A stretch of DNA of 64,000 nucleotides. Origin: Terriglobia bacterium. Lineage in GTDB: Bacteria; Acidobacteriota; Terriglobia; Terriglobales; Acidobacteriaceae. The notes below the pieces were generated by a model that was given only the letters and a program-made list of their open reading frames with translations, was not told the DNA's origin and made no database searches. Every line of letters begins with the position of its first letter. Within the stretch, counting starts at the first letter, position 1. The stretch covers positions 62,001 to 126,000 of the forward strand of contig JAVUPY010000088.1 of assembly GCA_032252755.1 (NCBI GenBank), in the 5' to 3' direction. The position numbers were made by a program, and so were the translations under genes. This document shows positions 1 through 64,000 of the stretch, one piece after another.

Positions 1-1162
1 CCCAGCGGGGCAGCAAGCCGTCACGAGACATGGAATAGAACACACGCGATTGTCCCAGCAACATCACGAGCATGACCGTTGCAAGGCCGAAGATCGCGCC
101 CAGTTTCACGAAGAAGGCCGCCCATTTGACGCCTGTTGCTTCAATGCCAATCGCCACTGGATCGGAAACGTTCAGGGCCGTGTAGGGAACCACGCCCGTC
201 AGCAATCCGGAGACGAGAATGTAAAGGATGGTGCAAATAACCAATGAGCCAAGAATTCCGATCGGCATGTCCTTCTGCGGATTCTTGGCTTCCTGGGCAG
301 CGGTCGACACGGCGTCGAACCCGATGTAAGCGAAGAACACGACACTGGCAGCGCGGGCCATCCCGCTCCACCCGTACTCTCCGAATCCCCCCTTGTTCTT
401 GGGAATAAAAGGATGCCAGTTCGCCAATGTCTGATCCCAGTGCGTGAAGGCGTAGTGACCGGCGATCCCGATGAAGAGCAGGACGATCGAGACCTTTACG
501 ATGACGATCGCAGAGTTGAAGTTGGCGGACTCCTTGATGCCAATGACCAGGATTATGGTGACGCCGATAATCGCCAGGAAGGCAACAAGATTGAACAGTC
601 CCGTCATGTGCGGCAGCGTCGCCGGGTCCACATGATTCGTTATGAGGGTGGCCTTGATCCTCTCGAAGTGCTCCCAGTAGCCGTTATAGAAGACCAGTTG
701 CTCACTCGGTGCACAAGTTAGCCGCGGTGGGATTCGTATGCCAAAGTCCTGGAGGAAGCTCAGGAAGTAACCACTCCAACCGGAAGCGACGGTGGCAGCG
801 CCGAAGGCATATTCGAGAATGAGGTCCCAGCCGATGATCCAGGCAAAGAGTTCGCCCAAGGTAGCGTATCCGTAGGTGTAGGCCGAACCCGCGATCGGAA
901 TCAGCGAGGCGAACTCCGCATAACAAAGGCCGGCAAAGACGCAGGCGATTCCGGAGAGCACGAATGACAGGACGATCGCAGGACCTGCATACTTTGCCGC
1001 GGCGGAACCCGTCAGGACGAAAATCCCGGCGCCGATAATTGCGCCAATGCCGAGGGTCATCAGATTGATCGGGCCTAAAGCACGTTTCAGGCTGTGCTCG
1101 CCGGTCTCCGACGCCTCAGACATGAGTACGTTCAGAGGTTTAGTTGCCAGAAGTTTCGACAT
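1..1162 (-). CDS. APC-family amino acid permease (partial, C-terminus beyond window)
   Basis: An integral inner-membrane transporter of the amino acid-polyamine-organocation superfamily, probably taking up an amino acid by proton symport or exchange. From the ATG at 1162 the protein begins MSKLLATKPLN and, after about 28 soluble residues, enters the first membrane segment with the family signature GAIIGAGIFVLTG. Further hydrophobic segments follow for all 387 codons visible, and the reading frame is still open at base 1. A purine-rich ribosome site (AAGGAGA) lies about 8 nt before the ATG. The GAGIFVLTG form resembles cationic amino acid (CAT-type) carriers, but substrate cannot be read from sequence. 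It follows a second APC permease on the same strand after a 75-nt gap, so the two may be cotranscribed. Confidence 0.9.
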   Translation of the reverse strand, partial: MSKLLATKPLNVLMSEASETGEHSLKRALGPINLMTLGIGAIIGAGIFVLTGSAAAKYAGPAIVLSFVLSGIACVFAGLCYAEFASLIPIAGSAYTYGYATLGELFAWIIGWDLILEYAFGAATVASGWSGYFLSFLQDFGIRIPPRLTCAPSEQLVFYNGYWEHFERIKATLITNHVDPATLPHMTGLFNLVAFLAIIGVTIILVIGIKESANFNSAIVIVKVSIVLLFIGIAGHYAFTHWDQTLANWHPFIPKNKGGFGEYGWSGMARAASVVFFAYIGFDAVSTAAQEAKNPQKDMPIGILGSLVICTILYILVSGLLTGVVPYTALNVSDPVAIGIEATGVKWAAFFVKLGAIFGLATVMLVMLLGQSRVFYSMSRDGLLPRW

Positions 1163-1237
1163 CCAGAGTTTCTCCTTAAGTCGCCGGCCCTCGCCGGGCG
1201 GCACATCTTCAATATCTACTCGGCGCGCACACGCAGG

Positions 1238-2800
1238 TTACGTCTGCCTGGCTTGTTGCGCCTGTGCGCCCCGGGACCACCAGAAGTACACAGGTATCCC
1301 GAGTAGGACAATAATCAGGCCCGGCCAAGTGTATTGGGGTTTATAGCGCAACCAGACTACATCAATGAAGACCGCCATCAAAATGTAAATGGCAGGCAAA
1401 TACGGATATCCGAAAGCCTTATAGGGTCGCGGTGCGTCCGGCCGGGTACGGCGAAGAACAAACAATCCGCCCAGGGTCAAAATATAGAACAGCACCGTCG
1501 CGAACATCGTGTAATCCAGCAATTGCCCGTAGCTACCGCTGAGGCAAAGGACACAGGCCCAACCTGCCTGTACGGCCAGTGATATGTGGGGCGTCTTGTA
1601 TTTTGGATGCAGTTTTCCGACGGGCTTGAAGAACAATCCGTCGCGAGCCATGGCGTAATAGCAGCGTGCGCCGGATAGGATCAGGCCGTTATTGCACCCA
1701 AAGGTGGAAACGAGTATTGCGATCGCAATCAGCGAAGCGCCTATCTCCCCAAACATCTGCTGGGCCACAGCCGTGGCCACCCGGTCCTCGGAGGCGTACT
1801 GAATGCCGCGAGACAACACCGTCGTCCCATGGGGGTCGCCGAACAGGGGCAGCGCGCAGAGGTAGATCACGTTGGCGAAGATATAGAGCAGGATGACCGT
1901 TCCAGTTCCGATCGCCAACGCGAGGGGCAGATTACGGTGCGGGTTCTTCACCTCCGCGGCGGTAAAGGTCACGCTGTTCCAGGCGTCAGCTGAAAACAGC
2001 GATCCGACCTGCGCCACGGCGAGGATGGTGAATACCCCGACTGTTGCGGTGGTCCCAGCGAGGCCTACCGGGATCGTGTGAAGAGAACCCAAGCCTGCGT
2101 TCTGCCAGAAGTTATGTCCGAAGTTCGCCGCCAGGGCGATGGCGTTTCGCCCCAGGAAATATCCAAGGAAGATGAGTCCGATGAGGGCGGCCGTCTTGGC
2201 GAAAGTGAATACGTCCTGCACGAACGCCCCGGTCTTTACTCCGTAAACGTTAACAAGGGAGAGGAGGACAATTGTGACGATCGCGACCAGGTTTTGGGTG
2301 TTCAGCCCCACGTCCATGTTGCCGAACACCATGGGGCCGATCAGAATTGCCGGCATCTTGTAATGGAAGGTCAGCCAATGCTCCGAGGCAATCGACGGGA
2401 AGAAGACGCCGAGGAACTTGCCCATGGCCACGCCCACTGCCGCGATGGTGCCACACTGGATTACGAGGAAATAAGTCCAGCCATAGAGGAAGCCCCACAA
2501 GGGGCCGAGAGATTCGCGAAGAAAGATGTACTGCCCACCGGCCTTCGGCATCATTGCCGAGAGTTCGCCATATGCAAGGCCGCCGATGATGGTCATGATG
2601 CCGGTGATGACCCAGGCTCCAATCAGCAGGGCCGGCGATTGCACCTCGCGAGCGATTTCGGCTGAGACGATATAGATTCCCGAGCCGATCATGGAGCCCA
2701 TGACGAGCATGGTGGCGCTGGTCAGGCCCATGCCTTTTACGAATTCAGAGTCTTGTTGATCGACACCCTTGACGTTCTGGACGGTTGCGGACTGGCTCAC
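1238..2800 (-). CDS. APC-family amino acid permease
   Basis: A complete 520-residue inner-membrane permease of the APC superfamily. After an N-terminal soluble stretch of about 25 residues comes the TM1 signature GSMIGSGIYIVSAEI, whose unwound glycine-rich centre binds the substrate alpha-amino and carboxyl groups in this fold. About twelve hydrophobic segments follow and the protein ends in a Gln/Ala-rich tail. The start is a GTG at 2800 preceded by AAGGAGGAC, a near-perfect ribosome site 5 nt away. It differs clearly from the neighbouring permease (GSGIY versus GAGIF), so this is not a recent duplication; the two probably handle different amino acids. It lies 156 nt after thiE on the same strand. 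The substrate is unknown. Confidence 0.92.
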   Translation of the reverse strand: MSQSATVQNVKGVDQQDSEFVKGMGLTSATMLVMGSMIGSGIYIVSAEIAREVQSPALLIGAWVITGIMTIIGGLAYGELSAMMPKAGGQYIFLRESLGPLWGFLYGWTYFLVIQCGTIAAVGVAMGKFLGVFFPSIASEHWLTFHYKMPAILIGPMVFGNMDVGLNTQNLVAIVTIVLLSLVNVYGVKTGAFVQDVFTFAKTAALIGLIFLGYFLGRNAIALAANFGHNFWQNAGLGSLHTIPVGLAGTTATVGVFTILAVAQVGSLFSADAWNSVTFTAAEVKNPHRNLPLALAIGTGTVILLYIFANVIYLCALPLFGDPHGTTVLSRGIQYASEDRVATAVAQQMFGEIGASLIAIAILVSTFGCNNGLILSGARCYYAMARDGLFFKPVGKLHPKYKTPHISLAVQAGWACVLCLSGSYGQLLDYTMFATVLFYILTLGGLFVLRRTRPDAPRPYKAFGYPYLPAIYILMAVFIDVVWLRYKPQYTWPGLIIVLLGIPVYFWWSRGAQAQQARQT

Positions 2801-2956
2801 AGTCCTCCTTGGGGCAGTTTGGTGGCTTCGCTCTCTACGCCGTCATCACGGGCGAAGCCGCAACTACGAGGTTGAGTGCAGGACCGGCAATTCCTGTCAA
2901 CATTGTTTCACTGAGAATCCGGAACCCTTCTCACCAACAAAATAAGTGCAAAGACT

Positions 2957-3604
2957 TTACACCAAAAGCCGGAGAAATTGCTCGGATGCGTGTGCCGGAT
3001 CATGCAACAGATCGCCAATAACCGCCACCGAATCGGCGCCGGCGTCGATTACGGACCGGGCATTTGCCCGAGTGATGCCGCCAATCGCGACCAGCGGTTT
3101 TGACGTGAGCGCTCGAGCGGCCCTGACACCTTCTAACCCGACGACCGGGTCAGGGTTTTCCTTGGTAGAAGTCGTGAATACGGGGCCGATTGCGATGTAA
3201 TCCGCGGGACCCATGGCGGCCAGCCTTGCCTGATCGGCATTGTGCGTGGAAACCCCGATCCAGCAATGGTTTCCAAGGACAGCGCGGGCGCCTTCCGGGG
3301 AAAGGTCTTCCTGGCCAAGATGAACGCCGTCGAAGCCTGCGGCGAGGCAGAGATCGGCGCGGTCATTCATGAAGAGGGTTCGATCTGGACCGAGGACGCG
3401 CCGCAGCTCTCGTGCATGCGAGAGCATGTCCCGGGAACTCATATTCTTGGCGCGGTATTGAAAGAGAGTGACGCCAGAGGAAGCGAGTTCGAGGGCAAAA
3501 TCGCAAATGGCTGTGGTTAGTTGGTCCGGAGAAGTTCGGTCCGCGAGCAAACCGGTATCGATGATCGCGTAAAGCCGAGGCAAATGGAGAGGACGATCGG
3601 TCAT
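2957..3604 (-). CDS. thiE: Thiamine-phosphate synthase
   Basis: Cytoplasmic TIM-barrel enzyme joining the pyrimidine and thiazole moieties (HMP-PP plus HET-P) to thiamine phosphate. Family landmarks are visible: QYRAKN near residue 50 (pyrimidine site), LFMNDRADLCLAAGFDGVHLGQEDL around 80-105, IGVSTHN, the phosphate-binding GPVFTTSTK, and VAIGGIT near the end. The 215 residues match the usual length. A GTG 18 nt upstream (3622) also opens the frame, but it lies inside a perfect hairpin repeat (3618-3647), so the ATG at 3604 is preferred. It is the only thiamine gene here and lies downstream of accC, separated by that repeat. No TPP-riboswitch pattern is seen in front of it. Confidence 0.92.
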   Translation of the reverse strand: MTDRPLHLPRLYAIIDTGLLADRTSPDQLTTAICDFALELASSGVTLFQYRAKNMSSRDMLSHARELRRVLGPDRTLFMNDRADLCLAAGFDGVHLGQEDLSPEGARAVLGNHCWIGVSTHNADQARLAAMGPADYIAIGPVFTTSTKENPDPVVGLEGVRAARALTSKPLVAIGGITRANARSVIDAGADSVAVIGDLLHDPAHASEQFLRLLV

Positions 3605-3651
3605 TTTTCCGAGAAGACCCACGTCTGCTCACTACGGCAGACGTGGGGCAC
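3604..3651 (-). repeat. GTGCCCCA stem-loop repeat, copy A (after accC)
   Basis: Read on the minus strand this starts GTGCCCCA, forms a perfect 11-bp stem (CCCACGTCTGC at 3647-3637 with GCAGACGTGGG at 3628-3618, 8-nt loop), and ends TGGGTCTTCTCGG. The same flanks with different stem sequence occur at 45565 and 58599. It begins 15 nt after the accC stop and reaches to the thiE start, so it may act as a partial terminator or processing site between accC and thiE. Confidence 0.75.
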
Positions 3652-3665
3652 GGATACTAATCTTT

Positions 3666-5033
3666 CTATTTCCCGGCCTTCGATTCCGCTGCTTTGTTCA
3701 GGAAGCGTTCCATGAACTTGGTATCGAACCTACCGGCACGGAAATCGGGATCGGCCATGATGCGCCGGTGCAGAGGAATCGTCGTGTAAATGCCTTCGAC
3801 AATAAACATGTCGAGCGCCCGCTGCATGCGCGAAATCGCCTCGGCGCGGTCGCGTCCGCGCGCCACCAGTTTTGCGATCAGCGAGTCGTAGTAGGGCGGC
3901 ACGACACCTTCTGCATATTGGGCGGTATCGACGCGGATGCCGGTTCCGCCGGGGATATTGTATGTATTGATCTTGCCCGCGGAAGGCGTGAACTTTTCGG
4001 GATGCTCGGCGTTGATACGGCACTCGATGGCGTGGCCGCGGGAAAGGATTGGACCGTGTAATACAGAACTCAACTTCTCGCCGGCGGCGATCATAATCTG
4101 GCTCTTCACCAGGTCGACGTCCGTGGTCATCTCTGTGACCGGGTGCTCCACCTGAATGCGCGTGTTCATCTCGATGAAGTTGAGCTTGCGGTTCTCGTCC
4201 ATCAGGAACTCGACGGTGCCCGCGTTCACGTAACCGATCGCCGACATCGTCTTTTGCAGGATGCCGCCGATTTCTGCACGAAGTTCGGGGGTGACCATTA
4301 CCGAGGGTGCTTCTTCGATGAGTTTTTGATGGCGGCGCTGGATGCTGCATTCGCGCTCCCCGAGACTGACGACATTGCCATGGGCATCGGCAAGGATCTG
4401 GAACTCGATGTGGCGCGGCGTCTCGATGAACTTCTCCATGTAGAGATCGCCGTTGCCGAAGGCATTCGCGGCTTCAGTCTGGGCGGCCCGAAAGAGGTTC
4501 GGCAACTCTTCTGGCGCACGAATCACCCTCATGCCGCGACCGCCGCCGCCGGCTGAAGCCTTCACGATGACGGGATAGCCGACCGACTTCGCCCATTCCA
4601 AGGCTTCGTCTTCGCCGCCGATGACGCCTTCGGAGCCCGGCAGGATGGGCACGCCGGCCTTCTTCATCGCCATGCGGGCCTTTTCTTTTTCACCCATCAT
4701 GCGGATTACGTCCGGCGGCGGGCCGATGAACTTGATGCCGCAGGTCTCGCAAACTTCGGCGAAATTGGCGTTTTCACTCAGCAGGCCGTAGCCGGGGTGA
4801 ATGGCGTCGACGTTGGCGATTTCGGCGGCGCTGATGACGGCCGGAATATTAAGGTAACTGTCGCTCGGGCGCGGCGGCCCGATGCAAATCGCCTCGTCGG
4901 CAAAGCGGACGTGGAGCGAATTGCGATCTGCTTCGCTATAAATGGCGACCGCCCGGATGCCCAGTTCCTTGCAGGCACAAATGACGCGGAGCGCAATCTC
5001 TCCGCGATTAGCAATTAGAATTTTCTTGAACAT
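3666..5033 (-). CDS. accC: Acetyl-CoA carboxylase, biotin carboxylase subunit
   Basis: Cytoplasmic ATP-grasp enzyme that carboxylates the biotin on AccB, the first half-reaction of malonyl-CoA synthesis for fatty acids. The 455 residues match the usual length. Visible are the N-terminal preATP-grasp segment [17 protein letters not shown], the glycine-rich nucleotide loop [12 protein letters not shown] (near 160), EFQILAD, the [16 protein letters not shown] catalytic strand near 285 and the C-terminal domain [11 protein letters not shown]. It follows accB by 52 nt on the same strand, the common accB-accC pairing, and probably shares a transcript with pepQ-accB. A stem-loop repeat follows the stop. 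Confidence 0.97.
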
Positions 5034-5085
5034 TGATAGACTTCGCCGCGGACCATTCCGCGGCTTTGCTGTTTTCCCTTGCCGT

Positions 5086-5589
5086 TTACTTCGGTCTTAC
5101 CGCGAAGAGCGGCTGCCCATACTCAACTGGTTGTCCATTCGCGACCAGCGCTTTCACAACTTCGCCGGCGACATCCGACTCGATCTCGTTCATCAGCTTC
5201 ATCGCTTCCACGATGCACAATACTTGACCGGCAGCAACGTGGTCGCCCGGCTTGACGAATGGCGGCGCACCCGGCGAAGGTGCCTCGTAGAACGTGCCCA
5301 CGATCGGCGACTTGACGTGATGCAGTCCCTCTTCCTCGGCGGGCGTCGCCGGGGCAGAAGGACCAGGTGTCGCAACCGGGCTCGCCGCGGGTGCTGCCGG
5401 CGCTGCCATGGCAGCGACGGCTGGAGCCATAACTGGAGCGGCCATCATTGGCGCAACCGGTGCTTGGACGACTTGCACCTGCTGGCCGCGCTTGATCCGC
5501 ATTTTGACGTCACCGCGTTCCAACTCGAACTCCGTAACGTCCTTCTCGATCAGGAATTCAACAAGTTCTTTGATTTCTTTTGAATTCAT
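5086..5589 (-). CDS. accB: Acetyl-CoA carboxylase, biotin carboxyl carrier protein
   Basis: Carries the biotin that moves carboxyl groups from AccC to the carboxyltransferase. The 167-residue chain has the classic three parts: a short N-terminal alpha/beta segment (1-34), an Ala/Pro/Met-rich flexible linker (about 40-85) and a C-terminal lipoyl-like domain with the biotinylation motif EAMKLM, where Lys131 is the modified residue. [18 protein letters not shown] opens that domain. It lies 40 nt after the M24 peptidase gene and 52 nt before accC, all on the minus strand, consistent with one operon. Confidence 0.96.
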
Positions 5590-5629
5590 TTTGGGGGAAT
5601 CGCCGCCGGAATACTCTCCTTGGGCGCCT

Positions 5630-6703
5630 TCAGATTTCGATCAGTTCTTTTCTGGCGGACGTCAGCAGATCGTAGCCGGTCTCGGTTATAGCAACTACGT
5701 CCTCGATGCGGATACCGCGCTTGCCCGCCTGGTAAATTCCCGGCTCAATGGTGATGACCATGCCGGGCCGCAGAATTTCCTTTTGCCCTTGGGCGACGCG
5801 TGGAAGCTCGTGAATCTCCAACCCCACCCCGTGCCCCGTTGAATGCGTAAAAAACTTGTCCAACTTCGCCTGTTTCAGGACGTCCCGGGCCGCCGAATCG
5901 ACCTCGGTCAGTTTCGCACCCGGGAGACAGGCTGCGATGGCCGCCAACTGAGCGTCCAGCACCGCCCGGTACAGATCGCGCTCTTCCTGATCCGCCCGAC
6001 CAACGTGCACAGTGCGGGTCATGTCCGAGCAATAACCATGCAGTATAACACCGTAGTCCAAGACCACGAATCCGTTAGCCGGGATAGGCGCCTCGCTCGC
6101 CACGCCGTGGGGCAGCGCCGACCTTGGACCAGCGGCGACGATGGTTTCGAAGGACATCGCCTGCGCTCCAGCTTTACGCGCCGCGAATTCAAGCTTCGCC
6201 GCAACCTCAACTTCCTTGCCACCAGGGCGGATCGCTTTCTGCGCGACCGGCAGGAGTTCACAACCCAGATCAATCGCCGCGCGGAGGAGTTCGATTTCGA
6301 CCGGTTCCTTGATCATTCGCAGTTGTTCGACAATGCTGCGCGTCGAAGCCAGACGAACGCCCTTGGGCAACGCGTCTGCAACGGCCTCGGCCGCGGTGAC
6401 GCTCAAATGATCAGCCTCGATGCCGAGATGGCCCCGTTTCATTCGGCCTGCCTGTTTAGCTGCGGCGGTAAGTGCGGGACTCTTGGTGATGACGACCTTT
6501 GCCCCAACCACCTCTTTGGCGGCCTGCTCGGCATAGCGTCCGTCGGTGAAGAAGAAGCTTCTCGATGACAGTAAGAGGACGCCCGCGCTACCGGTGAATC
6601 CGCAGAGATACCGAACATTCGGAAGATGGGTGACGAGCAGGGCGTCGCAGCGCGCCTTTTGCATCGCGAGCCTAAGCTGTGCAATGCGGCCAGAGTAATC
6701 CAT
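5630..6703 (-). CDS. M24B aminopeptidase (Xaa-Pro dipeptidase/aminopeptidase)
   Basis: Predicted cytoplasmic metallopeptidase that removes N-terminal residues ahead of proline. The 357-residue protein has a creatinase-like N-domain (LLVTHLPNVRYLCGFTGSAG, then FFTDGRYAEQA) and a pita-bread catalytic domain with the metal ligands in order: D in VVLDYGV, D in GYCSDMTRT, H in HSTGHGVGLEIHE, E in ITIEPGIY and E near the end in RIEDVV. The chosen ATG at 6703 begins MDYSGRIAQLR; an upstream in-frame TTG would run through the pilQ terminator and is rejected. It heads pepQ-accB-accC, an arrangement I recall from Acidobacteria. Whether it acts as PepP or PepQ cannot be told. Confidence 0.92.
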   Translation of the reverse strand: MDYSGRIAQLRLAMQKARCDALLVTHLPNVRYLCGFTGSAGVLLLSSRSFFFTDGRYAEQAAKEVVGAKVVITKSPALTAAAKQAGRMKRGHLGIEADHLSVTAAEAVADALPKGVRLASTRSIVEQLRMIKEPVEIELLRAAIDLGCELLPVAQKAIRPGGKEVEVAAKLEFAARKAGAQAMSFETIVAAGPRSALPHGVASEAPIPANGFVVLDYGVILHGYCSDMTRTVHVGRADQEERDLYRAVLDAQLAAIAACLPGAKLTEVDSAARDVLKQAKLDKFFTHSTGHGVGLEIHELPRVAQGQKEILRPGMVITIEPGIYQAGKRGIRIEDVVAITETGYDLLTSARKELIEI

Positions 6704-6725
6704 GCTGTTGATTGTAAATGTCGCG

Positions 6726-6757
6726 AAAATAAAAACCGGAACTCTTTCGAGTTCCGG
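6726..6757 (-). terminator. Rho-independent terminator of the pil operon
   Basis: On the minus strand a perfect 9-bp stem (CCGGAACTC / GAGTTCCGG, 4-nt loop GAAA) is followed directly by TTTTTATTTT. It starts 26 nt after the pilQ stop and precedes the pepQ ATG, so it should separate the pilus transcript from pepQ-accBC. Confidence 0.9.
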
Positions 6758-6783
6758 GTGCAAAGAGGAGATGCCTGGAGCCG

Positions 6784-9324
6784 TTATGTCTGAACGATCT
6801 TCGGAGTGATGAAGAAGATCAACTCCTGGGTTTTCGTGTTGACCGTTCTGTGCTTGAACAGATTGCCCAGCACCGGGATGTCGCCCAGGAGCGGAATTTG
6901 ATCAGTCTGAACCGAGTTCTGGGTCTGAATGACGCCACCGATGATGACCGTGCCGCCGTCGGTGACCAGTACCTGCGTGGTCGCCTGTTGCGTTAACAGT
7001 GCAGGTTGGCCGCCAACCGCCAACGACTGATCGGGGGTCGTGTTCTCCACGTCCACCGCGAGGAAGATGGTGCCCTCAGCCGTGATCTGCGGGGTCACCG
7101 TCAACCGGAGGACGGCGTCGATGTAAGTCGTGGTGCTCGGGCCACCCAATTGCGCCTGCGTGACGACCGGGATCTTGAAGCCCTGCTTCACCACGGCGGT
7201 GACGTTGTTCTGCGTCACCACGCGAGGACGTGACAGGATCTTTGCAAGTCCCTTGCTCTCCGCCATGCTCAGAACGGCGTCGATACGGTAGTTGTTGGTT
7301 GCATTCGTGAAGCCGAGCGCGCTCGTGGGTTTCGCCACTCCCAGGTTTGAGAATAACGGAATGTTTCCCCCACCGCCTGGAGATTGAATGTACATCGGCG
7401 CGGTTGGAACGTTGTTCGTGATGGGGCTGTTGCTGCTGAGTATGCCGCCGGCGGCGCTGACGCCATTGCCCCATCCAAGGCCGAGTTGCATACCGATGTC
7501 GCGCGCGAAGTTGCGGGTCGCCGCGACCACTCGGGCTTCAATCTCGACTTCCTGGGTCTTACGATCCAACTGGGCAAGCAAGCGATCGATCTGCGGGATC
7601 ACGCTCGGAATGTCCGAGATGATCAGTGCGTTGGTGCGGTCGTCGGCGATCACTTCACCGCGGGCCGAGAGGAACTTCTTGATGGTCGGAACGACGTCCT
7701 TGGAATGCGCGTAGCTGAGGAACCGTGTGACCGTCTCCTTATCAACGGCCAGGGCTTCGGCTTCCGCCTGTGCGCGACGTGCTTCCGCTTCACGACGCAT
7801 GGTGTCGATGGTCGCAATTCGCAGCACATTTCCCTGCAACTGGCGGTCAAGACCATTGTTCTTGAGAACGATATCGAGCGCCTGGTCCCATGGCACGTCA
7901 TCAAGCACCAGGGTCAGGCTCCCGTGAACGTTGGGATCCAGAACGACGTTCAATCCGCTGATGTCGTGAATGAGGCGGAAGAAGTCTTTCAGATCGACAT
8001 CCTTCAAGTTCACTGAAATCGGCTCGCCGGTGTAGCGCGGGCCAGCAGGCTTTTTCGCCATCGCTTGTTCTTGCTTCTGCTCAAGGGCCAGATTGACGGC
8101 CGGTTTCGGACCCAGAGCGGCACTCGCAGCCGGCATAGGGCTCTCATCGGCGTGGTTTGCTTTTGCGATCGTGGACGCCGCGTCAGCAGCGCGCACACTC
8201 GGATCGGGCTCCGGGCTGGTCGCAGGAGCTGTCGGCTCGCTCGCTTTCGCTTCAACGAAAACCGCAGGCTGCGCCTGAGCGGCAACTGCAGGTTTCACTT
8301 CAGCGGCGTTGGCCGGCATCGGGTTCGCTGCAACAACTTTCGCGGCTGGTGCCGGAGTACTGGAAACCGGCATGGCATACGCGGGGGTCGAATTATTCGC
8401 AACCGCCTGCATCACGGCGGGTTTCGCCGGAGCCGGGTCAGGCTGCTTCACGTTCTCGGGCTTGGCCGGAGCCGGTTGATTAGCGGTTGCGGCGCCGTGG
8501 AACTTCACGGTCAACATGCCGTTGCCGGGAACGAGGTCGAATTCCTGGGCGGACTTCATGTCGAGCACAACACGCGTGACTGGCGGATCATTCTGGAACT
8601 GTCCGACGCGGATGTCCTTCAACTCCGGCGAGTTCACCAGGATGTTTCTTGTGTGAACCGCTGGAATGGAATTCTCAAAGTCGAGGACGACGCGGTCGGG
8701 ATTGGTGAGCGTCATCGCCTTGGCCGAAGTCGCGCCATGAATCTGAACTTCCAGTCCCGAAGCGCCATGCGTTACGGCGATCTTGCGAATGCTGGCCATG
8801 TCTTCAGGTACGTTGGATGTAGCCGGTTTCGCGGCGGTCGGCTTAGCAGCCGGTGCGACGGCGGCGCGTTCAACCTTCGGAGCAACAGGCGCGGGTTTCG
8901 CAGGCGCTACCGCGGCTGCGACCGGAGTTTCTCCTTTCCCGCTGACACGGAGCATTAATCCACCCTTGGTCTCCGTGACCTGGACGTCATTCGCGTCCGC
9001 CAGCGCAATCTCGAGTCGCGTGACCTCGGTGCCGCTCGCTCCCTTATAGCTGAGAACGCGGTACGACTTCACACCGGGAAGATTCAGGTCCTGCTCCTTG
9101 TCCTGAAGTTTCCCAGGCGAGATGCCCGTCATGTCCACCAGCAATAAGTTGTCGGCGGGACGGTACTCGTTGTGCGTAAAGGAGCCATTCGCATGCACAG
9201 TGACAATTGTCGAATTGCCCTTGGCCGCCGTGCTCACGTTCATCAATTGCGAACTGGCTGCCACCGTGACCGTGCACAGAATCGCCACCAGCGCGAATAC
9301 ACCCAGCAGTTGCTTTAGCCTCAT
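6784..9324 (-). CDS. pilQ: Type IV pilus secretin PilQ
   Basis: Outer-membrane secretin forming the gated ring through which type IV pili extend. The 846-residue precursor starts with a signal peptide (MRLKQLLGVFALVAILCTVTVAAS). Two AMIN domains follow (about 35-140 and 180-280), which bind peptidoglycan in PilQ proteins, then an Ala/Pro-rich linker of roughly 150 residues. Next come an STN/N0 domain (PISVNLKDVDLKDFFRLIHDISG), an N1 domain (FLSYAHSKDVVPTIKKFLS) and the secretin core ending QTDQIPLLGDIPVLGNLFKH, a hallmark of the family. The ATG at 9324 has GAGGAG at good spacing; upstream codons to 9360 have none. A perfect 6-bp GC hairpin (9340-9354) lies just ahead of that ribosome site. 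Last gene of the pil operon. Confidence 0.96.
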   Translation of the reverse strand: MRLKQLLGVFALVAILCTVTVAASSQLMNVSTAAKGNSTIVTVHANGSFTHNEYRPADNLLLVDMTGISPGKLQDKEQDLNLPGVKSYRVLSYKGASGTEVTRLEIALADANDVQVTETKGGLMLRVSGKGETPVAAAVAPAKPAPVAPKVERAAVAPAAKPTAAKPATSNVPEDMASIRKIAVTHGASGLEVQIHGATSAKAMTLTNPDRVVLDFENSIPAVHTRNILVNSPELKDIRVGQFQNDPPVTRVVLDMKSAQEFDLVPGNGMLTVKFHGAATANQPAPAKPENVKQPDPAPAKPAVMQAVANNSTPAYAMPVSSTPAPAAKVVAANPMPANAAEVKPAVAAQAQPAVFVEAKASEPTAPATSPEPDPSVRAADAASTIAKANHADESPMPAASAALGPKPAVNLALEQKQEQAMAKKPAGPRYTGEPISVNLKDVDLKDFFRLIHDISGLNVVLDPNVHGSLTLVLDDVPWDQALDIVLKNNGLDRQLQGNVLRIATIDTMRREAEARRAQAEAEALAVDKETVTRFLSYAHSKDVVPTIKKFLSARGEVIADDRTNALIISDIPSVIPQIDRLLAQLDRKTQEVEIEARVVAATRNFARDIGMQLGLGWGNGVSAAGGILSSNSPITNNVPTAPMYIQSPGGGGNIPLFSNLGVAKPTSALGFTNATNNYRIDAVLSMAESKGLAKILSRPRVVTQNNVTAVVKQGFKIPVVTQAQLGGPSTTTYIDAVLRLTVTPQITAEGTIFLAVDVENTTPDQSLAVGGQPALLTQQATTQVLVTDGGTVIIGGVIQTQNSVQTDQIPLLGDIPVLGNLFKHRTVNTKTQELIFFITPKIVQT

Positions 9325-9517
9325 CGTTGTTCTCCTCACGGCGGGAGCCCCGCCCCACACCGTGTGCGATCTCGCGCCCTATGCGTCGAATCGCCTTGAA
9401 GAAATCCTTCCCGGCCCTGTTGCGCCTACCACAACCGAAACCGGTGAACCGCACCTGGGTACTGCGTTAGAACTCTTTAATGCGATATTGCCAGCAACAC
9501 ATATCCGCCAACATCCA

Positions 9518-10150
9518 TTAAGCGGCGGGATTGTTAACCTTCTTGACTACCTCGCGCTGAACCGTCTTTCCCAGGCGGTCCGTCACGCTTTCACGGAAAA
9601 CGATCGAGTCCGGTGTGATCTTCACGACGACGCCGTTATAGACAGGATCGTTTTCCCGCAGGAAATAAGTCTTGTTCGCGGTGCTGGAAACCACAGCAAT
9701 GGATTCGTCCTGAGAACGGACGACGCCGCGCAGCATAATCTGGTCCGGCATCAGGCACTTCTTGCCCGGGCCCGTGCAGGAGATATTCCCGGTGCGCATC
9801 TGGATGATGCTCACGAAAGGATCGCGTCCGCGCTTTACTTCGGGGGCAATGTTGTCCGCGGTTTCCGAGTTGCCAGCAGTTGGCTTCTCTTCCTTCTTTG
9901 TCTGCGACGGAACCGCTTTCCTGGTCACGTGATAAGCCTTGGCCGCGTGTTTCGTCGTCCTTTGCGCCCTGGCCGCCACGTGCTCGGGCCTACTCGCCGG
10001 CATCGTCGGCTTAGCTGCCGCAGCAGCCGGTTTCGCGGGTGCAGTGGCTTTCTTCACCTGCGCTGCCACCGCATTCTTCGTCGCAGGCGCCTGCGCGAAT
10101 GCAACACCCGCCAGCATCGTGACTATTAGAAGACTCTTCGTAAGCTTCAT
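9518..10150 (-). CDS. pilP: Type IV pilus assembly protein PilP
   Basis: Periplasmic component linking the PilMNO inner-membrane platform to PilQ. The 210-residue chain has an N-terminal signal/anchor (MKLTKSLLIVTMLAGVAFAQ) without an obvious lipobox Cys, an Ala/Lys/Pro-rich linker to about residue 115, and a small beta domain containing RGRDPFVSI, MLRGVVRSQDESIAVVSS, NKTYFLRENDPVYNGVVVKITPDSIVF, the pattern of the PilP homology domain. The ATG at 10150 has AGGGGA upstream. It follows pilO by 10 nt; pilQ starts 193 nt later, an unusually wide gap for this operon. Proteobacterial PilP is a lipoprotein, so the missing lipobox is a difference. Confidence 0.88.
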   Translation of the reverse strand: MKLTKSLLIVTMLAGVAFAQAPATKNAVAAQVKKATAPAKPAAAAAKPTMPASRPEHVAARAQRTTKHAAKAYHVTRKAVPSQTKKEEKPTAGNSETADNIAPEVKRGRDPFVSIIQMRTGNISCTGPGKKCLMPDQIMLRGVVRSQDESIAVVSSTANKTYFLRENDPVYNGVVVKITPDSIVFRESVTDRLGKTVQREVVKKVNNPAA

Positions 10151-10160
10151 TCGCAGTCCC

Positions 10161-10793
10161 CTATCGCTTCTTCTTCGCGCCCTTCGCCGGTGGCGGAGTG
10201 CTCGCATGACTGTAGAAAGTAGTCGCAACACAACTGGCGACTACGCTTTCGTTCGGTTCGTAGTGATACGTCTTTTTCACTCCCGCGCCGCTCGGTTTGG
10301 TTACCGAAGCCATCTTCAGGTCGGAGATGTTGATGATGCGTTCCATCTTGCCCACCCGCCGGAAGAAATCGAGCACCGCGTAATACGGGCCGTCGATATC
10401 GATGGCGAACGGCGCCTGCGAGTAATACTCCTTCGTCTCGACCGGCTTGGCCTCGTAACGACGGATCTCGATATTCGACTGGGAAGCTTCGGCCTGAAGC
10501 ACCTTGATGAAGCCCTCGACTTCCTTCTCTTCCGGAACGATGCGCTTCTGCAGTTCCAACTGCTGCTTCAGTCCGTCGATTGCGGCGTTCAACTCGGCCA
10601 ATTTGCCCTGGTATGGCTGTAACTGGGCAATTTCCGCGCGCTTGCTCGCCAGGCTCTTGGCGGCGTCTTCATTGCTGTCGGCAATGCTCTTATATCCGCC
10701 GGGCACGAAATAAAGCACCACGGTCAGGCATAAGGCGACCACAATCATGACTGCCGCCTGTCCCTTCCACGACATTTCACTCCACTTGGCCAT
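10161..10793 (-). CDS. pilO: Type IV pilus assembly protein PilO
   Basis: Inner-membrane alignment-complex protein that pairs with PilN. The 210 residues show a short cytoplasmic start, one membrane helix (about 14-31, AAVMIVVALCLTVVLYFV), a coiled-coil stretch (about 35-85, rich in Lys/Glu/Gln) and a ferredoxin-like periplasmic domain with YYSQAPFAIDIDGPYYAVLDFFRRVGKMERIINISDL, the conserved PilO core. It ends in a basic tail. It follows pilN by 11 nt and precedes pilP by 10 nt. Confidence 0.93.
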   Translation of the reverse strand: MAKWSEMSWKGQAAVMIVVALCLTVVLYFVPGGYKSIADSNEDAAKSLASKRAEIAQLQPYQGKLAELNAAIDGLKQQLELQKRIVPEEKEVEGFIKVLQAEASQSNIEIRRYEAKPVETKEYYSQAPFAIDIDGPYYAVLDFFRRVGKMERIINISDLKMASVTKPSGAGVKKTYHYEPNESVVASCVATTFYSHASTPPPAKGAKKKR

Positions 10794-10804
10794 AACCGTC
10801 CCCG

Positions 10805-11395
10805 CTATGCTTTCTTGTTCTGACGCTCACAGACCAGCGTGAAACTGAACGTCTGAATGCCCTTCGAAATCTCTTCCTGGATCGACTGCTTCATCTCTAC
10901 CGTCTTGAACTGGCCTGTCTTCTTCAGGTTCTCCATCAGGTTCGCCAGGGAGACATTGCTCAGCGCGATGCCTTCGATCGTCACGCTCGGCCCGTCATCG
11001 TGCATTGTGCTGAGCCAGACTGCGTCGCTGTCGCTTACCGAGGTGCTGATCGCGTTCAACAGCACCACCGGACCCGACTGGTTGGCACGAAGCTGGTCAA
11101 TGACATCAAACCGCGCCTTCAGCGCCTCGTGCTGCTTCTGCTTTTCGAGGTAAGCCGTCTTCACGGCAGACAGCGTTTTGATCTGCGCGTCCGCTGACTG
11201 CAAATCCGCCTGAAGCTTGTCGTGCGTTGCATTGAGCGAATGGTAGTAGAAGTAGTTCCCGGCCGCAGCCAACACGCCCACCACCAGCAGGACGATCAGC
11301 GGCGAGGGGCCTTCGCTTGGCAACGCTACCGGAACCGCGCCGCCACGCTTGCCCTTCTTCTGTCTTGGTGTACCCAGCAGGTTGATCCGGATCAT
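10805..11395 (-). CDS. pilN: Type IV pilus assembly protein PilN
   Basis: Inner-membrane protein whose short cytoplasmic N-terminus docks into PilM. It opens with MIRINLLGTPRQKKGKRGG; the INL motif is the conserved PilM-binding segment. A membrane helix lies at about 33-52 (IVLLVVGVLAAAGNYFYY), followed by a coiled coil and a periplasmic ferredoxin-like domain. The 196-residue length is typical. Its ATG overlaps the pilM stop by 4 nt, implying translational coupling and matched dosage. Confidence 0.93.
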   Translation of the reverse strand: MIRINLLGTPRQKKGKRGGAVPVALPSEGPSPLIVLLVVGVLAAAGNYFYYHSLNATHDKLQADLQSADAQIKTLSAVKTAYLEKQKQHEALKARFDVIDQLRANQSGPVVLLNAISTSVSDSDAVWLSTMHDDGPSVTIEGIALSNVSLANLMENLKKTGQFKTVEMKQSIQEEISKGIQTFSFTLVCERQNKKA

Positions 11396-12450
11396 AGGTC
11401 TTCAAAACTCCTCAGGGCCAATCCCACGGCAACGGCCAACTGCGCCGCGTTCTGTTCCACCAGATCGGCTCCCGGCCCCACCGGAGGCTCGATTTTCTGG
11501 AAAGGATTCAGCACTTCCACCGGCAGCGAGAACTCCTGCCGCAAGGCTTCAATCAGGCCCGGCACCTTCGACGACCCACCGGCAAGATAGATCCGCTCGA
11601 TGTGCTCGCCCGCGGCGGTGGCGCGGAAGAAGTCGAACGTCTTCTGGATCTCCAGCACGATGATTTCGGTCACCTGCTGCAAAATCGGCAGCTTGGCGTC
11701 TTCGCTGACCGTGCCGACCTTGTGCCCCAGTTTCAGCGACTCGGCGTCGTCGAAGCTCAGGTCCAGTTCCTTCTGCAGGGAGTCCGTGTACTGGTGTCCG
11801 CCCACGCTGACATCGCGTGTGAACAAAGGGGTCGAACCCTTGACGATGTTGATATTCATCACGCTCGCGCCCAGGTTCAGCAGCGCGACCGTCGAATTCG
11901 GCGCTGGCTCGTAGTTGTAGTCGTAACAGTTCTGGAGAGCGAAGGCGTCGATGTCCACAACCGCCGGAGCCTTGCCCGCCAGCGAGAGAACGTTCGTGTA
12001 ATTCAGGATCTTGTCTTTCTTGACGGCCACGAGCAGAACGTCCATCTGGGGGCCCATCGACTCTTCGTTCAGGATCTGGAAATCGATGTTTACGTCGGCG
12101 ATGTCGAACGGAATGTACTGCGCCGCTTCCTGCTGGATCACGTCTCCCAGCTCGCCGTCGCTCATAGCCGGCATCTTCACGTTCGGCTTCACGATGACCG
12201 AATGACCGCTCACTGAGGTTGCAACCGCCTTCGCCTTGATGTTGTGCTCCGTGAACAGCTTCGTGATCGCACTCGCGACGCTGCCACTGTCGACGATCAT
12301 GGAGTCGACCACGATGTCGGACGCCAGCGGCTCCATGCCCATGTTCGTGACCGTGATTCCACCACGGCCTTTCTTCAATTCCACCAGCTTGATGCTGCTG
12401 GAACCTATATCCAAGCCGACGATCGTCTTTGATCCACCCAATCCAAACAT
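11392..12450 (-). CDS. pilM: Type IV pilus assembly protein PilM
   Basis: Cytoplasmic actin-like ATPase that binds the PilN tail and anchors the pilus alignment complex. The 352-residue chain begins MFGLGGSKTIVGLDIGSSSIKLVEL, the phosphate-1 loop of the FtsA/PilM fold. FDIADVNIDFQIL, AFALQNCYDYNYEP, ALLNLGASVMNINIV (phosphate-2) and IYLAGGSSKVPGLIEAL (adenosine motif) follow in the expected order. ATG 12450 has GGAG upstream; a longer in-frame extension to 12579 would overlap the preceding HTH gene and has no family similarity. First structural gene of pilMNOPQ. Confidence 0.95.
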   Translation of the reverse strand: MFGLGGSKTIVGLDIGSSSIKLVELKKGRGGITVTNMGMEPLASDIVVDSMIVDSGSVASAITKLFTEHNIKAKAVATSVSGHSVIVKPNVKMPAMSDGELGDVIQQEAAQYIPFDIADVNIDFQILNEESMGPQMDVLLVAVKKDKILNYTNVLSLAGKAPAVVDIDAFALQNCYDYNYEPAPNSTVALLNLGASVMNINIVKGSTPLFTRDVSVGGHQYTDSLQKELDLSFDDAESLKLGHKVGTVSEDAKLPILQQVTEIIVLEIQKTFDFFRATAAGEHIERIYLAGGSSKVPGLIEALRQEFSLPVEVLNPFQKIEPPVGPGADLVEQNAAQLAVAVGLALRSFEDL

Positions 12451-12463
12451 TTGCGCTCCGCCT

Positions 12464-12691
12464 TTACCGTGCCGCCCCTGCGGCCTTGGGTCTCTTCTTG
12501 GCCTTCCCCTCACCCAGCGTGCTCTTCTGCTCCATCCAGGTGTCCAGGATGGTCTTCTTGAATTTCCAGCGATTGCCAAGCTTGAATGCCGGGATCTTTT
12601 CCTCGTACACGTATTTGTAAAGCGTGTCCGGACTGATCCCCAGGTACTCGGAAGCCTGGCGAATATTCATGACTTCAGGCGAATCGGCCAT
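12464..12691 (-). CDS. Excisionase-family (MerR-like) helix-turn-helix protein
   Basis: A 75-residue DNA-binding protein. Residues 8-57 match the excisionase/HTH_17 pattern: VMNIRQASEYLGISPDTLYKYVYEEKIPAFKLGNRWKFKKTILDTWM, i.e. a winged HTH in which the helix pair is followed by the wing (KLGNRW). A basic Lys/Ala tail follows. ATG 12691 is chosen; a second Met at residue 8 is also possible, and an upstream TTG at 12742 is not supported. It is the first gene of the pil transcript, 13 nt before pilM, so it may regulate pilus genes or bind DNA for another purpose. Phage or plasmid association, usual for excisionases, is not evident here. Confidence 0.85.
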   Translation of the reverse strand: MADSPEVMNIRQASEYLGISPDTLYKYVYEEKIPAFKLGNRWKFKKTILDTWMEQKSTLGEGKAKKRPKAAGAAR

Positions 12692-12813
12692 AACGTTTCT
12701 CAGCCCTTTCCACAGAAGTAGTGGCCGACCATGGGGTCCCAACGGCGTCGGTCAGACCACCTGCGGGCTCAAGACCCGCTCAAGGGGGGAAGTTGTGTAG
12801 CGAATGCAGGCTG

Positions 12814-12843
12814 ACTATCCGGCATCAACTCCGGTTGTGTCAA
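12814..12843 (-). promoter_or_regulatory. Candidate sigma-70-type promoter of the HTH-pilMNOPQ operon
   Basis: On the minus strand TTGACA (12843-12838) is followed after 18 nt by GATAGT (12819-12814), 4/6 to the -10 consensus. It would start a transcript about 115 nt before the HTH gene. A 17-nt direct repeat abuts the -35 box. Confidence 0.45.
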
Positions 12844-12920
12844 CGGAAACTTCGGGTGTTTTCCGGGTTTTATGCCAGTTTTTGCCGTAACTTTGGGTGT
12901 TGTACTACCGTAACTCTGCA
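12844..12920 (-). repeat. Direct repeats upstream of the pil promoter
   Basis: On the plus strand CGGAAACTTCGGGTGTT (12844-12860) and CCGTAACTTTGGGTGTT (12885-12901) match at 14 of 17 positions and start 41 nt apart, close to four helical turns. A third partial copy, CCGTAACTCTG, begins at 12908. Their position against the -35 box suggests binding sites for a regulator, possibly the HTH protein itself. Confidence 0.5.
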
Positions 12921-13253
12921 AGTTGTAGTGGAACTAAGAGGAACTTACCACAACGGATAGTGGTAGTAATGCAGACGGTTCGTGTTTGGGGCTTCAGGGT
13001 AGCGAAGGTAGTGGACCTTTGGTCCTATTCCGAGTTTTCTAGGTATTGTCTGGCAGTTTCTTACCTTTTAACCAGGCTAATGTGCCGAAATGATTCGGGT
13101 CATCGCATCTCTGGCCTCGTCCTTCCGGCCCTTGTACCGGTGCGGCCACCAGAGTACGAGTCCTCGTGGTAACCTATTTATTATGAATGGGATAGTCTGT
13201 CCGTTGCAACTTAAGTACCACCCAAAACCGAAGGTAACTTCCCGAAAATTGCA

Positions 13254-13279
13254 ACGGCCGGGACTTGAATCCCGGCCGT
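13254..13279 (-). terminator. Hairpin after RNase E/G gene
   Basis: A perfect 10-bp stem (ACGGCCGGGA / TCCCGGCCGT, 6-nt loop) lies 46 nt beyond the RNase stop. Downstream on the minus strand comes TTGCAATTTT, a weak U-rich stretch, so termination is likely but not certain. Confidence 0.6.
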
Positions 13280-13325
13280 CATAGAGTTCAACTTTTCACC
13301 AGCGCCGGTCCCTGATACCCGGTAA

Positions 13326-16300
13326 CTAGAAGTTGATATCGAACTGCTCCTGGTGCAACTGCGCATCGCTCTTCACCAGCACCGGACGTCCGACCAACTC
13401 CTCCAGTTCCTGGATGCGTTTGCCGTTCGCAGTCTTCAGTTCCTTGGCGACCTCGGGGTTCACACGCAGAATGACGTCGTCCTTTTCGACCTGCTTTCGG
13501 ACTTTCTTCATCTCTACGAAGATCTCGTTTGCCACCGTGATCGGCGACTTCACGAAGCCGGTCGCGGTGCAGTACGGGCACGGCGTTCCAAGGGTGCGCT
13601 CAAGGGACTGCTTGACCCGCTTGCGTGTGATCGCCACCAGGCCGAAGTCGTTGAACTGCAGGACCTTCGACGGGGCGCGGTCGTACTTCAGCTCTTCTTC
13701 AAGCGTCTGCATGACCCTCTGGCGGTTCTTGCGCTCGTCCATGTCGATGAAGTCGATGACGATGATGCCACCGAGATCGCGCAAACGGATTTGCCGCACG
13801 ATTTCCTTGATGGCGTCGCAATTGGTCTTCACGATCGTGTCTTCCAGGCGTGCCGTCTTTCCGACGTACTTGCCCGTGTTGATATCGATTGCGACCAGCG
13901 CCTCGGTCTGGTTAATAACGATGTAGCCGCCGGATTTCAGCCATACCTTCGACTTCAGGCTCTTGTTGATCTCGTCCTGGATGCCGAACTGTTCGTAGAG
14001 TGGAGTCGACTTCGAATAGAGCTTAATGCGCTTCAGCAGGCCCGGCTGGAACCGGCTGGCAAAGCGCACCACGCGCTCGTACTCTTCCTGGGTGTCCACC
14101 CATATCTGCGAGAAATCGCTGGTGACCTGGTCGCGTAGCACGCGCTCGACCAGGTTGAGGTCGTGATAGATAAGCGACGGGGATTTGCTGTTTTCGGCCC
14201 GCGTGCGTATCTCCGACCAGAGGTGCTTCAGGAAACGGATATCCGCGCGGAGTTCTTCTTCTCGCACCGCGGCAGCCGCAGTCCGAACGATGAATCCGCC
14301 GTGGCCGTTCTCGCGCTCGCTGGCAACGATGCGCTTCAGGCGCTGGCGTTCCTCGTCGGAGTTGATCTTTCGGGAGACGCCGATGTGGTTCACGGTAGGC
14401 ATGTAAACCAGGAACCGGCCGGGGAGCGCGATGTGACTCGTGATGCGCGCGCCCTTTTTGCCGATCGGCTCCTTGGCGATCTGGATGAGAACTTCCTGCC
14501 CTTCCTTCAGCAGGTCGCTGATGGCCGGTGCAGGACGGAACTCGCGCCGCGGACGCATTCCGCCGCGCCGGAATCCACGCCGCCCTCTGCCTCGATCTCC
14601 GCCACGGCGCTCGTAACCGGGACGCTCGGTGCGCTCGGACCGTTGCTGATAGCCGGCCGTTCCCGCCGGGGCCCGCAGTCCGGCGTGTCCCTCTTCGGGA
14701 TTCTCCTGTTCGTCTTCCGCGACGAGCATCTCCGATTCTTCGAACTCGTCCCCCTCGGATGCCTCGCCGTCGCCATTGAACTCGTACTCTTCTTCTTCGA
14801 GAAGGGCTTCTTCGTCGCTTTCTCGCACAGCATCGCCCAGGACTTCGGCGCCATTTACGCGACCGCCTTGCGCATCGAGAGTCTCCTCTTCAATCTCGTT
14901 CGGGTGATAGTGGTCGAATTCCTCTTCGTAGGTCCCGATCTCTGCTTCATCTTCGTCGATCTCTTCGTGTTCGACGTTATCGCCCTCGATCACGTAGCTG
15001 CCGGCTTCCTGATCGGGCTCATGTCGGGTTTCAGTTTCAACGATGGACTCCTCGCGAGCTTCGTCGGGAGTCTCGCTGGAAGCCGCCTCGGTCGGCTGTT
15101 CCTGTTCGGCGAACTTGTCGCGCCAATCGCCGGAGGGCACTTCTGCCGAAGTCGTCTCGTGCTCATGTCGCATGGGAGTCTCGTCGGAGAAGCGATGGGT
15201 GTCCTCGTGCTGAGGGGTATCTTCTTCAACCGCATCGCCGCCGAAAACGGCAGCGACGTTCATGCTCTCGAACCGCTCTTCCTCGTCCCGCTCTTCCTCT
15301 CGCACCTGACGGGACAGTTCAAGCGTGCCAGATTCGCGCTCGGCTTCCATTATGCGAGCGGTCTCCGGTCCTGCTGTCTCCTCGATATTCGCCTCGACGG
15401 TATTCGCAGGCTGCGCGTCAGTGGATGCAAGGAATTCGTTTACTTCTGACGCTTGTGTCCCGGAGGCATCTTCGGCCGCGGGCCGCGGGGGCCGCGGGTC
15501 TCGATACTTCGAGATCGATTCGCCCGGAAGGACGATGGGCTGGTAATCCGCGGGAAGCGCGTAGGGCTCTTCTTCGCGGCGCTCGCGACGCTCGAAGCGG
15601 TCCCGACGTCCTCCACGACGACCGAACCGTCCGCCGCGATCTCCCCGCTCATAACGAGAGTCGCGTTCCGGACGCTCTTCGCTCGGCTGAGACTCCGCAG
15701 GGGCTTCGGTTCCGCCACCCTGGTAGCGAGCGATTGATTCGCCGGGCAGCAGTATCCGCTCGTAAGTCGCTTCCGGAGCAGGAACCGGTGCTGGCGGTGT
15801 GACATCCCGTTCCACGGATTCTTCTTGTTGTTCTGGTCCTGGCTCCGCCTCCGAGGCCTCGACGGTCTCGTTGCCATTGCTTTCGCCGTTGCGGCTTCGC
15901 TCGCGTCCGCCGCGGCGCCCGCGACGGCGACGCCGTCCGCGCCACTTGCGCGACCCGCTCTCATCCTGCTGCCCGCCTTCGGCAGCCTCGGCGCTCTCTT
16001 CGTCGCCTTCGTCCTCGGCCTCGACAAGCTCTTCTACTTCGGCTTCCGCTGACAGTTGCGGTCCAAGCTTATTGGGATCGATCAGGTGAGGCTGAAGCTG
16101 AACCTGCCCAAGTTCCTCGTCTTCTTCCTCGAGTTCGAGGAAGTCGGAGACGTACAGGAAGGCATCACGCTCCAGGCCAATATCCACGAATGCGGATTGC
16201 ATTCCCGGCAGCACGCGCGTTACCCGACCTTTGTAGATGGACCCTGCGAGGGTGTACTCGTTTTCCCGCTCGAAATACACTTCGGCGAGCTGATCGTCTT

Positions 16301-16358
16301 CCACCAACGCCACCTTGGTTTCGTGTGGCGTACTGGAAACGTACAGTTCCTTATTCAT
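13326..16358 (-). CDS. Ribonuclease E/G family endoribonuclease with a ~530-residue insert
   Basis: Predicted single-strand endoribonuclease for rRNA maturation and mRNA decay. Residues 1-75 (MNKELYVSSTPHETKVALVED ... YKGRVTRVLPGMQSAFVDIG) are the first half of the S1 domain. The fold resumes near residue 607 (EGQEVLIQIAKEPIGKKGARIT). The catalytic core follows, with metal-binding Asp residues in VAIDINTG (about 825) and VIDFIDM (about 869) and the zinc-link CPYC at 927-930. Between the S1 halves lie about 530 residues of very acidic sequence with basic Arg/Gly-rich blocks and two copies of a LPGESI(A/S)(R/K)Y motif (about 204-212 and 277-285). Usual RNase G is about 490 residues. It follows rodA on the same strand after a 507-nt gap. 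Confidence 0.93.
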   Translation of the reverse strand: MNKELYVSSTPHETKVALVEDDQLAEVYFERENEYTLAGSIYKGRVTRVLPGMQSAFVDIGLERDAFLYVSDFLELEEEDEELGQVQLQPHLIDPNKLGPQLSAEAEVEELVEAEDEGDEESAEAAEGGQQDESGSRKWRGRRRRRGRRGGRERSRNGESNGNETVEASEAEPGPEQQEESVERDVTPPAPVPAPEATYERILLPGESIARYQGGGTEAPAESQPSEERPERDSRYERGDRGGRFGRRGGRRDRFERRERREEEPYALPADYQPIVLPGESISKYRDPRPPRPAAEDASGTQASEVNEFLASTDAQPANTVEANIEETAGPETARIMEAERESGTLELSRQVREEERDEEERFESMNVAAVFGGDAVEEDTPQHEDTHRFSDETPMRHEHETTSAEVPSGDWRDKFAEQEQPTEAASSETPDEAREESIVETETRHEPDQEAGSYVIEGDNVEHEEIDEDEAEIGTYEEEFDHYHPNEIEEETLDAQGGRVNGAEVLGDAVRESDEEALLEEEEYEFNGDGEASEGDEFEESEMLVAEDEQENPEEGHAGLRAPAGTAGYQQRSERTERPGYERRGGDRGRGRRGFRRGGMRPRREFRPAPAISDLLKEGQEVLIQIAKEPIGKKGARITSHIALPGRFLVYMPTVNHIGVSRKINSDEERQRLKRIVASERENGHGGFIVRTAAAAVREEELRADIRFLKHLWSEIRTRAENSKSPSLIYHDLNLVERVLRDQVTSDFSQIWVDTQEEYERVVRFASRFQPGLLKRIKLYSKSTPLYEQFGIQDEINKSLKSKVWLKSGGYIVINQTEALVAIDINTGKYVGKTARLEDTIVKTNCDAIKEIVRQIRLRDLGGIIVIDFIDMDERKNRQRVMQTLEEELKYDRAPSKVLQFNDFGLVAITRKRVKQSLERTLGTPCPYCTATGFVKSPITVANEIFVEMKKVRKQVEKDDVILRVNPEVAKELKTANGKRIQELEELVGRPVLVKSDAQLHQEQFDINF

Positions 16359-16865
16359 TTGTTCTTTCTCCGGCGCCCGCGACCTGTGATGAACCCGCGC
16401 AGGGGTCAGGCAGATAACACGGGCAAATGCCGACTGGGTGGGAGAAGAGTGGTCAGTTTTGAAGCTCGGTGGACCGTTCTAACTGCAGAACGGCGCATGC
16501 ACACGGAATTTCTCGTGTGCCTTTGACATCGCAATGTCGGGAATCTTTTGCACCGGTTTTTCGGGCTGCTGCTCGGAGTTTGTGACCGCTCTCTCACCGC
16601 CGGGTGATGGGGCCGTTACCTGCTCCGGGCTCAGCGCGCTTCTTCAATTCTGTCCGGCCCTATCCCTTTCGGCCGGCGTGCTCTCTTTCGCGAGAGCGAT
16701 CGTAATCTTGTTTCCCCTAGGGACCGGTGCACGTCACACTCGTAATCACCAGGCCCGATTCTTCAAGCTTGCTGGGTGAGCGCCCTCGGCGCATCTTCAC
16801 CCTGTTGCAGCAACCCTATCACATTTCTCCGTCAAGGGGAGCTTGTCCGGAGTGGAAATCGGTTG
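16359..16865. other. Gene-free 507-bp region upstream of RNase E/G
   Basis: No convincing coding frame. It contains several GC-rich inverted repeats, for example GCTCTC/GAGAGC around 16680-16700 and a CCGGCC-based pair around 16650-16680. If transcription runs on from rodA or starts here, it forms a long RNase E/G 5' leader. Long structured leaders mediate autoregulation of RNase E in Escherichia coli; whether that applies here is not known. Confidence 0.5.
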
Positions 16866-17963
16866 CTAGTTCACGAACCTGCGCATCCTGACGTTCATCA
16901 CAATTCCCAGGGCCAGGAACATGAACAGTATCGACGAGCCGCCGTAACTCATCAGCGGCAAAGGAATTCCGGTAACGGGCATGAATCCTACCACCATTCC
17001 CACGTTCACCAGAACATGGAATGTGAGTACCGCCACGACACCCATCACCACGAACGTGCCGGCGCGATCCGGTGCCGTCTGGGCATTATGGATCAGACGC
17101 ATCAGCACTAGGAAGTATAACAGTAACACCACGGTAGCGCCCACGAACCCGTGCTCCTCCGACCATGCCGCCATGATGAAGTCGGTGTGGGTCACCGGCA
17201 GGAACTGCCCCTGCGTTTGGGTACCCTTGGCGGTTCCCTTCCCCCAAAGTCCCCCAGAACCGACAGCCACGAGCGATTGGATGACCTGGTAGCCGGAGCC
17301 TTTCGCATCTGCCTCTGGCTCAACGAACGCGGTCAGGCGGTCCCTCTGGTAGGGCTTCAGGAAGTGAATGGCAATCGGCATCATGATGCCCGCAACCAGG
17401 ACCATCACGAGCACATGTTTCATCTTCATGCCACCGAGGAACAGGGCCATTACGGCGATCGGTAAATAGGTCAGCGATGTTCCAAGGTCAGGCTGTTTCA
17501 ACACCATGAGCATCGGGACGGCGACAATGGCTCCGGCCTTGACCAGTTCTCTGAACGGCAGTTCACGGTCGTGGTATTCGGCGAAGTATTTCGCCATCGT
17601 CAGGATTAGAACGAGTTTGACCCATTCCGATGGCTGAAAATGCCATCCCCCCGGCATTGCGATCCAGCGCTTTGCGCCCAGGTACCGCCGGCCAAACACA
17701 AGCACGGCCAGCAAAGAAACGATCGATAGCCCATACATCCAGTGAACGTTTTCGAGGAGCGTCTGGTAGTTCACCAGGCTGATCAGGAACATCAGGATCA
17801 CGCCGCCAATGATCCAGTAGATCTGCTTAACCTGCAGGTCGGCGTTGTCGAACTTCGTGTTGCGAGTCGCCGAGTAAATCTCGACGATGCCGAGCGCACA
17901 GATGAGGAGAACGAAGACCAGCAGCACCCAGTCAAAATCGCGGAAACGTACGTACCGTGCCAT
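16866..17963 (-). CDS. rodA: Peptidoglycan glycosyltransferase RodA (SEDS)
   Basis: Polytopic inner-membrane glycan-strand polymerase of the elongation machinery, partner of PBP2. The 365 residues have about ten membrane segments. SEDS signatures are clear: LGAKRWIAMPGGWHFQPSEWVKL (about 94-116), KQPDLGTSLTYLPIA (about 156, with the catalytic Asp of RodA), and near the end VTGIPLPLMSYGGSSILF. Its ATG directly abuts the mrdA stop (mrdA-rodA without a gap), so the two are translated from one message. Confidence 0.96.
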   Translation of the reverse strand: MARYVRFRDFDWVLLVFVLLICALGIVEIYSATRNTKFDNADLQVKQIYWIIGGVILMFLISLVNYQTLLENVHWMYGLSIVSLLAVLVFGRRYLGAKRWIAMPGGWHFQPSEWVKLVLILTMAKYFAEYHDRELPFRELVKAGAIVAVPMLMVLKQPDLGTSLTYLPIAVMALFLGGMKMKHVLVMVLVAGIMMPIAIHFLKPYQRDRLTAFVEPEADAKGSGYQVIQSLVAVGSGGLWGKGTAKGTQTQGQFLPVTHTDFIMAAWSEEHGFVGATVVLLLYFLVLMRLIHNAQTAPDRAGTFVVMGVVAVLTFHVLVNVGMVVGFMPVTGIPLPLMSYGGSSILFMFLALGIVMNVRMRRFVN

Positions 17964-20159
17964 TTAGCGCTCCGGCTCCGATGGTTTGGGCGGCGTTGGC
18001 GCCTCTGATTTCTTCGGCGTAGGAGCCTCACCTACTTTGGAGGCAGCGCCTGGCTGATTTGCAGGTTTCGGCTTTGCGGCATCCTGCTCTGTTTTCGTGG
18101 CTGTGGACGTTTCACCCGCCGGCTTGTTCTGCTCGGCCAGCTTCGGCTTCTTCTGTTCTTGACCTGCTGGAACGTTCTCCATCCCGGGTGCAGCCTGCGC
18201 CGCCGGTTTCGGCTTCTCATCCAGTGCTACCTGGAACTTGCCGGAATTCAACTTGTCCTGGTTGCCATCTGTCCAGATGCCGTTCACTTCGGCAGTGGGC
18301 TTGGCCTGCGCTGAGTTCCCTCCAGCGTTTGTTTGCGCCACGTTCTGCTGCCCTTGTGGTTGCTCCAGTTTGCGCTGCTTCTCTACGTAGGCCTTGATGA
18401 CTTGCGTCGCGACACGCGCGGCCAGGTAGCCGTGTTCGCCGCCCTCGGTAAGCACCGCCACGATTATGTTCGGATCACGTCTTGGCGTGAAGCCAACGAA
18501 CCAGCCGTTGTCCTTGAACTCGGCTTTGTTGGCGATCTTCGCCTTCATTGCGTTCGAAATCGTCTGCGCCGAACCCGTCTTGCCCGCGATATCAATCCCG
18601 GGGATATGTGCCGAAGGAGCGGTGCCTTCGGGCAACAGCACCCGGCTCATGGCGTCGGTGATGACGTTCCAGCCGTTCGGATCGATGGAGACGTTCTTGA
18701 TGTCGTTGTAGTGATTCGCCTCGATGTAGCGCTGCGGAAGATCGGTCGGATTTGCGACGTGCGGCACTACCATCCGTCCATCCATGGCAATCGCTGCGAT
18801 CGCGCGCATCAACTGGACCGGTGTCGTCGCAACCGCACCCTGCCCGATGCCCACCGAAATCGTCTCGCCCGCGAACCACTTCTGCTTGAAGTTCTTGATC
18901 TTCCACTCTTCGCTGGGCATCACACCGCTGGCTTCGTTCGGAAGATCGATCCCCGTCTTATGCCCGAGCCCCAGCATGGTCGCATACTTCGCAATGCGAT
19001 CGATTCCCAGCTTTTCAGCGAGCGTGTAGAAGAAAACGTCACAGGACTGGTAGATCGCCTTGGTGAGATCGACCTCACCATGTCCGCCTTTTACCCAGCA
19101 AGCGAAACGTCTCCCGTAGAACACCGCGCCGCCGCTGCAGTGTACGTGCATGTCCTGCGCAACCCCCTCCTGCCAACCCGCAACTGACATGATGATCTTG
19201 AAGACGGAACCCGGCGCAAGTTGGGCCTGGATCGCCTTATTCAGCAGCGGCTTGTTGGGATCGTTGACCAGCTGACTCCATTCCTTGCTCGAAATCCTCA
19301 CCGCGAAATCGTTAGGGTCGAAGGTTGGCCGGCTGACCATCGCGAGTATCTCGCCGGTTTTCGGGTCCATCGCTACGATGGCGCCGTTCTTGTCACCCAG
19401 CGCCTCCTCCGCAGCGATCTGGATATCGAGGTCGATCGTCAGCTTCAGCGATTTGCCCGGTATCGCCGGCTTCTCGCTCAACTCGCCGACTTCTTTTCCC
19501 CGGCTGTTCACCAGTACGCGCCGCGAGCCGTTCTGTCCCATCAAGATGTCGTTGTATTCGGCCTCGACACCCGAAATTCCGACGATATCGCCCGGGTTGT
19601 AGACCTCGAATCGCGGCGAGTTCAGCATGTCATCGCTGACTTCGCCGACGTAACCGATGAGGTGGGCCATGAAGCCGTTCTTCGGATAAAGACGCCGATG
19701 AACGGTGATGGTGTCGAGCTCGGGGTACTCGTTGCGGTGCGCTTCGATGAAAGCGAGTTCATCCGGTGTGATGTCGGACTTCAGGAAAATCGGCTCGTAG
19801 CCCGGTTTCCAGGCCATGCGCTTAATGCGCAGCCGAAGTTCGGCAGGATCAAGATGAAGCCCCGCGGCAATAGCGTCGAGATTGGCTTCGGGGATTTTTC
19901 CCTGGTTGCGCAACAGGATCGCGGAGAATGAAGGATAGTTGTCGACGATAATGCGTCCTTCGCGGTCAAGGAGTTTGCCGCGAGGAGCAAGAATGGGAAC
20001 TTCCTTGATGCGGTTCTGCTGCGCCAACTCTTCGTAGCGCTTGTTCGCCATGATCTGCAAGCGCCAGAAACCGAACAACAACAGCAGAAACAGCGCCAGT
20101 ATCCCGTACTGGATCGCCGTTAACCGAATCGGTGAGACCTTATCTTCGCGTACGAACAC
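17964..20159 (-). CDS. mrdA: Penicillin-binding protein 2 (class B, elongation transpeptidase)
   Basis: Membrane-anchored transpeptidase that cross-links peptidoglycan during cylindrical growth. The 731-residue chain has one N-terminal membrane helix (about 13-34), the pedestal domain, and a transpeptidase domain with SVFK (catalytic Ser318, Lys321), SCD (372-374, in place of SxN) and KTG (527-529). After about residue 600 comes an unusual 130-residue tail rich in Pro, Lys, Ala and Gln with no recognisable fold. The start is a GTG at 20159; an ATG nearby is out of frame. mreB, mreC and mreD, often upstream, are not in this window; the next gene upstream is divergent. Confidence 0.95.
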   Translation of the reverse strand: MFVREDKVSPIRLTAIQYGILALFLLLLFGFWRLQIMANKRYEELAQQNRIKEVPILAPRGKLLDREGRIIVDNYPSFSAILLRNQGKIPEANLDAIAAGLHLDPAELRLRIKRMAWKPGYEPIFLKSDITPDELAFIEAHRNEYPELDTITVHRRLYPKNGFMAHLIGYVGEVSDDMLNSPRFEVYNPGDIVGISGVEAEYNDILMGQNGSRRVLVNSRGKEVGELSEKPAIPGKSLKLTIDLDIQIAAEEALGDKNGAIVAMDPKTGEILAMVSRPTFDPNDFAVRISSKEWSQLVNDPNKPLLNKAIQAQLAPGSVFKIIMSVAGWQEGVAQDMHVHCSGGAVFYGRRFACWVKGGHGEVDLTKAIYQSCDVFFYTLAEKLGIDRIAKYATMLGLGHKTGIDLPNEASGVMPSEEWKIKNFKQKWFAGETISVGIGQGAVATTPVQLMRAIAAIAMDGRMVVPHVANPTDLPQRYIEANHYNDIKNVSIDPNGWNVITDAMSRVLLPEGTAPSAHIPGIDIAGKTGSAQTISNAMKAKIANKAEFKDNGWFVGFTPRRDPNIIVAVLTEGGEHGYLAARVATQVIKAYVEKQRKLEQPQGQQNVAQTNAGGNSAQAKPTAEVNGIWTDGNQDKLNSGKFQVALDEKPKPAAQAAPGMENVPAGQEQKKPKLAEQNKPAGETSTATKTEQDAAKPKPANQPGAASKVGEAPTPKKSEAPTPPKPSEPER

Positions 20160-20174
20160 CGAGCATGCCTGCTA

Positions 20175-20224
20175 TTTCATCCTGAGCGAAGCCGCGGCCG
20201 TCTCGCGGCGAAATCGACGGAGCT
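20175..20224. repeat. TCATCCTGAGCGA-type dispersed repeat
   Basis: The string TTTCATCCTGAGCGAAGCC followed by a CCGCGGCCG/CGCGGCG palindromic part and GAAATCGACGGA resembles intergenic repeats I recall from many Acidobacteria. A related copy (GTCATCCCGAGCGAGCGAG) begins near 62512. It lies in the divergent gap between mrdA and the TauE-type gene. Confidence 0.4.
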
Positions 20225-20347
20225 TATACATCTATTGATCTTCTGCTTCTTTCGAAGCGCTGGATATTGAGCGATCATCTTAATTCTATCCCGAGTTGCG
20301 GGAAGCAATCTGACGCGTTGGTACGCTGAACCAAAGAAGATCACCTT

Positions 20348-21076
20348 TTGCCTGATATCGTTCACATCCTGGCAATCGCCGGTGTCGCGCTGGTGGCCTC
20401 GACCCTGGCCGCTGTCTCCGGTTTTGGCGGAGCCGCCGTGCTGCTACCTATCCTGGTGGCCACTTTCGGAATGCGAGAAGCCATCCCGATCCTGACGGTC
20501 GCCCAGTTGATCGGCAATGCCAGCCGCGTCTGGTTCAACCGCCGGGAACTCGACTGGCAGGTGGTCGGCTGGTTTGCGGTCGGCGGAATTCCCCTGGCAC
20601 TGATCGGGGGCATACTCTTCGCCCGGGCACCGATACCGTTGCTCAGCCGCCTGCTCGGGCTCTTCCTTATATTAGTGGTCATCTGGCGGCACGTTCGGCC
20701 GCAGACCACCACAAAGCCGCCCGTTTGGAGCTTCTCCTTAATCGGTGCCGGCGCCAGTTTCCTCTCCGCGCTGCTGGGAAGTGTCGGCCCCGTCATGGCG
20801 CCATTCTTCCTGGCCTACGGCCTGGTCAAAAACGCGTACATTGGCACCGAAGCCATGTCGACGGTGGTAATGCACGTCTTCAAACTGATCGCCTACCACG
20901 AGTCATCGATTCTTCCCGCACACGCCGTCCTCGCGGGACTCAGCATTGGCCCGGTGATGATCCTGGGCTCGTATCTCGGCAAGCGGATCGTGGCCCGCCT
21001 GCCCGAAAAAGTCTTCGTCTGGATTATTGAAGCGACACTGTTGATCGCGGGAGTGGGATTCCTCTGGAAGGGTTAA
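20348..21076 (+). CDS. TauE/SafE-family membrane permease
   Basis: A 242-residue polytopic inner-membrane protein of the TauE/SafE (DUF81) family, whose members export or import sulfite, sulfoacetate and other organic anions. Two related halves are visible: AAVSGFGGAAVLLPILVATFGMREAIPIL in the first and ALLGSVGPVMAPFFLAYGLVKNAYIGTEAMS in the second, each with the Gly/Pro-rich loop typical of the fold. About eight membrane segments are expected. The only reasonable start is a TTG at 20348, with AAGAAGA upstream. It stands alone between divergent and convergent genes. The substrate cannot be told. Confidence 0.85.
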   Translation: MPDIVHILAIAGVALVASTLAAVSGFGGAAVLLPILVATFGMREAIPILTVAQLIGNASRVWFNRRELDWQVVGWFAVGGIPLALIGGILFARAPIPLLSRLLGLFLILVVIWRHVRPQTTTKPPVWSFSLIGAGASFLSALLGSVGPVMAPFFLAYGLVKNAYIGTEAMSTVVMHVFKLIAYHESSILPAHAVLAGLSIGPVMILGSYLGKRIVARLPEKVFVWIIEATLLIAGVGFLWKG

Positions 21077-21110
21077 ACGATACAGAAGGAGGGATTATGC
21101 TCTTCACGAT

Positions 21111-21809
21111 TCAACTGCCAGACTGCGGTTCTTGATCTGACGCCGAATTGCCGGTGTCGATCTCTTCCAAAAGTACCAGTAAATCTCTCGGGAGATAAAT
21201 ATCCCCGTCGTCGTGTACCAGCATCGTTCCAATACTCTTTTCAGGCCTGCGTAACAACTTGAGGTCGCGAACGAATCGTGCGGAATCGTACGTCGTATTG
21301 CCTGCATCAGTCTCAAACGTGGTGAAAACTTCCGGAACAATCGGCATATTGTACTTTGGATTTGTTCGGTCCGCTGTCGCCCTCATTTTCTCCATCATCT
21401 TCCGACTGAGTCCCATTGCCGCGCTCTGACGCGAATCCGGCGTCGAGAACTTGATTGAACCGAAGCCGACAATCCAACCTGAGATCCTGACCGAGCGCTT
21501 CTTCCATGAAATCGTATCCGCCACTACAGAAAGCAAAGAACCCAACTTCGCTTTCTTGTCTACTCTCCGTGCGACCACTACATGTCCCTTGATCTTTGCG
21601 CCTTTAGGAACAACTTCGCCGTTCAATAGAAATGCCTGGGCAACCCTGAGAGCGACCGGGTCTCCTGGCTTCGCGTGCGAAGCTCGGATCGAATGATCGA
21701 CAAAAGCCACGAAGGTCGTGCCGTTGTGCAATTGTGGACTGGAGTACTGGGCGAAAGTTAAGCAAGCGCCAAATACGAGGACAACACAGGCAACGATAGG
21801 AGAGCGCAT
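21111..21809 (-). CDS. Exported protein with a 'tunable beta' (VirB10-like) domain, function unknown
   Basis: A 232-residue protein with a clear signal peptide (MRSPIVACVVLVFGACLTFAQ). Residues 27-125 read TTFVAFVDHSIRASHAKPGDPV, then VPKGAKIKGHVVVARR and LGSLLSVVADTISWKKRSVRI. This alternation of short strands with P-x-G-x-x-(I/L)-x-G-x-V resembles the beta-barrel of VirB10/TrbI-type proteins. The same pattern occurs twice in the exported protein encoded at 52401-53669, so the two are probably related. The C-terminal 100 residues are unlike anything I recognise. It is followed by 34 nt to the convergent TauE-type gene. Confidence 0.7.
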   Translation of the reverse strand: MRSPIVACVVLVFGACLTFAQYSSPQLHNGTTFVAFVDHSIRASHAKPGDPVALRVAQAFLLNGEVVPKGAKIKGHVVVARRVDKKAKLGSLLSVVADTISWKKRSVRISGWIVGFGSIKFSTPDSRQSAAMGLSRKMMEKMRATADRTNPKYNMPIVPEVFTTFETDAGNTTYDSARFVRDLKLLRRPEKSIGTMLVHDDGDIYLPRDLLVLLEEIDTGNSASDQEPQSGS

Positions 21810-21915
21810 GGGGAAGAACTCTCCGCGGTAGGAATTTACGCCAGAACTTTAGCGCAGGCGTTCACGTTTTCAAGTAAATGTCGCGACAGAGATGTAGATA
21901 GTTCGCTAAGGATTT

Positions 21916-22869
21916 CTATGCCACCGAATCATCGTTCGAGTACAGCGCCCAAGCGCTCGCCAGGTCCTGCACCACATGCCCGAGCGACTTGTAAATCGTG
22001 ATCTCGTCGGCCGACCGTCTCCCTTCGACTCTTCCTGCGAGGACTTCGCCGATTTCGCCGGCGATGTGATCGTCTCCGATCAGTCCTGCGGCTTTGGCAC
22101 GAAGGAATTCGGCGCCCTGCGCGAGCACGCCTTCACGGCTGTCGACGATGAAGCGCGACCGCACGACGAGATCGTGGTCGATCTCCGCGGGACCGGCGTA
22201 GCTCGAGCCAACTACATTCACGTGCGTTCCCGGCCGGACCCATGCACCTTTCAGGATCGGCTCCGGCGCGGACGTTACAGTACAAATAATGTCCGCCTCC
22301 GCGACCGCGTCGCGCACGTCGGCAGCCGCTCTGGCGGGAACTCGCAGCTCTGCTTGCATGCTCTCGGCGAAGGCTCGCGCACGCTCGGCTGATCGTCCCC
22401 AGACAGTAATCGTTTCGATCTTTCGAACTTTGCTGATTGCGCGCGCGTGCGTTTGCGCCTGTTCACCATAGCCGAGCAGCGCCATTCGGCGCGCGTCCTT
22501 GCGTGCCAGCACATCCGTCGCGACTGCGCTCGCAGCTGCGGTGCGAATCGCGGTGATTTCCCCGGCGTGAACAATGCAGACCGGCGCGCCGCTCTCGGGA
22601 TCGAACAGGACGACCACTCCCTGGTGAGACTGGATTCCTTTCGAAAAATTTCCGTGAAACACGCTGATCAGCTTTGCGCCGAACGGAGCATGTGCTCCCA
22701 TCGCGCCGGGCATGACTCCGAATAAGCGCCCTTCCGACAACGACATAATGGAGCGCAGCAGCTGCTTTGTCTCGCCGCACGAAAACGCGATCATCGCATC
22801 GCGAACGATTGGAATGCAGACTTCGTAAGTCAAACGTCTCGCTACCTCATCGCGGTCTACAAAACGCAT
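21916..22869 (-). CDS. Ornithine cyclodeaminase / mu-crystallin family protein
   Basis: A 317-residue NAD(P)-dependent enzyme of the OCD/mu-crystallin family; members include ornithine cyclodeaminase, alanine dehydrogenase and ketimine reductases. Seen are the N-terminal half-barrel with GAKLISVFHGNFSKGIQSHQGVVVLFDPESGAPVCIVHAGEITAIRTAAASAVAT, the Rossmann loop LLGYGEQAQTHARAI, WGRSAERA, and HVNVVGSSYAGPAEID. The final segment has EITIYKSLGHVVQDLASA. ATG 22869 is preceded by AGGAGAGG at ideal spacing, better than an ATG 33 nt upstream. Which reaction it performs is open; no proline or siderophore genes are adjacent. Confidence 0.88.
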   Translation of the reverse strand: MRFVDRDEVARRLTYEVCIPIVRDAMIAFSCGETKQLLRSIMSLSEGRLFGVMPGAMGAHAPFGAKLISVFHGNFSKGIQSHQGVVVLFDPESGAPVCIVHAGEITAIRTAAASAVATDVLARKDARRMALLGYGEQAQTHARAISKVRKIETITVWGRSAERARAFAESMQAELRVPARAAADVRDAVAEADIICTVTSAPEPILKGAWVRPGTHVNVVGSSYAGPAEIDHDLVVRSRFIVDSREGVLAQGAEFLRAKAAGLIGDDHIAGEIGEVLAGRVEGRRSADEITIYKSLGHVVQDLASAWALYSNDDSVA

Positions 22870-22969
22870 GAGCCTCTCCTGATGCCGAATCGCCTCGCCC
22901 ATGCCACTTTTGGGCCGGGTTCATTCACCAAAGGTTCTCGAATCCTACACTTGGTCACGATGAAAATCG

Positions 22970-22998
22970 CTGACATTCGCCGACCTTCGCACTAGAAT
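22970..22998 (+). promoter_or_regulatory. Promoter of the M1 aminopeptidase gene
   Basis: CTGACA, 17 nt, TAGAAT: 5/6 matches to each sigma-70 element with ideal spacing. It would give a leader of about 55 nt before the GTG at 23060. Confidence 0.6.
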
Positions 22999-23059
22999 CG
23001 GGTCCTTTCATTCCTTCAACAATCGAGCGGTTCCCCGAAACCTCTCGAGGGAGACGAGT

Positions 23060-25810
23060 GTGCATCTCTGCCTCGAAGACCGCCGCCAGAAACGCGTCCT
23101 GTTACATCCCGGGCTAAAACTGAGTTCCTTCCTCATTTTCCTGCTGAGCGCCACATGGTTGCATGCGGCTACGATTTCCGGAACCGTGAAGGATCCCAAG
23201 GGCGCCGTAATCGTCGGTGCGAAAGTTGAAATCAGCGGCGGGGACCTGGCGCAACCGATTCTGCTCACCACGGACGCCGTAGGGCATTTCGTCTCCCCAG
23301 ACCTGAAGCCCGGGAAGTACACGGTTCGCGTCACTCAACCGGGCTTCGAACCTCGTGAGGAAGCAGTTGATGCAAACGCGGCGTCAGAACTTCACCTGAC
23401 GTTAGCGATCGCCACGAAGGAAACAAAGCTCTCCATCACGGGCGCTCCGGGTACATACGCGAATTCGGATCCGGTATACCGCAAGTTGCGCGAGATCGGA
23501 CTGGGACAGAGCTTCCAGGTGAAGAACTTCAACCTCAACGTGGATGCCGGCAGTTTCCATTTAGAACAGGGTACTCTGACTTTCCTGGCGCCTGTGAACG
23601 GGATCTCCACCGGCGCAGTGTTCGTCGGCGAAGGGCACTTCACGCTGAAACCGGTGACGATTCTCGACACACATGAACTCAACCGCCGGATCGGCGCCGA
23701 CCAACTCGATGAAGATTTTACCGACGTCGTCATCCGCTTTACCGGCGACGCTCATCGCAGCTTGCTGGCCGGCATCGGGGACCCCGTGCCCACACCGGCC
23801 GAGGCGACTGCGGTCTTCCAGCATTGGGAGGAGAAGGTGCGGCATCGCCGCGAGATACCACTCGGATTCACCGAATCCCTGCTGACCGACGAGACAATGG
23901 ACAATGTCGACGCCGATGTTCTGGCCGCGATCTATAACCCTGCCCACCCGATGTTCTTCAATGCGTACATTCACGGCAAGAAACACAAAGACCTGCGCTT
24001 CTTCCTGAGAATGCGCGTAGGCGCCTTGCCGCAATTGGATTCACCCGAAGAAGTGGCGCTGATCAATTGCGACACAGACGGCATGAACGATGGCGTGTGG
24101 TACCTCGCGCACACGAAATCGGAATACCTGAACGGCACGGCCAGTTCCAGCGAGGACCGGCGGTTGTTCGCCACCCATCGCTACAAAATCGAGACTGTCA
24201 TTGCCAAGAACCAGCATCTGTTCAGCACCGCCACGATCTGGTTCGAACCGCTCGTGCAAGGCGAGCGCGTGGTCAAATTCGGCTTGCTGCCGAACCTCCG
24301 CGTGTCTCAGGTCCTCGACGATAAGGGACAGAACCTCAACTTCATCCAGGAAGGACGGAAAGAAGATGGCTCTTTTTACGTCGTCCTTCCGGCAGCTCCA
24401 CCGATGGGGCAGGAGACGTCGATCACGATCGAGTATGCGGGCGACAAGGTCATTGAAAATGCCGGCGGCGGTTCCTACTACGTTCAAGCGAGAAGCTCCT
24501 GGTATCCCAACCTCAATGGCTTTGGCGAACGCGCGACCTACGACCTCACCTTTAAGGTGCCGCGCAAATTCAAATTGATCAGCGTCGGAGACCTGAAGCA
24601 GGAATCCGTCGAGCAGGACGTCGCGGTGACGCATTGGGTCACACCCATGCCGGTAGCCGTGGCCGGATTCAACTACGGCGACTACCAGAAATTGGAGTTG
24701 GACAGCGGCAAGGACGACAAGACCAGTTACAAGATCAGCGGCTACTATCTGACCGAGTTGCCCGGTTCACTCGCGAACTACAGCATCTTGAAAACGATGG
24801 CTCCCCGCAGCATGACCGAATTCGCGATGCAGCAGACGCGCGCGCAACTGCAGATCTGCAGCCTGTATTTTGGCAAGAGCCCTTACGATTCCATCAACAT
24901 TACCGAGCAGCCAAACTTCAACTTCGGACAGTCGTGGCCCTACCTCGTCTATCTTCCCATCTCCGCGTACACCGACTCCACGCAGCGATGGATGCTGTTC
25001 GGAAACATCAACAACAAGTTCACCGGCTTCGTCGATGAAGTCACCCCACACGAAGTTTCTCACCAGTGGTGGGGACATGAGGTGGGCTGGGCCTCTTATC
25101 ACGACCAGTGGCTCTCCGAAGGATTTGCCGAATTCTCCGCCGGGCTGTTTACAGAAATCGCGTACGGAAATAACCACAAGGAGTATCTGCAATTCTGGGA
25201 TCGCCTGCGACATCGCACTCTCGAGAAGAACAAATTCGGAGTCGCGCCGAACGACGCTGGACCGATTTGGATGGGGTTACGCCTGATTTCGCCGAAAAGC
25301 GAGGAAGCGTATCAGGATGTCATCTACTCCAAGGGCGCGTACGTATTGCAAATGCTTCGATCCATTATGTACACCCCCGGAGACAAGCTCTTCATCGACA
25401 CGATGCATGATTTCGTCCAAACCTATCAGGGCCGTGCGGCGAGCACCGAAGACTTTGAAAAGATCGTGGAGCGCCACATGACGAAAGCGATGGACCTGCA
25501 AGGGAGCGGAAAGATGGACTGGTTCTTCCGTGAGTGGGTGTACGGGACGGAGGTTCCGAAATATCAGTTCGAGTACCAGTTGACTCCGGCGGACGGCGGC
25601 AAAGTGAAGCTGTCGATGAAGATCACGCAAAGCGAAGTCGATCCTAATTTCGCCATGCTGGTTCCGGTGTTTGCAGATTTCGGCAAAGGCATGATGCGTA
25701 TCGGACAGGTCGCCGTCGTCGGCAACTCCACGCGCACAGGAGAGACACTGCTCCCAATGCAACCAAAGAAGGTTGCACTCAATGTGGAACGGGACATCCT
25801 GGAGCGTTGA
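23060..25810 (+). CDS. Exported M1-family zinc aminopeptidase with carboxypeptidase-regulatory-like domain
   Basis: A 916-residue secreted or envelope-associated metallopeptidase. After a leader (about 1-37, hydrophobic KLSSFLIFLLSATWLHA) comes a carboxypeptidase-regulatory-like beta domain (38-115, ISGTVKDPKGAVIVGAKVEI ... TDAVGHFVSPDLKPGKYTVRVTQPGFE). A long beta-rich part follows, then the gluzincin site HEVSHQWWGH (H664, E665, H668) with the third zinc ligand in WLSEGF (E687), 19 residues after the second His as in M1 enzymes. The GTG at 23060 has GGGAG upstream. The exopeptidase GAMEN motif is not obvious, so substrate use may differ. A strong terminator follows. Confidence 0.9.
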   Translation: MHLCLEDRRQKRVLLHPGLKLSSFLIFLLSATWLHAATISGTVKDPKGAVIVGAKVEISGGDLAQPILLTTDAVGHFVSPDLKPGKYTVRVTQPGFEPREEAVDANAASELHLTLAIATKETKLSITGAPGTYANSDPVYRKLREIGLGQSFQVKNFNLNVDAGSFHLEQGTLTFLAPVNGISTGAVFVGEGHFTLKPVTILDTHELNRRIGADQLDEDFTDVVIRFTGDAHRSLLAGIGDPVPTPAEATAVFQHWEEKVRHRREIPLGFTESLLTDETMDNVDADVLAAIYNPAHPMFFNAYIHGKKHKDLRFFLRMRVGALPQLDSPEEVALINCDTDGMNDGVWYLAHTKSEYLNGTASSSEDRRLFATHRYKIETVIAKNQHLFSTATIWFEPLVQGERVVKFGLLPNLRVSQVLDDKGQNLNFIQEGRKEDGSFYVVLPAAPPMGQETSITIEYAGDKVIENAGGGSYYVQARSSWYPNLNGFGERATYDLTFKVPRKFKLISVGDLKQESVEQDVAVTHWVTPMPVAVAGFNYGDYQKLELDSGKDDKTSYKISGYYLTELPGSLANYSILKTMAPRSMTEFAMQQTRAQLQICSLYFGKSPYDSINITEQPNFNFGQSWPYLVYLPISAYTDSTQRWMLFGNINNKFTGFVDEVTPHEVSHQWWGHEVGWASYHDQWLSEGFAEFSAGLFTEIAYGNNHKEYLQFWDRLRHRTLEKNKFGVAPNDAGPIWMGLRLISPKSEEAYQDVIYSKGAYVLQMLRSIMYTPGDKLFIDTMHDFVQTYQGRAASTEDFEKIVERHMTKAMDLQGSGKMDWFFREWVYGTEVPKYQFEYQLTPADGGKVKLSMKITQSEVDPNFAMLVPVFADFGKGMMRIGQVAVVGNSTRTGETLLPMQPKKVALNVERDILER

Positions 25811-26173
25811 TCACCGGACAATTGGACTGGGTTCAACCCTGATTCCGTTTCGAAATAATTCATAACTGGGTCCAACCGACCCAGTTTTTCTTTTTGTCAC
25901 CTTTGTTAGTGATTCACCTCACATACTCGCGGGTTACCGATGTTGCAAAGTATCGCAACTCTTAAACGGTGGCGATCTTTGCCGCCATTCGCCGCTTCCT
26001 GAACCCACTTCGTCGCACACGAGAATGGCAGTGTGCCGACATGGTTCCGTGACGTAGAAAAGCACCTCGATTTTCAACCTCGCGGTTCTTGTCGAGCGGG
26101 TGGATGATCATGGAACATCCGAGACCCGCATACACACTGGCCTCCTCTGTGAACTTCAGAACGGAGGATAGAA
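25811..26173. other. Gene-free 363-bp region before the multihaem gene
   Basis: After the terminator at 25864-25896 there is no convincing coding frame. The stretch should carry the promoter and leader of the downstream cytochrome gene. I could not assign a confident -35/-10 pair, and no known riboswitch pattern is evident. Confidence 0.4.
25864..25896 (+). terminator. Rho-independent terminator after the M1 peptidase gene
   Basis: A perfect 9-bp stem (AACTGGGTC / GACCCAGTT, loop CAACC) runs into TTTTTCTTTTT. It lies 53 nt after the stop codon. Confidence 0.9.
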
Positions 26174-28240
26174 GTGAAAGCGAAGGATCAAAGACTTGTC
26201 ACGGCAACCGTGCTGGCAGGATTGGCATTGTTGCTCTCCCCCATCCTTGTTCCTGGCGGAGCGAGCACGGCGTGGGCTGAATCGAGAAACAGGACGTCGA
26301 CGCTCGTTGTGAGCCCGACATCCTTGTCATTCAGCTATCAGCAAGGCGGAGCATTGCCGACCGCCCAATCTCTTTCAATCAGCACCGGAAACCGGCATCA
26401 GAGTTTTTCGGTTTCTATCTCAGGCGGGACATGGCTCTCCGCTGGTCCTGCAAGCGGCACCACGCCGGGAACCGTAACGGTTTCGGCCAAGCCCGGAAGT
26501 CTTGCCGCCGGCACGTATAGCGGCGCAGTGACTATCTCCTCCGGTGGGCGGTCGGCGACGGTTCCCGTGAAACTGACGATTACAACCTCGTCATCTGGTG
26601 GTGGTGGCGGCGGCGGCACCGGCACCGGCAGTTATGCCCTGCTCGCCTGGAGCGAGTTAGGCATGCATTGCATGGACGGCAAGGACTATTCCGTGTTTTC
26701 CGTGCTTCCACCCTACAACACGATTTATGCCAAGCTGCTTACCAAGGGCAGCCAGCCCGTCCCGGTGACATCCGGCATAACAATCACGTACGCGGCAATG
26801 GCCGACAGCACCGGATCTATCAATACAACTTCGTACGGTACGAGCACGGTCGCGCAGAAAACGAACTTCTGGACGTTTGTCCGGTTGCTTTTCCTCGGCC
26901 AGCCTCTCCCCGACGTCGGACTGCACAACTACCCGGTGCAGAGCCTCACCCCGCAGCAGATGACTTACGACAGCACGAAGGGACTTTGGAAAGCCGAAGG
27001 CATTCCCACCGCTCCTTACGACGACAAGGGAGCCAGCAAGCCGTACCCGATGGCGCAGATCGTAGCGAAGAACTCGTCGGGACAGGTCATCGCAACCGCT
27101 GCCATCGTTCTCGCCGTGAGCGACGAGATGAGTTGCAAGAACTGCCACTCATCCGGAACCAACAGCGCTGCAATGCCTTCCGGCGGATGGATCACGCAGT
27201 ATTCCGCCGCGCAAAACGTAAAGCTCAACATCCTAAAGAAGCATGACGACGACCATCCAATCCCAGCCGCAGTGCTTTCGGCCGTGCAGTCGAAGGGATA
27301 CAACTACCAGGCAAGTCTCTACCAGACGGCGTTAGCCGGAGGCGCGCTCGATAATCCGGTACTGTGCGCATCCTGTCACGTGTCGAACGCACTGAACGCC
27401 GCCGGCATGGACACCGGCGTGAAAGACAGTTCCGGCAAGTCGCTGGTTCCGCCTCTTACGCAATCCATGCATACGTTGCACTCGAGCGTCACGCTCCCGG
27501 GCAGCACGACGACGCTCGACAACGCAACCGACCCTGCGAACAGCTGCTACCAGTGCCACCCGGGCGCGACTACCAAGTGCCAGCGCGGCGCCATGAGCGG
27601 CGTCGCGTGTTACAGCTGCCACGGCAATCTCAGCCGCGTCGGCGTTGCCACCCGCCAGGGATGGCTTGACGAACCGAATTGCCAGATGTGCCACCAGAAC
27701 GCGACGACGTACTCGACCGCGTTCACTTCCACCAACATTGGTCCGAGCGGGACGCAGCGCACCAGTTCCGACCAGACCTTCGCGACCAACTCTAACGTTC
27801 CGTCCAGCGGCTTCAGCCTCTACCGCTTCAGCCAGGGGCACGGATCAACCGAGTGCTCGGCGTGTCACGGATCGCAACACTCCGAATACCCCACGAATCA
27901 GGCCAATGACAACGTCTACAGCACGAACCTGCAAGGCTATGCCGGGCGGATTACCGAGTGCGCTACCTGCCATGGCACCAGCCTGGCAACCACCAATAAC
28001 GGCGGACCGCACGGGATGCACACCGTCGGACAGTCATGGGTGAGCAGTCACCCGCAGTATGCGCAGGGCGGCGGATACACGGCATGCGCTTACTGTCACG
28101 GCTCCACTTACCAGGGAAGCTCGCGCTCAACGCTGCTCACCACTAAGACATTCAACGTGGATGACGGAAGGACGAAGACGCTGAGTTCGGGTCACCAGGT
28201 CAGTTGCTACGACTGCCACAACGGACCGACCGGCGGATAA
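26174..28240 (+). CDS. Exported multihaem c-type cytochrome with nine CxxCH motifs and an N-terminal beta domain
   Basis: A 688-residue secreted electron-transfer protein. A signal peptide (about 1-35, LAGLALLLSPILVPGGASTAWA) is followed by a BACON/Ig-like domain (about 42-137: LVVSPTSLSFSYQQGG ... GTYSGAVTISSGGRSATVPVKLTI). A glycine linker of seven residues comes next. Then a region with YALLAWSELGMHCMDGKDYSVF precedes nine CxxCH haem sites (CKNCH, CASCH, CYQCH, CYSCH, CQMCH, CSACH, CATCH, CAYCH, CYDCH). GTG 26174 has GGAGGA upstream. The glycine linker and beta domain suggest surface or outer-membrane display. No cytochrome-maturation or respiratory genes are nearby, so its redox partner is unknown. 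Confidence 0.9.
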   Translation: MKAKDQRLVTATVLAGLALLLSPILVPGGASTAWAESRNRTSTLVVSPTSLSFSYQQGGALPTAQSLSISTGNRHQSFSVSISGGTWLSAGPASGTTPGTVTVSAKPGSLAAGTYSGAVTISSGGRSATVPVKLTITTSSSGGGGGGGTGTGSYALLAWSELGMHCMDGKDYSVFSVLPPYNTIYAKLLTKGSQPVPVTSGITITYAAMADSTGSINTTSYGTSTVAQKTNFWTFVRLLFLGQPLPDVGLHNYPVQSLTPQQMTYDSTKGLWKAEGIPTAPYDDKGASKPYPMAQIVAKNSSGQVIATAAIVLAVSDEMSCKNCHSSGTNSAAMPSGGWITQYSAAQNVKLNILKKHDDDHPIPAAVLSAVQSKGYNYQASLYQTALAGGALDNPVLCASCHVSNALNAAGMDTGVKDSSGKSLVPPLTQSMHTLHSSVTLPGSTTTLDNATDPANSCYQCHPGATTKCQRGAMSGVACYSCHGNLSRVGVATRQGWLDEPNCQMCHQNATTYSTAFTSTNIGPSGTQRTSSDQTFATNSNVPSSGFSLYRFSQGHGSTECSACHGSQHSEYPTNQANDNVYSTNLQGYAGRITECATCHGTSLATTNNGGPHGMHTVGQSWVSSHPQYAQGGGYTACAYCHGSTYQGSSRSTLLTTKTFNVDDGRTKTLSSGHQVSCYDCHNGPTGG

Positions 28241-28260
28241 CCCCTACTGGAGGTCAACGC

Positions 28261-28301
28261 ACGCAAGGCTCTCGGTTAACTTGCTGCCGAGAGCCTTGCG
28301 T
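28261..28301. terminator. Perfect 15-bp hairpin between convergent genes
   Basis: ACGCAAGGCTCTCGG (28261-28275) and CCGAGAGCCTTGCGT (28287-28301) form a flawless stem with an 11-nt loop. No T-run follows on either strand, so it may be a bidirectional processing or 3'-end stabilising structure between the cytochrome and efflux genes. Confidence 0.6.
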
Positions 28302-28342
28302 CTTCAACTGGAAACTGAGAACCGAGGACTGGTACCTGCGTC

Positions 28343-29908
28343 TCAGTGCATTGCCGCGCCCCCGCCGCCCTTATGCCGAGGTTTGCGCATCAGGAACACC
28401 AGCGGGATCATGCAGAAGAAAATAATGCCCAGCAGGCGGAAGGACTTAATGAAGGCGAGCATGGCCGCCTCGCGTTCCATCATGCCGAAAATCGCGGCAT
28501 AGGCCTGCTGCGTTGCCGTATACACGTCCGCCCCGCCCTTCATCATTGTCGCCCGCAACCCCGCTATCGCTGAAGTAGCCGCGGTATTGTATGGCGTAAT
28601 GTTCCCACTCAAGACATTGAGATCGCTGCGCGTGGAGCGAGCGTAAATCGTTGTTACCGAGGCAATGCCGATGCTGGCGCCGATATTTCGCATCAAGTTG
28701 AAGAGGCTGGTCGCGTTGCCCATCTTCTCGACCGGCACCGCGTCATTCGTGACTGTGGTGAGCGGAACGAAGAGCAGGCCCATCGCGGTTCCCTGCAGAA
28801 TCTGCGGCCAGAAGATGTCCCAGTACCCGGCGTTCAGGTCCAAGCCGCCAAGCAGGATGAGGCTGTACCCCGCTGCGATCAGGCCAATGATCAATAACTT
28901 TCGTGGCTCGATCTTCCCCATGAGAATGCCGACTATCGGCATGAACAGGAACGAACCGAGACCGCGTGGCAGCATGGCATACCCCGACTGCAGCGCCGGA
29001 TATCCCATGATCGTCTGCAGCCAGATCGGCAGCAGCACCGTGCTTCCGTAGAGCACGAACCCGAGAATGGTCATCATGAAAACGCCGGTCGCATAGGTTC
29101 GATTTCGGAAAACACCGAGATCGACAATCGGATGTTTCGTCATCAACTCGCGAATAGTAAAGGCGACTAGACCAAAAATCGCGAGAACACATAGGGTGCG
29201 AATGAAATCCGAGCTGAACCAATCTTCCGTCTGGCCTTTGTCGAGCAAAACCTGCAACGATCCGATGCCGATGACCAGGAAGCCCATCCCGATGTAGTCG
29301 ATATACGCCGATTTCCTGCCGATATAGGGCGGGTCCCAGACGAACAGCTTGGCCATGATGGTGGCCATGATTCCGACCGGCAGGTTGATGTAAAAGACCC
29401 AGCGCCAGCTGTAAGTATCGGTGATCCAGCCGCCCAGCACCGGGCCGAGCATTGGAGCAACCACGATGCCGAGCGCCCAGAACGCCATGGCTTTGCCGCG
29501 CTTCTCCGGCGGAAAAGCTTCCAGCATGATGGCCTGCGACAATGGCTGGAGGCCGCCACCAGTCGCGCCCTGGATGACACGGAATATTATGAGAGTGGCA
29601 AGATTCGGAGCCAGTCCGCAGGCGACCGAGGCCATCGTAAACCCCGCCACCGACATCAGCAGGATGCGCTTGCGCCCAAACTGATTCGCCAGCCAGCCCG
29701 TCATTGGGAGGACGATGGCGTTCGAGACTAGGTACGAAGTCAGAACCCAGGTGGTCTCGTCCACCGTCGCCGAGAGGCTGCCCGCGATGTGCGGCAGCGA
29801 CACGTTTACAACGGTCGTATCGAGCACTTCCATGAACGTGCCCAGCATCACCGCTACGGCGACGATCCATGGATTGATTTCGGGCGGATTAGAACGATTC
29901 TCCGGCAT
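28343..29908 (-). CDS. emrB: EmrB/QacA (DHA2) family drug:H+ antiporter
   Basis: A 521-residue inner-membrane pump with about 14 membrane helices. DHA2 signatures are present: VAVAVMLGTFMEVLDTTVVNVSLPHIAGSL in TM1 (motif D1), LTSYLVSNAIVLPMTGWLANQFGRKR (motif A), RVIQGATGGGLQPLSQAI (motif B) and VVAPMLGPVLGGWITD (motif C, antiporter signature). With the EmrA- and TolC-like proteins encoded upstream it should form a tripartite envelope-spanning pump. It is the third gene of tolC-emrA-emrB, 105 nt after emrA; a palindromic repeat fills the gap. Which compounds are exported cannot be told. Confidence 0.94.
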   Translation of the reverse strand: MPENRSNPPEINPWIVAVAVMLGTFMEVLDTTVVNVSLPHIAGSLSATVDETTWVLTSYLVSNAIVLPMTGWLANQFGRKRILLMSVAGFTMASVACGLAPNLATLIIFRVIQGATGGGLQPLSQAIMLEAFPPEKRGKAMAFWALGIVVAPMLGPVLGGWITDTYSWRWVFYINLPVGIMATIMAKLFVWDPPYIGRKSAYIDYIGMGFLVIGIGSLQVLLDKGQTEDWFSSDFIRTLCVLAIFGLVAFTIRELMTKHPIVDLGVFRNRTYATGVFMMTILGFVLYGSTVLLPIWLQTIMGYPALQSGYAMLPRGLGSFLFMPIVGILMGKIEPRKLLIIGLIAAGYSLILLGGLDLNAGYWDIFWPQILQGTAMGLLFVPLTTVTNDAVPVEKMGNATSLFNLMRNIGASIGIASVTTIYARSTRSDLNVLSGNITPYNTAATSAIAGLRATMMKGGADVYTATQQAYAAIFGMMEREAAMLAFIKSFRLLGIIFFCMIPLVFLMRKPRHKGGGGAAMH

Positions 29909-29944
29909 TACTGCGAATTCCCAGTTCTCGGATGAATTGATTCA

Positions 29945-30013
29945 GTGCCAGGCACTCGGTGCTGGGTACTGGGATACCGCATCGCAAGCACCCAGTACCA
30001 ATCGCCCAGCACC
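29945..30013. repeat. CTGGGTACTGGG-type palindromic repeat between emrA and emrB
   Basis: Nested inverted repeats: GTGCC-A-GGCAC (29945-29955), GGTGCTGGG (29958-29966) with CCCAGCACC (30005-30013), and TACTGGG (29967-29973) with CCCAGTA (29991-29997). The outer arm ends exactly at the emrA stop codon. The composition is typical of dispersed intergenic repeats rather than of a terminator. Confidence 0.6.
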
Positions 30014-31258
30014 CTACTTTCCGGTATACACGGTGGGAACCACCGACATACCTGGACGCAGCTGGTGGTTCGGATCTTCCCCAGGATCCAGAACGATCTT
30101 CACCGGCACACGTTGCACCACTTTCACATAATTTCCGGTTGCGTTATCGGCAGGGAGCAGGCTGAAGCGCCCACCCGTCGCGCCACCGATGGAATCCACA
30201 TGCCCCTTGAGGTCCTTGCCGAATGCGTCGACATGGATGGTTACAGCCTGCCCGGGATGCATGTTCTGCAACTGCGTTTCCTTGAAATTTGCCGTGACGT
30301 AGATGTCCGCGAGATTGACGAGTGCTGCCAGCGGCTGGCCCGGCTGGATCGTCTGCCCGACTTCTACGGAGCGCTTGCTGACCTCACCGGCCTCCGGCGC
30401 CCGAACCGTGCAGTACTGCAGGTTCAGTTCCGCCTGTGCGAGGTTTGCCTGTGCCTTCTCGACCGCTGCGTCGGCAGCACCCGCTTTCGCTTCGATCACG
30501 CGCACCTGCTGCGGCCCTGTTTGCGCGCTGCGAACCGCTGCATCAGCTTGTATGACGTGACTTTGCGCAGTTGCAACTGCCGCCCGCGAAGCGTCGACTG
30601 TCGCGCGCGCCGACTGGTCGGCAGCGACTGCGGCGTCATACTGCTGACGCGAAATCTCGTCCTTCGTGATCAGTTGCTTGAAGCGCTCGAGGTCTTTTGC
30701 AACCTTGTCCGCATTCGCTTCGGCTTCACGGACTCGCGCGTTGGCAGCTTCGACCTCGCGCTGTGCAGCGGTACGGTTGGCGACAGCAGCTTCAACACCG
30801 GTCGAAGTGGACGTGCTTGCGATGGGCACGCTGGTGCGCGCGGCGGCCGCCGCCGCTTTCGCATCGGCCAGTTCCGCCTCTGCGCGTTTGACGGCTACGT
30901 CGTAGTCTTTCGGGTCGAGCTGAACTAGAATCGCGCCTGTCTCAACGTGCTGGTTGTCATGGAAGTCAACGCTGATCACAGTTCCGCCCACGCGGGCACT
31001 GATTGGCGTGATGTGGCCGTCGACCTGCGCGTCATCCGTCGATTCCCGAACCGAGTAGTAATGCCAGACGTACGTTCCAGCGACTATAAGCAAAATGATG
31101 CCCGCGATTAACGCATAACGAACGCCGGGATGTTCGCGGAGGTATGCTTTGACACCACGTTTGCGAACAACCGCGGTGTCTTCCTCCGGCCAGGGTCCGT
31201 GCAGGTCGGGGTCTTGAACTTCGAGTTCCTGGTCCTGGGGCTTTCTGGAATCCGGCAC
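30014..31258 (-). CDS. emrA: EmrA/HlyD-family membrane fusion protein
   Basis: A 414-residue periplasmic adaptor anchored by one N-terminal membrane helix (about 47-66, YALIAGIILLIVAGTYVWHYY). It bridges the EmrB-like pump and the TolC-like channel. The lipoyl half-motifs are DAQVDGHITPISARVGGTVISVDFHDNQHVETGAILVQLDPKDYDVAV and, after a long alpha-hairpin (about 125-280, Ala/Glu/Arg-rich), LNLQYCTVRAPEAGEVSKRSVEVGQTIQPGQPL. The GTG start shares one base with the tolC stop (TAGTG), so the two are translationally coupled. Confidence 0.94.
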   Translation of the reverse strand: MPDSRKPQDQELEVQDPDLHGPWPEEDTAVVRKRGVKAYLREHPGVRYALIAGIILLIVAGTYVWHYYSVRESTDDAQVDGHITPISARVGGTVISVDFHDNQHVETGAILVQLDPKDYDVAVKRAEAELADAKAAAAAARTSVPIASTSTSTGVEAAVANRTAAQREVEAANARVREAEANADKVAKDLERFKQLITKDEISRQQYDAAVAADQSARATVDASRAAVATAQSHVIQADAAVRSAQTGPQQVRVIEAKAGAADAAVEKAQANLAQAELNLQYCTVRAPEAGEVSKRSVEVGQTIQPGQPLAALVNLADIYVTANFKETQLQNMHPGQAVTIHVDAFGKDLKGHVDSIGGATGGRFSLLPADNATGNYVKVVQRVPVKIVLDPGEDPNHQLRPGMSVVPTVYTGK

Positions 31259-32712
31259 TAGTGCTGTCCTCCTAAGAATCTTTTCGTCGCCTCTTCGGCA
31301 ACACCGAGGGCGCGCGCCAAGTTCAGCTTGGCCACGTTATGAGCATAAAGACTGTCGATGTAATTCTCTTCCGCCGTGGCGCGTTGCTCTTGTGCCTGCA
31401 CCACTTCCACCGTGTTGGTCACGCCGGCAGCGAAGCGATCGCGCGACTGCGAAACCTGCTCCCGTGCGACCGCAAGCGCGCTGGTTGCCACCTTGAGTTG
31501 CGCTGTTGCGGCATTGACGTCAAGGAAGGCCGTGCGGACCTCGTATTCGATGCGCTGGCGAAGGTCGTCGAGTTCGGCCTGGCGTTGCTGCAATACTGTC
31601 TCGGCCTGCAGGACATCCGCATCGATCTTACGGCCCTCGAAGATGGGAATCGTCACTCCCGTAGCTGCCGTGAAGGTTCCGTGCGAATTCCCGGGAGTCT
31701 TGCCGAGAACTCCGTAATCGCCGTTGACACCTAGTTCCGGATACCGTTCCGCTTTTGCCGCCTTCACCGACAATTCAGCGGCACGAAGCTGCGCCTGCAA
31801 CTGGTGGTAATCCGATCTTTTCTCGTATGCGCGCTTCAGAGCTTCATCAAACGTGATCGGCACCGGTGCGGAATTGGGCATCGTGTCGGCCAGCTTGAAG
31901 TCCTGTCCCATGGGCACACCGATGGTGCGCGCCAGCGAAAGCAGTTGCTTGTCGTAGTCGTTCTGGGCAACGAGGAGTCGCTGCTGCTGCGCCTGCAGTT
32001 CCACCTGTGCGCGCATTACATCGATTCCGGCCGTCATCCCGGCGTTCTTCAGGTTCACCGCCTGGTCATAAAGGGCCTGCGCCGTCTGGACCTCAGCGGT
32101 TACCGCCGCAACCCTGGAAGCATCGGCGAGCGCCTGCAGATAAGAAGAGCCGACTACCAGCACGATGAGATCGCGCGTGTTCTGGTAGGAGTAGCGCGCG
32201 GCGCGAACGTTCTCGCTGGCGGCTCGCTCTTTGTAGAGCGAGTTGAATCCGAGAGTCTCATTGAGAAGCGCGCGACTGTCAAAGATACTGAATGGTCCAA
32301 TGATGCTGGGAGTTCCCGGCGCGATTGGAATTCCGTAGGCCGCCAGGTTGATCTGCTGCACGCTTTCGGCAACGCGCGCGTTGATGTGCGGAAGCATCTC
32401 GCTGAGCGCGCGGAGTCTGGCGGCGCTTGCCGACCTGTTCCCCTGTTCGGAAAGAATAATGCCGAGGTTGTACTTCAGCCCGCGGTCAATGGCATCCAGC
32501 AGCGAGAGAGAGACCGTCCCCGGCTGCAGGGGAGCGGGGCGCGATCCCGCCAGAGGGGTCTGTCCGGCACTGAGCTGCTGTATGACATTGGGGGTAGGCG
32601 GCGGCGTTCCCACGGAATAACCAGCCGCAGGTGTGGTCTGCGCCTCGACCCCTAAGCTCAACAAGAAAAGAATGCCAAACCAAGATAAGTAAGTACGTAC
32701 TTTTATTTTCAC
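31258..32712 (-). CDS. TolC-family outer-membrane efflux protein
   Basis: A 484-residue outer-membrane channel component with a signal peptide (MKIKVRTYLSWFGILFLLSLGVEAQ). Two outer-membrane-efflux repeats of long amphipathic helices follow: LSLLDAIDRGLKYNLGIILSEQ ... and ITFDEALKRAYEKRSDYHQLQAQLRAAELSVKAAKAERYPELGVNGDYG. The end has FAAGVTNTVEVVQAQEQRATAEENYIDSLYAHNVAKLNLARALG, the conserved C-terminal helix of the family. The GTG at 32712 has GGGGGA upstream. First gene of the efflux operon, 221 nt after the response-regulator gene. Confidence 0.94.
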   Translation of the reverse strand: MKIKVRTYLSWFGILFLLSLGVEAQTTPAAGYSVGTPPPTPNVIQQLSAGQTPLAGSRPAPLQPGTVSLSLLDAIDRGLKYNLGIILSEQGNRSASAARLRALSEMLPHINARVAESVQQINLAAYGIPIAPGTPSIIGPFSIFDSRALLNETLGFNSLYKERAASENVRAARYSYQNTRDLIVLVVGSSYLQALADASRVAAVTAEVQTAQALYDQAVNLKNAGMTAGIDVMRAQVELQAQQQRLLVAQNDYDKQLLSLARTIGVPMGQDFKLADTMPNSAPVPITFDEALKRAYEKRSDYHQLQAQLRAAELSVKAAKAERYPELGVNGDYGVLGKTPGNSHGTFTAATGVTIPIFEGRKIDADVLQAETVLQQRQAELDDLRQRIEYEVRTAFLDVNAATAQLKVATSALAVAREQVSQSRDRFAAGVTNTVEVVQAQEQRATAEENYIDSLYAHNVAKLNLARALGVAEEATKRFLGGQH

Positions 32713-32933
32713 AAACTATATCCCCCACCAGCCGCGGAATTTCCGCAGAGACGGGCAAAAAAGATTACCCCGATTTAGATTCGCGAACCCTTCGTTCGGA
32801 CTCATACCTTGCCCTACAGGGGTTCAGGGTAAAGATGCCCAGACAGAAGAAACAGAATTGCTGGAGCCTGGACCAAAATATCAGTGTAAATGAGGGAAGT
32901 AGAACGACCAAATCGAGCAAGCCACCGCAGGCC

Positions 32934-33344
32934 TCAGGAGAAGCGCACCCGGCGAATAGGCTCCGCCTTTGGCGATGATGCTCGGAGCCGTCTCTGCATC
33001 AGTTCCTTTAACTGCTCAGGAAGCGCCGTTGTATTGCTCCCTTTGATGTAGAGAGCGTCGGCACCCATGCGCCGCCACTCGGCAGAAGGTACCGGGTAAG
33101 CTGTCACCACAACGATAATTGGGCGCGGAGACCGATCCCGGGCGGCCCGGACGACCTCGAATCCCGCTGTCGGTGTCTCCATGCTCAGGTCTGTGATCAC
33201 GATCTCAAAGCCGTCGCTTTCAATCGCCGCCCTCGCCTCTGACGCCGACGTTGCCTGCGTAACTCCGAACCCGTTCATCTCCAGCACGGTCGAGAGGAGT
33301 TGAACGATGCGGCTGTCATCATCAACCAGTAATACCCGAGTCAT
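32934..33344 (-). CDS. Single-domain response regulator (receiver only)
   Basis: A 136-residue CheY-like receiver without an output domain. The acidic pair D9/D10 (LLVDDD), phospho-acceptor D52 (IVITDLSME), T in VVVTAY near 86 and K in YIKG near 106 are all present, so it should be phosphorylatable. A basic 20-residue tail (RRLRASSPKAEPIRRVRFS) follows. The ATG at 33344 is preferred over an unsupported upstream extension. It lies 25 nt after the histidine-segment membrane gene and is probably its partner; the efflux operon follows on the same strand. Confidence 0.9.
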   Translation of the reverse strand: MTRVLLVDDDSRIVQLLSTVLEMNGFGVTQATSASEARAAIESDGFEIVITDLSMETPTAGFEVVRAARDRSPRPIIVVVTAYPVPSAEWRRMGADALYIKGSNTTALPEQLKELMQRRLRASSPKAEPIRRVRFS

Positions 33345-33369
33345 AAACGGGGCACCCTGTAGCCCGTAT

Positions 33370-33798
33370 CTATGCTGCCGTCTGGTTCTGGTCGCTGTAA
33401 TCAATGCGGCCGGAAAGCGCATCTGCGGTAGCGTCCTTTAAAGCTAGATTGATGCGGTCCATCGCCTCGTTGGCCGCCTTCACAGATTCACCGTCCCCCA
33501 TCTTCTGAACGAGGAGACACAACGGAAATACCGCATTGCGAACATGATGATTCAATTCCGCCACGATCGCCGCCCTATCAATGGCGTTTCGGTAATGAAC
33601 TTCTTCCTGCCGGAGTTGAATGGCGAGGCAAACTACAACCGTGGTGAGACCTGCAACCAGGTCGCCGATCAGCGCGTGCAACATCGTCCCGGGGTCGTGA
33701 GGGATAGTCGCGAGGTGCACTGCGGCCGCGATGGCGCCAACGATGACGCCGGAGAGGACGGCAAGGCCCAGTTTGCCACCGTTGCTCAACCGTTGCAT
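33370..33798 (-). CDS. Membrane protein with a histidine-kinase dimerisation (H-box) segment but no ATPase domain
   Basis: A 142-residue protein with two membrane segments (about 10-31 and 43-61) and then AIVAELNHHVRNAVFPLCLLVQKM. The E-L-N-H-H-V-R-N string, with His84/His85, matches the phospho-acceptor helix of histidine kinases. The chain ends about 55 residues later, so there is no N/G1/F/G2 nucleotide-binding domain. It could be a phosphotransfer protein, a phosphatase of the adjacent receiver, or a remnant kinase. The reading frame is intact and spacing to the receiver gene is tight (25 nt). Confidence 0.75.
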   Translation of the reverse strand: MQRLSNGGKLGLAVLSGVIVGAIAAAVHLATIPHDPGTMLHALIGDLVAGLTTVVVCLAIQLRQEEVHYRNAIDRAAIVAELNHHVRNAVFPLCLLVQKMGDGESVKAANEAMDRINLALKDATADALSGRIDYSDQNQTAA

Positions 33799-34156
33799 AA
33801 ATCTCCTGCCCGGTGGTGAGTGGAAATGTTCGGTCGACTACTCTCAGGCCGCCAGCTGATATGTTTCCGTTCGGTCCCGAAATGATTTGATGCAAGAACA
33901 ATCCATGGCGCACCCGGGCGGATGCGACGGCACGCAAGTTTCGGTACATGTACCTTCGGGCACTGAACCCGAGGTCAGACGGGAGTTTTCAAGGCGAAGC
34001 TGTGACGAAGCTGCCTTCGGAAGAACCGGGGGCCTACGGTGGAAACGAGGTTTTTGTCCTCTCTTTTCTACACTGGCGCCAACCGTGCCTACGCCCAACG
34101 TAACTAGTTCATCCCCCGGCATTGGCCTAAAGTTGAGCGAGCATAGTTTCAAGGTC
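33799..34156. other. Gene-free 358-bp divergent region before the PilZ gene
   Basis: An in-frame extension of the downstream gene reaches 33887, but its translation is rich in Ser, Pro, Arg and Cys and not protein-like. It is treated as leader/promoter DNA. Short inverted repeats such as GGTACATGTACC (33940-33951) are present. No known riboswitch could be matched by eye. Confidence 0.45.
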
Positions 34157-36676
34157 ATGGCCACGGGAACCCACATCGAGTACGTGCGCGCCTTCGTCCG
34201 CAACCTGAATGTCGTTGTGAAGCAGGTCAACCTCTATGGACTGGCGCACAGACAAGTCGCGCCCCAGTTGGAGAATACCTGGAAGGAATTGCGCGGCGCT
34301 CTCTGCGGAGAGAGGCTCGTTCTGACGGCCGCCGGTGATCATCTCCTGCTTGACGGCAAGCCTCTCCAGGCAGGGAGCGCCGACCGAACCCTATCCCAGA
34401 TGCTAGTCGGCGCCGGCATTGCAGGTATCTGTTTTTTTCCTGAAATCGAAGCGGAGCAACTCACCACCTTGGTCCGCATACTGGCAACAACGAAGCTGCC
34501 CGACCTTGTAACGGAGTTCAAGAAACAGCTTGGAGATAAATCGGCAGTTCGCCTCCTGGAGTTCCGTGTCAGCGGCGAAGAACCTGCAGAACCCGAACTT
34601 GGCTTTACAGGTGCAATTGCGGCTGCGATGCTGAGCGGCATCTCGCCCCGCTCCGGATTGGCGATTACCGGTCCGGTTTCGGCGAGCGATCTGCTGCGGA
34701 TGCTGTGCTCTCTCGGCGACACTTCCGCACAAGCGACGCCATCAACCGCAACCTCTGGGCGCCTCGCCGAAGGTGATGTCACCGAAACCATCCGCTGGCT
34801 CGTCCGCCTGAGCGCCGGACAGAAACGCAAAGACGACACCCCTCTCCCGGCGCCGCAGGAACTACCAACCGCAGGACTGCAAGCACTACGCGAAGCAATC
34901 GAATCGGCCAACACGATTAAAGCTTCAGGCGATCGGCCAGCGCTTCTCTCTCTTGCCGAGCAGTTGGCGGTAAACGTCGCGCTCGAGAAGTACCACAGCG
35001 GCGAGATCCCAATAAATGCGGTCCACGAGATGCTGCAGAGACTCAAGAAAGAAATCGAAGCCCTGCACAAGGTCCTCCGGTCGCATGAAGACACAATGCA
35101 ACGCGCCGGACTGCTCGTTGAAAGCGAACCCGACGCTCTCGACCGGCAGTTCTGGGCAGGCATCCCCGACAGAAACAAGCTCCAGGTACTGCTCTCGCCG
35201 GAAGCCTGGTGCGTTCCGGCTCGCAACATCGGATCTTTCGCGACTGACCTGTCGCAGAAAAATGACGTGGCCGCTGAACAAATCCTGCGCCATTACTGCC
35301 TGAGTCTGAAGTCCAGCGATCCCGAAGCGCGGTTGAGAGTCGCACATGGTATCGCCACCCTGGCTCCGACATTCGCTCTCGCCGGACTTCGCGTCACACG
35401 ATGGGCGATGGCCGAGGTCTCCGGCAGCTTGAGCCGGGAACTGGCATCGGAGTTGACGGCCCCGCTCTGTACCGCGTTGGCAGCCCTGGTCCGAGAAGCC
35501 GCCAAGGCACAACGTTATGAGATCGTGCCCGCGTTCTTCGACACCCTTGGCGAACTGCAACGTTGCGCTCCGCAGATCAGCGATCGCGTTCATATCGAAG
35601 CTGGTATAGAGGGTTCCGCCGAACGCTTCGTCGAGGAAGCGCTCTCGACTGAAGCTCCCCCCAGGGCCCTCGTTGAAGCGTTACAGCAGATGCCTTACGC
35701 GGTGGCGACCGAATTGAAGAAGCGAGCTGCCGGTTGCGCCAAGCGCTCCGAGTACCGCAAGCTCACCAGCCTCGCCGACCGGGTCGGCGAACAGGTTCTG
35801 GAAGCGCTTCGCCACAGCGCCGGCACCGATCAAGCATCCGAGGCGTTACCGGCCATAGGCCTGCTCACTCCCCTCGATTGCCACTACGTCGAACGCACGA
35901 TGAAGAAACGCCTCTCGAGTTGGACCCCGCTCCAGCAGGCCACAGCCATTCACCAGATTGCCTGCAGCGGCATGATGGAACGCGGGATCCTCCTCTCACA
36001 ACTGTTCGACTCCTTTGACGAACTCGTGCTGCCGCAGGCCATAGACGAAATCGGTTTCAGCGGCAGAGCGAATATGGATCGCCTGATGCTCGAGGCAGGT
36101 CGCGAGGATCCTCGCTCGGAATTCGTGCAACTGAAAGTAATTGAGGCGCTCGGCAACCTGCGCGAAAAATCCGCAGTCGCGCTGCTGAAGGAAATCGTGC
36201 TGGCTAAATCGGTCTGGAAATTCGAGTTCCCGCGCGAAACCCGCATCGTTGCCCTGCAGGCGCTTCTCAAGATCGAGTCCCAAGTCGCAACTGATGTCAT
36301 GAAGCACTCCAGCATCTCTATGCCCGAGTTGCTGCTCGCCCCGCTGAAACCGGCTTCCGGAGAATGGGTGCGCCAGAGACGCTACACTCGCGTCCCACTC
36401 GACGGAGAAATGCGCGCCGAAATCATCTCGGATACAGGAACCTGCGACGTTTCGGTTGAGGCACTGAGTCTCGGCGGCGGTGGCGGAACAGCAAACGACC
36501 GTGCGCACCTTGGAAGCGATGGGCAGGTTGAGTTCAAGCTCGGACTTCGCAAAGTACGGGCCCGAGTCCTGTTGCACGGTTTCGACTCGCACAAAGTCGG
36601 CTTTGAGATCGCATCCATTCCTCTCGAAGACCGCACTCGCCTTCGGCAGTTCCTCACATCGCGGCAGCACCGGTAG
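34157..36676 (+). CDS. Large helical-repeat protein with C-terminal PilZ domain
   Basis: An 839-residue soluble protein (ATG 34157, MATGTHIEYVRAFVRNLNVVVKQVNLYG). The first 110 residues are an alpha/beta unit seen as LTAAGDHLLLDGKPLQAG. A long, mostly helical middle part suggests HEAT-like repeats, e.g. EFVQLKVIEALGNLREKSAVALLKEIVLAKSVWKFEFPRETRIVALQALLKIESQVATDVM (about 655-715). The last 105 residues form a PilZ-like beta barrel, RRYTRVPLDGEMRA ... VEALSLGGGG. The RxxxR is intact and the usual D/NxSxxG reads ALSLGG, so c-di-GMP binding is possible but not assured. It stands alone between divergent HK/RR genes and phoU. Confidence 0.75.
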   Translation: MATGTHIEYVRAFVRNLNVVVKQVNLYGLAHRQVAPQLENTWKELRGALCGERLVLTAAGDHLLLDGKPLQAGSADRTLSQMLVGAGIAGICFFPEIEAEQLTTLVRILATTKLPDLVTEFKKQLGDKSAVRLLEFRVSGEEPAEPELGFTGAIAAAMLSGISPRSGLAITGPVSASDLLRMLCSLGDTSAQATPSTATSGRLAEGDVTETIRWLVRLSAGQKRKDDTPLPAPQELPTAGLQALREAIESANTIKASGDRPALLSLAEQLAVNVALEKYHSGEIPINAVHEMLQRLKKEIEALHKVLRSHEDTMQRAGLLVESEPDALDRQFWAGIPDRNKLQVLLSPEAWCVPARNIGSFATDLSQKNDVAAEQILRHYCLSLKSSDPEARLRVAHGIATLAPTFALAGLRVTRWAMAEVSGSLSRELASELTAPLCTALAALVREAAKAQRYEIVPAFFDTLGELQRCAPQISDRVHIEAGIEGSAERFVEEALSTEAPPRALVEALQQMPYAVATELKKRAAGCAKRSEYRKLTSLADRVGEQVLEALRHSAGTDQASEALPAIGLLTPLDCHYVERTMKKRLSSWTPLQQATAIHQIACSGMMERGILLSQLFDSFDELVLPQAIDEIGFSGRANMDRLMLEAGREDPRSEFVQLKVIEALGNLREKSAVALLKEIVLAKSVWKFEFPRETRIVALQALLKIESQVATDVMKHSSISMPELLLAPLKPASGEWVRQRRYTRVPLDGEMRAEIISDTGTCDVSVEALSLGGGGGTANDRAHLGSDGQVEFKLGLRKVRARVLLHGFDSHKVGFEIASIPLEDRTRLRQFLTSRQHR

Positions 36677-36731
36677 GCTGCTCTCAAAACCAGTTCTGAA
36701 CCTTCGGATTTCCACTGCCTGTGGCGGCTGA

Positions 36732-36775
36732 ATTAACACTCCTTTAACAATCCTTTCGAATCACATCACTAGAAT
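36732..36775 (+). promoter_or_regulatory. PHO-box-like array and -10 element before phoU
   Basis: Three 7-mers, ATTAACA (36732), TTTAACA (36743) and TTTCGAA (36754), repeat with an exact 11-nt period, the geometry of PhoB/PhoP operators. A -10-like TAGAAT lies 9 nt after the last one (36770-36775), where a PHO box replaces the -35. Transcription would begin about 40 nt before phoU. Confidence 0.6.
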
Positions 36776-36823
36776 GTCAGCCGGGTTGAGAATCCGGCAG
36801 TTCTCGTTCGACAAGGTAGAGTG

Positions 36824-37507
36824 ATGTCATCGCGCGCACCGGTTTCGGGCCGAAAGAATCAGGAGACAGCGAGCAGTCAACTGAAGGACAAGACTGCACG
36901 CGCTTTCCTGATTGCGCGAGACGCGGTGGCGAACCTTCGCGAGTTTCTTGACGAATCGTCGCGAATGGCTTTCCTGACCGTGAAAGAGTGCGAGCGTGAA
37001 CTGGATCAGATCGAGCGGGAGATCGACGAACAACTACCAAAGGCGATCACTCGGGTAGGTGAACGCAAGGCCCGTGACTTGCTCGCGTGTCTCCGGTTCA
37101 TTACGGATCTGGAGAGAGTCGGGGACTTGGTATGGTGGATCGCCCAGCATTTGAACGATACGCGGCCCAAGTTGCGCCCGCGGGACACAGACGCTCTGCG
37201 GGCCATGGCCAAGCTGATCATTTCCATGCTCGAAGAGGTACATAGAGGGTTCGTGAACGGGACGGTTGAACCCGGTCATGCGGTGATTGCGCGCGACCGC
37301 GAAATCGACGAATTGCGAAAACAGATTTTCAGGTCGCAACTCGAGCACAGCAATAAAACGCAGGATAGTCGTGAGAGCATCGACATTTTATTTATGACGC
37401 AGGCGCTGGAACGCGCGGGAGACCACGTGACGAACCTAGCCGAGGAATTGATACACCTGGTGGAAGAGCGCAGTGTTCGGCATCTTCCGAAACGCATATC
37501 GGAATGA
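36824..37507 (+). CDS. phoU: PhoU-family phosphate-signalling protein
   Basis: A 227-residue cytoplasmic helical protein that in other bacteria restrains PhoR/PhoB signalling and the Pst transporter. Two three-helix PhoU repeats are visible. Metal-binding-type E/DxxxD motifs occur in DLERVGDLVWWIAQH (about 100) and again in ALERAGDHVTNLAEELIHLVE (about 200). The ATG 36824 lies 9 nt after AAGG; an adjacent GTG (36821) is also in frame. It heads the polyphosphate block and is preceded by a PHO-box-like array. pstSCAB and phoRB are not in the window. Confidence 0.92.
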   Translation: MSSRAPVSGRKNQETASSQLKDKTARAFLIARDAVANLREFLDESSRMAFLTVKECERELDQIEREIDEQLPKAITRVGERKARDLLACLRFITDLERVGDLVWWIAQHLNDTRPKLRPRDTDALRAMAKLIISMLEEVHRGFVNGTVEPGHAVIARDREIDELRKQIFRSQLEHSNKTQDSRESIDILFMTQALERAGDHVTNLAEELIHLVEERSVRHLPKRISE

Positions 37508-37553
37508 TCGTCCTTCTCCTGCCCTAAGGCAGGACCTACCCTGGAGAAGAAGT

Positions 37554-37775
37554 ATGACTATCGCACGAGTTCGCCCAGTCTGGATTCCGGAACGAGTACC
37601 AGCGAAAATCACCTGCCTGCAGTGCGGTTCGCGCATGGAGGCTGTACTCGCCAGCGAGAAAGAGGGTGGGTTCAGCTACCGCTGCCAACGTTGCGGAGGA
37701 AGCACAGTTGTGTCACTGGACCAGTTGAACGATCCGAACATGCGGCCTAAATTGATGGGGGACAGGGCGTCATAA
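37554..37775 (+). CDS. Small zinc-ribbon protein, function unknown
   Basis: A 73-residue protein with two CxxC knuckles, CLQCGSRMEAVL and YRCQRCGGS, 25 residues apart, a rubredoxin-like zinc ribbon. ATG 37554 has GGAGAAGAAG directly upstream; a longer frame from 37473 has no ribosome site and overlaps phoU. It sits 46 nt after phoU and 166 nt before ppk1. It could be a nucleic-acid-binding or regulatory partner of the phosphate genes; I do not recognise the family. Confidence 0.75.
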   Translation: MTIARVRPVWIPERVPAKITCLQCGSRMEAVLASEKEGGFSYRCQRCGGSTVVSLDQLNDPNMRPKLMGDRAS

Positions 37776-37941
37776 CAGAGGTCGGCGCCGCTGAGAGTTT
37801 GTGATGCCCTCGTCGGGCGTTGTAGCATCTATATAGCTGTTGGGGAAGCCGGGGCTGCTATTCATTGCCTGGTAGTTGTCTGTACGTTCCTACGTAAAAT
37901 TCAGAGCTGCGCCCGCTGCTTAACCCTTCGCTGCCACCGGT

Positions 37942-40089
37942 GTGATTGTGCGTTCTCCTCTGGAAAACCCGTCGTACTACATCGGTCGTGAACTTTCATG
38001 GCTGAAGTTCAACGGCCGGGTCCTCGAAGAGGCTTTCGACGAATCTAACCCTCTTCTGGAGCGCGTGAAGTTCCTCGCCATCACCGCCAGCAATCTCGAC
38101 GAGTTTTTCGAAATAAGAGTTTCAAGCCTGCTCCAGCGTCTGGAAGATGGCTACACCGATCCCGGCATCGATGGCGTTACACCCGCCGATGAGTTGGAGC
38201 AGATTGCCGAAGAGACTCACCGCTTCGTTCGCGCCCAGTATCGTTGCTGGAACGAGAAGCTTCGGCCCGCCCTTGCCGAGAACGGCATCCGCATCCTCCG
38301 GCTCGCGGAACTCGACGACGAAACCCTGGAGTATGCGCAGGATTACTGCGATCGCGAACTGGATCCGCTCCTGACACCGGTGACGGTTGATCCCGCCCAT
38401 CCTTTTCCACGGGTAATCAACAAGGCGCTGTGCCAGGCATTACTGCTGAAGCGCCGCCGCCGCTCGTCGTCGACCTACATTGGTGTGGTCACGGTGCCGC
38501 GATCCTTGCCACGCTTCGTGCGCCTTCCGAAGCGAGGCTTCACCGACGATTTCATCGGCCTCGCCGACCTCGTAGAACTTCACGCCGCCCGTATGTATCG
38601 CGGCTACGAAATCATCTCCGAGGGTGCGTTCCGAGTCACCCGCAACTCGAACCTGTATCTGCAGGAAGAAGAAGCGCGCAGTCTTCTCGATTCGGTTCGC
38701 ACGGAGTTATCGAATCGTCGCAAGGGTGACGCCGTCCGTCTCGAAATCGAGAGCGAAGCCAACCAGGAAATCGTCTCGCAGCTTGAGACCGTCTTTGAAC
38801 TCCAGGACTGGCAGGTTTACAAGGCCGAGGGCCCGGTCAATCTATCGCGCCTGATGCATATCTATTCCGGGCTGAACCGTCCCGACTTGAAGTTCAAGCC
38901 GTTTGCTGCGCGAGAGTTTCAACTCTCGAAGAAATCAAAAACCATCTTCGATGAAATTCGCGAGCACGATGTGCTGCTGCACCACCCCTTCGACTCCTAC
39001 AAAACCGTGGTCGGGTTCATCGAAAAAGCGGCGGAAGACCCAAGCGTCCTCTCGATCAAGCAAACGCTTTATCGCACCAACGAGGACTCTCCGATCGTGG
39101 AAGCCCTCGTCGAAGCTGCTCGCCAGAAAGAAGTCGCCGTGGTCGTCGAGGTGAAAGCCCGTTTCGATGAAGCCTCTAATATCCGCTGGGCTCGCCACAT
39201 GGAAGACTCCGGCATCCAGGTCTTCCACGGCCTCGTCGGCCTCAAGACGCACTGCAAGCTCACGCTGATTGCGCGCAAGGAAACAGACCGAATTCGCCAT
39301 TACGCTCACCTGGGCACCGGCAACTACAACCCGACCACCGCGCAGTTCTATACCGACCTTAGCCTGCTGACGTCCGACACGGACCTGACGCAACCAGTCC
39401 ACGACGTCTTTAATTTCCTCACCGCCTACGCGGAGTATCCGAAATACGACCCGCTGCTGGTCGCCCCTCTTGACCTCGCCGACCACACTCTTGAGTTGAT
39501 CGCCCGCGAAGCCGAGCATGCCCGAGAGGGTCGCCCCGCGCGGATTATCGCGAAAATGAACGCGCTCATCGACAAGGGTGTCATCCAGGAGTTGTATCGC
39601 GCATCGCAGGCCGGCGTTCAAATCGATCTCATCGTCCGAGGCGCCTGTGCGCTGAAGCCCGGCATCCGCGGCTTAAGCAATCGCATTCGTGTCCGCAGCA
39701 TCGTCGGCCGCTTCCTCGAGCACAGCCGGATTTTCTATTTCGAAAACGGCGGAGACGAAGAGATCTATCTCGGCAGCGCCGACTGGATGCCGCGAAATCT
39801 GTACGAGCGCGTAGAGGTTATCTTCCCCTTGAAAGATTCCATGCTGCGCTACCGGGTGCGCCACGAAATCCTCGAAGCTTATCTGCGCGACACTGCAAAG
39901 GCCCGCATCCTCCAGCGTAACGGGACATATGTTCGCGAGCACCGTGGCCGTGGCCGCTCCGCCAACGTTTCCACCGGGTTTTCGGCGCAGCAGTTCCTCA
40001 TTGAAGTCGCCGAGGGTAAGCGCACATTCGAAGACATCCCGAAGGCTCCGGCGCCCACTCGAACTCGCGGTGTACGGTCAGCGAGTTAG
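37942..40089 (+). CDS. ppk1: Polyphosphate kinase 1
   Basis: Reversibly transfers the gamma phosphate of ATP to polyphosphate. The 715-residue chain has the N domain (YYIGRELSWLKFNGRVLEEAFDESNPLLERVKFLAITASNLDEFFEIRV), the head domain and two phospholipase-D-like C domains. The phospho-acceptor His456 lies in HYAHLGTGNYNPTTAQFYTDLSLLT; RGACALKPGIRGLSNRIRVRSIVGRFLEHSRIFYF and the SADWMPRNLYERVE motif are intact. The start is a GTG at 37942 with a poor ribosome site; a second GTG 6 nt later is an alternative. sixA follows after 11 nt, so the two are probably cotranscribed. Confidence 0.97.
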   Translation: MIVRSPLENPSYYIGRELSWLKFNGRVLEEAFDESNPLLERVKFLAITASNLDEFFEIRVSSLLQRLEDGYTDPGIDGVTPADELEQIAEETHRFVRAQYRCWNEKLRPALAENGIRILRLAELDDETLEYAQDYCDRELDPLLTPVTVDPAHPFPRVINKALCQALLLKRRRRSSSTYIGVVTVPRSLPRFVRLPKRGFTDDFIGLADLVELHAARMYRGYEIISEGAFRVTRNSNLYLQEEEARSLLDSVRTELSNRRKGDAVRLEIESEANQEIVSQLETVFELQDWQVYKAEGPVNLSRLMHIYSGLNRPDLKFKPFAAREFQLSKKSKTIFDEIREHDVLLHHPFDSYKTVVGFIEKAAEDPSVLSIKQTLYRTNEDSPIVEALVEAARQKEVAVVVEVKARFDEASNIRWARHMEDSGIQVFHGLVGLKTHCKLTLIARKETDRIRHYAHLGTGNYNPTTAQFYTDLSLLTSDTDLTQPVHDVFNFLTAYAEYPKYDPLLVAPLDLADHTLELIAREAEHAREGRPARIIAKMNALIDKGVIQELYRASQAGVQIDLIVRGACALKPGIRGLSNRIRVRSIVGRFLEHSRIFYFENGGDEEIYLGSADWMPRNLYERVEVIFPLKDSMLRYRVRHEILEAYLRDTAKARILQRNGTYVREHRGRGRSANVSTGFSAQQFLIEVAEGKRTFEDIPKAPAPTRTRGVRSAS

Positions 40090-40100
40090 GATAGATCCTT

Positions 40101-40634
40101 ATGGTCATCTTCTTCTTACGTCATGCAAGCGCGGGGAAAAAGCGCTCGAATCCGAAACAGGATGAAAAGCGTCCCCTCGACAAAGATGGAATCGAACAGT
40201 GCCGAGAAGTCGGTCGCGCTCTCGCCGCGATGGATATCCAGGTTGACTCCATCATTTCCAGCCCATTGAAACGCGCAACCCAAACAGCTGCCCTTGTCGC
40301 AAATGAGCTTGGCTATGAAGGTAATCTGAAAATGGATGCTGCGTTGCGTCCGGAAGCGACCTACGAACAGTTTCGCGCCTTGCTGCAGAAGAATCGCAAG
40401 TTCGACTCCATCATGGTGGTTGGACACAATCCCAACCTGAGCGAATTCTGCAGCCTCCTGCTCAGCAACGGCAATGAAAGCGGAGCCATCGATCTTAAGA
40501 AAGGCGGCGCCGCAAGAGTAGAACACAGCGGAAAAGAGGGCGCGGAATTGATGTGGTGTATCACGCCACGGATCGTCCGCACCCTTCAGTCCAGCGCAAC
40601 TGACAAATCGCGCCCGAAGACCGCGCGGAAATAG
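40101..40634 (+). CDS. sixA: SixA-type phosphohistidine phosphatase
   Basis: A 177-residue histidine-phosphatase-superfamily enzyme. The catalytic LRHASAG (His8) replaces the usual RHG, a SixA trait; SSPLKRATQTA gives the second Arg and VVGHNPNLSEF the second His. SixA in Escherichia coli removes phosphate from histidine-phosphotransfer proteins; in many bacteria the gene lies beside ppk or ppx, as here. It starts 11 nt after ppk1. Its last 49 nt overlap the convergent ppx gene on the other strand. Confidence 0.9.
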   Translation: MVIFFLRHASAGKKRSNPKQDEKRPLDKDGIEQCREVGRALAAMDIQVDSIISSPLKRATQTAALVANELGYEGNLKMDAALRPEATYEQFRALLQKNRKFDSIMVVGHNPNLSEFCSLLLSNGNESGAIDLKKGGAARVEHSGKEGAELMWCITPRIVRTLQSSATDKSRPKTARK

Positions 40635-42103
40635 CTGCGCTCTTTATCGACCGCCCACATCTCCAGGTCGCCCGCACCGCGCTTCGATTTCAGAATGAGT
40701 TCCACTTCGGCCGGGTGCACGCGCGTGCGAAAACTCGTGATCGCCGCTGCCCTTCCCTGGTCGAGAGCTAGTGCCAACCTGAGCAGCGCTACCGTCCTGA
40801 CGACGTAATGACGATCCACTTCCGGCAACACGCGTATGACGCGGTGATTCGGAGCCGGCTTTGAGCGTCCCATGAATCGCGCGATCGCCGCCACCACTTC
40901 ACGCTGATGCGTGGTGAACCCGAAAATTTCCGAATGCGCGATCAGGTAATAGGCGTGCCGGTGCCGACCCGAGCGATTGATGTAGGACCCTATCTCATGC
41001 AAGAGTGCGGCCGCAGCCAGCCACTCTTCGTATTCGGCCGGCAGACAATGAATCGGTTTGAGCTTTCGGAACAGTGCAACCGCATTCTTCCGCGCCCGCT
41101 CCGCAAAGCGTCGATCGACACTGTAACGCTCCTCCAATTCGTGCAGCGAGTGCGCGCGCTCCGTTTCCACCTGCCGCCGCACCCGGGTATGGCTGTCATA
41201 GTCGGCAACCATCTGTGCCAGCACGCCGTCGCGCAGGCCGAGAGGAAGATACCGGAAACTGGTGAGACCAAGCCGGGTGAGAAGCTCGCTGTAAACATTC
41301 GCACCGGCAACGATGATTTCCGCACGCCGCGGCCCGATCCCCGGCATAGCGCGGCGTTGCTCGAGCCCCGTCTTTGATAATTTTTCCGCGAGTTGAACCA
41401 CCACTTTCCGCGGTACTGTACTCGACTCGACATCCGCTCGTGCGGCGTACAGGTCCGCCAGTGCCGCCGCCGTTCCAGACGTCGCAATCGCAACCTGTGC
41501 CCCCGCGTTCTTCATGCGGCGCTCGACTCGGCCTACTTCTTCCGCGATGAATGCCCGCAGCTGCTCCAACTCCTTTTTCTTTGGCGGATCGTGCTGCAGG
41601 AACTCTCGTGTAAGCCGCACCGCGCCCAGCGGCAAGCTCACGATATCGCGAATCTGGTGGTCAACCGACACGGTGATCTCGCAGCTTCCGCCGCCAAGAT
41701 CCATCAGCAGCACACGGTCGGCGTGAATCTGCGCATTCGCCATCACGCCAAAGTGAATCAGGCGCCCCTCTTCCAGGCCGGAAATCACTTCGATGCGCCA
41801 ACCGGTCGCCGACTCCACCCACTCAATGAACGCCGAGGAATTCCGCGCGTCGCGCAACGAACTCGTGGCGACTACGCGCACCACCGTTGCGCCATGCTTT
41901 TGAGCCTCTCGATGGAATCGCTGCAGGACTTTGACCGTCTGCGCCATCGCCTTGGGATCGAGCAGCCCAGACCGAAATACCGACTCGCCCAAGCGCACGA
42001 CCTCGCGGTCGTCGGCAAGTTCAACGAGCCGGTTATTCCGGAGCCGACCGATTTTGAGCCGGACGGAGTTAGCGCCGATGTCTACCGCGGCGAAAGTGGC
42101 CAT
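40586..42103 (-). CDS. ppx: Exopolyphosphatase / pppGpp phosphohydrolase (Ppx/GppA)
   Basis: A 505-residue cytoplasmic enzyme of the ASKHA fold that trims polyphosphate or pppGpp. The N half shows AAVDIGANSVRLKIGRL, VVATSSLRDARNSSAFIEWV, GLEEGRLIHFGV and LLMDLGGGSCEITV, the canonical phosphate loops. The C half is HD-like (AAALLHEIGSYINRSGRHRHAYYLIAHS). It is convergent with ppk1-sixA and overlaps sixA by 49 nt, so the makers and breakers of polyphosphate meet tail to tail. Confidence 0.94.
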   Translation of the reverse strand: MATFAAVDIGANSVRLKIGRLRNNRLVELADDREVVRLGESVFRSGLLDPKAMAQTVKVLQRFHREAQKHGATVVRVVATSSLRDARNSSAFIEWVESATGWRIEVISGLEEGRLIHFGVMANAQIHADRVLLMDLGGGSCEITVSVDHQIRDIVSLPLGAVRLTREFLQHDPPKKKELEQLRAFIAEEVGRVERRMKNAGAQVAIATSGTAAALADLYAARADVESSTVPRKVVVQLAEKLSKTGLEQRRAMPGIGPRRAEIIVAGANVYSELLTRLGLTSFRYLPLGLRDGVLAQMVADYDSHTRVRRQVETERAHSLHELEERYSVDRRFAERARKNAVALFRKLKPIHCLPAEYEEWLAAAALLHEIGSYINRSGRHRHAYYLIAHSEIFGFTTHQREVVAAIARFMGRSKPAPNHRVIRVLPEVDRHYVVRTVALLRLALALDQGRAAAITSFRTRVHPAEVELILKSKRGAGDLEMWAVDKERSYFRAVFGRDLSVALD

Positions 42104-42169
42104 GATTCACAGGATGCGCAAAAACTAGCCTACGATCACACCAAAACGCTGACGATTCCAGAGCCACTT

Positions 42170-43123
42170 TTATGCGGGCGCTGTTCGTGCCTTCGCGCGG
42201 CGTGACTTACGCTCTGATTGGAACCTGTATCTGCTGTTGGGTGCTGCCGCCATTTGTTCGCATACTTTGAGAAAAGCCCTGCCGGCATGCGACATTGGTG
42301 CCCCCTCGCGCGCAACAAGCCGCATTAGCCGCTCCAGCCGCAGTTCGTTGATCGGAACCTCGACGAGGTCCCCACGGCCAAGGTCGTCCTCGACGGTGAT
42401 TCGCGGTACCATCGCCAGGCCGCTGCCCATCCGTACAAACTCCTTGATCGACTCCAACGTCGGCAATTCCACATTCATGTTCAGCACCGTCTTCGAATTC
42501 TTGAACGCCTCGATCACCTTTGCCCGATACGGCGAGACCACGTTGTGCGCAACGAAGGATTCCGCCCCGAGGTCTCGAATACTGACATTCTTAGCATTCG
42601 CCAGTGGGTGCGACGGGTACACGACAAATATCAACTGGTCTCGGTAGAAGATCGTCGAGTTCAACTGTTCATCATCCGGCTTGAACGACAACACGCCAAA
42701 TTCGACGTTGTGATTGACAACCAGCCGCTGGATCTGGCTCGCCAGAGCGCGCTGCACCTGAATCTTGATAGTCGGGTGAAGGCGGTGAAATTCATTGAGA
42801 ATTGGGAGCAGGCACAGCACCGTAAACTCGTTGGCCGCGATCACCAACTTGCCCTGGTGCAACTGCCGCAACTCGGCCAGGGCATCGCGGGCTTCAGAAC
42901 GAAGGTTAAGCAACTCCTCGGCATATTCCACCAGCAGGTGCCCGGCATCAGTCAATGTGCCGTCCCGTGACGACCGGTCGAACAACGTTTCACCTAATTC
43001 TTCTTCCAGCCTGCTTATGGTTTGGCTAATAGCTGATTGCGTTCGGTGGAGGCGCTGCGCAGCCCTAGAAAAGCTCTTTTCCTGCGCTACGGCGAGAAAG
43101 GTTTCCAATTGATACAAATCCAT
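42170..43123 (-). CDS. LysR-family transcriptional regulator divergent from leuA
   Basis: A 317-residue LysR-type regulator. The N-terminal HTH is MDLYQLETFLAVAQEKSFSRAAQRLHRTQSAISQTISRLEEELGETLFDR; the effector domain begins GKLVIAANEFTVLCLLPILNEFHRLHPTIKIQV, and a basic tail closes the chain. It is transcribed away from leuABCD with only 114 nt between the start codons. By the common LysR rule it is a likely regulator of leuABCD, responding perhaps to a leucine-pathway intermediate. Palindromes with the LysR geometry lie in the gap. Confidence 0.93.
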   Translation of the reverse strand: MDLYQLETFLAVAQEKSFSRAAQRLHRTQSAISQTISRLEEELGETLFDRSSRDGTLTDAGHLLVEYAEELLNLRSEARDALAELRQLHQGKLVIAANEFTVLCLLPILNEFHRLHPTIKIQVQRALASQIQRLVVNHNVEFGVLSFKPDDEQLNSTIFYRDQLIFVVYPSHPLANAKNVSIRDLGAESFVAHNVVSPYRAKVIEAFKNSKTVLNMNVELPTLESIKEFVRMGSGLAMVPRITVEDDLGRGDLVEVPINELRLERLMRLVAREGAPMSHAGRAFLKVCEQMAAAPNSRYRFQSERKSRRAKARTAPA

Positions 43124-43158
43124 ATATCACCCGGGAGCCCCTGTGGCATCACCCCGAC

Positions 43159-43210
43159 TGATTAAATCACAAGTTGTAATCATTGTCGAAATTATATTAG
43201 TTTGACTAAT
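43159..43210. promoter_or_regulatory. LysR-type operator candidates in the leuA divergent region
   Basis: GATTA (43160-43164) pairs with TAATC (43177-43181) across 12 nt, and TGATTAAATCA (43159-43169) is itself palindromic. A second palindrome, ATTAG-N5-CTAAT (43196-43210), overlaps a -10-like TATATT (43193-43198). This primary-site plus promoter-proximal-site layout is typical of LysR activators. Confidence 0.5.
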
Positions 43211-43237
43211 CGATTCCTAAGCCCCAGATTGGTCGCC

Positions 43238-44449
43238 ATGGATATCAGTGGCGTAAGCGACCGTCTCCTGGTTTTCGATACCTCCCTCCGCGATGGTGAG
43301 CAGTCCCCCGGTTGCAGCATGAATACCGGCGAGAAATTGCGCCTTGCGCATAATCTGGAGTCGCTCGGCGTCGACATCATCGAAGCCGGGTTCCCTGTTG
43401 CTTCCACCGGAGACTTCGAGGCCGTCAAACGCATCGCAAACGAGATTCGCGACACTCGCATCGCCGCTCTCGCCCGTTGCACGCGGCACGACATCGAGGT
43501 CGCCTGGGACGCCATTCGCGACGCCGTCCGTCCGCGTATCCACACATTCCTTGCGACGTCGGATATCCATCTCGGCTTCAAGCTGAAGATGACCCGCAGC
43601 GATGCCCTTCGCCAGGCGCAGGATTGCGTCGCCTTCGCGCGATCCATGTGCCAGGACGTGGAGTTCTCGCCCGAAGACGCGACTCGTTCGGATGTCGATT
43701 TCCTCTGCGAAGTCCTGCAGGCCGTCGTGGACGCCGGTGCGACCACCTTGAACATTCCCGACACGGTCGGCTACACGACTCCAACGGAATACGGCAACCT
43801 GATCCGCACCATTCGCGAGCGCATCAAGGGTATCCAGAACGTCACCGTCTCGTCGCACTGCCACAATGATCTCGGACTCGCAGTCGCGAACTCCCTGGCG
43901 GCCGTCAGCGCCGGAGCGCGACAGGTCGAGTGCACTATCAACGGTATCGGCGAGCGCGCGGGGAACGCTTCACTCGAAGAAGTCGTTATGGCACTTCACG
44001 TTCGAAACGATCTTTTCCCAGTTACGTGTGGAGTAAACCGCGAGCAGCTCTACTCGGCGAGCCAGTTGCTTTGCGAAATCGTCGGTTTCCAAGTGCAGCC
44101 CAATAAGGCCATTGTCGGGCGCAACGCCTTCGCGCATGAAGCCGGCATTCACCAGCACGGGGTATTGAGCAATCCGCTCTGTTACGAGATCATGACTCCG
44201 GAATCCGTCGGCGTACCCGCCGAGCGTCTCGTTCTTGGCAAGCATTCCGGGCGTCACGCGCTCGCCTTCAAGTATCGCGAACTCGGTTACGACTTGAGCG
44301 GCGATGAAATTTCTCATCTCTACACGCGATTCACCGAACTGGCGGATCGCAAGAAGAAGGTTTACGACCAAGACCTGATCTCCCTCGTGATGACAGGCCG
44401 CAGCCCGGTCACGGGTAGCGTTTCCCAGGGTGTTCATTCATGCGACTAA
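43238..44449 (+). CDS. leuA: 2-isopropylmalate synthase lacking the C-terminal leucine-binding domain
   Basis: First committed enzyme of leucine synthesis: acetyl-CoA plus 2-ketoisovalerate to 2-isopropylmalate. The 403-residue chain has the metal/substrate motif [35 protein letters not shown] (HxH metal site), [16 protein letters not shown] and the second signature [36 protein letters not shown] then begins the linker, and the chain stops at VHSCD, about 110 residues short of full-length LeuA; the LeuA dimer (allosteric) domain is absent. ATG 43238 is preferred; an upstream TTG at 43202 lies within the promoter. Its end overlaps leuB by 10 nt. Confidence 0.9.
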
Positions 44450-45549
44450 GAATCACAGTTCTTCCGGGCGACGGCATTGGCCCGGAGGTCACGGCCCAGG
44501 CAGTGCAAGTTCTCCGGACAGTGTCCGACGTGTGCGGTTACAACTTCGATTTCACCACGCGCCTCATCGGAGGTGCCGCCGTTGAAGACAGCGGCCATCC
44601 GCTTCCCAAGAAGACGCTCGACACCTGCCTCGAGTCCGATGCGGTCCTGCTTGGCGCAGTCGGCGGGCCTAAGTTCGACGGTCTTGCTCCGCATCTTCGC
44701 CCTGAAGCCGGCTTGCTTGCGATTCGCCAGGCGCTCGGCTGCTATGCGAACCTGCGTCCGGTGATCGCCTACGAGTCGGTCGCCGACTGTTCTCCGCTGC
44801 GTCCCGAGCTGCGGCGTGGCGCCGACGTGCTCATCGTTCGTGAATTGCTCGGTGGCCTCTATTTCGGCGAGCCCCGCGCTAACGACACGGAGCACAAGAG
44901 CGCCTATAACACGATGCGCTACTCGGAGCCCGAGATTGAGCGCATCGCCCGCGTGGCTTTTGAAGCTGCTCGCGAGCGCAAGAAGAAAGTTACATCGGTC
45001 GACAAAGCTAACGTTCTCGAGACCTCGCGGCTATGGCGCAGCGTCGTCACCCGTGTCGGCAAGGAGTATCCCGACGTGAAACTCGAGCATGCGCTGGTCG
45101 ACTCGTTCGCCATGCAGCTGATCATGACGCCCACGCGCTATGACGTGGTCGTGACGGAAAACCTGTTCGGCGACATCCTTTCTGACGAAGCCGCCGTGAT
45201 CAGCGGTTCGCTCGGCCTGCTGGCCTCGGCCAGCATAGGCGGCCCGGTCGGATTGTATGAGCCGATCCACGGCTCGGCACCAGACATCGCCGGCAAAGGC
45301 ATTGCTAATCCGCTGGGCGCGATTGCCTCGGCCGCCATGCTGTTGCGCTATACCGGCAAACTCGTCGGTGAAGCTGAGGGCATCGAGACCGCGATCCGCA
45401 ACACGCTCGACGCCGGCTATCGCACTCCCGACCTCACGACTACGGAAGCCGCGCGGAAGCGTACGAATACCACAGAACAGGTTGGCGCGCGTATTGCCGA
45501 AACCGTTTGCGATCTGCTAAACCGCAGGATGGCGTATCACGCGGTATAA
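44440..45549 (+). CDS. leuB: 3-isopropylmalate dehydrogenase
   Basis: NAD-dependent oxidative decarboxylation of 3-isopropylmalate, third step of leucine synthesis. The 369 residues match the usual length. Motifs are [18 protein letters not shown] at the start, [33 protein letters not shown] (substrate loop), [12 protein letters not shown], and [30 protein letters not shown] with the metal aspartates. [22 protein letters not shown] gives the NAD site. It overlaps leuA by 10 nt. A stem-loop repeat lies 15 nt after the stop. Confidence 0.97.
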
Positions 45550-45564
45550 ATTAGAAGGTATTAG

Positions 45565-45617
45565 GTGCCCCAGGTTCACGCCCTGTGGTTGGGCGTTAAC
45601 CTGGGTCTTTTTCGGAT
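45565..45617 (+). repeat. GTGCCCCA stem-loop repeat, copy B (after leuB)
   Basis: GTGCCCCA begins 15 nt after the leuB stop. The stem is CCCAGGTT (45569-45576) with AACCTGGG (45598-45605), one mismatch, then ACGCC (45578-45582) with GGCGT (45592-45596), closed by a 9-nt loop. TCTTTTTCGG follows, which could serve as a terminator U-tract. Same flanks as copies at 3604 and 58599 but a different stem sequence. Confidence 0.8.
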
Positions 45618-45629
45618 TTTATATCGGTT

Positions 45630-47048
45630 ATGTCCAACCCACAGACCCTCTTCGATAAGGTATGGTCCGCCCACGTTGTGCGACACGCCGCGGGCGAACC
45701 CGCACTCATTTACATCGACCTTCATCTCGTTCACGAAGTGACCTCACCGCAAGCCTTCGAGGGCCTGCGCTTGAACGGCCGGAAGGTCCGCCGACCGGAT
45801 CTAACCTTCGCCACCGTCGACCACAACGTACCGACGACTACAGAAGATCGCTTCGTCATCAAGGACCAGATCGCTTCGCAGCAGGTCCAAACGCTGCGCA
45901 AGAATTGTGAAGCCGCCGGCATTCCTCTCTACGACGTTGGCGACCGTCGCCAGGGCATTGTCCACGTGATCGGCCCGGAGTTGGGCCTGACGCAGCCCGG
46001 AATTACCATCGTCTGCGGCGACAGCCACACCAGCACGCACGGCGCTTTCGGAGCCCTCGCTTTCGGCATCGGCACCTCGGAAGTCGAGCACGTTCTCGCA
46101 ACACAGTGCCTGCCGCAGGCAAAGCCGAAAACAATGCAGGTACTCGTTAAAGGCGACCTCCCGCGCGGAACTACCGCGAAGGACCTCGCACTCGGCATCA
46201 TCCACCAGATCGGCACCGATGGCGGCACTGGTTATGTCATCGAGTACGCTGGCGAGGCCATCCGCAAGCTCTCCATGGAAGGCCGCATGACGCTCTGCAA
46301 CATGAGCATCGAGAGTGGCGCCCGCGCCGGCATGGTCGCACCCGACGAAACTACATTTGCTTATTTGAAAGATCGTCCGCACGCGCCTAAGGGAAGCAAG
46401 TGGGATCAGGCGGTCGCCTACTGGCGAACGTTGTCGACCGATCCCGGCGCGCGATTTGACCGCGTCGTCGAATTCGATGCCTCGAAACTCGAACCGTGGG
46501 TCACTTGGGGAACTTCGCCCGGAATGTCCGCACCCGTAAGCGGCTTCGTCCCAAAAGATCAGGATGCCCGCAGCGAAGCCGAGTTGAAAGCTCTGCATCG
46601 TGCCATCGAGTACATGGGCATCCGAGCAGGCGGGAAGATCGAAGATCTTGCTATCGATAAAGCTTTCATCGGCTCCTGTACCAACGCGCGTCTCGAAGAC
46701 CTTCGTGAGGCAGCGCGCGTTCTCCGCGGATACAAGATCAATCCCAAGGTGCACGCCATCGTCGTACCCGGTTCAGGCCAAGTAAAGGAAGCCGCCGAGC
46801 GAGAAGGTCTCGATCGCATCTTCAAAGATGCCGGCGCCGAGTGGCGCGAGCCCGGCTGCTCTATGTGCCTTGGCATGAATCCCGACATCCTTCAGGAAGG
46901 CGAGCGCTGCGCCTCGACCAGCAACCGCAATTTCGAAGGCCGCCAGGGGCGCGGCGGTCGCACGCATCTCGTCAGCCCCAGCATGGCCGCTGCCGCAGCC
47001 GTCGCCGGACACTTCGTCGACGTGCGGGACTGGAAATATAAGGAGTAG
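45630..47048 (+). CDS. leuC: 3-isopropylmalate dehydratase, large subunit
   Basis: Aconitase-type [4Fe-4S] subunit that, with LeuD, isomerises 2- to 3-isopropylmalate. The 472 residues are of normal length. [12 protein letters not shown] opens the chain; [28 protein letters not shown] carries the first aconitase motif, [14 protein letters not shown] the first cluster cysteine, and [16 protein letters not shown] the other two (CxxC). [24 protein letters not shown] closes it. leuD follows 3 nt later. Confidence 0.97.
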
Positions 47049-47051
47049 CCG

Positions 47052-47645
47052 ATGGAAGCTCTGCGCCAACATCGCGGCCAGGTCGTGCCGCTCGATCGCC
47101 CGAACATCGATACCGATCAGATCATCCCCAAGCAGTTCCTCAAGCGCATCGAGCGAACCGGCTACGGCGAGTTCCTCTTCTTCGACTGGCGCTTCAACGC
47201 CGACGGCACGCCAAAACCGGAGTTCATCCTTAACCAGGAGCCGTATAACAGTGGGAGCATTCTGCTGGCACGCAAGAATTTTGGTTGCGGCTCCTCGCGC
47301 GAGCATGCCGCATGGGCGCTCATGAACTATGGCTTCAGCGTGGTGATCGCGCCATCGTTCGCCGACATCTTCCACTCCAACGCCGCGAAGAATGGCCTGT
47401 TGACGATCACTCTGCCCGAAGAGATTGTCGACGAGTTATTCCGTCGCGCAAACGGTAAGTACGAGCTGAATGTCGATGTCGCGAACCTGACCATCAGCGA
47501 CGACCGCGACCTGCGCGTGAACTTCACAATGGACGCCTTCCGCCAGAAATGTCTCCTCGAAGGCCTCGACGACATCGCCCTAACCCTCGCGCACGAAGAC
47601 GCCATCTCCACCTACGAGCGTGACATGGTTCCCGCCTGGCGATAA
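47052..47645 (+). CDS. leuD: 3-isopropylmalate dehydratase, small subunit
   Basis: Swivelling small subunit of isopropylmalate isomerase. The 197-residue chain shows GQVVPLDRPNIDTDQIIPKQFLKRIERTGYGEFLFFDWRF, the conserved NFGCGSSREHAAWAL substrate loop and SFADIFHSNAAKNGLLTI. It starts 3 nt after the leuC stop, so the two subunits are made together. It is convergent with the aspartokinase gene, 65 nt away, with no clear terminator between. Confidence 0.97.
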   Translation: MEALRQHRGQVVPLDRPNIDTDQIIPKQFLKRIERTGYGEFLFFDWRFNADGTPKPEFILNQEPYNSGSILLARKNFGCGSSREHAAWALMNYGFSVVIAPSFADIFHSNAAKNGLLTITLPEEIVDELFRRANGKYELNVDVANLTISDDRDLRVNFTMDAFRQKCLLEGLDDIALTLAHEDAISTYERDMVPAWR

Positions 47646-47710
47646 TAAGGCTTGGATCCTCGCTTGATGATCGCGGATGAAGCCGAAGATGACCGCTCGG
47701 CTGCCGAGTT

Positions 47711-48619
47711 TCACGCGAGCCTCCCCGCCGTTCCCTCTTCTTCCGCTTCAGAAGTCGGGCAAAACGGGTACGGAATCCGTTCTTCCGCCGCGACCGCCTC
47801 TGCTTCATAGAACGACTTGCTGCGATCGCAGATCAGCGTCGGCAAATCCGAATTGAGCGCCGCGACTTCAACCGGGAACAGGTGCTGCGCCGCGAAATCG
47901 ATCGCTTTCGGCTGCACGATCCCGCCGCCGATCTCGATTGCTTCCTGCCAAGTCAACGTCTTGAATTGTCGCGGCTCGGCTTCTGATGTCGCGGGATCGA
48001 ATTCGAAAATTCCATCGACATCTTTCACCAGCCGGCAGCGGTTCGCCTCGATCTTCTGCGCGATGAACACGGCCGTCAGGTCCGACCCGCCCCTTCCCAG
48101 CAGAGACAGCGATCCATCCGGCAACCGTCCCACGAATCCCGGCGCGACGATCACCGGCGTTTGCTCGAACACTCGATGCACTTCCGCGGCATTGATCTCC
48201 ACCGGCTCCGAGTTGAGCACTGCCCCATGCGTTCGCAGCCCAAGTCGGGTCTCATCCAGAATCGCGCACCCGATTCCCGCCCGATCCAACGCGAGCGAAA
48301 GCAGCGCCGCAGACGTCGCCTCGCCCGTCGCGAGAAGCGCGGCTACGGAATGATCATTGATGTTTTCGCCGAACGACTTCGCGAGCGAAAGCAGTGTATC
48401 GGTCGTATTCCCTATTGCCGAGACGACAGCGACGACACGATGGCCGGAATCGATCCAGCGGCGAATTTCTTCCACCGTGTTGGGGAGGTCCAATTCACTG
48501 CACAGGACCGAGCTACCGAATTTCAAAACGATTACGGGATACCGGCGCACCGCATCCGGCGAGACACCGCCGTGGCTGGCCAGCGTGGGCAGACGAAAAT
48601 TCTTCTGAGACGACACTAC
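47711..48619 (-). CDS. Aspartokinase catalytic domain without ACT domains
   Basis: Predicted ATP-dependent phosphorylation of aspartate, first step toward lysine, threonine and methionine. The 302 residues show VIVLKFGSSVL (usually KFGGTSV), VVAVVSAIGNTTDTLL, LATGEATSAALLSLAL, FVGRLPDGSLSLLGRGGSDLTAVFIAQ and KDVDGIFEFDP, all in aspartokinase order. The chain ends soon after the kinase fold, so the ACT regulatory repeats of usual LysC (about 400-450 residues) are absent. GTG 48619 has AAGGGAG upstream and is preferred; an upstream TTG (48655) sits in the U-run of a leader hairpin. Another amino-acid kinase activity cannot be excluded. Confidence 0.82.
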   Translation of the reverse strand, partial: VVSSQKNFRLPTLASHGGVSPDAVRRYPVIVLKFGSSVLCSELDLPNTVEEIRRWIDSGHRVVAVVSAIGNTTDTLLSLAKSFGENINDHSVAALLATGEATSAALLSLALDRAGIGCAILDETRLGLRTHGAVLNSEPVEINAAEVHRVFEQTPVIVAPGFVGRLPDGSLSLLGRGGSDLTAVFIAQKIEANRCRLVKDVDGIFEFDPATSEAEPRQFKTLTWQEAIEIGGGIVQPKAIDFAAQHLFPVEVAALNSDLPTLICDRSKSFYEAEAVAAEERIPYPFCPTSEAEEEGTAGRLA

Positions 48620-48665
48620 GAATCTCCCTTCGAGGTTGAGCGTTATTCGGGCCAAAAACAGAATC

Positions 48666-48760
48666 GCCGCCTTTGGAAAACCCCCAGGCGGCCGCTCAGT
48701 GATGGGAGATTGTCAGATCGTTGCTTCAGGCTCCCGACGCTGGCCAGACACCGCCTGGGG
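48666..48760 (-). promoter_or_regulatory. Structured leader with mutually exclusive hairpins (riboswitch/attenuator candidate)
   Basis: On the minus strand CCCCAGGCGG (48760-48751) can pair perfectly with CCGCCTGGGG (48691-48682), enclosing a nested GGGAG/CTCCC pair (48735-48731 with 48708-48704). The 3' arm can instead form GCCGCCT (48692-48686) with AGGCGGC (48672-48666), followed by GATTCTGTTTTTGG. The two folds exclude each other, the layout of an antiterminator/terminator switch. It does not match the lysine, SAM-I, T-box or TPP motifs as I remember them. Confidence 0.55.
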
Positions 48761-48852
48761 TGCACATGGCCATATACATTCGGGATATCTGCTGCAAATA
48801 CATAATCAATCCGTTTTTTCCCTCACGTCACAAGGTGGTGTGAGGTGGATTC

Positions 48853-48880
48853 AGTGTATCAACCGAGCCGGAATTGTCAA
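48853..48880 (-). promoter_or_regulatory. Promoter of the aspartokinase leader
   Basis: On the minus strand TTGACA (48880-48875), 16 nt, TACACT (48858-48853). A start near 48846 would give a leader of about 228 nt before the GTG at 48619, long enough for the structured element. Confidence 0.55.
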
Positions 48881-48938
48881 TCATGCTTCCGGCGTATTCA
48901 CAAAAGTTTGATTCAAACATCAGTGCCGCTAATTCGAC

Positions 48939-50276
48939 TTACGCCTCGGCCAGCACAGCATCCACGGTCTGCACGTCAACCAGTCCGCGACAGCCATAGA
49001 TGGCAGGCAAAACTTTTTCTGCTGCGAATTTCCGGCGCAACTCGGCTACCTTTTCCGTTCCCGAACGATACGCCGGCAGATACATTCGCCCCAGCAGCGG
49101 ATGCCGTCCCCACGCGCCTGAGAGTTTGTCGGCGCGCTCTTCGGTAACCAGGAAATCATTCCGCAACGTCTTCGCGACCTCTGCCTGCGGCCGTCCTTCC
49201 TGCCACGTCAGGTATGACGAGTGATTCTTCGCATCATCCTGCAGCAGCGCCAGCAGGACACCAATCTGAAGGTCTTCGTCCGGCAACTGCTCGACGTCGG
49301 TGACGCCATACGCGATCAGGATCGCGTTGTTCGCGATGCCCTCGAACAGCGTCGCCGCCCGCGTGTTCATCGTCAGCACAGTCGCTTCGAACCCGGCTAG
49401 GCCGCGCGCATACAAATTCTGCAGATAAGCAAAGGTTGTCACGTGCCCCGGGACGACTTCATGGCTGATCAACTGCTCGAACTCCGGTTCCGTGATTTGC
49501 AGCGAGGCGTTGATCTCATACGTCGCCTCATATTTCGGGCTGCCATCCGCATTGCGCGCGCGGCCAACGTAGTTCATCGAACCCGAGAACCACGCATCTT
49601 TGATGGGGAGGAAATCGATGTTCGCGCGCGGAACTCCGTGTAGTTCCTTTGGGAGATAGGGCAACAAGTTTTTCTCGCTTAGCCGGTCGTAGTGCGCGAT
49701 CACTGCCGTGCTCAGTGCGCGAACCGATGCCATCGGAATCACGCGCTCCTTGCGCCACGCATCTACCGCCGGAAGAATTCCGTTCGAAGTCGCATACCCC
49801 GCCCGACTCAGCAACTCTGTGACCCGCTCGCGCTTTTTCTCCGGATGCGACGGCTCCGGCGCCCGCGACGTCGATGCTTCGACGCAGCGCGAATACGGAA
49901 CTGCCGGCCCTTTCCCGAGGATCTCCATCGCGAGGTCCCACATTGCCTGCAGCGATACCGCGAGGCCCAAAAGATAGCTGCGCCGCGTTCCATCGAGGCT
50001 CCCTGCTGCGTCACGCACGCCGCCGATTGCCTTCGGCAGGTCGACTTCCTTCAAATATTGCTCCACCGCCGCCCGATCCACCTTCGGTCCGGAGACGCCG
50101 CCAGTCTCGCGCACCCGCGCCGCCGCGGGCGTCGTGTACGCAACCGGCAACGGTTCGCCCGAAAACCACGAGTCCGCAATGAACCGTCCCGTTCCCGACG
50201 GACACATGACGTCTCCGCCCCACAGGGTGTCGATTCCAAGAACCGCGTCCGCGACAAAACGCCCAAGCTGATCCAT
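48939..50276 (-). CDS. Putative DUF885-like zinc metallopeptidase
   Basis: A 445-residue protein without signal peptide. The metal motif HEVVPGH (about 273-279) in EQLISHEVVPGHVTTFAYLQNLYARGLAG resembles the HExxPGH of DUF885-type peptidases, and a possible third ligand Glu lies in AATLFEGIANNAILIAYG downstream. The rest is helical. Its ATG shares one base with the stop of the OPT transporter (TAATG), so the two are translationally coupled. Import of oligopeptides followed by cytoplasmic hydrolysis is the natural reading. Actual peptidase activity is inferred. Confidence 0.75.
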   Translation of the reverse strand: MDQLGRFVADAVLGIDTLWGGDVMCPSGTGRFIADSWFSGEPLPVAYTTPAAARVRETGGVSGPKVDRAAVEQYLKEVDLPKAIGGVRDAAGSLDGTRRSYLLGLAVSLQAMWDLAMEILGKGPAVPYSRCVEASTSRAPEPSHPEKKRERVTELLSRAGYATSNGILPAVDAWRKERVIPMASVRALSTAVIAHYDRLSEKNLLPYLPKELHGVPRANIDFLPIKDAWFSGSMNYVGRARNADGSPKYEATYEINASLQITEPEFEQLISHEVVPGHVTTFAYLQNLYARGLAGFEATVLTMNTRAATLFEGIANNAILIAYGVTDVEQLPDEDLQIGVLLALLQDDAKNHSSYLTWQEGRPQAEVAKTLRNDFLVTEERADKLSGAWGRHPLLGRMYLPAYRSGTEKVAELRRKFAAEKVLPAIYGCRGLVDVQTVDAVLAEA

Positions 50277-52276
50277 TACGCCTCCCTCGATTTATTCAAT
50301 GAGCGGAACCAAACATAGCAGCATAGCGCAACGAACAACACAGCCGAGACCGTCTGCGAAACCGGCACGTTGTCGAAGAAGGGAGTATGCACCCAACTCT
50401 CCTTGAAACCCGGCAGTAGTCGTAACGCCGCGCCGAACACTCCACCCAAGGCTCCTCCGGCCATTAATCCTGAGGCAATAATCACTCCACGCTCGCGAAT
50501 CGTCCTTCCTCGTTCGCCATTAACCTTCGCCGCCCTCTTATTCAGGAAATGCGAGAGGAATCCGCCCACCAGCGCCGGAGTATTCAATTCCAGCGGCAGG
50601 TACATCCCGAGCGCAAATATCAACGAAGGCTGTCCGAGCATTTCCAGAATAAGCGCAATGAAGGCGCCTACGCCGAAAAGCATATACGCCACTGGCTGAT
50701 GGCTCATGAAACCCTCGACCAGTGCCTTCATAATCGCCGCCTGGGGCGAAGGCAGCACCGGAAGCGTATTCCCAGGCACGGCCTCGCCGAACTGGAACGT
50801 CTTCGCCAGCATCACGATCGTCAGTCCCGCTGCCGCTGCCGAGAACAGCACGCCCAGGAATTTCACCTTCTCTTGCGACGCCGGCGTCGAACCCAACCAA
50901 TAGCCCGCCTTCAGGTCTGTAATCAGCTGTCCGGAGATTGACAACGCCGTGCATACCATTCCGGCAATCGCCATCACGAAGAACATTCCCGTCGTGCCGG
51001 AAACGCCAAACCGCAGCAGCACCACGGACGAGATGATAATCGTCAGCATCGTCATGCCGGAGACCGGGTTGCGCGCCGTCGTGGCAATCGCGTTTGCGGC
51101 GACCGACGCAAAGAAGAATGAGAACACCAGGGTCATTGCGACGCCTATCGCCACCGCAACCATGCTCGCATGCAGGGTCCCCATGAACACCGCGACGCCT
51201 ATCGCGCTGAAAATGACGCTGAGCAGGATCGTGGTCATGGAGATGTCGCGGTCCGTGCGCACAGAACTGGCGACTTCGCCTTTGTGAAATGCCTTCAAGG
51301 CGATCCCGAACGACCCCGCAACAATCTTCAGCGACTTGATGATCCCGAAAATTCCCGCCGTGGCAATCGCACCCACGCCGATGTAGCGAACGTAGTTGCT
51401 GTAAATCGCAACGGCGCTCATGTCGTGAATCGGAACTTTGCCCGGGTAGACCGCGGTCGTAACGTGGCTTCCTATAAACCACACCAGCGGCACCAGCACG
51501 AAGTTCGAGAGCACGCCGCCCGCGCAGAGAATCATCGAACTGCGCAACCCCATCACGTACCCGAGCCCGAGAATGAAGCTGATCGCGTCGAAGTTGAATA
51601 CGATCCGTGCGCGATCGTTCAGCGTGCGCATCAGCGGTACGAACTGGAAATTGACGTATTCTTTCCAGACCTCGAACGTCGTCACGAAGAAGTCGTAGAC
51701 GCCGGCGATGAACGTCGCTTCGAGCAGCAGTTTCGCCTGCGAACCGCCCTTTTCGCCCGTGACGAGAACTTCGGTGATCGCCGTCGCTTCCGGGTATGGC
51801 AGCAGCCCATGCATCTCGCGCACGAAATACCGGCGCAGCGGAATGAGGAACAGAATCCCAAGACATCCGCCCGCCAGGCAGATGAAGATTGTCTGCAGCG
51901 GATGTGGGCTGAGGTTCAGGATGTAGAGCGCCGGTAGCGTAAAGATCGCGCCTGCGACTACACCTCCCGCAACCCCTCCAATTCCCGTGATGATCACGTT
52001 CTCGAGCAGAGTCGACCGCCGCGCGTAAACACGCGCCAACCCGATCGCGAGGATCGAGATCGGGATCGCCGCTTCCATCACCTGCCCAACCTTCAGGCCG
52101 GAATAGGCCGACGCAACGGTGAACACGACGCACAGGAAGACGCCCCAGCCCACCGATCGCCAACTGACTTCGGGAATCTTCGCTTCTGATGCGATTACCG
52201 GCGGATACTCTTCGCCGGGTTTCAGCGGCTCATACGCTTTTGTGGAGAGGGATTTTGCGGTTCCGACCTCGGACAT
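50276..52276 (-). CDS. OPT-family oligopeptide transporter
   Basis: A 666-residue inner-membrane carrier of the oligopeptide transporter family, which takes up peptides or metal-chelate compounds. About 15 or 16 membrane segments are evident. The first membrane part reads SVGWGVFLCVVFTVASAYSGLKVGQVMEAAIPISILAIGLARV, and LLPYPEATAITEVLVTGEKGG is the conserved OPT loop. ATG 52276 has AGGAGG upstream. The downstream DUF885-like peptidase gene overlaps by one base, supporting a peptide substrate rather than a siderophore. Confidence 0.93.
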   Translation of the reverse strand: MSEVGTAKSLSTKAYEPLKPGEEYPPVIASEAKIPEVSWRSVGWGVFLCVVFTVASAYSGLKVGQVMEAAIPISILAIGLARVYARRSTLLENVIITGIGGVAGGVVAGAIFTLPALYILNLSPHPLQTIFICLAGGCLGILFLIPLRRYFVREMHGLLPYPEATAITEVLVTGEKGGSQAKLLLEATFIAGVYDFFVTTFEVWKEYVNFQFVPLMRTLNDRARIVFNFDAISFILGLGYVMGLRSSMILCAGGVLSNFVLVPLVWFIGSHVTTAVYPGKVPIHDMSAVAIYSNYVRYIGVGAIATAGIFGIIKSLKIVAGSFGIALKAFHKGEVASSVRTDRDISMTTILLSVIFSAIGVAVFMGTLHASMVAVAIGVAMTLVFSFFFASVAANAIATTARNPVSGMTMLTIIISSVVLLRFGVSGTTGMFFVMAIAGMVCTALSISGQLITDLKAGYWLGSTPASQEKVKFLGVLFSAAAAGLTIVMLAKTFQFGEAVPGNTLPVLPSPQAAIMKALVEGFMSHQPVAYMLFGVGAFIALILEMLGQPSLIFALGMYLPLELNTPALVGGFLSHFLNKRAAKVNGERGRTIRERGVIIASGLMAGGALGGVFGAALRLLPGFKESWVHTPFFDNVPVSQTVSAVLFVALCCYVWFRSLNKSREA

Positions 52277-52308
52277 CCGGGGCCTCCTGTCAGCCCTTGG
52301 GCAGGCTG

Positions 52309-52314
52309 ATTATA
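52309..52314 (-). promoter_or_regulatory. Consensus -10 element upstream of the OPT gene
   Basis: A perfect TATAAT on the minus strand lies 33 nt before the OPT start codon. No good -35 is found at 16-18 nt, so an activator or extended contact may be needed. Confidence 0.4.
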
Positions 52315-52400
52315 GGGAGGCCATCACCACCGAGTTTGTGACCGTCCTCACGTGTCGCGGGTGACGCAAACGGTCTTCTGGCGCGTCGACAAAACCCGCA

Positions 52401-53669
52401 TCAGTTCGCCGCTGGCACGGCCATCGGCTTTCTCGATGGCCCAAGGTCGACCTGTATTTCCGTGTTACGTGGGAAGACCACGTCCTTGCCGTGAGCGATA
52501 AAGTGCGAGTAGACGGACCGACCCGCTGCGATTCCGCCCAGCGTACCGCCCATGATGTTGGAGCCTGTCGAGATGGCGATGATGCGCCCGATCAGTCCGA
52601 ACCCGTTGCTCGAAGTCGCAGCATGAGTCACGTTGGCCTCATCCTCCGTCAGTGCCGAGGTCGCCAGCAGCCCAAGGCTCAACGGCGCCAGCAGGGCACG
52701 GTTCGACTGTGGCCTGGCTCCGCCCTCGCTGTCGAGCTGAATATTCGCAGTGGCGCGGCCTGCCACCGCCGTCGGCACGCCGGTTACGAACTGCTGTGCG
52801 CCTTCGGGGAACTCCATCTTATGGAATGTGAACCGCAGTGCGCCGTTGCGACCCCACTTCCCCGCCGGACTCGCCTGCAATACGTTGCCTTCCAGCAGCG
52901 TTCCCTGCGGGATCTCAACGTGGTTAGCGGCGTCCATTTTTGGCTGCGTAACGACGGCCGTTACCGGATCGCCGGGCTTCGCCTTCGCCGAGGTCAAGCC
53001 CGTCAGCAGGCGCGCATGCAGTTCGGTCGACGACTCGAGCTTCTGCCTTTTCGAAGCCCTTGGTGGATCTGCCATCGCCGTCTGCGCACCCAGAGGACGC
53101 AGCAGGGCAACGTCATATTCCGTCCCCGGTTGCAGCGACTCCGGATGCCACGGCAACTGGCTGAACAGCATTTGTTCCAGTCGATACTGCTTGCCGGGAG
53201 CCGTAAAGGTGCTGACCGCCTGGTTCTTCTTCCCAAGCGCCATACTCCACGCGCGGTGAATCAGCGAAACATGCTTCGCCCCGGCGCTGTGGAACACGAC
53301 CACGCTCGAACTCTCATCCGACACTGCAGCACTGATCGGCACCGGTGGAGCATTCGGCGGCAGCACACGTTCGAATCGGACTTTCACTTCATGGAGAGGC
53401 GTAAAGTCGCCGTGGAATTTCGCGTTCAACCGCCGCTTGTGCGAGGCCGGGTTTACCTGCACGATCTCTCCCTGGATCGGCGTTCCGGCAGGAATCACAA
53501 CCTTGTTGTTTTCGTAGAGGGGTTCGACCGTGTGCGCGCGAACTGGCGCTCCCGCCCTGAACTTCGCGGGCGAATCGATCTGCACCCGCACCACTTCAGA
53601 ACTGGCGGTTTGTGACCATACAAACGGTGAAGAAAAGACAAGGAGAGACAGAGAGAGCAGAAAGCGCAT
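52401..53669 (-). CDS. Exported protein with two VirB10-like beta repeats, function unknown
   Basis: A 422-residue protein with a signal peptide (MRFLLSLSLLVFSSPFVWSQ). Two related segments are visible. The first has VRVQIDSPAKFRAGAPVRAHTVEP ... VVIPAGTPIQGEIVQVNPASHKRRLNAKFHGDFTPL. The second has GLTSAKAKPGDPVTAVVTQP ... VEIPQGTLLEGNVLQASPAGKWGRNGALRFTF. Both share the P-x-G-T-x-(I/L)-x-G-x-V pattern also found in the exported protein at 21111-21809. A hydrophobic, Gly-rich stretch near the C-terminus (GRIIAISTGSNIMGGTLGGIAAG) resembles a membrane-interacting segment. The ATG at 53669 is chosen over a GTG 9 nt earlier. No type IV secretion genes are nearby, so the VirB10 likeness is structural at most. 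Confidence 0.7.
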   Translation of the reverse strand: MRFLLSLSLLVFSSPFVWSQTASSEVVRVQIDSPAKFRAGAPVRAHTVEPLYENNKVVIPAGTPIQGEIVQVNPASHKRRLNAKFHGDFTPLHEVKVRFERVLPPNAPPVPISAAVSDESSSVVVFHSAGAKHVSLIHRAWSMALGKKNQAVSTFTAPGKQYRLEQMLFSQLPWHPESLQPGTEYDVALLRPLGAQTAMADPPRASKRQKLESSTELHARLLTGLTSAKAKPGDPVTAVVTQPKMDAANHVEIPQGTLLEGNVLQASPAGKWGRNGALRFTFHKMEFPEGAQQFVTGVPTAVAGRATANIQLDSEGGARPQSNRALLAPLSLGLLATSALTEDEANVTHAATSSNGFGLIGRIIAISTGSNIMGGTLGGIAAGRSVYSHFIAHGKDVVFPRNTEIQVDLGPSRKPMAVPAAN

Positions 53670-53770
53670 TGCGGCCACCCAGTGGTGTCATTCTATTCGC
53701 TTCGACAGAATGACTGCCACAAGCACCTTCGTGCATCTCTGTCGCACGTAGCCGATTGTGTCCTTCTGAC

Positions 53771-55120
53771 TCAGCCCTTGTGTCCGACTATCAGACCGCT
53801 CGGTCCATGCAACTTTACCCGCTCTACCTGCGTGAACCCCGCCTCGCGCATCCACTCCGAATACTCCGGCTCGCTGTAGGTGCTTCCCTCTTTCGTTCCC
53901 ACCAGCATGTTGATTGCGAACAATGCCGCGTGCCTGGGCGAGGCCTTGTCGGGATTGAGGATGAAATCCTGGATCGCGAGCCGTCCGCCGGGTGCGAGCG
54001 CCCCGAAAGCGCGTTTCAGCAGTGCCCGGTTCTGTGCCGGAGAAAACATGTGGCAGATAGCATTGAGCATCACCAGGTCATACCCCGAATCGAGCGGAGA
54101 GGTAAGCATGTCGCCGGGACGGATCTTCACCTGGTTCGCCACTCCAGCATCCTCGACATAGTCTTTCGTCAGGCCTACGACTTCCGGCACGTCGAGAATC
54201 ACCGCTTCAACCGAGGGCTCCGCTTTCGCGAACGCGACGGAGTAAGCACCCGAGCCGCCCCCGAGATCGAGGATCCGCCGCACGCCGTCTGTCCCGAGGG
54301 ACTTCACCAGCAGCCGCGCTCGTTCAGTAGCATTGCGGTGCATCGCGGCGATGAAGTCCTCCGTCCCTTCCTTCGAGCGAGCGCCCTTCGTGACTTCGCC
54401 CGACTTCACGATATTGGTGAGATTCGACCACCCATGCCAGATATTCGCAATGTGCAGCAGCCCGGGTCGCGCATTGTCTTTTGACCCGGCGCTGAAAAAC
54501 CGGGCACTCGCCGGGGTGCATTCAAACCGTCCGTCGCTCTTCTTCAGCAGGCCCAGGCTGGCAAGCGCATTCAGCAATGTTTCAGTCCCGCGCAAACTTG
54601 TCTTCAGCTTCTCCGAGACCGCATCGGCTGTGGCTCCGCTGCCCACCGCCGTGAATACATCGAGTTCCAGCGCCGTCAGGACGACTCGGCTCGGCATGTA
54701 ACCGCGAATGAGTTCGTTGAGATCGTCGGGGAGCGTTCCCGCCTGATCGCGAGCCTTAACCATGGCCCGATACTTATCGCGATGGTCGAGCGCCAGTGTC
54801 TTCATCGCGCCCGCGTCCTTCCACTCCAACCGTTCCACGACCTTCCCGTCTTTCAGGTGCGTACGCGCGATCTCGCCAATATCGTCCGGTTGCAGTTTGC
54901 GGTACCACGTACCCTCCGGGTAGACGACCATCACGGGGCTTTCATCGCACAGCCCCATGCAGCCGCAGGTTGTTACCTGCACATCGTCGTCCAGCCCTTC
55001 TTTTTGCAGAACCTTCCCCAGCGTGTCCAATAGCGTGAACGCGCCGCTCGCGGCGCAGGAGGTTACCCCTTCGGCCTTCTGTTGTGTGCAAACAAAAACG
55101 TGATGACGGAACGGTTCCAT
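53771..55120 (-). CDS. Thioredoxin-like [2Fe-2S] ferredoxin fused to a class I methyltransferase
   Basis: A 449-residue two-domain protein. Residues 1-90 form a thioredoxin-like ferredoxin: VFVCTQQKAEGVTSC gives C11 and C22 (CX10C), and TTCGCMGLCDESPVMVVYPEG gives C54 and C58 (CX3C), the four expected cluster ligands. Residues 130-449 are an O-methyltransferase of the acetylserotonin/hydroxyneurosporene type: a winged-helix dimerisation part (LELDVFTAVGSGATADAVSEKL ... LASLGLLKK) and then the SAM loop ILDLGGGSGAYSVAFAK near 271. A start-codon ATG at 55120 is well placed. A single frame covers both parts, so this is a true fusion. No pathway genes adjoin, and the substrate is unknown. Confidence 0.88.
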   Translation of the reverse strand: MEPFRHHVFVCTQQKAEGVTSCAASGAFTLLDTLGKVLQKEGLDDDVQVTTCGCMGLCDESPVMVVYPEGTWYRKLQPDDIGEIARTHLKDGKVVERLEWKDAGAMKTLALDHRDKYRAMVKARDQAGTLPDDLNELIRGYMPSRVVLTALELDVFTAVGSGATADAVSEKLKTSLRGTETLLNALASLGLLKKSDGRFECTPASARFFSAGSKDNARPGLLHIANIWHGWSNLTNIVKSGEVTKGARSKEGTEDFIAAMHRNATERARLLVKSLGTDGVRRILDLGGGSGAYSVAFAKAEPSVEAVILDVPEVVGLTKDYVEDAGVANQVKIRPGDMLTSPLDSGYDLVMLNAICHMFSPAQNRALLKRAFGALAPGGRLAIQDFILNPDKASPRHAALFAINMLVGTKEGSTYSEPEYSEWMREAGFTQVERVKLHGPSGLIVGHKG

Positions 55121-55224
55121 AGAATTCCACCTGTCGTTAACAAAACTTAAGAACCTTTTATTCTCGTCCGCACGTCCATGTACGTCCGTGACTCATGTCA
55201 CGAACCGCACGGAAATACAGGTAC

Positions 55225-55240
55225 TTGCCGAGTTCGGCAA
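55225..55240. promoter_or_regulatory. Perfect palindrome TTGCCGA-GT-TCGGCAA (operator candidate)
   Basis: A 7+2+7 perfect inverted repeat in the 234-bp divergent region between the methyltransferase fusion and the beta-barrel gene. Its size and symmetry suit a dimeric repressor. No regulator gene is adjacent. Confidence 0.35.
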
Positions 55241-55354
55241 CGTTCCTGCTGAAACCAGAATCACACATGTAATCCGCCCCGCTTTCCGCCACTTTTCTGC
55301 GGAATTCGGGTTCTCAGGAAAGGCCAAGTATCTTCAACCGGTTGGAGGGAAGTT

Positions 55355-55945
55355 TTGAGAAAGATCACTTTTCTTGCGGTACTGACCCTGGGACTCATGG
55401 CAGGACTCGCCCAGGCGCAGCAGCTCGATATCGCGTTCGGGGCCAGCGCAGTCACCAGTCCCAGCAACTTGAGTTCACCAAGTTTTTCGCCCCAGATCAT
55501 CGGCGGCGGCACATTCCTCGGCTTCAGCGGCGATGTCCTTCTGAAGCATCAACTCGGTGTGCAGGGCGAAGTCAATTGGCGCGCCAAGCAGAACCTTTGG
55601 GGCGGCTACCAGCCATTTCGCCCCATCTTCTATGATGTCAATGGCATCTGGGCGCCCCGATTCGGCAACCGCGCAGGTGCGGAAATTATGGCTGGCTTCG
55701 GTGGTGAGAGCGTTCGCTTCTATACCCCGTACTACAATTGCTCTTTCACTGGTTGCACCGACTACCAGAGCAGTAATCATTTGTTGCTCCATGTCGGCGG
55801 CGGACTGAAGTTTTATGTGACGCACTCCGTCTTTATTCGGCCAGAGGTCCACGCCTACTTCGTACGCCACAACTATGAGTTCACCAGTCCGAACGTCTTC
55901 CGCGAAGGCATTTCGATCGGATACACGTTCCGGCCTGAGGATTGA
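55355..55945 (+). CDS. Outer-membrane beta-barrel protein
   Basis: A 196-residue exported protein with a signal peptide (MRKITFLAVLTLGLMAGLAQAQ). The mature chain is rich in alternating polar/aromatic strands: LDIAFGASAV, TFLGFSGDVLL, LGVQGEVNW, AEIMAGFGGESVRFYTPYY, LLHVGGGLKFYVTHSVFIRPEVHAYFV, and ends EGISIGYTFRPED. This is the pattern of a small eight-stranded OmpA/OmpW-like porin. The start is a TTG with GGAGGGAAG upstream. A cysteine pair (SFTGC, YNC) lies in an expected loop. It is followed by a GC-rich hairpin. The role is unknown. Confidence 0.8.
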   Translation: MRKITFLAVLTLGLMAGLAQAQQLDIAFGASAVTSPSNLSSPSFSPQIIGGGTFLGFSGDVLLKHQLGVQGEVNWRAKQNLWGGYQPFRPIFYDVNGIWAPRFGNRAGAEIMAGFGGESVRFYTPYYNCSFTGCTDYQSSNHLLLHVGGGLKFYVTHSVFIRPEVHAYFVRHNYEFTSPNVFREGISIGYTFRPED

Positions 55946-55965
55946 GTTTCACGTTTTCCTGGCTC

Positions 55966-55988
55966 AGCCCCCGCAAGAAGCGGGGGCT
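55966..55988 (+). terminator. GC-rich hairpin after the beta-barrel gene
   Basis: AGCCCCCGC (55966-55974) and GCGGGGGCT (55980-55988) form a perfect 9-bp stem with a 5-nt loop, 21 nt after the stop. No T-run follows. Its form (AGCCCC...GGGGCT) resembles dispersed palindromes at 59911-59924. Confidence 0.55.
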
Positions 55989-56142
55989 AAGTTCTAGCTG
56001 GAGGACTTGGTCGTGCGTAACGTGACAGGTACGTCAGCCGAATTTTAGGCTCATACCAGCAACTTGCATGCCAGATTTGTGTTATCAACAGTTAATTTCC
56101 AGTCTCTCGAAATCGATTTTTTGAGCCCGCGCGAAAGGGTTT

Positions 56143-58545
56143 ATGCGACACCTGAGATTCACCCCATTCCTTGCCCTGCTGCTGTTCTTGAGCAATTCGC
56201 TATTCGCAACGCAGGTAACTCGCGACCGCATCACCGGCCCGATCGACAACTCCAGGATTGCAACTCTGAAGGGGAACGTCTCTCCTCGCATAAGTTTAGG
56301 CGTCGACCAGGGAGCCGTCCCTGCGTCCTTTACCGTCCAGCACATGCTGATCTCCTTCAAGCGCACTGCCCAGCAGGAGAACGATCTTGCGACGTTGTTG
56401 GGCGAACTTCAGAACCCGGCCTCGCCCAAGTTTCACCAGTGGCTCACGCCTGAACAGTTTGCCGATCAATTCGGTCTCAGCGCCGGAGACTACGCCAAGG
56501 TCGTCGACTGGCTGAAATCGCGCGGCTTTACTGTCAGTGAAATCGCCCGCAGCCGCACCTGGATCGCTTTCGACGGCAGCGCTGCACAGGTCAGCGCAGC
56601 GTTTCACACGCAAATCCACCAGTACGAGATCAACGGCAAGCTGCGTTACGCGAACGCCACTGAACCCTCCATTCCCTCTGCTCTCGTGAATGTGGTCGCC
56701 GGCGTGCGGATACATAACTTCAAGCCCCGCGCACGTTCCCGCCGGTTACAGCCGAAGTTCACCTCGACCCAGTCCGGCTATCATTTCCTCGCGCCCGATG
56801 ACTTCGCCACCATCTACGACCTGCACGGACTCTACAACGCGGGAATCGACGGCACCGGCCAGAAGATCGCCGTCATGGGCCAGACCAAGGTCGATTACAG
56901 CAACGTAACCACTTTCCGCCAGTTGTCCGGCTTGCCCGCCAAATCTGTCACCGATGTCATTACCAGCGGTAGTGCCATTTCCAATTCGAGTGACCTCGAC
57001 GAAGCCTATCTCGACATCGAGTGGGCCGGAGCTGTCGCTAAGAACGCGCAGATTATTTACGTGCACACTGACGGGCAGAACACCAGCGGCGCCTTCGATT
57101 CGCTCAACTACGCCATCGACCATGATCTGGCGCCGGTCATCAGCATCAGCTACGGCGATTGCGAACCGAACTTCGCTGCCAGCGACCTGACTACCATCGC
57201 CGGGTGGCTTCAGCAGGCCAACGCGCAGGGCCAGACTGTCGTGACGCCCTCCGGCGACGACGGCGCCGCCGACTGCGATTATCCAGCCACATCTTCGGCA
57301 TCTGTGACCAGCGCAACTCACGGCCTCGCCGTTGACGTCCCCGCGAGTTTCCCCTATAGCACCGCCGTCGGTGGAACCACCTTCAATGAAGGCTCGGGCG
57401 ATTACTGGAACACCACCAACAACTCCGTTTACGGAACAGCGAAATCCTATATCCCCGAAGTCGTCTGGAACGATACCCTCTCCGACTTGAGTAACGGTGG
57501 AACCAGCTTCGCGGCGAGCGGCGGCGGTAAGAGCATTCTCTTCACCAAGCCCAGTTGGCAGACCGGCCCCGGCGTTCCATCGGACGACGTCCGCTGGGTC
57601 CCTGACGTAGCCATGGCAGCGTCGGTCGATCATGACGGTTATCTCACGTGCACGCCTGGATATTGCGTGAACCCGACGAACTTCCCCGACGGCTGGCGCG
57701 ATGCCAATAACACCAACCTCTCGGTAGTCGGCGGAACCTCCGCCGGTGTCCCCACCTTTGCCGGTATCGTTGCCCTTATCAATCAGAAGACCGGACAGCG
57801 TCAGGGAAATATCAATCCGGCGTTGTACTCGCTGGCGAGCACGAACCCATCCGCTTTCCACGACATCACTTCCGGCGACAACAAGGTTCCCTGCACCACC
57901 GGAACCAGGGATTGCCCGTCCGGCGGCACCATTGGCTATACGGCCGGCACCGGCTATGACGCCACCACCGGTCTCGGATCGCCGGACGCCTCAGCCCTCG
58001 TCAACAATTGGGCCGATCCAGCTCCGGCCGCCGACTTCACGATCCTCAACACGTCGCCGAACCTGACGATCCCTCACGGGACTACCGGCACGGCATCACT
58101 CAATTTCTATGCCGAGAACGGCTTCACCGGTGCCGTAAATCTCACCTGCTCGGTCTCCTCCAGCCTCGGCACATCGACTTGTTCTTTAAAGAACTCCGGC
58201 GGCAACACCATAACCTCGGTTACGCCCAACGCTGCCGTTACGGTTTCCATTGCGGCCAGTTCGCAGCTAGCCAGTAACCGTTCGCCTCATCTGCCGTTCG
58301 CCCTGGGGACAACATTCGCCGCCCTCTTCGGAAGCGTCTTCGTCGTCGGCAAGAACTCGCGCAAACGCTGGATGATTCTCTCCACACTTGCCATTCTCGT
58401 CCTGCTCGTCACGATGGTGGCCTGCGGCGGTGGTTCAAGTTCCGGCGGAAACGGCAACACTGGCCCAGTGATCGGCGCCGTGACCGTGCATGCCACCAAC
58501 GGCACCATCACGCACAGCTCGGTGATCAACGTCACCGTGAACTAA
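56143..58545 (+). CDS. Secreted S53 (sedolisin/kumamolisin-type) serine-carboxyl protease
   Basis: An 800-residue acid-type endopeptidase precursor. A signal peptide (1-23) is followed by the pro-kumamolisin activation domain (about 50-195; SPKFHQWLTPEQFADQFGLSAGDYAKVVDWLKSRGFTV) and the catalytic domain. E287 and D291 (DEAYLDIEW), the oxyanion Asp in TPSGDDGA and S533 in GGTSAGVPTF give a complete triad. VGYTAGTGYDATTGLGSPDA is the calcium-binding end. After residue about 625 comes a beta domain, then a membrane helix (RKRWMILSTLAILVLLVTMVACGGG) and a short Ser/Gly plus beta tail. This tail suggests anchoring at the cell surface. A strong terminator follows. Confidence 0.95.
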   Translation: MRHLRFTPFLALLLFLSNSLFATQVTRDRITGPIDNSRIATLKGNVSPRISLGVDQGAVPASFTVQHMLISFKRTAQQENDLATLLGELQNPASPKFHQWLTPEQFADQFGLSAGDYAKVVDWLKSRGFTVSEIARSRTWIAFDGSAAQVSAAFHTQIHQYEINGKLRYANATEPSIPSALVNVVAGVRIHNFKPRARSRRLQPKFTSTQSGYHFLAPDDFATIYDLHGLYNAGIDGTGQKIAVMGQTKVDYSNVTTFRQLSGLPAKSVTDVITSGSAISNSSDLDEAYLDIEWAGAVAKNAQIIYVHTDGQNTSGAFDSLNYAIDHDLAPVISISYGDCEPNFAASDLTTIAGWLQQANAQGQTVVTPSGDDGAADCDYPATSSASVTSATHGLAVDVPASFPYSTAVGGTTFNEGSGDYWNTTNNSVYGTAKSYIPEVVWNDTLSDLSNGGTSFAASGGGKSILFTKPSWQTGPGVPSDDVRWVPDVAMAASVDHDGYLTCTPGYCVNPTNFPDGWRDANNTNLSVVGGTSAGVPTFAGIVALINQKTGQRQGNINPALYSLASTNPSAFHDITSGDNKVPCTTGTRDCPSGGTIGYTAGTGYDATTGLGSPDASALVNNWADPAPAADFTILNTSPNLTIPHGTTGTASLNFYAENGFTGAVNLTCSVSSSLGTSTCSLKNSGGNTITSVTPNAAVTVSIAASSQLASNRSPHLPFALGTTFAALFGSVFVVGKNSRKRWMILSTLAILVLLVTMVACGGGSSSGGNGNTGPVIGAVTVHATNGTITHSSVINVTVN

Positions 58546-58565
58546 ACAGTTCTCTTCTCTCACTC

Positions 58566-58596
58566 GGGAGCCTGAATTAGGCTCCCTTTCTTTTTT
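58566..58596 (+). terminator. Rho-independent terminator after the S53 protease gene
   Basis: GGGAGCCT / AGGCTCCC (8 bp, 5-nt loop GAATT) followed by TTTCTTTTTT, 20 nt after the stop. Confidence 0.92.
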
Positions 58597-58598
58597 CG

Positions 58599-58640
58599 GT
58601 GCCCCACATCTACGCGTTTTTCGCAGATGTGGGTCTTTAT
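58599..58640 (+). repeat. GTGCCCCA stem-loop repeat, copy C (after S53 protease)
   Basis: GTGCCCCA is followed by a stem CCCACATCT (58603-58611) with AGATGTGGG (58625-58633) and then TCTTTATT. It lies directly behind the terminator of the protease gene and has the same orientation as that gene, as in copies A and B. Confidence 0.8.
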
Positions 58641-58766
58641 TCCTTCAATCGCACGATGCCCGATTCTCCATTCGTCTCAGTCCCTCCTGTAACCGTCCCT
58701 ACGACGTATGTCGGATTCCCTCGCTTGCATAAAGGAGGTAAGTCTTAGCTGAATGGAAGTACTTTC

Positions 58767-59141
58767 ATGCGTCTTGATTACATTTCTTGTTGTCTTACCA
58801 TCGGTTCCACGGTCCTCATCGGCAAACGGCACTGGCAGGGCTGGCTCGTCGCCGCCGCCAACAGCGTCATCATCTGCTACATCGGCCTCCAGACCGAGCA
58901 AACCGGCTTCATCCCCGCAAACCTCTTCTGCCTGGGCATCTACGGCTACAACGTATATCAGTGGCGCGTGGCAAAACCTGCGCAGTCGCAACCCGTCGCC
59001 GCCTCTGGTACCCTGATGCGACGCGCCACGCGTCATCGCAGCGCGCGGGATTCGGCCTCGCGCCGAAAGCACCAGCCGTCAAGCCATGCCCGACCATTCC
59101 GCGATCGAATTCGTCCACGTGAGTTATCGGCTCGAGAGTAG
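58767..59141 (+). CDS. Small membrane protein (uncertain C-terminus)
   Basis: A 124-codon frame whose first 67 residues look real: MRLDYISCCLTIGSTVLIGKRHWQGWLVAAANSVIICYIGLQTEQTGFIPANLFCLGIYGYNVYQWR has three short hydrophobic segments, with the Trp/Tyr pattern of PnuC-like small membrane proteins. The remaining residues are basic and low in order, and the frame overlaps the ABC ATPase start by 56 nt. The overlap suggests translational coupling or an annotation artefact in the tail. A weak GGAAG precedes the ATG. Function unknown. Confidence 0.55.
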   Translation: MRLDYISCCLTIGSTVLIGKRHWQGWLVAAANSVIICYIGLQTEQTGFIPANLFCLGIYGYNVYQWRVAKPAQSQPVAASGTLMRRATRHRSARDSASRRKHQPSSHARPFRDRIRPRELSARE

Positions 59142-59850
59142 CCGCGAACTCCTCTTCGATCTCAATCTCTCGATCGCGCCCGGCGAAGTCTTCATGCTGC
59201 TGGGTCGCAGCGGCTCGGGCAAAACCACTTCGCTGAAACTCATCAATCGGCTGCTCAAGCCTACCGAAGGCGAAGTCCACGTCGAAGGCATGCCCACGAC
59301 GCTCTGGGATCCGATAGTGCTGCGCCGAAAAATAGGCTACGCCATCCAGGAAGTCGGCCTTTTTCCGCACTACACCGTCGAACAGAACATCGCTCTTGTC
59401 CCCCGACTCGAGCGCTGGCCGAAAGAGAAAGTCGCCGCACGGGTGCGCGAAGTAATGGCTCTCGTCGATCTTCCACCCGGCTTCCTCACTCGCTATCCCG
59501 ATCAACTCTCCGGCGGCCAGCGTCAACGTGTCGGCCTCGCCCGCGCACTCGCGGCCGACCCGCCCATCCTGCTCATGGACGAACCCTTCGGTGCGCTCGA
59601 TCCGCTGAGCCGTACCCAATTACAAAAAGAATTTCAGCAGCTTCAACAGCGCCTCAAGAAGACCGTCGTCTTCGTAACTCACGACGTCGGCGAAGCCCTG
59701 CTGCTCGGCGACCGTATCGCGCTCCTTCAGGAAGGCCGCCTGCTCACCGTGCAGCCACCAAAGGAATTTCTCGCGACCAGCGATCCGACCGCGAGATCAT
59801 ACGTAGACGCTTTCAGGGCCGGGTACAAAGTTTTCGAGAGTCAGTTTTGA
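59086..59850 (+). CDS. Osmoprotectant-type ABC transporter, ATP-binding subunit
   Basis: A 254-residue ATPase of the ProV/OpuCA class. Walker A is LLGRSGSGKTTSLKLINRLL; the Q-loop is YAIQEVGLFPHYTVEQNI, the signature LSGGQRQRVGLARAL and Walker B ILLMDEPFGALDP, followed by the switch His in VFVTHDVGEAL. Unlike longer OpuCA proteins it has no CBS domains; it ends soon after FRAGYKVFESQF. It should drive import with the permease and lipoprotein encoded next. A 17-nt tandem repeat spans its stop codon. Confidence 0.94.
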   Translation: MPDHSAIEFVHVSYRLESSRELLFDLNLSIAPGEVFMLLGRSGSGKTTSLKLINRLLKPTEGEVHVEGMPTTLWDPIVLRRKIGYAIQEVGLFPHYTVEQNIALVPRLERWPKEKVAARVREVMALVDLPPGFLTRYPDQLSGGQRQRVGLARALAADPPILLMDEPFGALDPLSRTQLQKEFQQLQQRLKKTVVFVTHDVGEALLLGDRIALLQEGRLLTVQPPKEFLATSDPTARSYVDAFRAGYKVFESQF

Positions 59851-59869
59851 AGGAGAGTCAGTTTTGAAG
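59836..59869 (+). repeat. 17-bp tandem repeat across the ATPase stop codon
   Basis: GAGAGTCAGTTTTGAAG occurs twice in a row (59836-59852 and 59853-59869). The first copy encodes the last residues and the stop of the ATPase; the second is non-coding. It looks like a recent slippage duplication at the border of the adjoining palindromic repeat. Confidence 0.85.
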
Positions 59870-59937
59870 GGGCACGGCTTCAGCCGTGCCGTTGAAGCGT
59901 CAGAGGCATCGGGGCTTTAGCCCCTAGGTCGGCCCTG
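59870..59937. repeat. Palindromic repeat GGCACGGCT...GGGGCTTTAGCCCC
   Basis: Two hairpins in line: GGCACGGCT / AGCCGTGCC (59871-59879 with 59882-59890) and GGGGCT / AGCCCC (59911-59916 with 59919-59924), separated by 20 nt. I recall this pairing of 'ggcacggcttcagccgtgcc' and 'ggggctttagcccc' as a frequent dispersed intergenic repeat in Acidobacteria. It fills the gap between the ATPase and permease genes. Confidence 0.65.
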
Positions 59938-59948
59938 AAAGAACTCCA

Positions 59949-60587
59949 ATGAACTTCTTTCAATTCCTTGCCAGGCATCGACTCGAAGTCGCCACCCTCA
60001 TCTGGGAGCACCTGTGGCTCGTCGGCATGTCGATGCTGCTCGCCGTCGCCATCGGTGTCCCGCTCGGAATTTTATTAACGCGAAAGCCCGGCTGGAAAAC
60101 CCTGATCCTCGGTACAAACAACGTCATCCAGACCATCCCCAGTCTCGCCCTTTTCGGCCTCTTGCTGCCGCTTCCCTGGCTCGGCGTTCGTGCCGATCGC
60201 CTCACCATCACCGCGCTCACTCTTTACGCGCTGCTCCCCATCGTTCGCAACACTTACACCGGCATCAGCGGTATCGATGCTCCCGTCCGGGAATCCGCTC
60301 TCGCCATGGGCATGGACTCCCGCCAGATCCTCCTCCAGGTCGAACTCCCTCTCGCCGCCCCTGTGATCCTCGCCGGCGTGCGTGTCGCCACCGTCATCAC
60401 CATCGGCGTCGCAACCATCGCTGCCGCCATTGGCGCCGGGGGTCTCGGCGAATTCATCTTCCGCGGACTCTCCATGGTCGATAACAACGTCATCCTCGCT
60501 GGAGCTATCCCGGCCGCGCTCATGGCGCTCGCCGCCGACGGAGCCTTGGGCCTGGTCCAGCGCGCCCTCCAGCGCCCGCGCCACTGA
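59949..60587 (+). CDS. Osmoprotectant-type ABC transporter, permease
   Basis: A 212-residue inner-membrane subunit of the OpuCB/ProW family with about five or six membrane helices. The binding-protein-dependent transport signature is present: VRESALAMGMDSRQILLQVELPLAAPVILAGVRVATVITIGVATIAAAIGAGGLGEFIFRGL (coupling helix near 117-145). NNVIQTIPSLALFGLLLPL is typical of glycine-betaine-class permeases. The substrate-binding lipoprotein gene starts 1 nt after its stop. Quaternary-ammonium osmolytes are the expected substrate class. Confidence 0.94.
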   Translation: MNFFQFLARHRLEVATLIWEHLWLVGMSMLLAVAIGVPLGILLTRKPGWKTLILGTNNVIQTIPSLALFGLLLPLPWLGVRADRLTITALTLYALLPIVRNTYTGISGIDAPVRESALAMGMDSRQILLQVELPLAAPVILAGVRVATVITIGVATIAAAIGAGGLGEFIFRGLSMVDNNVILAGAIPAALMALAADGALGLVQRALQRPRH

Positions 60588-60588
60588 T

Positions 60589-61470
60589 ATGGACCGTCGC
60601 GCCTTCCTCTTCAGCATCGCCGGCCTCTCGCTCGCCGCCTGTACCTCGCGCAAAAACCAGGTCTCCATCGGCTCCAAGAATTTCACCGAGCAACTCATCC
60701 TCGGCGAGATGCTCGCTCAGACGATCGAGCATTACGCGCATCTCCCCATCGAGCGCCGCTTCTATCTCGCCGGGACCTACATTTGCCAGCAGGCCATCCT
60801 CGCCGGACGCGTCGATATGTACGTCGAGTACACCGGCACCGCCCTTACCGCCATCCTCAAGCAACCTCCGCAGTCCAACCGCGCCAATGTCTTCGACATC
60901 GTGAAGCGGCTCTATCGTCAAAGGTTCAATCTCGACGTCCTGCCCTCGCTCGGCTTCGACAACAGTTTCGCCATGGTTATGCGCGCCGACGAAGCGCATC
61001 AATACAACTTGCGCACGCTCTCCGACCTCGCCGCCGTCGCGCCGCACATGCGCATGGGCGTCGGTTACGAATTCCTCGAACGTCCCGACGGCTACCAGGG
61101 CCTCGTCAAGACCTATGGACTTCGTTTCGCCGAACCACCGCGCGTCATGGATCTCGGCCTGCTCTATCGCGCACTCGAGGCCAGGCAGGTAGACATCGTC
61201 GCCGGTTCAAATACTGACGGCCTCATTGCGGCACTCGGCTGCGTCGTCCTCGAAGACGACAAACATTACTTTCCGCCATACGAAGCCGTGCCCATCGTTC
61301 GCCCGCAAACCCTGCAACTACACCCGCAAGTTCGCACAGCGCTCAACGCCCTCACCGGGCGCATCACCGCCGAAGACATGCGGCACCTGAATTACGCTGT
61401 GGATGGTGAAAAGAAGGATGCGGCGCAGGTTGTCGCCGAATTTCTGCGCCAACGCAACCTGCTTACGTAA
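60589..61470 (+). CDS. Osmoprotectant-type ABC transporter, substrate-binding lipoprotein
   Basis: A 293-residue lipoprotein of the OpuAC/OsmX class. The leader MDRRAFLFSIAGLSLAAC ends in a lipobox (SLAAC, Cys18), so the mature protein should be membrane-tethered. Mature motifs are VSIGSKNFTEQLILGEMLAQTIE, VDMYVEYTGTALTAIL, GFDNSFAMVMR and DIVAGSNTDGLIAALGCVVLEDDKHYFPPYEAVPIVR, all standard for glycine-betaine/choline binding proteins of this group. ATG 60589 is taken; a longer frame upstream reads through the permease in another frame and is not real. Confidence 0.93.
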   Translation: MDRRAFLFSIAGLSLAACTSRKNQVSIGSKNFTEQLILGEMLAQTIEHYAHLPIERRFYLAGTYICQQAILAGRVDMYVEYTGTALTAILKQPPQSNRANVFDIVKRLYRQRFNLDVLPSLGFDNSFAMVMRADEAHQYNLRTLSDLAAVAPHMRMGVGYEFLERPDGYQGLVKTYGLRFAEPPRVMDLGLLYRALEARQVDIVAGSNTDGLIAALGCVVLEDDKHYFPPYEAVPIVRPQTLQLHPQVRTALNALTGRITAEDMRHLNYAVDGEKKDAAQVVAEFLRQRNLLT

Positions 61471-61545
61471 CTCGACGGGTGTGTCTTTCAATCGTCAATG
61501 AGAAAACTGTCAATCACAACGAGGAGCGCCTCTCCCCAAACACCT

Positions 61546-61803
61546 TCACGAATTTCGCCGAATTTCCTCAAACTCCTGCTGCAACCGCTCTCGCCACCGC
61601 TGTCCGAATCCCGCTGGCAACTCAAACCGCTTCTCGTCCGCGATCAGCACCAGCACGTTATGCGTGCTGTCCAGCAGCAGAGCGCAGTGTTGGCACTGCT
61701 CCAGGTGGGCGTCGATCAGCGACCGCAACGCCGGCGTCACATCTCCATCCAGGTAGTTGGAAATCTCCCGCCGAACCTCCGCGCAACTCAAGCTGATCTT
61801 CAT
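61546..61803 (-). CDS. Zinc-finger anti-sigma factor
   Basis: An 85-residue protein with the zf-HC2 anti-sigma pattern: SCAEVRREISNYLDGDVTPALRSLIDAHLEQCQHCALLLDS, where the HxxxCxxC (HLEQCQHC) binds zinc. There is no membrane segment, so this is a soluble anti-sigma factor of the ZAS type. Its ATG overlaps the sigma-factor stop by 4 nt, so the two are made together. It should sequester the adjacent ECF sigma until a redox or zinc-related signal releases it. Confidence 0.9.
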   Translation of the reverse strand: MKISLSCAEVRREISNYLDGDVTPALRSLIDAHLEQCQHCALLLDSTHNVLVLIADEKRFELPAGFGQRWRERLQQEFEEIRRNS

Positions 61804-62483
61804 CGTGCCCTCCCCGCCTTCTGGGGTTTCTGCAACAGGCTGTGTTCCACAAAGTAGTCGCGCAGCATCAGCCGCGCCCGCAACAGTCGAACCTTCACAT
61901 TCGCTTCCGTAATGTTCAGCGCCTTCGACGTCTCCGCAATGCTCAGCCCATTCATGTCCCGCAGGATCAGCACCTCTCTGTATCGCTCGCCAAGCGACGC
62001 CACCGCCGCCCCGAGATGCGCCCTCATCTCCTGCCTCTCCAATGTCTCCGACGGAATCTCCCGCCAGTCGGCGATTTGCAGCGGCGTGTAGTCCCCTTCT
62101 TCTTCCTCGGGTTGCAGATCGTCCAGCAAAACCTCGCGATTTCGCCGCAACCGCATCCGGGCTTCATTCACCGTTATGCTGAAAACCCACGTCGAAAACT
62201 TGCAGTCTCCGCGAAAGCTCTTCAGGTTGCGAAACGCCTTGAGGATCGCCTCCTGCGCAACCTCTTCCGCATCGGCCTCGGCCCGCACGATATCCAGCGC
62301 CGTGAAGTACAGTCGCCGCTCGATCGGCGCGACAAGCTCGTAAAACAGCTCAAGCTCGCCCGCGAGAACCCGATCGATCAGTTCCCGCTCGCGCAGCGCG
62401 GCACCCGCATCCTCTTTTTCAACGGCCTTCGCCAAGACTCGCTCCAGACAGATGGGCCCTGTCGCAAAGATGTCCGCCAGCAC
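61800..62483 (-). CDS. ECF-type RNA polymerase sigma factor
   Basis: A 227-residue extracytoplasmic-function sigma factor. Region 2 is FYELVAPIERRLYFTALDIVRAEADAEEVAQEAILKAFRNLKSFRGDCKFSTWVFSITVNEARMRLRR; region 4 is EMRAHLGAAVASLGERYREVLILRDMNGLSIAETSKALNITEANVKVRLLRARLMLRDYF. The N-terminus carries about 25 extra residues. The start is a GTG at 62483 with no strong ribosome site, so a start further in is possible. It is cotranscribed with the anti-sigma gene. Its regulon is unknown. Confidence 0.92.
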   Translation of the reverse strand: MLADIFATGPICLERVLAKAVEKEDAGAALRERELIDRVLAGELELFYELVAPIERRLYFTALDIVRAEADAEEVAQEAILKAFRNLKSFRGDCKFSTWVFSITVNEARMRLRRNREVLLDDLQPEEEEGDYTPLQIADWREIPSETLERQEMRAHLGAAVASLGERYREVLILRDMNGLSIAETSKALNITEANVKVRLLRARLMLRDYFVEHSLLQKPQKAGRAR

Positions 62484-62511
62484 AGAAAGTTACAGTTCTC
62501 GTTAAGAAAAC

Positions 62512-62636
62512 GTCATCCCGAGCGAGCGAGGGGTCCCGCGCGTTTTCTCCAGCCCGGGAAACCCGAGTCGAGGGACCGGTATTTTCCCGCGAACGGACGA
62601 ACCTTCGTGCCCCACAAATCCTCAAATTTGTAACTT
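62512..62636. repeat. Repeat-rich intergenic segment upstream of the sigma factor
   Basis: GTCATCCCGAGCGAGCGAG (from 62512) resembles the repeat at 20175. Further on, GTGCCCCA (62607-62614) and an ACAAAT/ATTTGT hairpin look like a degenerate relative of the GTGCCCCA stem-loops, though the right-hand TGGGTCTT is missing. Confidence 0.35.
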
Positions 62637-62675
62637 TCTCCCTCCCCACACATCTCAACCACGTCGAGGTGTACT

Positions 62676-63116
62676 TTGCCGTCCCAATCAGTAACCGAAC
62701 CAAACCAGGAAACCGCTATCGCTGAAGACCACTCCTCCGAGCGAACCCCGATCCTGCTCTCCATTACATCTGTGGCTGGCGGAATCATCCAGGGGGCCTG
62801 CGCCATCCTCGTCGCCAGCAGTACGGCAAAGATTTTTCTCGGAATCGCCGCTCTTGCCGCCGCCCTCAAGACCTCCGAACTTCACGCCAACATCGTCCGA
62901 CTCCCACTCATGGCCATTTCCACCATCCTCGCCCTCATCACGCTCGTCGTACTCTGGAACGCGCACCGCCTGCGCAATCTCCCCTCCGCTCGCTGGCGCA
63001 AACGCGCCCTCACCGCTCGCCAGAAAGCCGGCTTTGCCTTCAGCTTTGCGGCTTCCGTCCTTACCCTCGTGCTGGTCATAGCCGAGGCCACGATTCACCC
63101 ATTCTTCAGCCACTAG
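62676..63116 (+). CDS. Predicted membrane protein, function unknown
   Basis: A 146-residue protein with an acidic, Ser/Glu/Thr-rich N-terminus of about 25 residues. Hydrophobic segments follow (LLSITSVAGGIIQGACAILVA, IFLGIAALAAAL, LPLMAISTILALITLVVLWNA, AGFAFSFAASVLTLVLVIAEATI), so four membrane helices are likely. A basic loop (HRLRNLPSARWRKRALTARQ) separates the last two. The start is a TTG at 62676 with GAGGTG upstream. I do not recognise the family. It is divergent from the sigma-factor gene and could be one of its targets. Confidence 0.65.
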   Translation: MPSQSVTEPNQETAIAEDHSSERTPILLSITSVAGGIIQGACAILVASSTAKIFLGIAALAAALKTSELHANIVRLPLMAISTILALITLVVLWNAHRLRNLPSARWRKRALTARQKAGFAFSFAASVLTLVLVIAEATIHPFFSH

Positions 63117-63331
63117 CCCCACCGGGCATATTGGACGGCACTGGTCCCGAATGCCGCAGGGACACTCGCGATTTCGAGCTTGCACCCCCCTGGGTCTCGA
63201 TCTAAGAACGGCTTGGGACGAGGGGTTCCGGAGGGCTGCCAGGTTCCGCCACCCTGCTCAATGCACCTCTCCCGATGGGGTTAAGGCCCGGATATTGGCC
63301 TATTTCGCGCCCCGGAACACTGTTTATAGCC

Positions 63332-63359
63332 TTGACATCAGGCCGGATGGGGGTACCAT
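63332..63359 (+). promoter_or_regulatory. Promoter candidate for the SGNH hydrolase gene
   Basis: TTGACA (63332-63337), 16 nt, TACCAT (63354-63359). The leader would be about 110 nt. Confidence 0.45.
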
Positions 63360-63454
63360 ATATACATCACCTCCGATCCGCTTCAGGATCGAATGGGCTT
63401 GTGGTCAAGGAAACGTCACCGCTCCTTGGCGACAGGCCCATTTTAATTTTCTAT

Positions 63455-63469
63455 ACTCCGAATCGGAGT
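63455..63469 (+). promoter_or_regulatory. Hairpin enclosing the ribosome binding site of the SGNH gene
   Basis: ACTCCG-AAT-CGGAGT is a perfect 6-bp inverted repeat. Its right arm holds GGAG, the ribosome site 7-10 nt before the ATG at 63476. Such a fold could hide the site until melted. Confidence 0.45.
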
Positions 63470-63475
63470 CTACCC

Positions 63476-64000
63476 ATGCATCACCCCAGGTTCCCTCGAC
63501 TCGTCCTCGCGATCCTTCTTCTCTGTTTCCTTCCTCTCCGGGCCCAGGAACCCGGTGCCTACGAGAAAGAGTCGCTCCGAGTTCTCTTCATCGGCAACAG
63601 CTACACGTACTTCAATAATCTGCCCGAGATGTTCGCCCGGCTGGCCGAAGCTGGCCATCAGAAAAAGATCGTCTACGAGATGCAGGCTCGCGGCGGTCTC
63701 AGCCTGAAGGATCACTGGAATCGCACCGCAACCCGCAACGCCCTCGCAAATGAAAAGTGGGATTATGTCGTCCTGCAGGATCAAAGCACCCTCGGAAACA
63801 ATTTCTACTTCGAAGGCAAGCGCCGAATCTTCTCCGACGAACTGTTCCATACCTACGCGGTGGATTTCGCAAACGCAATCAAGGACGCCGGAGCCATCCC
63901 CGTCTTCTACCTGACATGGGCGAGCAAGACAGTCCCCGAGAATCAGGCCGCCCTGAACGCCGCTTACATGCGCGTAACTCGCGAAACCAAGGGCATTGTC
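63476..64000 (+). CDS. Exported SGNH-type hydrolase (partial, C-terminus beyond window)
   Basis: The first 175 residues of a secreted protein. A signal peptide (MHHPRFPRLVLAILLLCFLPLRAQ) is followed by SLRVLFIGNSYTYFNNLPEMFARLAEA, where the Ser of GNSYT is the block-I nucleophile of SGNH esterases, then by a Gly-rich block II (ARGGLSLKDHW) and by VVLQDQSTL (block III region). The catalytic Asp-x-x-His block lies beyond the window. Members cleave acyl, acetyl or carbohydrate esters. The frame is open at base 64000. Confidence 0.82.
   Translation, partial: MHHPRFPRLVLAILLLCFLPLRAQEPGAYEKESLRVLFIGNSYTYFNNLPEMFARLAEAGHQKKIVYEMQARGGLSLKDHWNRTATRNALANEKWDYVVLQDQSTLGNNFYFEGKRRIFSDELFHTYAVDFANAIKDAGAIPVFYLTWASKTVPENQAALNAAYMRVTRETKGIV

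Follow-up and report, generated by a model that had tools for sequence, protein, structure and literature searches.

A probable methionine-codon attenuator native to a cystathionine gamma-synthase-like gene of Acidobacteriaceae, found in one genome before a fused aspartokinase gene

In the classical amino-acid attenuators (the trp, his, thr, leu, and ilv leader peptides), the position of the ribosome on regulatory codons selects between mutually exclusive RNA helices, and the leaders end in intrinsic terminators; to our knowledge, methionine is not among these classical cases. Methionine genes are also controlled from the 5' leader by the SAM riboswitches (SAM-I to SAM-V). In plants, cystathionine gamma-synthase (CGS) is controlled by the MTO1 arrest peptide of CGS1, which lies within the enzyme itself and acts through mRNA decay.

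A candidate leader peptide, MetL, has been proposed for metBA of Campylobacter jejuni, with transcription termination right behind its stop codon, and was found only in C. jejuni, C. coli, and C. doylei (PMC3847290); a translation signal is found in PMC11955535. Another candidate MetL leader peptide precedes metNIQ of Streptomyces lividans (PMC8079986). A 2010 survey contains almost no predicted attenuator with an assigned function in Acidobacteria (PMC2965389), and in the open-access literature we found no description of a leader such as the one presented here in that phylum, an absence that is not proof.

The leader described here resembles the MetL of C. jejuni in being a short open reading frame (ORF) with three Met codons directly 5' of a CGS gene, for which limitation of Met-tRNA is the proposed signal; compared by description, it differs in belonging to another phylum, in carrying one switch arm inside the ORF, and in masking the downstream Shine-Dalgarno (SD) sequence. 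With the MetL of S. lividans, it shares a Met-containing peptide ahead of a methionine gene, an ORF that looks leaderless (here in some relatives), and the lack of a clear intrinsic terminator; the latter controls a transporter and its peptide sequence is not alike. As in the classical attenuators, ribosome position on regulatory codons would select between exclusive helices, but the output helix, which covaries, hides a ribosome-binding site (RBS), and only some of the leaders have a U-tract, several relatives lacking one. As for the plant MTO1 peptide, translation of a peptide is proposed to control CGS, here through a separate ORF and an RNA switch. Unlike the SAM riboswitches, the Acidobacteriaceae leader matches no such Rfam family.

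The window, i.e., the whole stretch of 64,000 nucleotides that was analysed, carries this leader on the minus strand at about 48846-48617, ahead of a gene whose start codon is GTG at 48616. The first-pass annotation had placed here a promoter and a riboswitch- or attenuator-like leader with two pairings that exclude each other. The promoter (48880-48853) was recovered with 10/12 matches as the sole match in the 1.5 kb scanned, and TTGACA-N16/17 promoters of a similar kind lie 5' of many related leaders. The central arm is also where it had been placed (48691-48682), its upstream partner lies at 48760-48751, 59 nt away, and its downstream partner at 48672-48666. That annotation had overlooked the upstream ORF with its Met codons, the helix that sequesters the SD, and the fused origin of the gene behind. 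The parts of the leader are as follows.

48853-48880, minus strand: promoter TTGACA-N16-TACACT, from the promoter scan
48821-48845, minus strand: 5' terminal hairpin CCTCAC...GTGAGG, read by eye and unscored
48726-48803, minus strand: leader peptide ORF MYLQQISRMYMAMCTPGGVWPASGA, 25 codons followed by UGA, its frame conserved across 34 leaders
48765-48779, minus strand: Met codon cluster AUG UAU AUG GCC AUG, the proposed sensing codons (Met codons at 48779, 48773, and 48767)
48751-48760, minus strand: arm 1 (1'), CCCCAGGCGG, within the leader ORF and directly after the Met codons
48704-48711, minus strand: anti-SD AAUCUCCC, between the ORF and arm 2, partner of 48628-48621
48682-48691, minus strand: arm 2 (2'), CCGCCTGGGG, partner of 1' (anti-sequestering) or of 3' (sequestering)
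48666-48672, minus strand: arm 3 (3'), AGGCGGC, partner of the GCCGCC part of arm 2
48658-48654, minus strand: U-run TTTTT (U5), a weak, late U-tract after arm 3
48621-48628, minus strand: SD GGGAGAUU of the downstream gene, masked by the anti-SD AAUCUCCC

A 5' terminal hairpin, lying just 3' of the -10 box and 5' of the leader ORF, can also be seen in L002, L032, L036, L037, L104, and L108, with sequences that differ and arms that match within each genome (CCCGC/GCGGG, CTCGC/GCGAG, and CTCAC/GTGAG).

For the pairing of arm 1 with arm 2 across 34 distinct leaders, 98.9% of the cells are paired (31-55% in slid controls), four pairs show double, compensatory changes, and 0 of 500 shuffles were as high in pairing or covariation score, a permutation count that is inflated by related sequences. 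One arm pair goes from C-G through U-G to U-A, so that the peptide PGG becomes LGG, and in the divergent leaders L115 and L117 the arm sequences differ yet still match. The small self-hairpin of arm 1 covaries too, more weakly (84% paired). The rival fold, which covers the downstream SD, shows clade-specific covariation: anti-SD and SD match with a mean score of 20.9 within their own leader vs 15.6 across genomes, and 0 of 500 re-pairings were as good, again a count inflated by relatedness; L041 and L052 have no clear anti-SD. Both helices use arm 2 and are thus mutually exclusive. In the window, the hairpins 48760-48682 (-38.2 kcal/mol) and 48720-48612 (-40.1 kcal/mol) have near-equal energies, and the fold of the complete leader is more stable than those of 199 out of 200 shuffles (z -3.36). 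The first-pass reading of an attenuator-like leader with two exclusive pairings is supported, and the pairings are conserved and covary. This comparison indicates that the leader is a real, selected RNA switch.

Concerning the output of the switch, the earlier reading of transcription attenuation is supported only in part. The U-run begins about 7 nt past the stem in the window leader and no terminator-like site was called on the minus strand in the window scan, so intrinsic termination is weaker than had been implied. Since GGGAGAUU is complementary to AAUCUCCC, the hairpin presumed to be a terminator is the inner part of a longer hairpin that masks the RBS. Masking of the start site is thus better supported as the readout than transcription termination. 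With no intrinsic terminator called and the U-tract late or absent, the classical transcriptional subtype (trp/his/thr) is excluded, and a translational one is not affected.

The frame of the leader ORF is kept in the coding stretch of the 34 leaders, with one single-base indel, and the spacer behind it is rich in indels. The usual Met cluster reads R-M-x-M-A-M, and three Met codons lie near this position in 31 of the 34 leaders; L118 and L124 have the MAM pair only, and in L116 the Met codons are retained but spaced slightly differently. In L119 and L142, from one genus, the loss of arm 1 goes with that of Met codons two and three, and the downstream hairpin has been retained, which suggests that these codons and arm 1 form one sensing unit. 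Met alone persists throughout the peptides of intact leaders; AUG has no synonym, and codon choice cannot separate this invariance from a constraint on the RNA. The Arg codon preceding the first Met is CGA in nearly all leaders, a fixed choice that was unexpected and may reflect a slow codon or a base-level constraint. No strong SD precedes the leader ORF, and some relatives have a leaderless look: in L038, L110, L111, L113, and L114, only a few bases separate the end of the -10 box from the ATG, so the transcript that yields their peptide is probably leaderless.

These observations bear on two other ways of explaining the leader. The first is a ligand-binding riboswitch with an incidental reading frame, as the first-pass annotation had offered. 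A long structured leader with two exclusive folds would in principle need no protein, but the unpaired bases that are conserved belong to in-frame AUG codons, the 34 leaders preserve the frame, and outside the ORF nothing like a compact, conserved aptamer core can be seen. Moreover, the Rfam scan found no family at gathering score in the whole window, nothing credible in the window leader at E values up to 10, and no match in the leaders of relatives, in agreement with the earlier remark that no lysine, SAM-I, T-box, or TPP pattern could be recognized. The conserved core being an ORF with Met codons, we regard a riboswitch as very improbable.

The second is arrest by the nascent peptide, in which R-M-x-M-A-M, together with the P-G-G and P-A-S found in most leaders, would, like the plant MTO1 peptide, stall the ribosome when it senses a metabolite such as S-adenosylmethionine (SAM) or Met and so operate the same RNA switch. 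The nearly invariant Arg and Ala of the motif, the preservation of PAS through synonymous changes in many leaders, and the almost constant CGA would fit such a peptide. However, PGG changes to LGG, LAG, or LVG with compensating bases, i.e., the RNA pairing is kept and not the residue; PAS is missing in L036, L037, L038, L115, and L122; L041 and L118 stop soon after PGG; and only the Met codons persist throughout intact leaders. Although R-M-x-M-A-M itself could act as an arrest peptide despite these losses, we consider this explanation unlikely. Instead, we think it probable that the leader is a methionine-codon leader-peptide attenuator whose native target is a CGS-like gene.

The native target was revealed by the relatives. 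A DNA search alone yielded three clear homologues, the remaining rows being chance matches; each precedes a gene for a PLP enzyme of Cys/Met metabolism closest to CGS, and for two of the three, no aspartokinase ortholog turned up in the genome at the chosen cut-off. The family was sought by pattern in 399 genomes of the class and in 84,980 named species genomes, and by covariance model in two further searches; leaders were detected in 33 of 300 Acidobacteriaceae genomes, from 14 genera, and in these searches in Acidobacteriaceae only. Outside this family, the matches of the pattern scan were all due to chance and none had a CGS gene behind it, and the covariance model found no credible member in the 399 class genomes, where one weak partial match, in G322, had an E value of 8.8e-4.

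All the leader homologues that were read have a CGS-like gene downstream. The protein behind L002 contains a Cys_Met_Meta_PP domain (E 1.9e-137), and its best NCBIfam model is cystathionine gamma-synthase, with a score below the cut-off that leaves the exact reaction uncertain. Among 150 genomes searched, the leader is present in 15 of the 21 that have a close CGS gene. The six CGS genes without a detected leader belong to genera g32 and g80, and one of them carries the eroded leader L142; the other upstream stretches read in g32/g80 contain no leader, although in the case of L143-L145 the match lay on the minus strand and the plus strand was read, so that the true upstream region may be a different one. 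In the relatives, the leader is followed by CGS and then, in some genomes, by a bifunctional aspartokinase-homoserine dehydrogenase, in which no ACT domain was found. By this comparison the leader is not native to aspartokinase but to the CGS-like gene. The former suggestion that the enzyme lacks ACT and control had thus moved to the RNA proved wrong, since the relatives' bifunctional enzyme also lacks ACT and the leader comes from CGS.

Other copies show how the element varies. In one genome, the decayed leader L120 (G332:C1:2154970-2155089) lies 5' of a broken CGS gene, with the intact copy L124 elsewhere in the same genome. Two related genomes have second, divergent copies, L115 (468-592) and L117 (945-1068 of the reverse strand), which precede another Cys/Met PLP enzyme gene of the same superfamily as CGS and have an extra hairpin around the stop codon. 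Between its GCTC arm and its SD, the L061 leader (about 2945-3193) has an insertion of about 50 nt that is itself an inverted repeat, CCCCAACAAGCGC...GCGCTCGTTGGGG.

Given the ORF, the helices and their covariation, the native gene, and the fusion described below, all brought out by comparison, we infer Met-tRNA as the signal, and likewise the direction of control and the order of folding. In the proposed mechanism, a ribosome would translate the short ORF with its Met codon cluster mid-way and arm 1 as the coding sequence directly 3'. Under a shortage of charged elongator Met-tRNA, the ribosome would wait at the first or second Met codon and cover the upstream side of the small self-hairpin of arm 1, leaving arm 1 free to capture arm 2 once this has been transcribed. 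Captured arm 2 could not build the long hairpin (2':3' plus anti-SD:SD), so the RBS would stay open and the next gene would be made. When Met is plentiful, ribosomes would read past arm 1 and reach the stop codon; the long hairpin would form, and the gene would be off.

A ribosome footprint usually extends 15-16 nt from the P site, and with this value assumed, a ribosome having the second Met codon in its A site covers to about the base before arm 1. When the intermediate transcript (up to arm 2) was folded, stalling at the first or second Met codon gave an arm 1:arm 2 probability of 0.99, vs 0.07 for stalling at the third, where the waiting ribosome would cover arm 1; the open form should thus prevail under starvation and the masked form under fluent translation. 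Because 1':2' likewise forms in the ribosome-free intermediate (0.81), repression has to rely on active translation. At full-length equilibrium with the ribosome at the second Met codon, the masking fold wins in many leaders (mean 1':2' probability 0.38), and therefore the model needs folding during transcription. Taken together, the equilibrium and ribosome-free results imply that it needs coupling of translation and transcription.

In the window, this leader precedes a gene of composite origin, whose two parts are as follows.

48551-48616, minus strand: first 22 codons of the missing CGS-like gene (VSSQKNFRLPTLASHGGVSPDA), aligned with MSSDKDFRVSTLAIHGGLSPDS of L002
47711-48550, minus strand: in-frame continuation, an aspartokinase domain with 63% identity to the kinase half of L032; the homoserine dehydrogenase half is missing

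The 301-residue product opens with VSSQKNFRLPTLASHGGVSPDA, the counterpart of the CGS start MSSDKDFRVSTLAIHGGLSPDS; then comes VRRYPVIVLKFGSS, the kinase start, from which 251 residues align gap-free with L032 at 63% identity. Thus, by alignment, the window gene is a deletion fusion in which CGS is missing after codon 22 and the kinase half has been joined in frame. The domain search of the product found AA_kinase only and no ACT domain. Its last 28 residues compared with the homoserine dehydrogenase tail gave a best p of 0.01, in one relative of seven, which is no more than suggestive of homology. With CGS removed, the Met switch would now control a bare aspartokinase domain, and the fusion protein is presumably active.

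It is quite possible, with a likelihood a little short of even, that the leader and kinase fragment of the window are a decaying remnant without present function and that the switch is real only in relatives. Neither the CGS body nor the homoserine dehydrogenase half remains; the genome encodes a separate homoserine dehydrogenase, two other aspartokinase-like genes, and other CGS-family genes, none of which is of the leader type (best 43% identity); and a decayed leader-gene pair exists elsewhere (L120). Against decay, every leader element is perfect in the window, and the kinase has no stop or frameshift and a branch of 0.40 vs 0.17-0.53 for its nearest relatives, which is not exceptional. 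A remnant in the window alone is compatible with the methionine-codon attenuator, which says what the leader is. Only tentatively, as a rather doubtful extension, do we propose the full scenario: a Met-sensing translational attenuator family confined to Acidobacteriaceae and unrelated in sequence to described leaders would have been re-aimed here by an internal deletion, so that Met starvation would induce a free-standing, feedback-insensitive aspartokinase from the fused gene.

Beside this locus, 48939-50276 on the minus strand encodes a 445-residue protein with a HEVVPGH metallopeptidase-like motif and no Pfam or NCBIfam match at E 0.001. The start of its gene overlaps the end of an OPT oligopeptide transporter gene (50276-52276), and the two are perhaps a peptidase-transporter pair.

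In the papers that we found, control of methionine genes by a leader peptide has been only proposed and is unproven; the Acidobacteriaceae leaders offer a clear comparative case with a putative translational output. The family would give an attenuator of Acidobacteria a sensor, a switch, and a target, with natural variation enough to test each part. The window itself would represent a natural rewiring, in which the regulator was left intact, its own gene was removed, and a neighbouring enzyme domain came under its control.
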